In this document: in pieces, positions 1-40,257 of the stretch
Position numbering within the stretch: the first letter of the stretch is position 1
Layout: each line of letters starts with the position of its first letter
Virus record (IMG/VR): IMGVR_UViG_3300017786_000036
Coordinates: 1 to 40,257 of that record
Origin: a virus
Direction: 5' to 3' (one strand)
Length of the DNA: 40,257 nucleotides
Translations under genes and position numbers: made by a program
Notes under the pieces: model-generated
What the model was told of the DNA's origin: nothing
What the model saw: the letters and a program-made list of their open reading frames with translations, nothing else
The model's database searches: none

Positions 1-285
1 ACAGAAGAATTAATCAAAGAAGTAGGCAGGGAAGTAGTGATGTTACTTCTAGAAAAGAACAAAGCCTATGGCGACACGGCTAACAAGCCACCCAAAATCT
101 TTTCCAAACTATCAGCTAAGGAAGGAATCTTAGCTAGAATAGATGACAAGTTAAGCAGGATAAAAACTGTGGGCATCAATGATAAAACAGAGGACACCCT
201 GCTAGATTTGATAGGCTATCTTATTTTATATAGAGTTCAATGTAGAAAAGAAATTGGACAAAATTTGGAAAAGAATAAGAAATAA
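1..285 (+). CDS. Nucleotide modification-associated domain 1 (DUF1599) protein, 5'-partial
   Basis: The reading frame is open from base 1, so the true start lies outside the window; a GTG at 37 is only an internal candidate. The visible 94 codons carry the family pattern: LLLEKNKAYGD near the start, an I-F-S-K segment, then DDKLSRIK and a C-terminal EDTLLDLIGYLILYR helix with acidic residues. DUF1599/Nmad1 proteins are often found in phages near nucleotide or base-modification genes and are thought to be related to all-alpha nucleotide pyrophosphohydrolases, so a role in the dNTP pool is likely but unproven. It is the first visible gene of the rightward DNA-metabolism operon. A promoter overlaps its 3' end. 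Confidence 0.75.
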   Translation, partial: TEELIKEVGREVVMLLLEKNKAYGDTANKPPKIFSKLSAKEGILARIDDKLSRIKTVGINDKTEDTLLDLIGYLILYRVQCRKEIGQNLEKNKK

Positions 286-295
286 ATTATATTTG
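264..295 (+). promoter_or_regulatory. Bacteroidota-type promoter
   Basis: TTTG at 264-267, a 20-base spacer, then TATATTTG at 288-295. This fits the Bacteroidota sigma consensus of TTTG, about 19 bases, then TAnnTTTG. It overlaps the end of the DUF1599 gene and would start transcription about 20 bases before the ATG at 321. The 12-mer AATTATATTTGC (285-296) recurs exactly at 7654-7665. Confidence 0.6.
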
Positions 296-320
296 CAATC
301 AATCAATTAAATTAAATTAT

Positions 321-524
321 ATGTCAAAATCAAAAAAAGTTTTCACGGAAGTTCGTGAAAGAGAAGTTCTGCAAGAAGAGTTAATGCAGACTTATGAAGC
401 AAAAGAAATTGAATCAGTTTCAGCTTCGCAAAGACAAGTGTTAAATGAAATCTTTGAGGCTTGGGGAGAAATCTTTGGAGTCCAAGATGTTAAATCAAAA
501 TCAAATGAAGACGAAAATTTTTAA
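321..524 (+). CDS. Small hypothetical protein (67 aa)
   Basis: Not recognised. It is a charged, mostly helical-looking protein with a basic N-terminus (MSKSKKVF), a Glu-rich middle, and a C-terminal stretch rich in Ser, Asn and acidic residues ending in EDENF. There is no membrane segment or Cys pair. The ATG follows an AATTAAATTAAATTAT tract, the A/T-rich start context typical of Bacteroidota, and lies just downstream of a promoter match, which supports the start. The 3' end overlaps the next gene by 20 bases in another frame. Confidence 0.65.
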   Translation: MSKSKKVFTEVREREVLQEELMQTYEAKEIESVSASQRQVLNEIFEAWGEIFGVQDVKSKSNEDENF

Positions 525-801
525 TGTGTATGTGGATAAGGTCTGCTATCTCTTTGGAATAGAAAAGGAAATGCTTTTCACTAAAACAAAACGAAGAGAT
601 GTGGTAGATGCAAGGCAGTTACTTTATTACTTGTGTTCCGAAAGACCTATGCGATTAGTATACATACAAGAGTATATGGCAGAGAATGGATATGATATAA
701 ATCATAGTTCAATTCACCACGGAATCGCACAAGTAAAAGAGAAACTATTAACTGATAAAGATTATATAGAAACCCTAGAGTCAATCACGGATGAAGCATA
801 G
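505..801 (+). CDS. DnaA domain IV-like DNA-binding protein
   Basis: A 98-residue protein that resembles only the C-terminal helix-turn-helix domain of DnaA (Bac_DnaA_C). Visible features are a V-x2-L-F-G-I helix, the basic KTKRRDVVDARQLLYYL segment matching the 'R..divxaRqlamYL' region of DnaA, and INHSSIHHGIAQVKEK matching the DnaA-box contact signature (D/N-H-S/T-T/S-V/I). It has no AAA+ domain. I place the start at 505, not at the upstream in-frame ATG at 445, because it follows a TTAAATCAAAATCAA tract and gives a small overlap with the preceding gene. It may bind the phage origin or act as a regulator. Confidence 0.72.
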   Translation: MKTKIFNVYVDKVCYLFGIEKEMLFTKTKRRDVVDARQLLYYLCSERPMRLVYIQEYMAENGYDINHSSIHHGIAQVKEKLLTDKDYIETLESITDEA

Positions 802-1249
802 TCTTGAAGAAATATTCCAACAGTCCAAACTAGATGACTATGCCATTGCTTTAGATGGTGATGGATATGAATCAAGAATGGTCTATGGAATTAAGATTGT
901 CCGTGACAATGAAACCAAATCTATTCAGCTATTAAATACTATGGTTGGTGGTGATTACTATAAAGAACTTACCCATAATCAGGTGCAGGTTTTTTTAGAA
1001 AAAGGTTGGAGAATTGGAGTTTATGTTGTAGCTTTGTCTAACTATCGTTCAAAACTTATTCTTATAGAACAGAAGATACATAAGGTAATGAATGGTACTA
1101 AATCAGAGAAGCAAATAAGTTCATTGAAAGGTCAACGGACAAGGATAATGAATCAGTATTCAGAAATTAATCAGAAGTTTAATCAATTAAATTTAAATCA
1201 AAATGGCAACGAAGTCAACAACAACAAAGAGGAAGCAGACAACCTTTGA
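791..1249 (+). CDS. Hypothetical protein with C-terminal coiled coil
   Basis: 152 residues, not recognised. The N-terminal two thirds look like a compact alpha/beta domain (IALDGDGYESRMVYGIKIVR, then LTHNQVQVFLEKGWRIGVYVVAL). From about residue 88 there is a long charged helix, probably coiled coil, ending in an Asn/Gln-rich tail. The start overlaps the stop of the DnaA-like gene by 11 bases and the 3' end overlaps the DUF1071 gene by 47 bases, so translation is probably coupled. Its place just before the annealing protein suggests a recombination or replication accessory, but this is context only. Confidence 0.65.
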   Translation: MKHSLEEIFQQSKLDDYAIALDGDGYESRMVYGIKIVRDNETKSIQLLNTMVGGDYYKELTHNQVQVFLEKGWRIGVYVVALSNYRSKLILIEQKIHKVMNGTKSEKQISSLKGQRTRIMNQYSEINQKFNQLNLNQNGNEVNNNKEEADNL

Positions 1250-1838
1250 AAAATTATCTGCAGTCAACGTAAACAAATATGTTGAGAAGAAAAACAATCT
1301 AACCTACCTGTCTTGGGCATATGCTTGGGCAGAAACTAAGAAGCATTGTCCTGATGCTAGATATGAAATCTTAGATACAGAGTATGATGATGCTATAGGT
1401 TTTATGTGTCACACACAAGTAACTATTGAAGGAGAAACATTATCAATGTGGTTACCTGTAATGGACAGTAAGAATCAAGCAATGAAAAAGCAAATGTATT
1501 CTTACACTACAAGGTATGGTGAGAAGCAAGTTGCTCAAGCAACTACAACTGACATCAATAAAACTATTATGAGATGTCTTACTAAAAACTTAGCAATGTT
1601 CGGTCTAGGTATTTATATTTACGCAGGTGAAGATATGCCAATGGAAGATGATAAGGTTGTAAATACTACATCAAGTGATAAGCCAACACTAGAAGTTGGT
1701 GATGCTAAGTGGGATGCAATGGCTAAGTTCTGTACAGAAAACAAAGCACTTGGATACAAGAAACTTTGTGATAAGATTGGAACTAAGTATACTCTTAGTG
1801 CAGGTGTTAAGAATGAAATAAAAAATCTTATCAAATGA
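1203..1838 (+). CDS. DUF1071/Sak-like single-strand annealing protein
   Basis: 211 residues. The family pattern is clear: VNVNKYVEKKNNLTYLSWAYAW at about residues 20-43, the LPVMDSKNQAM segment near 84, and the long TDINKTIMRCLTKNLAMFGLG stretch followed by the YIYAGEDMP signature at about 118-147. DUF1071 proteins belong to the Rad52/Sak group of phage recombinases, which anneal complementary single strands. The next gene is a RecE-like exonuclease overlapping by 4 bases, the usual two-gene recombination module in which the nuclease makes 3' tails for the annealer. The C-terminal 60 residues are a variable helical tail. The start follows AATTTAAATCAAA. Confidence 0.85.
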   Translation: MATKSTTTKRKQTTFEKLSAVNVNKYVEKKNNLTYLSWAYAWAETKKHCPDARYEILDTEYDDAIGFMCHTQVTIEGETLSMWLPVMDSKNQAMKKQMYSYTTRYGEKQVAQATTTDINKTIMRCLTKNLAMFGLGIYIYAGEDMPMEDDKVVNTTSSDKPTLEVGDAKWDAMAKFCTENKALGYKKLCDKIGTKYTLSAGVKNEIKNLIK

Positions 1839-2557
1839 AAGAAGTAATAGAGAAACTAAAAGATGATGTTCAATATTACGGTGACTTTGGTAAGCAGTAT
1901 TTATCAAACTCTGATATTGGAACTCTGTTAAGTAATCCTAGAGAGTTCAGACAACCACAGGATGACAACGTAAACTTTCATAAAGGTAGATACTTTCATC
2001 AGCTTATACTTGAGCCTGAGAAAGCAAAGGAAACTAAGTTCATAGAAGTATCTTCTAGAAATACTAAAGCATATAAAGAACAGGCAACTAATGGAATCAT
2101 TATGCTTCGCAAAGAAGGTATTGAAATTGAAGAGTGTGTTCAAGCTATGATGGGTAACCTTCCTTTCTTTGAAGGTATCAGGGAAGAAGGTAGTGAATAT
2201 GAAGTACCTGCAGTCAAGGAGATACACGGACTTACTTGGAAAGGTAAGGCAGATATTGTTTGTCCGAATCAATTAATTGATTTGAAAACTTCAGGTTCAA
2301 TCTCAGATTTTAAATGGTCAGCACGAAAGTATAATTATGATAGTCAATGCTTTATATACCAAAAACTATTTGGTAAGCCATTAGTATTCTATGTGGTTGA
2401 CAAGACATCTAAACAACTAGGTATCTTCAGACCATCACAAGACTTCGTTGATAGAGGTGAACAGAAAGTAATCAAAGCAATAGAAGTATATAAGAATTTC
2501 TTTGGAGATAATCCTAAGTATGATATAAATGAATATTATGTTGAAGAGATTCTTTAG
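1835..2557 (+). CDS. RecE-like PD-(D/E)XK exonuclease
   Basis: 240 residues, with the motif order of RecE/lambda-exonuclease-type nucleases: G-R-Y-F-H55-Q-L-I-L-E-P, then a YEV strand near 122, G-K-A-D140, the catalytic D149-L-K151 with the T-S pair, and a helix with YDSQ171..IY that matches the conserved Gln/Tyr helix. This is the phage 5'-3' exonuclease that pairs with the upstream annealing protein; the ATGA-type overlap of 4 bases supports coupling. Its role is homologous recombination and probably processing of replication ends. The 3' end overlaps a small gene by 20 bases. Confidence 0.85.
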   Translation: MKEVIEKLKDDVQYYGDFGKQYLSNSDIGTLLSNPREFRQPQDDNVNFHKGRYFHQLILEPEKAKETKFIEVSSRNTKAYKEQATNGIIMLRKEGIEIEECVQAMMGNLPFFEGIREEGSEYEVPAVKEIHGLTWKGKADIVCPNQLIDLKTSGSISDFKWSARKYNYDSQCFIYQKLFGKPLVFYVVDKTSKQLGIFRPSQDFVDRGEQKVIKAIEVYKNFFGDNPKYDINEYYVEEIL

Positions 2558-2681
2558 CAAGGTAACAAAAAGGCAAGTGTTATGGTTCCAAGTTCCAATG
2601 AACTGTAAGACTCGCAGAGAAAAGGATTTCCTTATCTCGGATTTATTAAATCAATTGGAACAAAAAATTAAAATCAAGTAA
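2538..2681 (+). CDS. Small basic hypothetical protein (47 aa)
   Basis: A 47-codon frame from ATG 2538 to TAA 2679-2681. It fills what would otherwise be a 126-base gap, overlaps the exonuclease gene by 20 bases and stops 2 bases before the next ATG, which is how genes are packed across this operon. The product begins MLKRFFSKVTKRQVLWFQVP, is strongly basic in its first half and ends in a likely helix rich in Leu, Gln and Lys. I do not recognise it. Alternatively the frame is chance and the gap is a leader. Confidence 0.55.
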   Translation: MLKRFFSKVTKRQVLWFQVPMNCKTRREKDFLISDLLNQLEQKIKIK

Positions 2682-2683
2682 AA

Positions 2684-2959
2684 ATGGCAGAAGAAAAAAT
2701 CTTTGCAGATGGTTTCTCGTTTAAGAGAAACGACAACGCACCCGAATTTGTGGTGGGTAAAATGTCCATCAAGATGGATGAAGCTATAGCTTTTGTAAAA
2801 GCTAACGCAAAAAATGGTTGGGTAAACCTAGATATTAAACAAGCAAAAGGAGGAAACTACTATTGTGAGTTGGATACTTGGGTAGCAAAACCAAAGTCAG
2901 AACCAAAAGCTGAACCTGTACAAGCAGATACATCTAGTGGTGAAGACTTACCATTTTAA
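2684..2959 (+). CDS. Small protein with SSB-like acidic C-terminal tip
   Basis: 91 residues. The first 65 look like a small beta-rich domain (FKRNDNAPEFVVGKMSIK, then GWVNLDIKQAKGGNYYCELD). A Pro/Lys/Glu linker follows and the chain ends in SSGEDLPF. That ending matches the acidic tip of bacterial and phage single-strand-binding proteins (consensus DDDIPF or D-L-P-F), which recruits partner enzymes. It is the last gene before a strong terminator and directly follows the exonuclease/annealer pair, so a ssDNA-binding or recombination-partner role fits. The body is shorter than a normal OB-fold SSB and I see no clear OB signature, so the family call is inference. Confidence 0.6.
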   Translation: MAEEKIFADGFSFKRNDNAPEFVVGKMSIKMDEAIAFVKANAKNGWVNLDIKQAKGGNYYCELDTWVAKPKSEPKAEPVQADTSSGEDLPF

Positions 2960-2980
2960 TAATTGTTTTGTGTGTGAATT

Positions 2981-3008
2981 GGGGAAGGATTTACCTTCCC
3001 CTTTTTTT
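2981..3008 (+). terminator. Rho-independent terminator
   Basis: Stem GGGGAAGG (2981-2988), 5-base loop, perfect complement CCTTCCCC (2994-3001), then seven T (3002-3008). It lies 21 bases after the stop of the SSB-tip gene and closes the first early transcription unit. Confidence 0.93.
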
Positions 3009-3106
3009 ACTCAAGCAATGTCAATAATTATGTTAATATATAAATCTATATAATACTTTATATAATTTTTTTTCTTCCTGTATTACGAGAAAAAAATCAG
3101 CATAAT

Positions 3107-3165
3107 CGACATAAGACTGATAATCAATAAGTTACAAAATCAAAATCGACATAAAACCGACATAA
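3107..3165 (+). repeat. Three CGACATAA direct repeats in the gap before the primase-helicase
   Basis: CGACATAA occurs at 3107-3114, 3147-3154 and 3158-3165; the first two copies share the longer form ATCGACATAA. They sit in a 208-base non-coding gap (2960-3167) between a terminator and the primase-helicase ATG at 3168. The middle of the gap (about 3020-3080) is almost pure A/T with runs of TATA. Iterons plus an AT-rich tract next to replication genes suggest a replication origin or an operator. I see no clear TTTG/TAnnTTTG promoter here. Confidence 0.5.
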
Positions 3166-3167
3166 AA

Positions 3168-5585
3168 ATGACATCAAAAGTTACAATCTTTCAAAACATT
3201 AAAGAAACTGATACACCTTTCCATAGAGAAGTAGGTGTTATACTTGAGAGAATAAAGAACGGTTCATCTAAAAAATTAGTAAAGAACATTCGGACTACCA
3301 AAGATAAAAACGAAAGAAACGAACTCAAGAAAAAACTACCTGCTCTATGTTTCTCAGGTGTATTCAATAAAAGAAAAGACTCAGCATTGGTTGAGCATTC
3401 AGGTCTGATATGCTTAGACTTTGATGGATACGAAAAACAAAAGTTACTATTAGAACATAAAGAAAAACTTACAAAGGATTCTTATGTGTATTCTGTATTC
3501 ATATCACCATCAGGAAATGGATTAAAAGTATTAGTAAAGATACCTGCCAACCCTGACAATCACGTTAACTACTTCAACTCATTAGAAAAATACTTTGACT
3601 CAACATACTTTGATAAGATGTGTAAGAACGTATCAAGAGTATGTTACGAATCTTATGACCCATTAATTTATACAAACGAGAACTCAAAACTATGGGATAC
3701 CATATCAGAAAAAGAATATAATGAAGTTGATTCATATCAAGACCCACCAACCATACCAATTACAGATGAGAATAAAGTGGTGGATATTTTAGTAAAGTGG
3801 TGGGCAAAAAAATATCCTATGGTTGAGGGACAAAGAAACCAAAACTGTTTTGTTCTTGCTATGGCTTTTAATGATTATGGAATAAACAAATCTTTAGCAG
3901 GTTATGTATTAAATAACTATGCTACCAAATCATTTAATCAGGCTGAGATTACAAGAACAATTGATTCTGCTTATGCTAATACTCAGAACTTTAATACTAA
4001 GTATTATGAGGATGATGAGAAGGTTCAATCAATAAAAGATAAAATAAGGAGAGGTGTATCAAAAAAAGAAATACGTCACCAACTAAACGAGGCAGGAGTT
4101 GATGGCGAAGCTATTACATCTGTCATATCTAGGATAGAAAAGGAACAATCCAAACAAACCTTTTGGGAAAAGAATGAAAAAGGAACTATAAAGATTATAC
4201 ATTTTTCTTTTAAGAAATTCTTAGAAGAGAATGGATTTTACAAGTACTGTCCTGAAGGAGGTAAGAACTATGTGTTTGTAAAGGTTACCAATAATCTTAT
4301 TGACCATACTTCTGAAAAAGAAATCAAAGACTTTATATTAAACTACCTACAAGAGGTTGATGATTTAAGTATCTACAATCACTTTGCAGACCACGTTAGA
4401 TACTTTCGTGAGGAGTTCCTTACCTTACTATCAACTATAGATATTTACTTCATTGAGGACTCTAAGGATTCGGCTTACCTATATTATCAAAATTGTGCAG
4501 TAAGAATATCTAAAGATTTAATAGAGCCAATAGATTATTTAGACTTAGGTGGATACGTTTGGAAAGACCATATTATAAATAGAAAGTTTAAAGTATGTGA
4601 TGAACATCAATGTGACTTCTCAAAATTTATAGGAAACATATGTGGTAATGATGAAGCAAGAATTAAAACTCTTGAATCTACCATAGGATTTATGATGCAC
4701 GGTTACAAAAACCTAAGCTATTGCCCTGCAGTTATTTTAAATGATGAGGTTATATCTGATAATCCTGAAGGTGGTACAGGTAAAGGTTTGTTTATGAATG
4801 CACTTAGTCAAATGAAAAAGTTAGTAGTCATAGATGGTAAAGCTTTTGCTTTTGAGAAATCATTTCCATATCAATTAGTTTCTGCAGATACACAGATACT
4901 TTGCTTTGATGATGTAAAAAAACACTTTGACTTTGAAAGATTATTTAGTGTGGTTACTGAAGGATTAACTCTTGAAAAGAAAAACAAAGATGCTATCAAG
5001 ATACCATTTAGTAAATCACCTAAGATTGGAATTACAACTAACTATGCAATAAAAGGTTCAGGTAATTCTTTTGCTCGTAGAAAATGGGAAATTGAATTAC
5101 ATCAGTACTATACCAAAACATATACACCAATGGATGAGTTCGGTAAACACTTCTTTGCTGAATGGGATGAAGATGAATGGTGTTTGTTTGACAACTTTAT
5201 GACTTCTTGTTTGCAAGATTACCTGAGCACAGGTTTAGTTAAGAGTAAGTTTGTTAACCTACAAATTAGACAGTTGTCAGCAGAAACTTCACACGATTTT
5301 ATTGAGTGGTGTGGACTAGTGCAAGGTCATAAGAAAAATGAAATCATTAAAATAAATGAAAGGTTAATAAAGCAAGACTTATACTTTGAATTTATATCTG
5401 AGTATCCTGACTACGGACCAAAGGCTAAGATGACTATTAGTAGAACTAGATTTTATAGATGGCTCGTAGCTTACGGTACTCACCTTACAGGAATAAAACC
5501 TGAGGAAGGAAGAGATATGACAGGAAGATGGATTAGAATTAGACCCAAGCACGAAGCAGAAACACAAGCGAACTTGGAACTATGA
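3168..5585 (+). CDS. Primase-helicase: BT4734-type primase, SF3-like helicase
   Basis: 805 residues. Residues about 55-170 match the BT4734/VirE-N primase-like domain of the archaeo-eukaryotic primase superfamily: PALCFSGVF, EHSGLICLDFD (acidic pair D84 and D86), SPSGNGLK (113-120), and VSR.CYESYDP. Residues about 215-275 look like a primase C-terminal helical domain. The C-terminal half is a D5/DUF5906-like helicase with Walker A GGTGKG (535-540, K539) and Walker B ILCFDD (577-582), followed by a sensor region (KIGITTNYAIKG). It would prime and unwind DNA at the phage fork. No separate DNA polymerase is visible in the window, so the host or an unseen gene must supply it. The start is set by the A-rich context before 3168. 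Confidence 0.85.
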   Translation: MTSKVTIFQNIKETDTPFHREVGVILERIKNGSSKKLVKNIRTTKDKNERNELKKKLPALCFSGVFNKRKDSALVEHSGLICLDFDGYEKQKLLLEHKEKLTKDSYVYSVFISPSGNGLKVLVKIPANPDNHVNYFNSLEKYFDSTYFDKMCKNVSRVCYESYDPLIYTNENSKLWDTISEKEYNEVDSYQDPPTIPITDENKVVDILVKWWAKKYPMVEGQRNQNCFVLAMAFNDYGINKSLAGYVLNNYATKSFNQAEITRTIDSAYANTQNFNTKYYEDDEKVQSIKDKIRRGVSKKEIRHQLNEAGVDGEAITSVISRIEKEQSKQTFWEKNEKGTIKIIHFSFKKFLEENGFYKYCPEGGKNYVFVKVTNNLIDHTSEKEIKDFILNYLQEVDDLSIYNHFADHVRYFREEFLTLLSTIDIYFIEDSKDSAYLYYQNCAVRISKDLIEPIDYLDLGGYVWKDHIINRKFKVCDEHQCDFSKFIGNICGNDEARIKTLESTIGFMMHGYKNLSYCPAVILNDEVISDNPEGGTGKGLFMNALSQMKKLVVIDGKAFAFEKSFPYQLVSADTQILCFDDVKKHFDFERLFSVVTEGLTLEKKNKDAIKIPFSKSPKIGITTNYAIKGSGNSFARRKWEIELHQYYTKTYTPMDEFGKHFFAEWDEDEWCLFDNFMTSCLQDYLSTGLVKSKFVNLQIRQLSAETSHDFIEWCGLVQGHKKNEIIKINERLIKQDLYFEFISEYPDYGPKAKMTISRTRFYRWLVAYGTHLTGIKPEEGRDMTGRWIRIRPKHEAETQANLEL

Positions 5586-5809
5586 CAGAACAAACCTTAC
5601 ACTATGCTATGGTAAACTCTTTTAATATTATAATACTTGGTTATGATTGGGAGGAAATTATAGATGGTAGGTATCCGTACTTCGCACACAATATTGCAAA
5701 GAGAGTTCCAAATAAAAACGAAATAAATAACATATTAAAGTACTTCATTGAGGTAGAGGATTATGAAAAATGTATAGCCATAAAAACATATATAAAGGAA
5801 CAGGGGTAG
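5582..5809 (+). CDS. Small hypothetical protein (75 aa)
   Basis: Not recognised. Its ATG overlaps the primase-helicase stop by 4 bases (ATGA), a sign of translational coupling. The product is acidic and alpha-helical in appearance, with a hydrophobic stretch near the start (FNIIILGYDWEEII) and a C-terminal IKTYIKEQG. The 3' end overlaps the helicase gene by 40 bases if that gene starts at 5770. Confidence 0.6.
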   Translation: MTEQTLHYAMVNSFNIIILGYDWEEIIDGRYPYFAHNIAKRVPNKNEINNILKYFIEVEDYEKCIAIKTYIKEQG

Positions 5810-7245
5810 TAGAAAGAACCCTTGGATATTCCAACGAACAAATGTATAAACAATGTAAATTGTTTTATGATATAGTATTCAAAACTAAAAAGGTAAAACA
5901 AGGAAGGGGAAAGAACGCAAAGTTTGTAGACAAAAGAGTATATGAAAATGATTATGCGATAGAGGAGAGAGCTTTAAAAAGTTTAGAATATTATAAAAGA
6001 AAAATGGAAAACGATTCAGAAATAAAGTTCAGGGATTATCAAAAAAAGATTATAGTAAAAGGTTCAGAGATATTAATATTAAATAACTTCCTGTATCTAA
6101 CAATGGAAGTAAGAACAGGTAAGACATTAACAAGCTTAGGTATAGCAAGGTTAATGAATAAAAAAAGTGTTCTGTTTGTTTCAAAAAAGAAAGCACTTAG
6201 CAGTATCAATGATGATTACCTTGCATTGAAACCTGACTATGATATTAATATAATTAATTATGAGTCCTTACATAAGATTGAAACTAATGATTTTGATTTA
6301 GTAATCTTAGATGAAGCACATAGTATGGGTGCTTTTCCTAAACCTAGTAGAAGAGCAAAGCAGGTAAAAGAATTACTAAGGGTTAACAATCCAAATGTAA
6401 TTCTTCTTTCAGGCACACCAACACCTGAATCATATAGTCAAATGTATCATCAGGTATATGGAATAAAAGGAAATCCATTCAAGGACTATGTAAACTTTTA
6501 TAAGTTTTCTAAACAGTATGTAAATGTTAAGCAAAGAAAAATTAATTCTCTTTACATAAACGATTATCACGATGGACTTCAATCAATCATAGATGAAATG
6601 AAACCATATACTATTTCTTACTCACAAAAAGAAGCAGGTTTTAAAGTTCAAACTAAAGAACACATACTACAAGTAGAACTTGAGCCTCTTACTTATAAGA
6701 TTGCATCTAACTTAAAAAGAGATAGAGTTGTTGAAGGTAAAGACGAAGTTATACTTGGAGATACACCTGTAAAACTTATGATGAAGTTACATCAATTGTA
6801 TTCCGGAACTATAAAATTTGAATCAGGAAATTCTACTGTTTTAGATTTATCTAAAGCTAACTTTATTAAAGAAAAGTTTAAAGAAAAAAAGATTGGAATA
6901 TTCTATAAGTTTAAAGAAGAATTAAATGCTTTAATAAAAGTGTTTGGAAAAGATAATTTGACTACAGAATTAAAAGAGTTTGATACCACAGGTAAATCTA
7001 TAGCCTTACAAATTGTATCAGGTCGTGAAGGTATATCATTACGAAAGGCAGATGCACTTGTATATTACAACATAGATTTTTCTGCCACATCTTATTGGCA
7101 AAGCCGAGATAGAATGACAACCAAAGATAGATTAGAGTCAGATGTCTATTGGATTTTTTCTAAAAATGGAATAGAAAAAGATATATATAAAGCCGTATCA
7201 AAGAAGAAGGACTTCACGGTTAATCATTTTAAAAAAATATTATGA
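5770..7245 (+). CDS. SNF2/DEAH-like superfamily 2 helicase
   Basis: 491 residues with ordered SF2 motifs: F-R-D-Y-Q-K-K before motif I; Walker A VRTGKTLT (G117-K118-T119); DEAH at 181-184; motif III LSGTPTP; motif V IVSGREGISLRKAD; and motif VI YWQSRDRM with the arginine-finger region. The spacing and the LSGTPTPES motif are those of small SNF2-type phage helicases, which act in replication restart, branch migration or recombination. The N-terminal 85 residues are a charged extension. The start is uncertain: ATG 5770 gives a 40-base overlap, and ATG 5842 would remove it and keep every motif. Confidence 0.85.
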   Translation: MYSHKNIYKGTGVVERTLGYSNEQMYKQCKLFYDIVFKTKKVKQGRGKNAKFVDKRVYENDYAIEERALKSLEYYKRKMENDSEIKFRDYQKKIIVKGSEILILNNFLYLTMEVRTGKTLTSLGIARLMNKKSVLFVSKKKALSSINDDYLALKPDYDINIINYESLHKIETNDFDLVILDEAHSMGAFPKPSRRAKQVKELLRVNNPNVILLSGTPTPESYSQMYHQVYGIKGNPFKDYVNFYKFSKQYVNVKQRKINSLYINDYHDGLQSIIDEMKPYTISYSQKEAGFKVQTKEHILQVELEPLTYKIASNLKRDRVVEGKDEVILGDTPVKLMMKLHQLYSGTIKFESGNSTVLDLSKANFIKEKFKEKKIGIFYKFKEELNALIKVFGKDNLTTELKEFDTTGKSIALQIVSGREGISLRKADALVYYNIDFSATSYWQSRDRMTTKDRLESDVYWIFSKNGIEKDIYKAVSKKKDFTVNHFKKIL

Positions 7246-7655
7246 GTAAAACATTTGAAACTGAAGAAGACCTGAAGAGAGAACACTTAGCCATTGCTTT
7301 GTTCTGCAAAAAGTTTCTTGCAAAATGGCAGAAGCTAGAAAAATATGATATAGATTATAAGATAACAAGAGGTGATAGAGTTTGCTATGTTGAAGTAAAA
7401 GGTAGAAACAGAACTATGTTAGATGCATATCCACTTCCACTTGCTGCTAGAAAAATGGTGAAGCTTGTAGATAAAGGTGAGCAATCAATTGTAATATGGG
7501 ATTGTTATGATGGATTAATTTATGGCAATACAAAGAACCTTATTGCAGAAGCTACTATTGGTGGGAGAAAACCAAGACCGGGTTCTGCTAATGATAAAGA
7601 GTTAATGTTATACTATTATGAGCAGGATGAGTTGTATACCATAAAGAAAGATTAA
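7242..7655 (+). CDS. Putative PD-(D/E)XK nuclease
   Basis: 137 residues. An N-terminal helix (EEDLKREHLAIALFCKKFL) is followed by a beta-hairpin with GDRVCYVEVKGR, giving D45 and the E51-V-K53 signature of the PD-(D/E)XK fold; a helix then starts near residue 66. It overlaps the helicase stop by 4 bases. Context suggests processing of replication or recombination intermediates together with that helicase. The Asp-to-ExK spacing is short, so the catalytic Asp may be D38 instead. The later GGRKPRPGS loop is unexplained. Confidence 0.6.
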   Translation: MSKTFETEEDLKREHLAIALFCKKFLAKWQKLEKYDIDYKITRGDRVCYVEVKGRNRTMLDAYPLPLAARKMVKLVDKGEQSIVIWDCYDGLIYGNTKNLIAEATIGGRKPRPGSANDKELMLYYYEQDELYTIKKD

Positions 7656-7656
7656 T

Positions 7657-7664
7657 TATATTTG
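7657..7664 (+). promoter_or_regulatory. Second TATATTTG promoter element
   Basis: TATATTTG lies within AATTATATTTGC (7654-7665), identical over 12 bases to the element at 285-296. The -33 element is weak: only GTTG at 7631-7634, 22 bases upstream. The ATG at 7669 begins 5 bases after the element, so a transcript from here would be leaderless or start at the gene's first codon. Confidence 0.45.
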
Positions 7665-7668
7665 CCTT

Positions 7669-7875
7669 ATGAGGTTCGTTAAGTTTTTACTTATTTGGAT
7701 TAGTCAAAATTTAGCTATACCTTTTTGGGTGGTAGGACATATTCACTTGTCTATACATAACTTTCACGACCTATATGAAGCTATATGTTCAGTAGGTTTA
7801 AATGTAATAGTGGCAGTTGGATTTATATTAGATTACTTAAATGACAGAACAACAGATACAGACAAAAAGAATTAA
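7669..7875 (+). CDS. Small membrane protein, possible holin-like
   Basis: 68 residues with two hydrophobic segments: about 5-25 (FLLIWISQNLAIPFWVVG) and 40-59 (ICSVGLNVIVAVGFILDYL), joined by a short His-containing loop, and a charged C-terminus (NDRTTDTDKKN). The topology fits a two-pass inner-membrane protein. Size and shape are compatible with a class II holin, but no endolysin is recognised nearby and the location is inside the DNA-metabolism operon, so function is open. The 3' end overlaps the VRR-NUC gene by 35 bases. Confidence 0.55.
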   Translation: MRFVKFLLIWISQNLAIPFWVVGHIHLSIHNFHDLYEAICSVGLNVIVAVGFILDYLNDRTTDTDKKN

Positions 7876-8080
7876 AGAACTAGAGTCTGAAGGTTATTAT
7901 GTAATCAAATTAATAAAAACAAATAAGAATGGAATACCCGACATTATAGCTATACCACCTAATTCTAATGTAATCTTTAGCGAAGTAAAAACACCGAAGG
8001 GTAAGGTGTCAAAACTTCAAGAGTATAGATTAAAAGAATTAGATGACTATGGATTTAGAACTGAAGTATACAGAGGATAA
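7841..8080 (+). CDS. VRR-NUC domain nuclease
   Basis: 79 residues, the length of a stand-alone viral VRR-NUC domain. Catalytic motifs are visible: N30-G-I-P-D34, then E48-V-K50-TPKGKVS and Q60, matching 'nG.PDii...E.K...G..S..Q'. Phage VRR-NUC proteins are PD-(D/E)XK nucleases and are thought to resolve Holliday or flap structures. It sits among other nucleases and helicases of the left arm and overlaps both neighbours, as most genes here do. Confidence 0.85.
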   Translation: MTEQQIQTKRIKELESEGYYVIKLIKTNKNGIPDIIAIPPNSNVIFSEVKTPKGKVSKLQEYRLKELDDYGFRTEVYRG

Positions 8081-8450
8081 GTTTCAATACGAGATTGATG
8101 AATATTTTTTCTCACAACTAGATGTATTCACTTTAGATGAAGCATCAATGATGGTTGGTCAAGTACTAGCAATCATAACAGAATTACCTGACAAGAAAGG
8201 GTGGAGTCAGGAAGTTGCAGGTGTATTAAAATCATACACTCACAACAAAGAGCCTTTGTTTTTTAAGATTGAATACTTAAAAGAACAAGGACATATACCC
8301 ATACTAGTAGATATAAATGAAATAGAAGTAGACGAATACCTAGACTTTATAATAGATAATAAATCAATCAAATCATATGTTAATGAGCAACGAATTAAAG
8401 ACCTTATATGTGAAAGAGGAGCACTTCTCTCACCTAAGGGAGATAGTTAA
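8043..8450 (+). CDS. Hypothetical acidic protein
   Basis: 135 residues, not recognised. It is rich in Asp/Glu with alternating hydrophobic residues and predicted helices; no catalytic motif, membrane span or Cys cluster is seen. Two in-frame ATGs (8043 and 8049) are equally possible starts. It overlaps the VRR-NUC gene by 38 bases and the next gene by 74, an unusually long overlap, so either its C-terminus or the next start may differ from the call. Confidence 0.6.
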   Translation: MTMDLELKYTEDKFQYEIDEYFFSQLDVFTLDEASMMVGQVLAIITELPDKKGWSQEVAGVLKSYTHNKEPLFFKIEYLKEQGHIPILVDINEIEVDEYLDFIIDNKSIKSYVNEQRIKDLICERGALLSPKGDS

Positions 8451-8925
8451 AATAATCACAGGTGTAGAGGTCCGGAAGAACAAGAGCCGAATACAACACA
8501 TTGTAGATTCCAAGATGATATTTTCAAATATCTTACACGAAAGAGGATATGGATGTAGCATCATAGCAAGATACCTTGTTATGAATCACGCAACAGTACT
8601 ACATTACTTCAAAAGATTTCCTTGGTACTTACAAACTGATGCCATCCTTCGTAACAAGTATGAAAGAATTAAATCAGAGTTTAATAAAGAGTATGACCCC
8701 GTTTATTATTTGTCAGAAAATGAACTAAAAAAAGAAGTTTTTTCTTTGAGATTTGAAAATAAAGAATTATCTTCGGAATTAAAGGAGGTTAAGAATAGAG
8801 TAAAAGAATTGACCTCAATCGAAGAAAGATTCTCAGACATATTTAAAATGGTAAAAGAAAGAACCAAGGATGGGAAGGAAAAAGAAGTGTTAAAAAAATT
8901 AAATGCTATATACAATGGTATATAA
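8377..8925 (+). CDS. Second DnaA domain IV-like protein with coiled-coil tail
   Basis: 182 residues. Residues about 20-85 look like a DnaA C-terminal DNA-binding domain: I-T-G-V-E-V-R-K-N-K-S-R, a helix with VDSKMIFSNIL, GYGCSIIARYL, and the MNHATVLHYFKRF segment matching DnaA's 'rdHsTVlha' recognition helix. From about 110 to the end the chain is a long charged coiled coil (SENELKKEVFSLRFENKEL onward). There is no AAA+ domain. Start candidates are ATG 8377 and 8383; the first has the better A/T-rich leader. It could be a sequence-specific initiator or regulator, paired with the protein at 505. Confidence 0.7.
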   Translation: MLMSNELKTLYVKEEHFSHLREIVKIITGVEVRKNKSRIQHIVDSKMIFSNILHERGYGCSIIARYLVMNHATVLHYFKRFPWYLQTDAILRNKYERIKSEFNKEYDPVYYLSENELKKEVFSLRFENKELSSELKEVKNRVKELTSIEERFSDIFKMVKERTKDGKEKEVLKKLNAIYNGI

Positions 8926-9163
8926 TCAAGAGGAGATAGACAAGATACTAGGATATAAATCTTTATCTGTAAGAAATAAAACAGATAGATTATTAAGGAT
9001 AGACTGTTCGATGTATGCTCACCTTGGTACTGACTCTAGTAAGAAGGAAAGAGATGAAGTAAAGAAAGCTTCAAGAAAAATTTATACTGCAATCAAATCA
9101 ATAAATCACAATATGGGAACTCTGTTCCTGCAATGTATGGATAAGGAAATAACAAGACAATAA
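8903..9163 (+). CDS. Small hypothetical protein (86 aa)
   Basis: Not recognised. It is a basic, helical protein with Q-E-E-I-D-K-I-L-G-Y near the start and a Lys-rich helix (KKERDEVKKASRKIY). It overlaps the preceding gene by 23 bases, and its ATG follows the A-rich run AAAAAAATTAA. A second in-frame ATG at 8915 would shorten it by four residues. Confidence 0.6.
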   Translation: MLYTMVYNQEEIDKILGYKSLSVRNKTDRLLRIDCSMYAHLGTDSSKKERDEVKKASRKIYTAIKSINHNMGTLFLQCMDKEITRQ

Positions 9164-9169
9164 ATTTAA

Positions 9170-9364
9170 ATGCCACAAGAGCCGTCAGCCTACGACAAAG
9201 AACGTATTGCTCACATCAATTTTTTGATGGACAACATCCACGGCTCTACCTCCGAAATTTATGAAGCATTAGTAGATAGAGATTTCACTACTTTAAAAGT
9301 TGAAATTAAACAATTGATGTCATCCCTTAAAGACATTCTAGAATCAACAGAGGATGATATATGA
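9170..9364 (+). CDS. Small acidic hypothetical protein (64 aa)
   Basis: Not recognised. Almost entirely helical in appearance, with an amphipathic IYEALVDRDFTTLKVEIKQL stretch and an acidic end (ESTEDDI). The ATG follows AATAAATTTAA, the common start context of this genome. The stop overlaps the next gene's start by 11 bases. Confidence 0.6.
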   Translation: MPQEPSAYDKERIAHINFLMDNIHGSTSEIYEALVDRDFTTLKVEIKQLMSSLKDILESTEDDI

Positions 9365-9791
9365 TTACAGTCAGTTTGCTAGTGAGCAACAGTTGTTTGA
9401 CTTCATTAAAAAATATTTTATAAAAGACTTGTTACCTACAAAAAAATCAGCAGCACGTTATGACTGCTATTCTCAAAACTATAAAATGGATGTTGAGTTA
9501 AAGTGTAGAAGAAAACATTATGATGAGTTGATTATAGAGAGAGGAAAGTATGATGCGTTAATGGATAGGTGTGAGTTGTTTGGAACAACACCTGTATATA
9601 TAAACTCCACACCTGAAGGTGTTTGGGGTTTTTATTTGGAAAGACATAATATGATATGGGAGTTTAAGGACCTACCTAAAAAAACAGACTTCGCAGATAG
9701 AAGAACCATATCAAAAGAAATAGGCTACCTAAAAGTATCAGAAGGTGTAGACCTAGTCCTTCTTCTTTCGTCTTCTTCTTCGACCTTTTGA
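9354..9791 (+). CDS. Hypothetical protein, possible PD-(D/E)XK nuclease
   Basis: 145 residues and the last + strand gene. R-Y-D-C-Y-S-Q followed by MDVELKCRRKHYDELIIERGKYDALM resembles a PD-(D/E)XK core: Asp, then an E-x-K strand (V-E-L-K), then a helix. Two beta-strands (TPVYINSTPEGVWGFYL) follow, as in resolvase or endonuclease folds. The family is not certain. The Ser-rich end (LVLLLSSSSSTF) comes from DNA that also encodes, on the other strand, the Arg/Lys tail of the gene at 9753-9905; the two genes overlap tail to tail by 39 bases. Confidence 0.6.
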   Translation: MIYDYSQFASEQQLFDFIKKYFIKDLLPTKKSAARYDCYSQNYKMDVELKCRRKHYDELIIERGKYDALMDRCELFGTTPVYINSTPEGVWGFYLERHNMIWEFKDLPKKTDFADRRTISKEIGYLKVSEGVDLVLLLSSSSSTF

Positions 9792-9905
9792 TAGCTTTGA
9801 TTTTTTAAATCCATCAGTAGCATAGTATAGTTTTACTTGTTTGTCAGTAAACACTTTACCACTTGGACTTACGTTTTTATTTGGACCTACTTTTTTAAAT
9901 GGCAT
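9753..9905 (-). CDS. Small strongly basic protein (50 aa)
   Basis: Starts at ATG 9903-9905 on the minus strand, after an A/T-rich leader, and ends at TAG 9753-9755. The product begins MPFKKVGPNKNVSPSGKVFT, continues with DKQVKLYYATDGFKKSKL and ends in GRRRRRKKKD. The first 40 residues look like a compact, conserved-type small phage protein, and the tail is nearly all Arg/Lys. It is the last gene of the leftward virion operon, just after the 2900-residue protein, so it may be a small DNA-binding virion protein. No family is recognised. Confidence 0.65.
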   Translation of the reverse strand: MPFKKVGPNKNVSPSGKVFTDKQVKLYYATDGFKKSKLSKGRRRRRKKKD

Positions 9906-9916
9906 AATATATTTTT

Positions 9917-12900
9917 TTAATCAAAGCCTCCTTCAAAACCTTTACTATCAAAAGAGTTGTTTTTAAATCCTGCATTGTTAAATCCACCTGATGAATTAAA
10001 TCCTGCAGCTTTCTTCTTATCTTCCCTAGCTTTCTTCTCTTTTTCTTTCTGAATCTTTTTATAAAAATCATCCATAGTTCCTTCAGATTTCCCTGAGCCT
10101 TTTTTATTTGGACCTTCTATTTGATAGTTAGAATAGTTTAGTAATCGCATAATCATTTTTCCTAAGTCTGCCTCATCACCCATCTTTGAATAGTTATCAA
10201 AGAACTTTGCTATAGTTGGCATTGGCAATCCTGTTAGAGTAGATAGTTCTAAGTAAGCATCTCTGTATGCTTTAGCTTTTTTCTCTTCATCCTTATACTT
10301 ACCTGCTTTCATAAAGTCCCTAGCAATACCATTTGCAATTTGAATAAGACCAACTGTCTTTGCTTGGCTACCTGCCCAAGGCTTATCTGTAAATGCATCT
10401 GCTGCAGTTTGTACAACTTCACCAATTATAAATAATGCATTGAGGTTACCAATAACTCCTGCTCTTAACAAATCCTCTTCGTCATCATCTCTAAAACCTC
10501 TTAGTATTCCCGGTAATCCCATTGATACATATTGAAAAAGTACAGGCATAAAAACGTGATACATCAAAAATGTCCTAACATTTTGAGCAACAGTTCCTTT
10601 ATAAGCTTGACCTGACATTGCTCTGTACAGGTTTCTTGTTGCTATTATTTCTTTTCTTAAATACTGTTTTGGTGTAGTCAAGAACATATTCATTGCTCTT
10701 GTTATTGGGTCACCTGTTTGTAAGTAATCTTTATCCTGTAAATCTGCAGATTGCTGAGTTCTTTTTGTATCCTTCTCAAATTTTATAATAGCTATATCAA
10801 TAGCCTCTTGCTCAGTCTTTCCTTGCTTCAATGCTTGTGCCTTGTAATAAGAGTAGTTAGGTAAACCACCTAGCATAATCGCACCTCTATCACCAAGCTT
10901 TGTAGTATACATTGCAAAGTTTATCAACCAATCTTTCGTAGGTCTTGGAACAAACTCTTTCATCTTAGCATCAGTATAGGTTTCGATTGCCCTCATAATA
11001 CTTTGATTGTTTCTGTCTTTCATATACACAGAGTTTTTCGTAACCTCTTTCCAAACTTTTAGTTGTTGTGTTTTATTCTTCGCTGCATACTTTAACCAAT
11101 TGACAGGACCTATATCATTCATATAAGTAAACGTAGATGTCAACTGCTTGATTGTAATTACAGGACTCAATGCAAGTCTAGATAGAATGAATACGTTGTT
11201 CATTCCATTAATTATTTTTGCTCTAATACCTGTCTGCTGACCCTGAGAAGCCACCTTCTGAATCATATCTTTTACAAAGGTATATATCTCATTACCGTGT
11301 ATATCTCCAATAGCACCCTTCACATATTCATTAGAGAAGAACTTATCCATATCTCTAATGGCTTCACCATAAGCTGCGAAGTATTCCATATCGTTGATGT
11401 ATGTATTCAATACATCCATCATATTCATAGCTTGAATAGGAAGGCTACTGTTTTGTCTGACCTTTGTAGCACCTGCACCTACTGCAGTCTTATACATATT
11501 TCCTTGACCAAGTAGATTAATTACATCAATCTCACTTTCAGGAACACCATCTCTATAAATAGTCCCTGCATAAAACTTGTTCCAAGGAAGGTCAGTTCTG
11601 TATAACTTCTTGTACGTTTTATTATACTCTTCATACAATGCAGGATATAATACTTCAACTTGCCAATCAGCAACCTCTTTTACTTTAGGGTCTAATTGTG
11701 TTTCAAGTTCTTTCATTACTCTTGCAGCATTTGCTTCGTTTGCTTTTTGCTTACGTTTCTTTTCTGAAGCAGAGTCTTCTCTATTAATTACCTCAACACC
11801 CCACATCTTTGGATTAGAAAATGATACTCTGTTTGCAGGGTCTTTATACATATTATATAGGTATGCAATTTGGTCTTGACTTATTGGTTCAAGCATAATA
11901 CCATCGTGCAGTTCGATACCTAAATCTTTTTGTATTCTATTTTCCCTAGAAACTTTCTTCCATTTTTTTCCATAAGCCTCGTATAAATAACCTGCAATGA
12001 TGGATTCAACTTCCATCATTCTCATTTTAAATCTTCTAGATGACTCATCAATTCTATCGGTAAACATTTCGTTTAGTCTACCACCAAACATCTTGCCCGG
12101 AAGTTTATCTATCCTGTCCATTAGACCATCCATAGCTTCAGCACTACCAAATGTGTAGTTACCAATCTTTGTAAACATATTAGAGAAGAATGTTCTTACT
12201 ACATTTTGTGTAGCTTTCTTTCTTTTTAAGTCTGATGCTCTTTGTTTCTTTCTATTGTTAAGTTGTGATTTAGCATCAGGGTCAGACATATCAACCTTGT
12301 CACCTGTGATAGCCTCATACCCTTGCTCAAACTGTTCGTTGTAATATTGGTGTTGTCTTAAAAGTTCTTCTTGAAGTAATGACCTACCAAACGTAATCAT
12401 CTCTTCAAGTGTTGAATAGATACCATCTAACTCTGTAACCTTATTTGGATTAGAATTTTCCATTAACATTGCATTATTGTATTGCATTGCTAACTGAAGG
12501 TCAACCATTTCCTCTCTTTGTTCTACAGTTTGTTGTGGCTCTTGAGCCAACTCGTTAAACCTATCAAGAAGTTTCATATTAACTTCCCCTATTTGTTCGG
12601 CAGTAGCCTTTGGTCCGACAAGGTTTGACTTTATTTTATCTATTCTTTTTCTAACCTCATCAACAATCTTCTTTGGTTTTAACCTACCATTCTCAACTGC
12701 TTGATACTTACCATTAAGAACACCATCTACTTTTTTCTGAAGTGATTTAATGTTTGTTTCAATAACAAAGTCTGTTACTTCCTGAAGAATGTTTTCAATA
12801 TTCTTTTCAGTAGCCTTGTTTACTTTATCAATTAACTTTATTACTTCACCTTTAGAATATAATTCTTTGGGTAATGATTTACGAATGAAGTTTCTTACTT

Positions 12901-15900
12901 CAGTCTTTATTTTCTGTAAGTCTTTTGCACCCTTTCTTCTTTGACGTAGGAACAATCTAGCTTGAGCAATCTTTTGACCTAAGTTTTGAGATGGTCTAAT
13001 ACCAAGACTGCTTTGTAAATCACTAAGCATCTGTGCTTGTTGTGTAGATATACCTTTTGTTTTAGCATCAGCTTCAGCTATGTATTCTTTCTGCTGCTCT
13101 AAAAACTCAATAGTCTTATCAAGTATTTGTTGTTCAGATAGTTTATTTTTTCTTTTGTTGTTACTCTTCTGAAGTTTTTTTCTATAAGCATCTACCTTTT
13201 GATACAATGCTAATCCTACTTGAGCACCACCTTTGACGTTACCAAAACTCTTTGGCATTTGGTCAAACAAGTCCACATCTAAAGCCATCAATTGGTTTAC
13301 AAGCTTGGCAGGAAACTTCTTAACTCTAACTAAAAAGTCTTTAATTACATCATCTCTAAAGTTATTTCTTCTAGCTTCTACGATGTATGATTCAATATCC
13401 TTTTGTTGTCTACCTTTATTCTTATAAGGATTAATCTTATAACCTCTTGAGTTTGTTAGGTAATATGAACCACCTCTACCATATTGGTCAACCCTAGATT
13501 GTTTTACACCAATGCCCGGTGGTAAATCTTTTTTCAACCTGTATAGGTCTACTTGCTTTGGTAAGAAACCATAGATGTTCATACCATAGTACTGAGCAAT
13601 TTGCTCAACTGACTTTTGTTGTCTACCCTTCGGCTTAGATTCTGTGTCATCTATCTTCTCAATGATGATACCTCTATTACCAAAAGTATTTTTCTTATAT
13701 ACATTTACTTTATCTCCAAGTAAATCTTGCACATACTCTACAAGTTCATTACCATCAAAACCTTTTTGGTATACATCTACTACCTCTCCACCTTTTTTTC
13801 TTTTGATGATATAGCTTTTATCTTCAGGACCTTTTTCAAAGTTCTTAGCATTTGCTATATCACCTTTAAATCCTCGTGAACTAATTACTGCAACACCACC
13901 CGGCTTTAGGTTTTCATATATATCCTCTACAATAAAATCTCGTACATCTTTTGGTACAACATTAAGTACATTCAATGATACGATAGCATCGTATTGTTTA
14001 TTAATATCACTAGCCTTTGTATATGTTACAGGCTTTTTACCTTTCCATCTTTCAGGATTTAGTTCGTATGAATCAACCTCAGTTCCTAACACTTGTGACA
14101 TTGCATCAGTACCAAGACCAAGACCTGCACCATAATCTAATACTTCACCTTCAATCTCAAGGTCGTTAACTATGTCTGCAGCTTTAACATAGCTACCTGT
14201 AGTGGTAGCTACCTGTGTAGTACCTGAAGACTTAGACAATGCTTTATCTATTTTTTGTTGTCTTTGTTTTCTTGATGTAACTTTTCTAACCCCTGAGCCA
14301 TAAGGTGCTACCTTTTGACTTGTTGTGGTTCTACCTGAGCCTTCCATTGAATCCCTCATTTCTTTAGGCATCAATTCAAATGCATCAATCTTAGTATCAG
14401 GGATACCAACTACATCACCTAAAATAGTATTGCTATAAGTTGAATGACTAGAACCTTCTTGTACTCCCGTTGGTTTTAATACCAACATAATATCGTTCTG
14501 TTTAAAATCATTCTCTTTATAGAAACCATCTCTCATAGAGTTAGGGTCTATGAAGCCATCTAAACCTTTAACTAGTTTATGGTACTCCGTGTTTGGAGTT
14601 TTCTCTTGTTTGATATGTGCAATCAGAAAGTTTTTTCTAATTGAACCATCAGCTTCTTTTATAGATTCCCAACTGTCATATTCTGTAAGTACATCCTTAA
14701 CCCCCTTTACAGGCTTAGTTTTTAATGCATTCTTTTTAAAAGTATTATAGTCACCTAGCTTGTTTATGTATGCATCATATACTTTTTTATTAAACAGGTG
14801 ACTCTTTGTAGGTGAACCACTAATAATAAATATGTAATCAGAATTATTAATATTCTTTTCTAATTTGGTTACAGGAAAACTACTTGCCCAAGCAACACCA
14901 TCTTGTTGTAAAGCATAACTTGGACCTGCATCAATATCCATCTCGGCATCTAAACCAAGTTGGTCTGCTACCCAAAACCAAACCTTTTGGTCGTTCTCAG
15001 CTATCTCATCTATCAATGCATCAATATCAATTTTGTTTGCTGCAGTAACTAATGATAGTGGATATGAATCTTTAAAGTTTAACTTCTGTTGCTTTCCTTT
15101 TGGTTTTACAATTGTAGTTGGATTACCTATAGGATTGGTTCCATTATCTAGTTCTTCTAATGTAGCAATATCAGACTCTTCAATAACCTCACCCTTTCTA
15201 GTTTTTCTTGATATAACATTTAGTAAGTCAATAACATCAGCATCTTTTGCTCCGAAGTCATTTCCTATTTCAATACCAAACTTTCTTGCAATATTCTTTA
15301 AGAACTCTACAATTACATTCTTAGATGGTTTATCAAGTTGTCTATACTCAGACGAAAGAATACCTACTAACTCTGCTAATCTTTCTTCGTTTTGAAATTC
15401 TCCTTCATAACTTTTAGCAAAGGCTTCAATTCTTTTTCCAAGTGCACTATCCTTTGGTACAACTTTTTGTACAGACAATACCATTTGCTCTGCTGCTCTT
15501 GCAATTGCAGGGTCAGTCTTAACCTTCTCCATTAAAACTGCGTGGAATATTTCGTGTGGTACTGTAGTTTTTGTAGCCTTAGATAAGTTAATATGAATAG
15601 TAGTGTTGTCAGGGTTATACTCTGCTCTACCGTCACCAAGCTTTGCGTACTTTAAATACTGCTCATTAGTTTCGTGCATTACTATTCTAACATTAGGCAA
15701 TACTTTTGATATAGCTTTTGCTCCAAGGTCAGCTATTTTAATTACACTACTTCTAAATGGATTAGTATTTTTAGAACCATCCTCGCTTCTGTTTAAAGCA
15801 ATGTTTTGTCCTTTTACTTCAGAACTATCTTCTGTTTCATTAAAGAATGAATCAATATCACTTTGCTCTTCAACCGTTACATTGCCCGGTTTGTTAATGG

Positions 15901-18619
15901 ATTGGTCATCAACTACCTTACCATCTTGGAACTCATTGATTTTTTGCTCTGATGTTTTATCTTGTTGTTGTTGGGTATTAACTTCACCAACTAATCCTGC
16001 TAGTCTATCATTAACTCTATTCAGTAAATCTTGTTTCGGTTTAGACAGTACATCATCTTCACTTTTAATTTGCGATTCAAGAGATTCTTTTTGAAAGATT
16101 AATTGTAAAGCTTCTTTTCTTTGGTTGGTGTTGTAATCACTAGGTATTCTTGGTAGTATACCTTGTAATCTTTTTACCAAAGCTAATTCTTCTTGTGCTT
16201 CCTTTTTTGTTTTAGGGTCATTTGAATCAGCTATTTTTTGTTTAAGTTTTGTAACGTACATCTTAGTGTAGTTCTCATCTTTTGTCATAAACTCAAACAT
16301 CTCGTATATCCTGTTGTCAAGCTTTTGTACTTGCAATCCTGATACTGCATTGGCAACTCCACCCGGTGTACCTAATATGAAACCACCTATGGCTTCTTGC
16401 ATACCTGCTCTGTTTACCTGAGTAATCCAATCTTTCCAAGTTTCAGGAGTTCTAAACATATCCTTACCCTTGACATCATTGTAAATATCTTTTATAGTTA
16501 ACTCTGCTGCTTCTTGTAATGCACCTGTTTCGTATTCTGCCAACCCACCTGCACCAACAGTAAGAATTCCTCTCCCTATCATTGATTCTACATCTTGTCT
16601 AATAAACTCTCCAAATGATTTTGCAGTTGTGTTTTTTGTAGACTTCCTTAATGCTCTGCTAACAACACCATTTAATAAACCCTTTTGACCAATCACGTTT
16701 CTAAAACCAATTGCTTCTAGAGTACCTACTGCTACACCAATAGGAACTGCAACCATAGATTTTTCACTTTCAGTTACATTATCGAATGCTGCATTCTCCT
16801 CCATCTCTTCATAAACGTGGTCTGTTACCTGAGCATACATCTGTGCAGTACGTTGTGCCCATCCTGCCGGACTACTACCACCTATCATAGCAGGTAATGA
16901 TTCTGTTAAACCAAGTAATGCACCACCCCAAAATCCCTCTTTAGCAGTATCACTCCATTGTTTTGTGGTATTATCACTACCCAATACTTCTCTCATTCCT
17001 CTACGACCTGCATCTAACATTCCTAATGTTACATCGGTTCCTTGAGCAGTTGAAGAGAATGGGTTTCTATATCTACCTTCTACTGCTTGGTCATAACTTT
17101 CAAACTCTTTTATACCTTTACGGACTAGGTCCATAACCTTTGCGTTTGCTTTGTCAAATTCAGTTTCTTCTACAATAGGTATACTGTACGCAGCTTTTCC
17201 TAGTCTAAGTGCTAGTGCAGTTTGCAATAAAGTTTGTCCAAGAAACTTAGAATCATTTGTATCACCACCAAGTTCTTTTATAAGGTCTTCTTTACTTAAA
17301 TCATAAACACTAGGAAAGGTTTCAATTGGTATCATCTTTGGTGTACCCAACTCAGGGTCCAACACTTCTACCATACCATTTTTAATTTTGCTTTCCGGAT
17401 AAGTTTCTCTAAACTTACCTTCTTCAAAAGAACCATTTTCTAATGCAACCCTAGCTATTTCAGATTTATAATCCCTCTCACCCATACCTCTATTAGGTGT
17501 GAAGTAAGTAGCAGCATCAGTCATTACGTTCATTGCCGTAGTTCCAAACCTAGCACTACCATCTAGTAATGCATTAACGAATGCACCACCCGGTGCACCT
17601 TGTTCAGAAGCCATCTCATAATACTCACCTGCCATTTGGTCAAGCTTGGCTCCCTTTCTTTCAAAGTCTTGATTTTGTTTTTTTAAATCTTCTAATACTT
17701 TATTGGAAGCTTCTTTCGCTGAAACCCATTGTTCAAAGTTTGCCTTCAGAACAGGGTCAGAATTTAACTGTTCTTTAGTTACATTGGAAAAGTTCTTTTT
17801 ATATAGATTGTCTAACTTGTTTTTATATAAGGCATACTCTTTTAAGTCAGACTCAAACTTTTTTGATTCTTCATTAAAAGCTTTTACTGTATTGATAATT
17901 TGTTCTTCATTATCAATCTTTCTTTTGTTCTCAATAATAGCAGTAGATTGGTCTATGATGATTTGGTTCTCTGCTCTATTTTCTTTTAAGAATTTTTGTA
18001 AAGCTTCAGCCTCTCCTTTTTCTCCCCAAAACGGGTCAAGGTTGGTATAGTGTTCATTGCCATTTGCAGCCTTAACTTTCATACCATCCCCTATTCCTGT
18101 TTCAGCAAAGGTGAATCCATAATCATTAAACTGATAATTTAGTTTTGGAACTACATACTCTTCTTCATAATCTATGAGGTCTGCATTAACACCTGCTAGT
18201 GACTCATCAAAAAAGTTAGCAGGTTGCTCATCTAAAAGAGTACCATCATAAGGATTTTTTTCAACCTCTATCGGAGTACCATCTTCCGATAAAGAATCTG
18301 ATTCGGGAGAAGGAACAAAGGATTCCGGAGTATTCGGAAGTGCGAACTCTTCGGATACCAAACTTTCGGGTTCGTCTTTTTTTTTTACTTGCTCTACTGC
18401 TTCACTAACCATTGCATCTCCACCTACGGCTCCACCAAAACCAACTAGAGTTTTGAATTGTTCCACATCTTTTGTGTAGCCATCGTTTTGTGCAAGACCA
18501 TACATTTGATTTATTGCATTCTCGTTCTCACTCATTAATTGTTTGAAGTCATCAAACGACTTAGAGTAACCATCGCCTTGTGCAAGAACATATAGTTGTT
18601 GTAATGCTTTTTCGTTCAT
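9917..18619 (-). CDS. Giant polyvalent internal virion protein (T7 gp16 position)
   Basis: 2900 residues, 22% of the window. In order: two 30-residue LYxLAQxDGY repeats (9-58); an acidic, low-complexity and coiled-coil region; Gly/Ala-rich hydrophobic helices at about 560-800; a zincin-type metallopeptidase motif HEIFH (1022-1026) followed by an NEERLAELVG helix; a domain of unknown type (about 1180-1450); a class I SAM methyltransferase with DYGAGLGLG (1495-1503); a short 65-residue domain; then about 1150 residues of helical DarB/LPD-like polyvalent sequence with hydrophobic segments (such as FMPVLFQYVSMGLPGIL) and a Phe-repeat tail. [K/R]QQK linkers separate the central domains. Its place after gp13/14/15-like genes indicates an ejected internal protein that enters the cell with the DNA. 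Confidence 0.85.
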   Translation of the reverse strand: MNEKALQQLYVLAQGDGYSKSFDDFKQLMSENENAINQMYGLAQNDGYTKDVEQFKTLVGFGGAVGGDAMVSEAVEQVKKKDEPESLVSEEFALPNTPESFVPSPESDSLSEDGTPIEVEKNPYDGTLLDEQPANFFDESLAGVNADLIDYEEEYVVPKLNYQFNDYGFTFAETGIGDGMKVKAANGNEHYTNLDPFWGEKGEAEALQKFLKENRAENQIIIDQSTAIIENKRKIDNEEQIINTVKAFNEESKKFESDLKEYALYKNKLDNLYKKNFSNVTKEQLNSDPVLKANFEQWVSAKEASNKVLEDLKKQNQDFERKGAKLDQMAGEYYEMASEQGAPGGAFVNALLDGSARFGTTAMNVMTDAATYFTPNRGMGERDYKSEIARVALENGSFEEGKFRETYPESKIKNGMVEVLDPELGTPKMIPIETFPSVYDLSKEDLIKELGGDTNDSKFLGQTLLQTALALRLGKAAYSIPIVEETEFDKANAKVMDLVRKGIKEFESYDQAVEGRYRNPFSSTAQGTDVTLGMLDAGRRGMREVLGSDNTTKQWSDTAKEGFWGGALLGLTESLPAMIGGSSPAGWAQRTAQMYAQVTDHVYEEMEENAAFDNVTESEKSMVAVPIGVAVGTLEAIGFRNVIGQKGLLNGVVSRALRKSTKNTTAKSFGEFIRQDVESMIGRGILTVGAGGLAEYETGALQEAAELTIKDIYNDVKGKDMFRTPETWKDWITQVNRAGMQEAIGGFILGTPGGVANAVSGLQVQKLDNRIYEMFEFMTKDENYTKMYVTKLKQKIADSNDPKTKKEAQEELALVKRLQGILPRIPSDYNTNQRKEALQLIFQKESLESQIKSEDDVLSKPKQDLLNRVNDRLAGLVGEVNTQQQQDKTSEQKINEFQDGKVVDDQSINKPGNVTVEEQSDIDSFFNETEDSSEVKGQNIALNRSEDGSKNTNPFRSSVIKIADLGAKAISKVLPNVRIVMHETNEQYLKYAKLGDGRAEYNPDNTTIHINLSKATKTTVPHEIFHAVLMEKVKTDPAIARAAEQMVLSVQKVVPKDSALGKRIEAFAKSYEGEFQNEERLAELVGILSSEYRQLDKPSKNVIVEFLKNIARKFGIEIGNDFGAKDADVIDLLNVISRKTRKGEVIEESDIATLEELDNGTNPIGNPTTIVKPKGKQQKLNFKDSYPLSLVTAANKIDIDALIDEIAENDQKVWFWVADQLGLDAEMDIDAGPSYALQQDGVAWASSFPVTKLEKNINNSDYIFIISGSPTKSHLFNKKVYDAYINKLGDYNTFKKNALKTKPVKGVKDVLTEYDSWESIKEADGSIRKNFLIAHIKQEKTPNTEYHKLVKGLDGFIDPNSMRDGFYKENDFKQNDIMLVLKPTGVQEGSSHSTYSNTILGDVVGIPDTKIDAFELMPKEMRDSMEGSGRTTTSQKVAPYGSGVRKVTSRKQRQQKIDKALSKSSGTTQVATTTGSYVKAADIVNDLEIEGEVLDYGAGLGLGTDAMSQVLGTEVDSYELNPERWKGKKPVTYTKASDINKQYDAIVSLNVLNVVPKDVRDFIVEDIYENLKPGGVAVISSRGFKGDIANAKNFEKGPEDKSYIIKRKKGGEVVDVYQKGFDGNELVEYVQDLLGDKVNVYKKNTFGNRGIIIEKIDDTESKPKGRQQKSVEQIAQYYGMNIYGFLPKQVDLYRLKKDLPPGIGVKQSRVDQYGRGGSYYLTNSRGYKINPYKNKGRQQKDIESYIVEARRNNFRDDVIKDFLVRVKKFPAKLVNQLMALDVDLFDQMPKSFGNVKGGAQVGLALYQKVDAYRKKLQKSNNKRKNKLSEQQILDKTIEFLEQQKEYIAEADAKTKGISTQQAQMLSDLQSSLGIRPSQNLGQKIAQARLFLRQRRKGAKDLQKIKTEVRNFIRKSLPKELYSKGEVIKLIDKVNKATEKNIENILQEVTDFVIETNIKSLQKKVDGVLNGKYQAVENGRLKPKKIVDEVRKRIDKIKSNLVGPKATAEQIGEVNMKLLDRFNELAQEPQQTVEQREEMVDLQLAMQYNNAMLMENSNPNKVTELDGIYSTLEEMITFGRSLLQEELLRQHQYYNEQFEQGYEAITGDKVDMSDPDAKSQLNNRKKQRASDLKRKKATQNVVRTFFSNMFTKIGNYTFGSAEAMDGLMDRIDKLPGKMFGGRLNEMFTDRIDESSRRFKMRMMEVESIIAGYLYEAYGKKWKKVSRENRIQKDLGIELHDGIMLEPISQDQIAYLYNMYKDPANRVSFSNPKMWGVEVINREDSASEKKRKQKANEANAARVMKELETQLDPKVKEVADWQVEVLYPALYEEYNKTYKKLYRTDLPWNKFYAGTIYRDGVPESEIDVINLLGQGNMYKTAVGAGATKVRQNSSLPIQAMNMMDVLNTYINDMEYFAAYGEAIRDMDKFFSNEYVKGAIGDIHGNEIYTFVKDMIQKVASQGQQTGIRAKIINGMNNVFILSRLALSPVITIKQLTSTFTYMNDIGPVNWLKYAAKNKTQQLKVWKEVTKNSVYMKDRNNQSIMRAIETYTDAKMKEFVPRPTKDWLINFAMYTTKLGDRGAIMLGGLPNYSYYKAQALKQGKTEQEAIDIAIIKFEKDTKRTQQSADLQDKDYLQTGDPITRAMNMFLTTPKQYLRKEIIATRNLYRAMSGQAYKGTVAQNVRTFLMYHVFMPVLFQYVSMGLPGILRGFRDDDEEDLLRAGVIGNLNALFIIGEVVQTAADAFTDKPWAGSQAKTVGLIQIANGIARDFMKAGKYKDEEKKAKAYRDAYLELSTLTGLPMPTIAKFFDNYSKMGDEADLGKMIMRLLNYSNYQIEGPNKKGSGKSEGTMDDFYKKIQKEKEKKAREDKKKAAGFNSSGGFNNAGFKNNSFDSKGFEGGFD
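18446..18595 (-). repeat. Tandem LYxLAQxDGY repeat at N-terminus of the giant protein
   Basis: Encodes residues 9-28 and 39-58, two copies of [L/M]Y-x-LAQ-x-DGY-[S/T]K-x4-FK-x-L spaced exactly 30 residues. The spacing and identity point to an internal duplication. The gp15-like neighbour contains a single similar LYGLAQG stretch. Confidence 0.75.
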
Positions 18620-18631
18620 CCTTAGTTTTAA

Positions 18632-20572
18632 TTAAAAGTCAGACATTCCACCACCACCGGAGTTTCCTTTACCCGATGCTTCAAAATTCTTAGCTGCATC
18701 TTCAGTTCCGTTGGAGATAACCCAATCCCTTAACACTTGTGCATCAGAGTAATCACTACCTGCACCATAGTTAGTATAGAACTTTTGTTTTGCTCCATTA
18801 GGTGCAGTAATTTCTACTACATTGTATCCACTATTTGGAATTGTAACAGTAAATCCAAGTGCACCAAAATCTGCTGAGAAATCTGCAGCAAATTTGTCAT
18901 CAGTCTTATTAGTTATATAATTACCTGTAACCTTGCTACCTATGTACTTATTAGCTTTGTCTTGAGGTGAAACTTTCTTATCAAGTTGTACTCCTGTTCC
19001 CGTTGGGTCTAGATAATTCCAATCGTCACCCATATTGCTATATCCACCTGCTGCTTTCTCAATATCTCTAGGGTCAGTCACACCGTGAATTGCTACACCT
19101 GCTAGTGCCCAATCTTCTTGAGTAGGTTCAGTACCTGCTTTAGCTATGAATATACCATTGTCCCCGGTTTTGTTTTTTCTATCATCAAGATAAGTAACCT
19201 CAAGCCTTGAGTCGCCATTACTATCAGTAATAAACTTCATATTTGTTATTCCCTTAGCTTCAGTTGCAGGGTCTTTAAGTATAGCATCTAGTATGTTTTC
19301 TCTTTGTCCTACATCAGTTTGTTTGAATACATTCATCCATTGAGTTACTGCTGATTTTTCATCTTTATTTTTATCACCTCTGTTATAAACATATTCAGGT
19401 GCATATCCATCTCTCTTACCTTCTTTCTCTCTAAAGACTGCTTCTTGTTTCTCAGTATAATTTAAGCCTATATCTATTTGTGATTCAAATGCTCTTTCAG
19501 CAATAGCTAATTGGTCATCTGTTAATTGAAACTTAGGATTACCATTTTCAGTTGTTACTAAAATAACTTTTGCTTTTTCCTCATCAGACAATGCATCATA
19601 GTCTGCCTGAGTTTTACCTTCAGCATCTCCAAGAATATAAGTATCATATCCACCAACGTGGTCAAATAACATTGAAGCTGCATTAGTTCCACTTGCTTCA
19701 GGAGATAGCTGAGATTTCACATAATTCATTTGTGCCTCTCTGTATAAGCTGAGGGTTTTTAAATCTGCAACATCAACCCCTGTTAAGGATGACATTTGTG
19801 CGAGTTGGTCATCTGTTAGTTCTGACATAGAACCACCCGGTCTTAATTTTTGTGTTACATCACTAATAGTAATTAACACATCAGCAGTTAATTTATTTCC
19901 TACATCTTCAAATGCTGCTCTCTCATCTTTACCTAGTGACTTCAACCACTTATCAGATGCACCCATCATATCAAATTCTCTAGTGTCTGACTTTAATCTT
20001 TTTTGTAATGCAAATGCAGTAGTTGAACTTTTTAATTTACCGTCTGCATCCATAACTCCAATACCCATCATCCCTGTATCAGGATTTATAGTTACCTCGT
20101 GGTTTGCTAAGTTACCTAATCCCTCAATAGAAGCCATAAGTTCTGCTTCTAATCCTGACAGTCTTTCACCCGGAGGTGTGCCATCTGCCATAAGTTCCAT
20201 TTTTCTTGCATACTCATCTTGATAACCTTGTGCCAAACCATATAGTTGGTCTGTTCCGTCAACAAGATTTTGTTGCATTATGGTATATCTTTTAGGGTCA
20301 AGCTGACCTGACTTTAATAAGGTCAGTTGCATCAATGCTTGTTTCTGTAGTTTGTCTGCACCATCTAATGCAAATGTATTAGCTAAACCAAAATCACCTT
20401 GAGGTGTGTTATTTAATACTTCTTGATATGCTCTAGATGCATCATCTATTGCTTTCTTTTTTTCTCCTCTTACTCGTACCTCTTCCTGCAGAACATTAGA
20501 AAAATTCTTTCCAACCTCTGCCCAATTTATTTGGTCTTCTACTTTTCGTTCAACGTATTTATATGCAGTCAT
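18632..20572 (-). CDS. Internal virion protein, T7 gp15-like by position
   Basis: 646 residues, close to the size of T7 gp15 (about 750). No enzyme motif is visible. The N-terminal third is helical and charged, the middle alternates helices and short loops, and the last 100 residues look beta-rich, ending in a Gly-run tail (GKGNSGGGGMSDF). It lies 12 bases upstream of the giant protein gene and 3 bases after the gp14-like gene, so the three are made together. I infer that it forms part of the ejection complex; sequence alone does not prove it. Confidence 0.6.
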   Translation of the reverse strand: MTAYKYVERKVEDQINWAEVGKNFSNVLQEEVRVRGEKKKAIDDASRAYQEVLNNTPQGDFGLANTFALDGADKLQKQALMQLTLLKSGQLDPKRYTIMQQNLVDGTDQLYGLAQGYQDEYARKMELMADGTPPGERLSGLEAELMASIEGLGNLANHEVTINPDTGMMGIGVMDADGKLKSSTTAFALQKRLKSDTREFDMMGASDKWLKSLGKDERAAFEDVGNKLTADVLITISDVTQKLRPGGSMSELTDDQLAQMSSLTGVDVADLKTLSLYREAQMNYVKSQLSPEASGTNAASMLFDHVGGYDTYILGDAEGKTQADYDALSDEEKAKVILVTTENGNPKFQLTDDQLAIAERAFESQIDIGLNYTEKQEAVFREKEGKRDGYAPEYVYNRGDKNKDEKSAVTQWMNVFKQTDVGQRENILDAILKDPATEAKGITNMKFITDSNGDSRLEVTYLDDRKNKTGDNGIFIAKAGTEPTQEDWALAGVAIHGVTDPRDIEKAAGGYSNMGDDWNYLDPTGTGVQLDKKVSPQDKANKYIGSKVTGNYITNKTDDKFAADFSADFGALGFTVTIPNSGYNVVEITAPNGAKQKFYTNYGAGSDYSDAQVLRDWVISNGTEDAAKNFEASGKGNSGGGGMSDF

Positions 20573-20575
20573 CTA

Positions 20576-21364
20576 TTATTGGTTTAAGATATTAAAAGGG
20601 TCGTTATATGAGTTTATATAACTATCACTCTGAAACAACATTGATTGTTGTGCCGGAGTCATCCCTTTTTTGAATTGTCTAAACTGCTTATTATTTAAAC
20701 TATTTAGGTCACTAAAATTTGTTAAGTTACCTAGAGAACCATCACCTTGCTTGTTGAACGCAGCTACATCTAAGCCTGTTACACCACCTGCTGCTGACCT
20801 TTGGTTTGCAGTTCTTTGTGGAAATAGTGGAGCCAATTGTATTGCAGATTGTGCTGCAGCTACCGTGGATTGAATACCTTGTTGTTTCGCTGCTTCTGCT
20901 CTTGCTTGTGCATCTGCTGCTTTTTGTTGATTACCTGCAACCTCTTCTAAATCTAAAGCCACATCTAAATCTCTTAGTCTTCCTTCTTCCTCTAATACTG
21001 CATTTTCAATATTAGTTAATTCATCAGCCATTGCACCTCTTACCCCTGCTTGTCCTTGTTGTTGTGCAGCATATACTCTACCTGCAGTTGCTGCAGAACC
21101 TCTTTCACTTTCAATACCTGCTTCTGTTGCCTGTGCACCTGCACTAAGTAGTGCTTCTCTTTCTAAATCGTAAGCTTCTTTTTTTACAGACATTTGTTCT
21201 GCAAAGTTTACATCTAATTTTTTTCTAGCCTGACTCATTGCCTTGGCTGCATCTTGTTCAGCTTGTGCTTGAAGTTTTTTTTGTTTCGAGGCTTGAGAAA
21301 AAGATGCACCTGCACTAACTCCTGCTATAACCAAACCTCCTATTGCTGCCGTTGCTACTGCCAT
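20576..21364 (-). CDS. Internal virion protein, T7 gp14-like
   Basis: 262 residues. An N-terminal hydrophobic helix rich in Gly/Ala (VATAAIGGLVIAGVSAGASF) precedes a long Gln/Ala/Glu/Lys helical region with coiled-coil character (about 25-175). The C-terminus is less ordered and Asn/Gln-rich. This layout (short membrane helix plus Ala/Gln-rich coiled coil) is that of T7 gp14 and related podovirus ejection proteins, which form the outer-membrane pore during DNA entry. Gene order (GNAT, this, gp15-like, giant protein) matches T7 genes 13-16. Confidence 0.7.
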   Translation of the reverse strand: MAVATAAIGGLVIAGVSAGASFSQASKQKKLQAQAEQDAAKAMSQARKKLDVNFAEQMSVKKEAYDLEREALLSAGAQATEAGIESERGSAATAGRVYAAQQQGQAGVRGAMADELTNIENAVLEEEGRLRDLDVALDLEEVAGNQQKAADAQARAEAAKQQGIQSTVAAAQSAIQLAPLFPQRTANQRSAAGGVTGLDVAAFNKQGDGSLGNLTNFSDLNSLNNKQFRQFKKGMTPAQQSMLFQSDSYINSYNDPFNILNQ

Positions 21365-21365
21365 A

Positions 21366-21779
21366 TTATAATATTTTTATCATTTCTTGTGTATATGAAT
21401 CTGCCTTTTGATAACCTAATGTTTCATATGTGTCTTGTAGTGCTTTATGTTTAATTAAAGCATAACAATATTTAGCATCTAAATTCTTACACAAATTAGT
21501 TAATGTTTCTATTAACAACCCTATGGCATTAGTTCTATGTGGCTTCTTCCTGTATTCTTTATTAGATACAATCCAATCTACCCAAGCCACTTTAGAGTTA
21601 GTCATATAAACAAATCCTGCACATATTGGTGTGCCGTCTTCGTCTAGTATCATCATACCACCTTTACCATTGTCAGGAAGAAAATCTCTTGTTGGTGCTT
21701 TCCACCCCCAATCTTTCCACCATTTTACAAGGTAGGTATCATAATCGTCTAATTCAAGTGGTCTAACGTCAAAAGTCAT
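21366..21779 (-). CDS. GNAT-fold protein, T7 gp13-like
   Basis: 137 residues with the GNAT acyltransferase layout: an N-terminal strand-helix (VRPLELDDYDTYLVKWW), strands with ICAGFVYMTNSKVAWVDWIV, a basic loop at the place of the acetyl-CoA pyrophosphate loop (KEYRKKPHRTNAIG), and a final helix-strand ending in YETLGYQKADSYTQEM. The loop is not the standard Q/RxxGxG/A, so catalysis is uncertain. Podoviruses often carry such a protein just before gp14, and T7 gp13 is an internal virion assembly protein. A possible promoter lies 10 bases upstream of the start. Confidence 0.7.
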   Translation of the reverse strand: MTFDVRPLELDDYDTYLVKWWKDWGWKAPTRDFLPDNGKGGMMILDEDGTPICAGFVYMTNSKVAWVDWIVSNKEYRKKPHRTNAIGLLIETLTNLCKNLDAKYCYALIKHKALQDTYETLGYQKADSYTQEMIKIL

Positions 21780-21788
21780 TATACTTCA

Positions 21789-21796
21789 CAAAGATA
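21789..21796 (-). promoter_or_regulatory. Possible -7 promoter element before the ejection cassette
   Basis: On the minus strand this reads TATCTTTG, a TAnnTTTG match, ending about 10 bases before the ATG of the GNAT gene. No TTTG -33 element is seen at the right distance. The 9-mer ACAAAGATA (plus strand) is shared with 30405-30413, which stands before another module. Confidence 0.35.
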
Positions 21797-21802
21797 CTAA
21801 AA

Positions 21803-22624
21803 TTAAGGGAATGATTTCATTACTTCACTTTCAACTGCAAACAGTTCTACTTTACTAGTATTGTTGTTGATGAGGCTGAATACTGCATAGTGTCCTAATA
21901 TTCCGTGAGATTCTGCAACTGAATTTTTAATATATAAAATATACTCTGTTCCGGTTGGTGGAACTTGAGCACCTAATATATTCGTAGCTACTACAATCTC
22001 ATTAATACCATTAGGTATATCAATGTTTGTAGAAATAATTTGACCCATCAGTTGTGGTGTTGTTCCAAAGTAAAGCATATCACCTATGCTTATAATACTC
22101 CCAATAGATACACTAGTAGAAAACCTAACTATGTTTTGCCCTGCTTGTGGAGCATCAATAAGAATATTGGAACTCGTAGCAATACCATTTAATGAACGTA
22201 GTGCATATTGATTTGCATTTGCAGGACTAGCAAATGTCTGACCTGAGTTTCTTATAAAAGCAAAATAGGCTTGTTCTTTTTTCTCATAGTAATCTGCATC
22301 TATAAACCCTGTGTCTTGTAAATCACTTTTAACTGTAGTTGTCCAAGTGTCATCACCTTCAAGATTTATAGTTTTAAATAACTTGTTCTCTAATGGTTGC
22401 TCATTAAAAACAGACTCAACTTTAGCAGGGTAATTAACACCATAGTATTGGTTTCTAGTTTCGTTAGTATTATGACGAAACACATTACCTCCTTTGAACG
22501 TATAAAAATAATTATTCATACCTATCATCCAATCAGGATTATAGGAATAAAAAGATGGAAATCCTTTTACACCACTATCATAACTTAGTGTATAATTTGC
22601 ATTTTTAGTTACTTGATTACTCAT
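21803..22624 (-). CDS. Tail structural protein (crAss-like distal tail type)
   Basis: 273 residues. The segment from about 14 to 52 (SYDSGVKGFPSFYSYNPDWM, then GMNNYFYTFKGGNVFRHN) is a pattern I associate with tail proteins of crAss-like and related Bacteroidota podoviruses. The remainder alternates beta-strands, including ISIGDMLYFGTTPQLMG, as in tail or fibre domains. It lies downstream of the muzzle-like and Cys-rich tail genes and upstream of the ejection cassette. A role as a tail component or adhesin support is likely; the precise place in the virion is not deducible. Confidence 0.65.
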   Translation of the reverse strand: MSNQVTKNANYTLSYDSGVKGFPSFYSYNPDWMIGMNNYFYTFKGGNVFRHNTNETRNQYYGVNYPAKVESVFNEQPLENKLFKTINLEGDDTWTTTVKSDLQDTGFIDADYYEKKEQAYFAFIRNSGQTFASPANANQYALRSLNGIATSSNILIDAPQAGQNIVRFSTSVSIGSIISIGDMLYFGTTPQLMGQIISTNIDIPNGINEIVVATNILGAQVPPTGTEYILYIKNSVAESHGILGHYAVFSLINNNTSKVELFAVESEVMKSFP

Positions 22625-22636
22625 ATATTATTTTTT

Positions 22637-23797
22637 TTATGGACAATGAACTGTATCAGTACAATCATAATCTATGAATCCTTCTTGTACTGCATTTGTA
22701 TATGTTCCTGAACCCATATTAGTTATAGTTCCACAATAAACTTGTGTTTCTATTTGGAATGTTGTTTGATTAATTCTTTTGTATTGAATTACTTCTCCCA
22801 CACTATTTGTACCAAACCTATCATTCATTGTATATAAGTTTTGATTAGTACAATCTTGTACAGTAATATGATTACAACTAGTTTGTTTATTTATTACCAC
22901 ACCTCTAGGACCTACTTCATATGTATATCCAAAAGGAGAACCATACCAACCTGCAGTAGCAGGTGTTGCACCATCGTGGTCTACAAATATATAGTCATTA
23001 ACTTGAATTAAATTTTGTGCAGTTCCTGCAACAGGAACGTGGTGAATAGATGTGTTTAATTGTGCCGTACAAGCAGCCGAACTAGTACTTTGAGGTGAAG
23101 TAGAAATTATTTCATTTAAAGCAGTAGGACATTGAACATTAAAGTTCCAAGCCGTACTATTACAAGGTCCAATAAAAGTAAAGTTAACTATGGCAGGACT
23201 TGCATTTGGTTTAGGAATAACCATAACACAATCACCCGGCTGACCGGCAGTCAACTGAGATTGACCTGCTTGTATTTGAACAGTAGTAGGCTGATTAGTA
23301 TTTACAAATTGATTACCTATATACTGAAACACAGGCAAGTTAGGATATGTACCACCACCTGCAGTTCCACAATCCGAACCTGTAGAACCTATGTAAGTAG
23401 GAACACCCTGAACTGTACTTTCAAGTAAACCAAACTGAGGAGAACTAACTGTGTTATAAACCACTCCATCATAAGTTGCCATTATACCATCAGGTACACC
23501 TATAGGGTCAAACTCAATAATTATAGCACCTGTGTCGTTTACAGTACCACCCACATCCATATCTAATTGATAAACACCTTGTGCTCCGTTTCCATTAATT
23601 TGTGTTCCACAAGGGGTTGCACAACTCGGACAAGGTTGAGGAGGTAGTAGATAACAGTTAGAACCATTTAAAACCTGCTCTCTAGAAGTTACACCATCAG
23701 AATAAAATCCTGCTGCAGCACAAGTAGTTAATGCAGCATCATCATATACTGCAGTTGCGTTATTTAAAGTTGTTCCGTCTATATAAAAATTACTCAT
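22637..23797 (-). CDS. Cysteine-rich tail protein, possible adhesin
   Basis: 386 residues. The N-terminus (FYIDGTTLNNATAVYDDAAL, then YSDGVTSREQ) resembles the start of many phage tail appendage proteins. The rest is beta-rich with little charge. It has 15 cysteines by my count, including C-P-S-C-A-T-P-C near residue 55 and single Cys in many loops, unusual for a cytosol-assembled phage protein. The VNDYIFVDHDG and GWYGSPFGYTYEV strands suggest a jelly-roll or fibre-like fold. It is flanked by the 1561-residue tail protein and a second tail protein, so it is probably a distal tail or receptor-binding component. Confidence 0.6.
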   Translation of the reverse strand: MSNFYIDGTTLNNATAVYDDAALTTCAAAGFYSDGVTSREQVLNGSNCYLLPPQPCPSCATPCGTQINGNGAQGVYQLDMDVGGTVNDTGAIIIEFDPIGVPDGIMATYDGVVYNTVSSPQFGLLESTVQGVPTYIGSTGSDCGTAGGGTYPNLPVFQYIGNQFVNTNQPTTVQIQAGQSQLTAGQPGDCVMVIPKPNASPAIVNFTFIGPCNSTAWNFNVQCPTALNEIISTSPQSTSSAACTAQLNTSIHHVPVAGTAQNLIQVNDYIFVDHDGATPATAGWYGSPFGYTYEVGPRGVVINKQTSCNHITVQDCTNQNLYTMNDRFGTNSVGEVIQYKRINQTTFQIETQVYCGTITNMGSGTYTNAVQEGFIDYDCTDTVHCP

Positions 23798-23808
23798 AAT
23801 ATTTAATT

Positions 23809-26800
23809 TTAAGTTGGTGTTTCATCACAGTTACAACAAGAATCTTCTAGTGTGCCTCTTCTACATAAATCAATTGCCGTAGGAGTTCTATAGTCATATA
23901 TAATATATAAATATTGTTCATTCCCATTAGGTACTGTAAAGTCTGCTTTATAATAATCAGGAGCCAAAGAAGAATCTATAGGTGCTGCTACACTAGAAGC
24001 TGCAATAGCTTGAGCAACTGCTTGAGGTGTATTAGCATACAATGTATTACTTCTTAGGAATCTAAACTTATTAGTGTTTAAATCAAATGTCGCATCATCT
24101 TGACTGTATTTGTTAAATGCCATTGTTACAGTAGAACCATCAGGAGGTATACTTCCAACACCTTGAACACCTGAGTTTATTTGGTAATAACTAACAACAG
24201 GGTTACCTGCTCCTGACAAGAATGTTACTCCTTGAGAATTAATAGGTGATTGGTATCCATTTTGTTCCCAACTAAAATCATTATGAATGGTATCATCTGA
24301 ATCTAAATCACTAGTAGCACATATATATACTACTGCCATTTCTTTTGGTTCAGGACAATTGACTATAAATTCAATCTCTACACTTCCTGAACTCACAACA
24401 TTTAAATCAAATGTTGTGGTTTGTGCTAAACTTTTATCAAAGCTTAAAGTACCTGATGTTGTAACAGGACCTGTAGATACTGCTACTCCATTATAAGTTG
24501 CAGTTAAAACTGTGTTTCCTGTAATGTTTATAATATTATAAACTATATCTACTTGACCTACAGGGGTTCCTAACTCATAACAATTATCTAATTCATTATT
24601 TAGTTGAACTAAATATTGACCTGTTATACCACACTCTATACAAACCTCCTCTATAGGTAGTGATATATTGTTAGCAGATAAAACAAACTCATTCATATAT
24701 GGGTCATAGCCTCCAAGTTTTTGAGTATCAACTTGAGTATTAAATAAATCTCTAAACCAACTACGCATACCAAATGAAGATATTACCATTAAAGAATCAT
24801 TTGTGTAACTCGTACCACTTAGCATTAATACCACTCCTCTTTTGGCATCAGTAAAATATTTTTCAGGACCCCATTGAACAAAGCTTTCAGGGTTATTACT
24901 TATACCAAACTCTTCAATTCTAGCTATCTGTGTTCCTAAGACTTCAGGTACTGACTGTAATAAACTTCCTGTCCCTGCATCTGATAGTAAGTTTTTACCT
25001 GACAACACATAAGATATTTTGTCCTCTTGTAATGTTAGTACATCTGTTTCTCTAGCAAATAATTTTTCAATAGGACCAAAAGACTCTTCTAAAGCTTTGA
25101 AGTTTAGTAGTCCTCCATTGAACTCATTTAATCTATTAATGTTAGACTCATCATTAAATACTCCACTATATGTTATATCTGCAAACCTTCTTATCTCTTG
25201 ATAATCTAAAGCCTGTGTAGAAGTTACCCTGTTTCCAAATACTAATTCTTTACCAAGTAAACTATCTCTTACTTTATAACTTTCTACACCATTACCAAAA
25301 GAGTAACAGTTAAATAAACCTGTGTTTACTATCCCTGCTTGTGTAGAAGTCTGAGGCTGAATATCTGTAACGTGGCTTCCTTGTGGTGCAGGTTCAGAAT
25401 CAATAGTAATATTTGTGGGGTCAACAGGAGGTGTTGTAGCACTTGTTGTCATAGTACCACATCTCCCAAAAATTTCAGTAATTGTTTGACTCGGATTACA
25501 TATTACTTGTTGTCCTACACCGTCAAGGTTTACATAATTAAAAGCAATTGGACTAGGCTCACTTGCATCTACACTTACACTAAAAACACAAGAGTCCGAG
25601 TTAGATATAATTGGAAAAGAATCAGCACCTTCATACCAAATGTCAGGTGAAGAATCAATTGGTTCTGACTCAAATACAATAGTATCTTCTGCTCTAAATA
25701 CTGTAATTTTTATTCTCGCAAGTGACCTTTGTTTTTTTGTTCTACTACAGGCTCTTGTTCCTCTTACAAGAAATAATAATTGATTTGATGTATTGTTTCT
25801 ATAAAACTGATAATAGTTTGTACATAAATCTTGTGGTATATCACTTGTACTATCTCCTAAATCACTTTCAAGTAATGTAGATAAATAAGTGTTTGCCGGT
25901 GGACAAGAATTATCTCCTGCATAACCAACTCCATTGTCTAGAGTATCTCCAATGTTGTCACCATTAAACCAATCCATAAAGTTATCATAATCACTACTTG
26001 CAGCATATGTTTCTGACAACTCATACGTTCTTCTTTCACAAGCATTATTACCATCCCCTCTACCAATTCTTCTAAAGTAAAAATCAAATACAATTCTAGA
26101 ACCTGCAGGTACATCATAATCTGTAAAAGATGAACCCGGTATATCAGGGTCTGCTCCATCTAAGTTTACAGGATATTTAACTAATGGGTAATGGTCGCTT
26201 CTGTCTGCCGTTGTTTGTCTTTTTCCAAAGTCTACAACTGCACCTTCGTCTACTTCAGCATTAAACTGAGTAGTATTTATTTTCATATATGTTCCTGATG
26301 GTTGGGGAACAAACTCATCTGCACCTCCACCCTCTACAGGAATCTCTAGAAAGTCTTCAGTCTTTGATTCTTTTTCTAATACTGTAGCAGTAACACATCG
26401 AGTCAATGGACCTTCTGTATCTGTCTTAACTATTAGCCTTTGACCTTCAGTAATTTTAGAAGAGTTCTCACCTTCTAACAAAAAATATGCTGCAGAAGTA
26501 TTTGGGTCTTCAAAAAATATATTAGTATAAATTGTTTCATATTTTTCTTTATCAGGCTTTACAACAAACTTATATCTTTTTGCCCAAGATGGAGCAATTT
26601 GTGTGGTTGGTATAGTTACTTGAATACTGTTTTTAAAGTAAGACATTCCACAGGGAAAGTGCTCAGTATTATTAAGACTAACTAAAGTTGGTGTTGCTCT
26701 ATTAAATTCATCCATATACACCATACCAACTTCATAACCTCTATTGCTATGAAGACTTTCACCAACTCCAATTTTAGCATATACAACTTCTCCAAATGTA

Positions 26801-28494
26801 ATTTCAAAATATTCATATACATTTTGAGTAGGTGTTGCAATATCATCTACAAATTGTACTGCAGGTAATTTAAGTCCAATAGTATTAGAACCCGGACTAG
26901 CTTCAATCTGAATTGGCTGAGGTCCACCTGTACTTATACCACCATCAAACTTATTTAGTAAATCTAAGTCAGAAGGTATACTACAGTAAAACACATCAGT
27001 AAATGTGGTTCCATTACAAGAATTATTTTCAGGGTCTGCTGCATCTTGTAAAGGTTTAATGTTACTTAGAGTACCAACTTGGTCCTGAAAACTTTGGCTT
27101 GTTGCATACTCGTAAACACTATTAAAATTTTGGTTCACATTAAATATAAATCCTATTTCTTGTTCAGGAGTTTCCTCAACAGGAAATGGTGCAGTACCAT
27201 TAAATGATTCGTGTTTATATTTTAAAGTAACTTGAATTGCTGCTCCTGAAACTAATTCAATGTCACTTGGAAAGTCTATTTCAAACTGTGCTTGTGAAGT
27301 GTTACTAGGTCCTATACTATAATTTACCGAAGCCACACCATCATCTACGTCTTTTAAACCAATGTCATCATTAGTTTGAGTAGTAAAGAATGTCAACCTT
27401 GTTGGGTTTCCTTGATAGTCAATTAAGTCATAACCTTCAACATAATTACCATACATCAATCTATTACCCATTAATGTTTGTGCCTTTGCTAATCTAGGAA
27501 CATTATCAAACAATCTTAGTATTTCAGCTTCAGGAAGAATTGTAAATATCTTACTGTTAGTAAAGGTGTATGTATAATCTTGATTGTCGTTATATGCGTT
27601 TTCTACTTTATCTAGTTTCTCTATAATCTTTACGACATTACTATCGTTGTCCTTGAATAATAAATCTATACCCTTTACTAGTGGACCACCTGAATTAAAA
27701 GTAATCTCAGCAGTATTAGTAAAGTTTATCATTCCTTCATTTAAATAACTATCAGGAGAAAATAAAAAGCCACCGGGAGTAAATGCTGCAGTTGAATACT
27801 GAGATGTAGCAGAATACTCATCATCGTTATATTTATATCTATATCCAAAACAAAGAAATCTATCCTCCATATATGTAGACTCACCTGCCGTAGCAAGTAA
27901 TCTAACATTAGGAGAACTAGTAGGTGGTTTTTTAATAACCATAATTTCATCATATGTGAAACCATCTAACCCATTAGTAGGGTCACCATAATTAAAATTT
28001 ACATTAATTTTTCTTGGAGGATTTGTATTATCTGTAAAAAATAAAAGTCTATTATCTACAAAGTCAACACCTGTTATAAGATAATCAGGGTCAAAGTTTA
28101 ATGTTGTTTTAGTTCCCGAACCATCGTCAACACTTATAACGTGATATGTAACTGCCTGTGAAATTGTATTATAAGAACAAATCATATCGACAATCCCTGT
28201 TGGAGAACCTGCACCTTCAAAGGTTGGGTCGTGTACAAACCAATAAATAGTTTCATTAGCACTATCTTCATATGCTCCAATACAACGAGCAGCATCACTT
28301 AGTGGTGTACCATTATATCTTATGGTAGTCAGCTTGTCGTTACCTTTAGAATTTTCAATAACTCCAATCTCTGCTCCTTCAGTAGAACCCATACGAACAT
28401 TCAATGCATCAATGTACTCCCCGTTTGGAACGAGTCGTTCATCAACCATTTTATTCATTTTGCCCTGCGTAAAGTTTCTTGTCGTGTTTGCCAT
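23809..28494 (-). CDS. Large tail protein, crAss-like stabilisation/muzzle type
   Basis: 1561 residues. The N-terminus (FTQGKMNKMVDERLVPNGEY, then IDALNVRMGS) is the pattern of the 'phage stabilisation protein' (P22 gp10-like) of crAss-like phages. The first 400 residues look like a beta-propeller of repeated strands. Then come beta-sandwich stretches, a return to the conserved region near 1190-1330 (NPESFVQWGPEKYFTDAKRG, SYTNDSLMVISSFGMRSWF), and a C-terminal section with immunoglobulin-like strands and a Cys-rich end (CRRGTLEDSCCNCDE). In crAss-like virions such a protein caps the tail ('muzzle'). The order ring proteins, this protein, distal tail proteins agrees. It lies 2 bases from its upstream neighbour. 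Confidence 0.75.
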   Translation of the reverse strand: MANTTRNFTQGKMNKMVDERLVPNGEYIDALNVRMGSTEGAEIGVIENSKGNDKLTTIRYNGTPLSDAARCIGAYEDSANETIYWFVHDPTFEGAGSPTGIVDMICSYNTISQAVTYHVISVDDGSGTKTTLNFDPDYLITGVDFVDNRLLFFTDNTNPPRKINVNFNYGDPTNGLDGFTYDEIMVIKKPPTSSPNVRLLATAGESTYMEDRFLCFGYRYKYNDDEYSATSQYSTAAFTPGGFLFSPDSYLNEGMINFTNTAEITFNSGGPLVKGIDLLFKDNDSNVVKIIEKLDKVENAYNDNQDYTYTFTNSKIFTILPEAEILRLFDNVPRLAKAQTLMGNRLMYGNYVEGYDLIDYQGNPTRLTFFTTQTNDDIGLKDVDDGVASVNYSIGPSNTSQAQFEIDFPSDIELVSGAAIQVTLKYKHESFNGTAPFPVEETPEQEIGFIFNVNQNFNSVYEYATSQSFQDQVGTLSNIKPLQDAADPENNSCNGTTFTDVFYCSIPSDLDLLNKFDGGISTGGPQPIQIEASPGSNTIGLKLPAVQFVDDIATPTQNVYEYFEITFGEVVYAKIGVGESLHSNRGYEVGMVYMDEFNRATPTLVSLNNTEHFPCGMSYFKNSIQVTIPTTQIAPSWAKRYKFVVKPDKEKYETIYTNIFFEDPNTSAAYFLLEGENSSKITEGQRLIVKTDTEGPLTRCVTATVLEKESKTEDFLEIPVEGGGADEFVPQPSGTYMKINTTQFNAEVDEGAVVDFGKRQTTADRSDHYPLVKYPVNLDGADPDIPGSSFTDYDVPAGSRIVFDFYFRRIGRGDGNNACERRTYELSETYAASSDYDNFMDWFNGDNIGDTLDNGVGYAGDNSCPPANTYLSTLLESDLGDSTSDIPQDLCTNYYQFYRNNTSNQLLFLVRGTRACSRTKKQRSLARIKITVFRAEDTIVFESEPIDSSPDIWYEGADSFPIISNSDSCVFSVSVDASEPSPIAFNYVNLDGVGQQVICNPSQTITEIFGRCGTMTTSATTPPVDPTNITIDSEPAPQGSHVTDIQPQTSTQAGIVNTGLFNCYSFGNGVESYKVRDSLLGKELVFGNRVTSTQALDYQEIRRFADITYSGVFNDESNINRLNEFNGGLLNFKALEESFGPIEKLFARETDVLTLQEDKISYVLSGKNLLSDAGTGSLLQSVPEVLGTQIARIEEFGISNNPESFVQWGPEKYFTDAKRGVVLMLSGTSYTNDSLMVISSFGMRSWFRDLFNTQVDTQKLGGYDPYMNEFVLSANNISLPIEEVCIECGITGQYLVQLNNELDNCYELGTPVGQVDIVYNIINITGNTVLTATYNGVAVSTGPVTTSGTLSFDKSLAQTTTFDLNVVSSGSVEIEFIVNCPEPKEMAVVYICATSDLDSDDTIHNDFSWEQNGYQSPINSQGVTFLSGAGNPVVSYYQINSGVQGVGSIPPDGSTVTMAFNKYSQDDATFDLNTNKFRFLRSNTLYANTPQAVAQAIAASSVAAPIDSSLAPDYYKADFTVPNGNEQYLYIIYDYRTPTAIDLCRRGTLEDSCCNCDETPT

Positions 28495-28495
28495 A

Positions 28496-29419
28496 TTACT
28501 TAATCCACTTATCTCTACCCCTCATATTCATTAATAATCTTCCGGGGTGTATATTACTTATTCTAATTTTTGCATTTCTCAATAGTGCTGCACTTTTCTT
28601 TCTAAGTCTTGCTACTATATATTCCTGAACTCCTACTTTAGAGCCAAGGATTGCATATTCAATAGCTGCATAAATGTAATCTTCAAACAGTTTGTTTACT
28701 TGTACCAAACCATCATTACCATTTTCCATACCATCAGAAACATACTCAAGTATGATTAACTCATTAGCCACACCTGAACTAAAATTAATTACACCACCTT
28801 TAGGGTTAATCTTAAAAGTAGGATTTGCATTAGCAGTTTCTGTGTTTAATCCATAACGTGCACCAATGCCATATTCAAAATACCAATTACCATCACAACA
28901 ATATCCGGACTTTCCATACATCTTTGAATTTTGGTTTAAGTATATTGATTGTTTACCACCTCTAATTCTTTCGTAATCAATAGTAGAATTTTGTGGAGAT
29001 AAAGCATTACCATCAATGTCAAATAATATTCTACAATCATTGTCTTGTAAATATGCACTTGACCAATTGGTTTGTATATTTTCTGTTAAAGGTTTTAGTA
29101 AACCATTTTGATATAAAGAAACTCTTACCCAATTAACATAGTCAGATGGTAAAACATATCTTAGTGTATCGCATACGTTTAGTTCTAAGATTTTTATTTC
29201 TTTAAATGCATCATAGTTCAATTCTTGTATTGCACGTTTTGCGTGAAATAAAACCTTGTATCTTTCTTCATTATTAACAAGACTATGATTTCCTGAATAC
29301 ATTAGCATAAAATTGTTAACTATATCTTCCAAAGAAACATATTGATATGAACCCCAATTTGCATTCTCAGGTTGTTGTCCACCATTCTCGTAATATTGAT
29401 ATTGAGTTATATAAGCCAT
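28496..29419 (-). CDS. Tail ring/adaptor protein (crAss-like)
   Basis: 307 residues. The segment YQYVSLEDIVNNFMLMYSG and the following helix (ERYKVLFHAKRAIQELNYDA) and strand pair (YVLPSDYVNWVRVSLYQNG) match a conserved structural protein of crAss-like and Cellulophaga podoviruses. The fold pattern (helical N-terminus, beta middle, long C-terminal helices that include LFEDYIYAAIEYAILGSKVG) is that of tail-tubular/ring adaptors such as T7 gp11 and P22 gp4. It sits 2 bases after the upstream ring-like gene and just before the muzzle-like gene. Confidence 0.72.
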   Translation of the reverse strand: MAYITQYQYYENGGQQPENANWGSYQYVSLEDIVNNFMLMYSGNHSLVNNEERYKVLFHAKRAIQELNYDAFKEIKILELNVCDTLRYVLPSDYVNWVRVSLYQNGLLKPLTENIQTNWSSAYLQDNDCRILFDIDGNALSPQNSTIDYERIRGGKQSIYLNQNSKMYGKSGYCCDGNWYFEYGIGARYGLNTETANANPTFKINPKGGVINFSSGVANELIILEYVSDGMENGNDGLVQVNKLFEDYIYAAIEYAILGSKVGVQEYIVARLRKKSAALLRNAKIRISNIHPGRLLMNMRGRDKWIK

Positions 29420-29421
29420 AA

Positions 29422-30390
29422 TTATCTTTCTGTTGTTGTGTTAGCAGTTTCTTGTGCCTGTCCAAATTGTACTGAACTTACTTCTCTAATCGACATACCT
29501 GCGTACTGTAATATTTTATTTACCAAATTGACCTCATCATCTAGAGGTAATTCAAAGTCCTGATAGTCTGCAGCACCTTGGTCAAATGAAGGTTCGCCAC
29601 CGGGTAAATCAACATATGTCCATTTAGGTGGTTTAGGGAATCTAATGTATTGACATTGAACCGAACCATACTCATCTATAGTATCAGGATATAAAACTAA
29701 ATTTGGTTCTTGATGTGAGTAAGCCGGAAACATTAAGTTAGGAGCAGTAAGTATTGAGTTGTTCAACATAGTTATCTTACTATTCGTAACTTTTTCAGCT
29801 TCTTTAACAGGCTTAGTTGAATATATCAAATACTGCATTTGTGGGTTTATAAAACTATCAAATGGATTTCCATTGTAGTCAACTAAAGTTAATTCAGTTT
29901 CGCTAACAACTACACTTACATACCCAATCTCAGGTGGGTTAGATGATAAGTTTACTACTATATCATTTACTTGTACACCACTAGCAATAAAGGTTGCAGT
30001 ATTATCAATTAAAGATTGTACCTGCAAAGCAGTATTGGTGCTACTAACAAGTAGCTTTGAGTATATAAGTACTTTGTTTAAAAGGTAATAGCTATCACCT
30101 GTAGTAGTTAAACTAGGTGTAAAAAACCTATTACTATACTGATGCGATAAAAATTTAGTTTCAGAAAACGTATTTATTACTTCCTCTAATCCTTTCGTTA
30201 TATCAGCATACCCTGTCCCTGATTGACGAGCATTTTCTTTTTGTAATTGATAATTGTACTGATAAAAATAATTTTCAAATAAATCTAACTGTGCTTGTTT
30301 AGCATATAAGTTAAAGTCAGATGGGGATATATAACCATAATTATTTTTATTCAGAACAGACATTACCGTTTGTCTAACTGAATTTATCAT
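29422..30390 (-). CDS. Tail ring/connector protein (crAss-like)
   Basis: 322 residues. The N-terminal SVRQTVMSVLNKNNYGYISP, then SDFNLYAKQAQLDLFENYFY, is a strong signature of a conserved crAss-like ring or head-tail connector protein. A beta domain near 150-200 (VNDIVVNLSSNPPEIGYVSV) follows, then FPKPPKW and a helix ending in Gln/Thr-rich sequence. It is the first gene after the terminator at 30417-30450 and has a TATCTTTG element 16 bases upstream, so it may open the tail transcription unit. Confidence 0.72.
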   Translation of the reverse strand: MINSVRQTVMSVLNKNNYGYISPSDFNLYAKQAQLDLFENYFYQYNYQLQKENARQSGTGYADITKGLEEVINTFSETKFLSHQYSNRFFTPSLTTTGDSYYLLNKVLIYSKLLVSSTNTALQVQSLIDNTATFIASGVQVNDIVVNLSSNPPEIGYVSVVVSETELTLVDYNGNPFDSFINPQMQYLIYSTKPVKEAEKVTNSKITMLNNSILTAPNLMFPAYSHQEPNLVLYPDTIDEYGSVQCQYIRFPKPPKWTYVDLPGGEPSFDQGAADYQDFELPLDDEVNLVNKILQYAGMSIREVSSVQFGQAQETANTTTER

Positions 30391-30405
30391 CTGTTTTCTT
30401 TTCTA

Positions 30406-30413
30406 CAAAGATA
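30406..30413 (-). promoter_or_regulatory. Possible -7 promoter element before the tail module
   Basis: Minus-strand TATCTTTG, 15 bases upstream of the ring-protein ATG and just beyond a terminator. It fits TAnnTTTG; no matching TTTG lies about 19 bases further upstream, where the terminator stem sits instead. Confidence 0.4.
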
Positions 30414-30416
30414 ATG

Positions 30417-30450
30417 AAAAAAAAAGACCCCTTCGTTTTTAGAAGAGGTC
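30417..30450 (-). terminator. Rho-independent terminator after the 250-residue gene
   Basis: On the minus strand: stem GACCTCTTC, 7-base loop, GAAGGGGTC, then nine T. The stem is 9 pairs with one G-U pair; on the plus strand the same position is a mismatch, so it acts leftward. It lies 24 bases after the stop of the gene at 30474. Confidence 0.88.
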
Positions 30451-30473
30451 CTTGATTTGGTGTTGGTTAAGGG

Positions 30474-31226
30474 TTAATCTAATAAGGATTCTAAGTGTTC
30501 TAGAACCTCAACTCCATCATCTGATTGCATATACTGACAAACTATATCAAGAGCCTCTTCCCCAAACGGTACATTAAGTAGTTTGGTTTTGTTAGATGCA
30601 GTATTAAACCATACTTCTTTTCCACTTTTTCTGAAACCTAAAAGTCCATTGTCAAAGAATCTTTGTACGGTTCCCATAAGTTTTAAGTCAGGGTCTTTAA
30701 TTACATCTAAGAAATCTTGAGGATTATTTTTAGCATAAACCAATATATCTCTTTTCATTTCTGCAGTAGAAACTTTAGATGTGTCAGTATTAAATAATAC
30801 TCTACATACATTTTCTAGTTGCTCTAGTGATAGTTTCTTAGCTTCAACTAATGCATCAGCTTCTACCATAAGTGCATCTACTTGTGCTGCTGCATCTTTG
30901 CTTTCGTTAATCTCAGTAAATGTTTTACCATTTAAAGTATGATAGTGTAAAAACTTTTGTAGTATTTGATTTTCCTTAGGTACATATAAAAACCCATCCT
31001 CAAAAATGATTGGTTCTAAAACCACATTTTTATCTTGCTCATCTCTGAAACAAGAGTTTTGGTTTCTTGCATATCTAAGTTCACGGTTGACACCTGTGCT
31101 CTCATCAAAATGTAATAAAGGAAATCTTCTTGAATGTTTTGTTGGTAGCATATAAGTGAGAGGTGCTACTCCTCTTAGAAGCTTGTAACTCTTGTCTACA
31201 AACTTTTGTTGTTTATTTTTTTTCAT
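30474..31226 (-). CDS. Conserved virion-region protein, unknown function
   Basis: 250 residues. I recognise the pattern as a conserved gene next to the capsid gene in Bacteroidota podoviruses but know no function. The N-terminal part carries HFDESTGVNRELRYARNQNS, then FRDEQDKNVVLEPIIFEDGF and LYVPKENQILQKFLHYH. A helical region (about 105-185) with Ala/Glu/Leu helices follows, and the end is acidic (VEVLEHLESLLD). It has its own terminator downstream and another upstream, so it may be expressed at a level different from that of the capsid gene. It could be a head-completion or capsid-accessory protein. Confidence 0.65.
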   Translation of the reverse strand: MKKNKQQKFVDKSYKLLRGVAPLTYMLPTKHSRRFPLLHFDESTGVNRELRYARNQNSCFRDEQDKNVVLEPIIFEDGFLYVPKENQILQKFLHYHTLNGKTFTEINESKDAAAQVDALMVEADALVEAKKLSLEQLENVCRVLFNTDTSKVSTAEMKRDILVYAKNNPQDFLDVIKDPDLKLMGTVQRFFDNGLLGFRKSGKEVWFNTASNKTKLLNVPFGEEALDIVCQYMQSDDGVEVLEHLESLLD

Positions 31227-31249
31227 TGTATTTAAAATTAAATTAAAGT

Positions 31250-31278
31250 AAAAAAAGGGGGGATATAATTCCCCCCTT
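31250..31278 (-). terminator. Rho-independent terminator after the major capsid gene
   Basis: On the minus strand: AAGGGGGG, 8-base AT-rich loop, CCCCCCTT, then a T run. The stem has six G-C pairs plus two A-T pairs and the T tract is seven long on that strand. It lies 14 bases after the capsid stop and would limit read-through into the 250-residue gene, leaving capsid as the most abundant message. Confidence 0.9.
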
Positions 31279-31292
31279 AATAGTTATCTATC

Positions 31293-32726
31293 TTATGCTT
31301 GGAATAAGAAGAAGTTGTTAGCACCTAAAGTACATACTGCTCTTTCAGATAAGAAGTGAACTTCCATAGCATCTTTGCTAGAAGTTCTTGCTCCACCTGC
31401 AGAACCTGTAATCCAAGTTTTGTAACGTCTGTCTTCTGTTTCTGAAGCTCTATATCTAACGTGCAAGAATGGTCTTTTTGCATTCTTACCTAGGATTTGG
31501 TCATATACTGAAGTAGAACCGGCAGGAACTAAAAGTCCATTAATTCTACCTGACCCTGCACCTGCAGGTAAACCACCCCTCATTGTTGGGTCGTTCAAGT
31601 ATTTCCAATCAGACTTATAGAAGTCGTAACCTCTTCTAAATCCTGTGAATCCTAAGTTAAGTGCCATTTCTCTCTCATTGTCAAATAGACCATAAGAAAC
31701 ACCACCTGCTGCATTAGAAGATTGCTCAGAAAGCATATCATCAATGTCAAAAGAGAAATCTCTATCAACAAATACAACATTCTCTTCGATAGCACCTTGC
31801 TTGTCTAACCTTGAAATAATAGTATCCCATTGGTCTAGTTGGTCAGGGTTACCACCTGCCCATACATTACCTCTCTGTCCAACAACATAGAAGATTCCTT
31901 CAGAACCTTTGTTACCGTACTCAGGGTTTACTGCAGGGTTTACTGCACCACCATTAGCTTCAGCAGGAACTGCTTCAATCATAGCCGTTTCTAGGTAGTC
32001 ATCGAATCTCAATCTAGTTTCGTGCTCAGACTTCAAATACCATAGGTATCCGTTAGCACCATTCTCAGTAGTTACTTCTACCCATCCAATTTGAGCCATA
32101 TCAGAACCTGATACCTCATACTTATCTTTAATGATAATTGGAGAGTTCTCGAAGATTAGGTCGTCAGCTTCTAAGCTTCCTTCCATTCCTGATGTTCCTT
32201 TTTTAAATTCAGAACCATAGATGAAAACTGTGAACTTCTTACCTGCACCTGCTACAGGAATACCGTTTGCAGGATAAAATGCTACGTCAAAAGTGAAGTT
32301 AGTTAAGTCAACTGCAGTTACGATTCCTTTTACAGAACCTCCACCTGCGTTGTCACTAATCATTACAGTCTGACCTGCTCTAATAGCAATACTATTAGTA
32401 GCACCGAAAGCAGGGTTACCTGCATCGTTTACAGTAAAAGTAGCTTCGTCAGCATTAATTACTGCTGCCGTAGTACAATCTACATATTTAGTATGCAATC
32501 TACCTTGTTCTGCCCATTTGATAAGGTCAGAGTTAGATGGCATTTCTGCTCCTACCATTCTTAGGAAGGAACTAATTGTTCTATTACCGTATCTTTCAAA
32601 TTCTTTTTCATAAGTATCAGGTAGATACTGATTCAAGAAGTCGAAATTAGTAATATAGTTTGATGCAACCGGCACTTGTTGTGCTGATGGTTGTAAATCA
32701 AAACCGGGTACACTTTGTACACTCAT
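31293..32726 (-). CDS. Major capsid protein
   Basis: 477 residues, the usual size for the HK97-fold capsid of crAss-like and related podoviruses. Segments resembling that group are the N-terminal NFDFLNQYLPDTYEKEFERY, then GNRTISSFLRMVGAEMPSNS with IKWAEQGRLHTKY; a beta-rich insertion (about 60-160); a central VSGSDMAQIGWVEVTTENGA helix-strand; and a conserved C-terminal half with DFSFDIDDML, ALNLGFTGFRRGYDFYKSDW and a final LGANNFFLF strand. It follows the scaffold-like gene and precedes a strong terminator. The role is the capsid shell. Confidence 0.82.
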   Translation of the reverse strand: MSVQSVPGFDLQPSAQQVPVASNYITNFDFLNQYLPDTYEKEFERYGNRTISSFLRMVGAEMPSNSDLIKWAEQGRLHTKYVDCTTAAVINADEATFTVNDAGNPAFGATNSIAIRAGQTVMISDNAGGGSVKGIVTAVDLTNFTFDVAFYPANGIPVAGAGKKFTVFIYGSEFKKGTSGMEGSLEADDLIFENSPIIIKDKYEVSGSDMAQIGWVEVTTENGANGYLWYLKSEHETRLRFDDYLETAMIEAVPAEANGGAVNPAVNPEYGNKGSEGIFYVVGQRGNVWAGGNPDQLDQWDTIISRLDKQGAIEENVVFVDRDFSFDIDDMLSEQSSNAAGGVSYGLFDNEREMALNLGFTGFRRGYDFYKSDWKYLNDPTMRGGLPAGAGSGRINGLLVPAGSTSVYDQILGKNAKRPFLHVRYRASETEDRRYKTWITGSAGGARTSSKDAMEVHFLSERAVCTLGANNFFLFQA

Positions 32727-32752
32727 AATTTCTAATTTTTTAAGTTTAACAT

Positions 32753-33901
32753 TTATTTATTTTTACTTCTAATCCGTAGACCACTTCTACTTGGTGGTGT
32801 TACAGATTTGATTTGCAAACCGTTGGTTGACTTAGTTACTTCAGGAGCAGAACGAGTTGACATATTTACATTTTTCAACTTCTTCATAGTTTCATCTGCT
32901 GCTGCAGACTTCCCTTGCTCATAAAAAAACTTTGCAAACTTTTCGGGATGCATCGCCATTGCTAGTGACCTGTGGTATCCTGCTGCATCTTCCAACTCCC
33001 CATTTTCTCCTAAGAATTTTTTTACAAAATTCTGTGGATTGTTTTGAAGGGACTTGAGTTCTGTAGCATCACCCGGAGCAAAACTAAATTTCTTGTCATC
33101 TAACGTAAACTCAAAACCTTTGAACTCACTAAACAAATCATTCGTCTTCTTGTCATACAACTCTCTCAAACGAGATTGTTGTTCCTGAACTGTCTTCGCT
33201 TCAGCTATATATTTACGATAGTCTTCCAATTCTTTTGCTGACTCAGAACTTGTCAAGTTATCTCCCCTTGACTCAAGAGGAACTTTATATAGTTCTTGTT
33301 GCTTCGCAAAAAAATCTTTGGCTTTCGCAATAGTTTTTTTCTTTGCTAATTTAATTTTTCTTATTTGCTTTTCATCATCAAGTTCTTCATCAAACGAATA
33401 ATCCTCCATAAGGTGGTTTATATCATCTGCATCTAAACCTTTCTCAGTAGCAGTAAGATATTCTCTTAGCAATCTATCAGGTTCCATTTCATCATAGTTT
33501 CTTTGCATCTTAGCAAAGTCATCGAATCCACGACCTGTTTCTTTTTTATACTTTAGATAATTAGCTACATCTTCAGGTAGAGGTTTTTCCTCTCTCTGTT
33601 GATTTAGTTCGTCAAGAGATTTAATCTCTTTACCGTATCTATTTCCAATAAATTTAAGAACGTCTTCCTCGTTTAACTCTGAGGATTGAGTTTTAATTTC
33701 TTCTTTTACTTCAGGTGTTTCTTTTACCTCTGTTTGTTCTACAGGGGTATTTTCTTCTTTTAATTGGACCTGTTCTGTTTCAACTTTTTCTACAGGAGTA
33801 TCATCATTAAGTTTCTCCTCGTGCTTCTCCAATAGTTTGTTTTCAATTTCTTGTACTGACTTCTCTTCAGTACCCTCTACTGCTTTAACTTTTATTTCCA
33901 T
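32753..33901 (-). CDS. Scaffold-like protein
   Basis: 382 residues. The first 75 are Glu/Lys/Val-rich low complexity, the middle is a long charged helical region (about 100-215), and the last 60 residues are basic (SRSGLRIRSKNK at the end). An acidic front, coiled coil and basic C-terminus immediately upstream of the capsid gene are the classic features of a podovirus internal scaffold. No protease domain is seen. Together with the capsid gene it seems to form a head module started by a possible promoter at 33925. Confidence 0.7.
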   Translation of the reverse strand: MEIKVKAVEGTEEKSVQEIENKLLEKHEEKLNDDTPVEKVETEQVQLKEENTPVEQTEVKETPEVKEEIKTQSSELNEEDVLKFIGNRYGKEIKSLDELNQQREEKPLPEDVANYLKYKKETGRGFDDFAKMQRNYDEMEPDRLLREYLTATEKGLDADDINHLMEDYSFDEELDDEKQIRKIKLAKKKTIAKAKDFFAKQQELYKVPLESRGDNLTSSESAKELEDYRKYIAEAKTVQEQQSRLRELYDKKTNDLFSEFKGFEFTLDDKKFSFAPGDATELKSLQNNPQNFVKKFLGENGELEDAAGYHRSLAMAMHPEKFAKFFYEQGKSAAADETMKKLKNVNMSTRSAPEVTKSTNGLQIKSVTPPSRSGLRIRSKNK

Positions 33902-33924
33902 ATTATATTAAATTTAATTTTATA

Positions 33925-33932
33925 CAAAGTTA
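33925..33932 (-). promoter_or_regulatory. Possible -7 promoter element before the scaffold/capsid module
   Basis: Minus-strand TAACTTTG (TAnnTTTG) in the 58-base gap between portal and scaffold genes, 23 bases upstream of the scaffold ATG. No TTTG is found at the -33 distance. The gap is otherwise A/T-rich with no other feature. Confidence 0.35.
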
Positions 33933-33959
33933 CACAAAAAATCATATAGTTTTAGACTA

Positions 33960-36395
33960 TTATCTAGGCTCAAACTCTGCTAAATCAAAACCATCTAAAC
34001 TATCCTCGTTTGATTCAAAGTTTATTGGAGGTAAATTATTTTTTCTTTGATTAATCATTTTTGATTGCTCTGTATTAGCCTGACTAATTCTCTGTGCTTT
34101 CTTATCTTCTTTAGCATTTTCTCTATCAGCCAATCCTTGATTATTTAGTTTAGCTAACTCAACATTAAGCTGAAACTCTTTATCCATTAACTGAGATTTC
34201 AACATAGCTTCGTTTTTCATCTTCTCAATTTCAAATGCAACGTCAGCTTGTCTGTATTCCATTTTAGCCTGATTTTCCATTTGAATCTTTTGAACCTCTT
34301 GTTGTTGTTTCATCTCTTGAGCCTTCAACATTTGCTGAGATTGCATAGCTTGTTGTTGCATTTGCATCTTCTCTTCTCTTTCTTGCTTACCAACTCTCTT
34401 CATTTTTAAAAGTTGATTAGCAAGTTTAAGATTTTTTACTTCACGAATGTCAATAGCATCCTCCAAATTAATATCACCCTTGGATAAAGCCATTTGGATA
34501 TTTTGTTCCAATTGTTGTTTTTGCTCTTCGTCAGGAGATAATTCAATGAATATACCAAAGTCATATATGTATAAGTCATTAATGTCATTAAGGATTGATA
34601 CATTGTATTTACCAATTTGATTGACAAACTCTTCTTTGAAATCTGCATACTCTAAAATATCAGCAACTCTATAAGTTAATGCTTCTGCTAAACTTCTATA
34701 TATGTATAAGCTACCATCTAATATATGTCTAGTAGCTACATTTGAATTTAGTGCAGCAAGTTTTTGTAATCCAACCAATGAATTAGGGTCAGGAGTAGAA
34801 CCATCTCTAGCTTCATTTAATCCTGTTACATTTCTTATTTGATTTAAGTAATGATTGTAATTACCAAGAAGCATTTGAGTTTTACTAGCACCTGAACTTG
34901 ATTGTAATTCTTTAATAGGTACTCTACCTTGGTTAAAGTCACCCTCTTGTGTGTAACTTCTACCAATTACAGAACCTGTTTGAAAATATAATCTCAATGC
35001 ATCTTCAGGATTATAAGCATTACCTGTGCCTACATCAACCTCGTTAAGTCCATCTGCATCAATAAACACACCATCAGGTACAACTCTAGAAATTACTTGT
35101 TGTAGTTTCAAGTGAGTTATTTGAATTAAATCTGCAAATGGAATCATTCTTCTTACTAGAGATTCAATAGCACCCTTATACATTCTAGGTGCAGCAGCTA
35201 CATAATTTGGTATTGCGTGTTGCGTAGCTGATTGTGGTCTAACCATATTCTCCATAAGTTTCCATTGGAGAATTATGTTTGTACCCATTACCATTACACC
35301 TTCATACCATACATCAATAGTTTTTGAAACTTTCTCAAAGTTTTGTTCTTCCTGCATTTCAACAGGTGGGTTGAATGAGTCATCTTTCTCAATCATACTC
35401 ACATTACCATTATCTTTTACTTTTCTTTTATAAACAACTTTTTTAGTTGTCTTATAATTAAAGTACATTAAGGTTGCAGTATCTCTATAGAAAATATCAT
35501 TCTCATAAAACTGTGCAGTATTGTAGTAATCATACCAACTTTGTGAATACTGTGATATTTCTTCTAAGTCTTCATTAGTTAATGATGGGTCAATCTTTTT
35601 AAGTTCAATGATTGGAAGTGTTTTGATTTCTCCCCAATAAAAACAATCTTTAAAATATGGGTCTTCTGTATAACTGTATACTATATTAGCAGGGTCTACA
35701 TATTTTATATTAACACCATCACCCGGCAAGAACTCGTGCTTTGCACAAGAAATACCTAAGACAGTCATATCATAGTCTAATCTTTTTCTAATATCATTGT
35801 ATTTGTTTTGTTCAAACAAAGTACTAATGGCTTCTTCTTCAGCTATTTCAATTGCAGGTTTATAATTTAACTGCATAAATAACTTTAACTCTTCATCTGT
35901 ATTTGGTAACTCATCGGGTTCTACAGTAAAAGGATTTGCTCCTGTTTTTTCTTGGATAGTTTGGAGCATAGGTTTTGCAGCCATTTGCCCTTCAATCATA
36001 GTTTGATACTTGCTTCTTTTTGATTGTGATATTGCGTCTTGTGCATAAGCTTTAACGTGGAACTCTCTGTCCTGCAAACCATTCACAACAATATCAACAA
36101 ACTTTGGTAGTATTGGAACAGGTGTCCAATCTAAATTCAGATAAGATAAGTCACCGTCAATTGCTAATTCGTTTTTGTATTTTCCTATTGGTTGTTCTCC
36201 TCTCGCATATAACCTTAAACGATTGAAGTCCCTCCATTGATTATAATATCTACATTGATTTCCGTCTTTTTTAAACCATTCATATTGAATTGCTTGACCA
36301 ATTTGTAACCCAAATTCGACTGTTTCTTTTTCTGAATCTGACACAAACTGACTAGGAAAACCTGCAGATGATATGTTTATATTTACTTTCTTCAT
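33960..36395 (-). CDS. Portal protein
   Basis: 811 residues, the length typical of crAss-like portals. The N-terminal part (YYNQWRDFNRLRLYARGEQP, LDWTPVPILPKFVDIVVNGL) is the portal clip/wing pattern. Next are a central domain with VLGISCAKHEFLPGDG and YVDPANIVYSYT, and a helical stem region with VRRMIPFADLIQITHLKLQQ and VTGLNEARDGSTPDPNSLVG. The last 150 residues are a Gln/Glu/Lys/Met-rich coiled coil that would form the barrel. It directly follows the large terminase with a 4-base overlap. It forms the DNA gate at the head vertex and docks the terminase. Confidence 0.85.
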   Translation of the reverse strand: MKKVNINISSAGFPSQFVSDSEKETVEFGLQIGQAIQYEWFKKDGNQCRYYNQWRDFNRLRLYARGEQPIGKYKNELAIDGDLSYLNLDWTPVPILPKFVDIVVNGLQDREFHVKAYAQDAISQSKRSKYQTMIEGQMAAKPMLQTIQEKTGANPFTVEPDELPNTDEELKLFMQLNYKPAIEIAEEEAISTLFEQNKYNDIRKRLDYDMTVLGISCAKHEFLPGDGVNIKYVDPANIVYSYTEDPYFKDCFYWGEIKTLPIIELKKIDPSLTNEDLEEISQYSQSWYDYYNTAQFYENDIFYRDTATLMYFNYKTTKKVVYKRKVKDNGNVSMIEKDDSFNPPVEMQEEQNFEKVSKTIDVWYEGVMVMGTNIILQWKLMENMVRPQSATQHAIPNYVAAAPRMYKGAIESLVRRMIPFADLIQITHLKLQQVISRVVPDGVFIDADGLNEVDVGTGNAYNPEDALRLYFQTGSVIGRSYTQEGDFNQGRVPIKELQSSSGASKTQMLLGNYNHYLNQIRNVTGLNEARDGSTPDPNSLVGLQKLAALNSNVATRHILDGSLYIYRSLAEALTYRVADILEYADFKEEFVNQIGKYNVSILNDINDLYIYDFGIFIELSPDEEQKQQLEQNIQMALSKGDINLEDAIDIREVKNLKLANQLLKMKRVGKQEREEKMQMQQQAMQSQQMLKAQEMKQQQEVQKIQMENQAKMEYRQADVAFEIEKMKNEAMLKSQLMDKEFQLNVELAKLNNQGLADRENAKEDKKAQRISQANTEQSKMINQRKNNLPPINFESNEDSLDGFDLAEFEPR

Positions 36396-38620
36396 CTGAT
36401 AATTTCGCTATATTTACCCTTGTTAGTATACCTTGCAAAGTTAACCTTTATTTTTGAAAGTTTTTTCTCAGGTAAATAAAGATGTTTTTGTGTTGCCATT
36501 ATAGCTAAACCTGAACTAATAGCAGCATCAAACTTAGTTCGATTACTTATATCAAACTTTGCCCAATCCTCTAAGGTTCTAGTAAAAACCATATCACCCA
36601 TTTCTAAATCATCTTTCATACCAATATGGTTTTCGATATAAGATTCAATAGCTGATGCGTGTGCTTGTTTTACATCTTCACTTGAGTTAGGTATACCTCC
36701 TAATTCTCTTTCAGTTTTAGATAACTTTGTATAAATTTTATCAGGTCTATTCATACAGAAATTTCTGTATCCCCTGTTTTTAAAATGATACAATAATCTA
36801 GGTTTGTTATTTTCTATTAAAATAGGCATCCCATAAAAAACACAAGCCATTAAAACATCTTCAAAAAATATTTCTGCAGTTTGTGGTCTAGCAATATATT
36901 CAAGAAAAAATTCATTACTTGGTGCTTCATCCATATTAAACATAGTCTTTCCGTGTAATGCTCCATTAGAACCACCACCACCAACTACTCCTGATATGTC
37001 ATAACTGTCACATCCAAAAGCACCTATGTGTTCATTGCCGGGATACTTGTTACCTTTTCGTGTTACAACATTATTTTGTAACACACTATTAGGTGTCCAA
37101 GAAACAAAGAATCTACCCCTGTTGTCAGGAGAGAATATAACCTTAGTATCTTTAACACCATTCAACCAACGCAGATTCCCACGAGTAACGTGATGGTCTA
37201 TAATTATAGAGTCATTGTAATCTATCTGTTGGTATATTTTTGTAAGATTGAATATTGATTGTTTACTCTCATCTCTAAATGCGTGAGATTCACTTCTAGG
37301 AAATTGTCTATAGTATTCGTTTAGAGCATCGGGGTCATTCTTTAATGAATCAACTTCTGCTTCCCAATAGTTTACTGCACCCTGATAAATATTTTCTCCA
37401 TCAATACCTTTGATTTCTTGCTTAGGTGTTTCTAATACAGGCATTCCATACATATCTATGAATCCCTCCATATTCCATTCCATTGGGATGAAAAGTGAAT
37501 ACATACCACTTTTAGTTTGACCATTTGCATTTCTTTGTAGTACGTTAGAATCTGTGTATAGTTTTTTAAAGTTACTACCACCTTTGTCTAAAGCATTTGA
37601 TGTAGAACCCATCATACACTTTCCAATAATCTTACTTCCAAGACGTAAACAAGTTTTCGTTACTCTCCAATTATTTAAAATATTATTTGGTTTAATCCAC
37701 TTACCACTTTCATCGTGTACTAAAAGCAAAAGCTTTTCACCATCATATGAGTTGTCATCTGTGTTCTTCCAATCTATTGTGGTATCCAACCCAAACATTT
37801 CATCCTGAGTTGTTTCATACATATTCTTTTTTGTAATCTTAGCTGCCGGAATCCTAAAAGCTAATTCAGTTTTAGGTTTGTCCATACCATCCATTATAGG
37901 TTTAAAAAAGAACGGAAGTCTACTATTGATTGGAACAACTTTATCAGTAAACATTTTTTTAGCATCCGAACCTGTCTTTGACAGTATGCCAACTCTAGAA
38001 TCTTTAACTAAAGTTCCGGTGTTTACACATTCAGAAGATGACATAAATGAAAATCCTGAACGTCTTATCTTTAGATAAATCATTCCAAAACTTCTTTTGT
38101 CTGCCTTACAAGCTTCCCAAAACAAAAACAATATTCTATTAGCCTCTCTAAAATCAGGGTATCCTATATCAATACTTGTCCATTGTAGATACATATAATG
38201 TGCACCTGTTATATAAACAGGTTTGCCATTAGACATATACCAAAAACCTGCTTCTCTTCTATCAAACTCTTCTTCAATATAATCAACCCATCTGTCTTTA
38301 AAGTCTGAAGACATTTCATTCCATTGAAATATAGATTGTATTTTAGACAGAACCTTAGGTAGTTCTACTCTCTCCCAATATTGTTCTTGCTTCTTTTTAC
38401 TTCTAGAATGAATATCTTTGGGTGGTTTAGGTAGTGCAATACGAAGACCTTGAACTTCTACAATATCTTCTATCTGTCCGGTCTTAGATATAACAACAAA
38501 ATCATACTTAGGGTTATAGCCGTATTTCCACGTTTTAGCCTTGTTCTTAGACGTTAAAACATTTTTTGGCACAACACCCTCAAGTATGTTATATAAGCTA
38601 TTTAGACCTTCTTTCTGCAA
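36392..38620 (-). CDS. Terminase large subunit
   Basis: 742 residues. The ATPase domain has a deviant Walker A K-I-R-R-S-G-F-S-F (184-192) without the standard G-K-[S/T] and a Walker B strand LLLLVHDE (D303-E304). The nuclease domain shows D538 (G-C-D-S-Y-D), E603 (ILIENN) and D649 (SSEDVKQAH), the three acidic positions expected for an RNase H-like fold. The protein packages DNA at the portal. The frame has no ATG before residue 100; I take TTG at 38618-38620, which overlaps the preceding gene by 23 bases. Upstream in-frame codons are open only to a TAG about 40 bases away. Confidence 0.85.
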   Translation of the reverse strand: MQKEGLNSLYNILEGVVPKNVLTSKNKAKTWKYGYNPKYDFVVISKTGQIEDIVEVQGLRIALPKPPKDIHSRSKKKQEQYWERVELPKVLSKIQSIFQWNEMSSDFKDRWVDYIEEEFDRREAGFWYMSNGKPVYITGAHYMYLQWTSIDIGYPDFREANRILFLFWEACKADKRSFGMIYLKIRRSGFSFMSSSECVNTGTLVKDSRVGILSKTGSDAKKMFTDKVVPINSRLPFFFKPIMDGMDKPKTELAFRIPAAKITKKNMYETTQDEMFGLDTTIDWKNTDDNSYDGEKLLLLVHDESGKWIKPNNILNNWRVTKTCLRLGSKIIGKCMMGSTSNALDKGGSNFKKLYTDSNVLQRNANGQTKSGMYSLFIPMEWNMEGFIDMYGMPVLETPKQEIKGIDGENIYQGAVNYWEAEVDSLKNDPDALNEYYRQFPRSESHAFRDESKQSIFNLTKIYQQIDYNDSIIIDHHVTRGNLRWLNGVKDTKVIFSPDNRGRFFVSWTPNSVLQNNVVTRKGNKYPGNEHIGAFGCDSYDISGVVGGGGSNGALHGKTMFNMDEAPSNEFFLEYIARPQTAEIFFEDVLMACVFYGMPILIENNKPRLLYHFKNRGYRNFCMNRPDKIYTKLSKTERELGGIPNSSEDVKQAHASAIESYIENHIGMKDDLEMGDMVFTRTLEDWAKFDISNRTKFDAAISSGLAIMATQKHLYLPEKKLSKIKVNFARYTNKGKYSEIIR

Positions 38621-38879
38621 ATCCTTGTTTTGTATCTGTTTTTTTAATTCCTTTTTCTAAAGAATCTATAGCTTCTCTTTCTGCTTCAATACGATTAAGT
38701 ATTTCAAAAGCATCAAAGATTGCTAACTTCTTTGTAGCTGCTGCATTTTTCAACCTGTCAGCAGACAAGTCATCTTCAGGGTCGTGTTTAATAATCGCTT
38801 CCTTCGCCACCTTTATCAGTTGCTCTACTGCCCTGTGTCCTGCTTCTATTATTTTTAATTTTATTTCTTTTGATTTCAT
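38598..38879 (-). CDS. Candidate small terminase subunit
   Basis: 93 residues, helical. The stretch SADRLKNAAATKKLAIFDAF followed by ILNRIEAERE recalls small proteins located before the large terminase in Bacteroidota podoviruses, and position and size fit a TerS-like DNA-binding subunit. There is no visible helix-turn-helix. The 3' end overlaps the terminase start by 23 bases. An upstream gene overlaps its N-terminus by 92 bases in another frame. Function is inferred from position. Confidence 0.6.
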   Translation of the reverse strand: MKSKEIKLKIIEAGHRAVEQLIKVAKEAIIKHDPEDDLSADRLKNAAATKKLAIFDAFEILNRIEAEREAIDSLEKGIKKTDTKQGFAERRSK

Positions 38880-38973
38880 TATTAAATCTTTTGCTTTTTC
38901 TTATTGGTATAGGTGAACCATCGTGTTCATTCCATTCATCATTAAAGTACATCCAATCCCATTCTCTACTCAT
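38788..38973 (-). CDS. Small Trp-rich hypothetical protein, long overlap with next gene
   Basis: 61 residues. The first half (MSREWDWMYFNDEWNEHDGS) is acidic and Trp/Tyr-rich, followed by a basic Lys/Arg/Asn-rich second half. The ATG overlaps the stop of the oxygenase gene in the compact ATGAGTAG form, which favours a real start, but the last 92 bases lie inside the next gene. Either a true overlapping gene, or a shorter product that is not conserved. Confidence 0.45.
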   Translation of the reverse strand: MSREWDWMYFNDEWNEHDGSPIPIRKSKRFNNEIKRNKIKNNRSRTQGSRATDKGGEGSDY

Positions 38974-39538
38974 TTTTATAAAACATTACATAGACTATTC
39001 TACCTTCTTGCCAACTTTCATTTGGATATTTACTGTGAAAGTAATTACAAGGATAAGATATAAGCCTATTAGGTTTGTATCCTACAACACTTTTCAAACT
39101 CCATTTAGTTAAATCATTTGAATCTTCTTTTAATATAGTATCAAATTCTTTATCAGAAATATTACTTGGCATAGTTTCTCCCATAGTTGAATGTTCCCAA
39201 AACGCAGTACCGTGCAACTCTTTCATAGTTGACTTTGATAAATAAAGCACTAATGCTCTATCAGGCTTTTCGTTATTTATAATTGTATCTGCGTGAATCC
39301 TCCAATCTTTATCTACTTCATTATTAGATATTCTAAAAAAACTTAATATTTTTCTTATTGGTTTATTTTCTGCAACTGACAATTCAAAAGATACAATGTC
39401 GTCAAAAGATTCAGAACTATCCCAAACCCAAAAACTTTTATCGCCTGTGTCAACTTCTCTATATTCTGTTGAGTTCAAATAATCCATTAACTGATTATAT
39501 ACATTATCACTTAAAAAATTATCTTTTATATAAATCAT
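38966..39538 (-). CDS. 2OG-Fe(II) oxygenase
   Basis: 190 residues with the double-stranded beta-helix metal triad and 2-oxoglutarate residue: H82-A-D84 (R-I-H-A-D-T), a distal H168 (P-C-N-Y-F-H-S-K) and R180 (E-G-R-I-V-Y). This is the prolyl-hydroxylase-like superfamily. Phages carry such enzymes to hydroxylate DNA bases, proteins or small molecules; the substrate here is unknown. It sits in the packaging operon, overlapping the GroES-like gene by 4 bases at its start. The N-terminal 60 residues form a helical cap. Confidence 0.8.
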   Translation of the reverse strand: MIYIKDNFLSDNVYNQLMDYLNSTEYREVDTGDKSFWVWDSSESFDDIVSFELSVAENKPIRKILSFFRISNNEVDKDWRIHADTIINNEKPDRALVLYLSKSTMKELHGTAFWEHSTMGETMPSNISDKEFDTILKEDSNDLTKWSLKSVVGYKPNRLISYPCNYFHSKYPNESWQEGRIVYVMFYKNE

Positions 39539-40098
39539 AGAACCATTGTTATTTGATGGTCAAACATTCTATATAACTTTTCTCCGTCAACTTCAAACTC
39601 ATATTCAGAATCAGGTTTAAACGAAACTCTATCTCCTTCACTAATACCTTTACTCATTAAATAATCGTTAGGGTATTTCATTTCACCAACCAATGGTTCT
39701 TCTTTTGTGTTTTTATAAATATACGAATCTTCTTTTGATACGGGTTTTACAAAACAATATCTATCAACTGCATTCCATTGTGTACCATTATGGTACATAT
39801 AAAACTGCTCAGGCTCTACAAAAAATAGGTCATCTTTAAAAAAGCTTCTACCACTTCTTTGTCTACCTTTCATATCATTGTAGTATTTAAATACATTGTG
39901 GTGTACTAACAAAAAATCTCCCACCTTTATTGGACCTTTATATCCGAGGGGGAGTTCTATAACTTCAGCTTTGCGATTCGCAAATCGTGCATCTTCCAAA
40001 GAAGTACTTACAATAAAATCTATTCCACCAATACTTTTAGTATTATTATACCTCTTACCCTTTACAGGTTTGGTAATAAATGCAAACGGTGATTTCAT
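39535..40098 (-). CDS. GroES-like co-chaperonin family protein
   Basis: 187 residues, about twice a normal GroES. The parts that resemble Cpn10 are VIELPLGYKGPIKVGDFLLV (strand-turn around the 'vk.GD.Vlf' loop) and, near the end, EGDRVSFKPDSEYEFEVDGE followed by LYRMFDHQI, which matches 'GD.V.f..y.g.e...dgeeylilre.dI'. Between them is an insertion (FKYYNDMKGRQRSGRSFFKD) where the mobile loop would be. This pattern is known in Bacteroidota phages. It would help host GroEL fold the capsid or another phage protein. The family call is from motif resemblance only. Confidence 0.6.
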   Translation of the reverse strand: MKSPFAFITKPVKGKRYNNTKSIGGIDFIVSTSLEDARFANRKAEVIELPLGYKGPIKVGDFLLVHHNVFKYYNDMKGRQRSGRSFFKDDLFFVEPEQFYMYHNGTQWNAVDRYCFVKPVSKEDSYIYKNTKEEPLVGEMKYPNDYLMSKGISEGDRVSFKPDSEYEFEVDGEKLYRMFDHQITMVL

Positions 40099-40106
40099 AA
40101 TTTAAT

Positions 40107-40257
40107 TTATGAGCCACAACCAAGACAATCTATATGTGAATCAGTTGGCTTGACTCCATTTAATTTCATTTTAATATTATGGATTTTATCTGCAAGTTCC
40201 ATTTCTTGCTCGAATGTTAGATTGGGTTGCTTCTTTTGTTCTGTATAAATTTCAAGT
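40107..40257 (-). CDS. CxxC protein, 5'-partial
   Basis: The minus-strand frame is open to the window edge and ends at TAA 40107-40109, 8 bases upstream of the GroES-like ATG. The visible 49 codons include helix-like residues rich in Glu, Gln and Lys (TFEQEMELADKIHNIKMKLN) and a C-terminal D-C-L-G-C-G-S with a Cys pair. I recognise the shape as a small conserved gene of Bacteroidota phages, function unknown. The start is off the window. Confidence 0.5.
   Translation of the reverse strand, partial: LEIYTEQKKQPNLTFEQEMELADKIHNIKMKLNGVKPTDSHIDCLGCGS

Follow-up and report, generated by a model that had tools for sequence, protein, structure and literature searches.

Private border peptides in a family of giant zincin-containing phage proteins point to probable polyproteins with coevolving cleavage sites

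Here, we explored a giant polyvalent protein encoded in IMG/VR record IMGVR_UViG_3300017786_000036, a stretch of 40,257 nt from an uncultured phage that we refer to, over its whole length, as the window. The modules of this protein are separated by a short recurrent peptide, which varies among homologues in such a way that all copies within one chain change together, is kept alike at the protein level, and partly tracks the zincin embedded in the same chain. On the basis of sequence comparison, we lean towards the interpretation that these peptides are coevolving cleavage sites of a phage polyprotein, with the embedded zincin as the most likely protease. More broadly, we see about an even chance that uncultured podoviruses of a large, probably flavobacterial family encode true DNA-phage polyproteins, with a zincin of drifting specificity acting in cis and a private motif at every cassette border, that is, a lineage-specific protease-site code with which acquired domains are re-tagged.

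The protein of 2900 aa, delimited from its open reading frame (ORF) and homologues, is encoded on the minus strand at positions 9917..18619, where its gene closes a block that encodes the terminase, the portal and virion structural proteins. From this location and from the annotation of relatives in phages elemo and Gundel_1 as ‘structural protein’, we infer that it resides in the virion. The same block includes a minus-strand gene (21803-22624) whose product carries the C-terminal domain of the crassvirus muzzle protein (PF25729), which connects the podovirus with crass-like tails. Like the polyvalent proteins of phages and conjugative elements (PMC5512222), the giant protein is a multidomain virion-type protein combining a zincin, a methyltransferase and other effectors. 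Members of that class contain 2 to 15 unrelated, reshuffled domains per chain; here we find a zincin, a domain denoted X, a methyltransferase, a domain denoted W and a C-terminal block, with other modules in relatives, and the zincin-like metallopeptidase domain, the commonest of the class, is present with its HExxH and EE motifs. Several of the structural neighbours in BFVD are named large polyvalent protein, and the viral proteins closest in structure are giant and polyvalent proteins of phages. In Pfam, only methyltransferase models matched (residues 1489-1581), with no hit to the large-polyvalent-protein domains, which are usual but not required in the published class. Residues 1-60 (18439-18619, minus strand) consist of two similar tandem stretches (LY.LAQ.DGY.K....FK.L), possibly a docking repeat.

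The first-pass annotation reported four [K/R]QQK peptides in this chain, at residues 1175, 1453, 1665 and 1736, and these positions are exact. Border motif 1, GKQQK (residues 1175-1179; 15083..15097, on the minus strand, as are all features of the chain), separates the zincin-containing part from the X domain (residues 1180-1440; 14300..15082). Motif 2, RQQK (1453-1456; 14252..14263), lies between X and a SAM-dependent methyltransferase module (1457-1664; 13628..14251), motif 3, GRQQK (1665-1669; 13613..13627), between the methyltransferase and the W domain of ~65 aa (1670-1735; 13415..13612), and motif 4, GRQQK (1736-1740; 13400..13414), between W and the C-terminal part (1741-2900; 9917..13399), which homologue alignments show to be common to the family. 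The ORF contains exactly these four copies of [KR]QQK, with 0.11 expected from composition and at least three copies in 0 of 5000 shuffles. The K/P-rich linkers said to precede each motif are evident at sites 1 and 3 (IVKPK, SKPK), whereas the description is loose for sites 2 and 4 (TSRKQ, NPYKNK). Outside the giant protein, the sole ORF of the window with [KR]QQK encodes a 250-aa protein (30474-31226) that starts with MKKNKQQK; we rejected it as a substrate in trans, given that this N-terminus is not conserved among the readable homologues.

Two AlphaFold models, one of the zincin and X (38 input sequences, mean pLDDT 78) and one of the methyltransferase, W and the start of the C-terminal part (21 sequences, mean pLDDT 72), place the motifs between domains. 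Segments with pLDDT below 50 (residues 1157-1170, 1447-1467, 1660-1667 and 1734-1739) lie at or adjoining all four motifs, motif 2 being modelled as a weak helix in the second model, and each domain border carries its short motif in sequence and models alike. The proposal that the motifs mark domain limits is thus upheld; as for the earlier caveat that they might be buried inside the domains of an intact protein, the sequence evidence puts them in linkers. The zincin itself (residues 960-1160; 15140..15742) has an invariant HExxH, HEIFH (1022-1026; 15542..15556), and a downstream acidic pair, E1078-E1079 (15383..15388), invariant in the 38-sequence alignment and a candidate for the third zinc ligand. 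By sequence, it matched no family in Pfam or PDB, and the nearest solved folds of the first model are zincins with IrrE on top, a weak match at E 0.07. The X domain (KVWFWVADQLG...DAGPS) is strongly conserved across 64 viral loci (alignment A2), has no match in Pfam or PDB and is a candidate uncharacterised effector. The methyltransferase is clearly assigned by Pfam (PF13489, E 7e-7) and by Foldseek with the modelled structure (E 1e-6); the same module occurs in an 835-aa protein encoded beside the portal gene of roseophage CRP-738 (L156, 3449-5956), with neither border motif nor zincin. W is compact in the model.

Scanning IMG/VR with the whole protein, its far C-terminal block (A1) and the X domain yielded 153 loci. 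After removal of redundancy, 107 long ORFs were left, and almost every one encodes the giant protein, whole or in part, which gives about 105 viral-metagenome homologues; rescanning for loci with one sequence as query added no further members. In one locus (L004, 9932-18702), the giant ORF is split over two frames (2158 + 795 aa), perhaps by a sequencing error. The usual layout is the zincin, a variable cassette of ~100 to >1000 aa whose modules differ among relatives, and a conserved block, C. Every chain repeats its own border peptide: GRQQK in the window protein and, at the same borders in relatives, REQK (four copies, L006), GREQ/GRQQ (L019), GREQ (three copies, L028), RRQQ of the RRQQR type (L030), EKAQ of the EKAQK type (L066, L053 and L105), KEKNQK (L050 and L054), RKNKEQ/KNKEQK (L083) or RRRQRR (L041). 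L006, L019, L028, L030, L066 and L083 have the same borders as the window protein with a different signature and different domains. What the signatures share is the form [K/R]-x-Q-[K/R], preceded by G or by a charged residue, basic or acidic, the Q and the following basic residue being invariant by construction, as they were built into the search pattern. When a module is found in several chains, both its flanks mostly show the signature of the host chain, as observed for W (43 proteins) and likewise for the methyltransferase (4 proteins). The motif therefore follows the borders under domain swaps, a check suggested in the first-pass annotation and passed by a wide margin; contrary to its concern that the motif might not be conserved in homologues, conservation takes the form of a protein-specific signature.

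Co-variation is apparent from the linkers flanking X, which are more similar within a protein (18.0) than between proteins (14.0 +- 0.44; 0 of 2000 permutations), with no signal in the same test on windows inside X. Phylogeny was left uncorrected in this comparison, and relatedness raises the permuted scores, so that the bias works against the result. Of 145 homology edges, 65 fall no more than 10 aa from a motif, compared with 12.3 +- 3.2 (maximum 23 in 1000) for random placement, the motif list being taken from the same protein set. When recurring 6-mers were sought without a preset pattern, 21 of 61 cassettes scored above each of 20 shuffles, mostly through the border motif. Even the originally noted [K/R]QQK, unchanged, is concentrated in cassettes of relatives outside its clade (18 in 30 kaa vs 9 in 135 kaa elsewhere, p 4e-8), and G[KR][EQ]Q occurs 52 times in cassettes and 3 times elsewhere. 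The lysine-rich linkers could suggest that such motifs arise by chance or from a generic K/Q-rich composition, a scarcely credible explanation that is refuted by the shuffles, by the co-variation and by controls in which most anagram patterns were flat and generic basic runs were not concentrated at edges; a few basic-Q anagrams were mildly raised because they overlap real motifs. Another possibility is that the motifs are leftovers of domain shuffling at the DNA level, i.e., short repeated DNA at module junctions. The modules are clearly shuffled, and sites 3 and 4 of the window share 15 identical bases, but motif copies share 216 of 381 codons compared with 207 predicted by codon usage (87 copy pairs, 39 proteins), indicating that the peptide rather than the DNA is kept alike; this largely refutes the DNA-level reading, which we regard as very improbable.

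The motifs are also partly linked with the zincin. Of 93 strong motifs, 88 are located in the interval from the zincin to the C-block, with nearly none N-terminal to the zincin or beyond the start of the C-block, and none in the nine relatives that have C but lack this zincin type. Among these nine, L024, L029 and L042 have another zincin type directly before C and no cassette, L032 and L043 have no HExxH, and L018 is a fragment with weaker SRQQK and RRQK copies outside the strong pattern; since without a cassette there is no border to cut, the joint absence is a correlation only. In a joint regression of motif distance next to C, the zincin (beta 0.29, 0/1000) and A1 (beta 0.30) contribute, with no link to the adjacent C-block (-0.02) or the N region. 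Given that the motif also follows A1, the link to the zincin is in part a matter of common descent. When only pairs with more than 45% divergence in each of A1, C and N are considered, the zincin alone correlates with the motif (r 0.20, p 0.0075; p 0.055 at the strictest divergence cut, 50%). Consistently, L034 and the window protein share KQRQQK with zincins 80% identical and C-blocks 48% identical. Relatives with the zincin and X but a different C-terminus mostly have weaker motifs.

The partial character of this tracking, seen also for A1, leaves room for the view that another protease, either a second phage enzyme or one of the host, cuts the motifs while the zincin does something else. 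One such candidate exists, namely, the ArdC-type zincin encoded in genome L001, but we rejected it as a general processing enzyme, given that just 5 of the 24 long records encode it and that it is missing from motif-bearing records. In the 61-kb relative G001, the product of L189 1605-2537 is an ArdC-like antirestriction protein that contains a second zincin. No other protease was found among the scanned proteins of the window and G001, signatures private to each phage speak against a common host enzyme, and the lack of strong motifs in the nine relatives without this zincin type also counts against a separate enzyme, so that we consider it unlikely. Short basic motifs in linkers, repeated per module, would also be compatible with uncut docking or handling signals that coevolve with a binder such as a chaperone, the portal, or the unfolding or ejection machinery; indeed, partial unfolding of cargo on ejection has been proposed for a crassvirus (PMC10172136). 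Handling signals would, however, also be useful before the zincin and past the start of the C-block, where the motifs are nearly absent, and the link to the zincin argues against this quite unlikely alternative as well.

Under the favoured scenario of a zincin-processed polyprotein, the giant protein would consist of the N-terminal 1178 residues including the zincin, an exchangeable effector cassette, here X, the methyltransferase and W (65 aa), and the common C-terminal part. The protein-specific peptide at each border, of the form [basic/G]-[K/R]-x-Q-[K/R], would be the recognition site at which the embedded zincin most likely acts, either on its own chain (in cis) or on another copy (in trans), perhaps cleaving after the Q and releasing pieces of roughly 131, 31, 23, 8 and 133 kDa during assembly or in the host. 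Whereas the motif, the borders and the swap test of the first-pass annotation stand as observations, its cutting step, the zincin as cutter and the timing in assembly or ejection are what we infer. Drift of the protease specificity, or exchange of the zincin, would oblige every site in the chain to follow, resulting in private signatures. Given that there is nearly no strong motif between the N region and the zincin or in the C-terminal half, the model predicts that the zincin stays on the N-terminal part.

In the polyproteins of animal and plant RNA viruses, an embedded protease cuts a short site at each border, and the sites drift with the protease. The window protein is similar in having an embedded putative protease and a short site at each border, but differs in that it belongs to a dsDNA tailed phage, carries virion-associated effectors and a zincin rather than a serine or cysteine protease, and that its cleavage is presumed. 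Iyer et al. 2017 (PMC5512222) proposed that polyvalent proteins are processed by their embedded zincins, which would free the individual domains, and compared them with the polyproteins of RNA viruses; a cleavage motif, a site or a linker between domains is not mentioned in their main text. In the window family, we find a repeated border signature that co-varies per chain, and in the literature searched we found no description of this signature or its covariation. DdrB of phage P1, a zincin-containing internal head protein, is reported to be processed (via PMC5512222), in one step to a 76-kDa product rather than at a series of module borders. The N4 virion RNA polymerase, which has a zincin, is packaged uncut (PMC5512222), which counts against the polyprotein reading. 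In giant phages, gp245 of SPN3US and related internal head proteins are cut at a short motif by the prohead protease (PMC10052503), a separate enzyme acting on several head proteins, whereas the border motif of the window occurs in a single chain; a Pfam scan of part of the larger ORFs of the window and G001 detected no prohead protease.

With the border signature, the general proposal of release by zincins gains named sites, predicted fragments and a built-in test of specificity, because several diverged protease/site pairs can be compared in vitro; such orthogonal pairs could also serve as reagents. The motif further marks out natural modules within giant proteins, an aid in the search for unknown effectors that phages inject.

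Beyond the metagenomic homologues, the cultured phage Gundel_1 has no border motif, and Flavobacterium phage elemo was rejected as a motif bearer, having a single TRQQK, which precedes an ART-like module, and no set of recurring copies. A scan of a genome collection gave one match, a motif-free relative of the giant protein (L190) from a 1.05-Mb Aenigmatarchaeota bin; it is 41% identical in A1 and may represent either a prophage or a chimeric bin.
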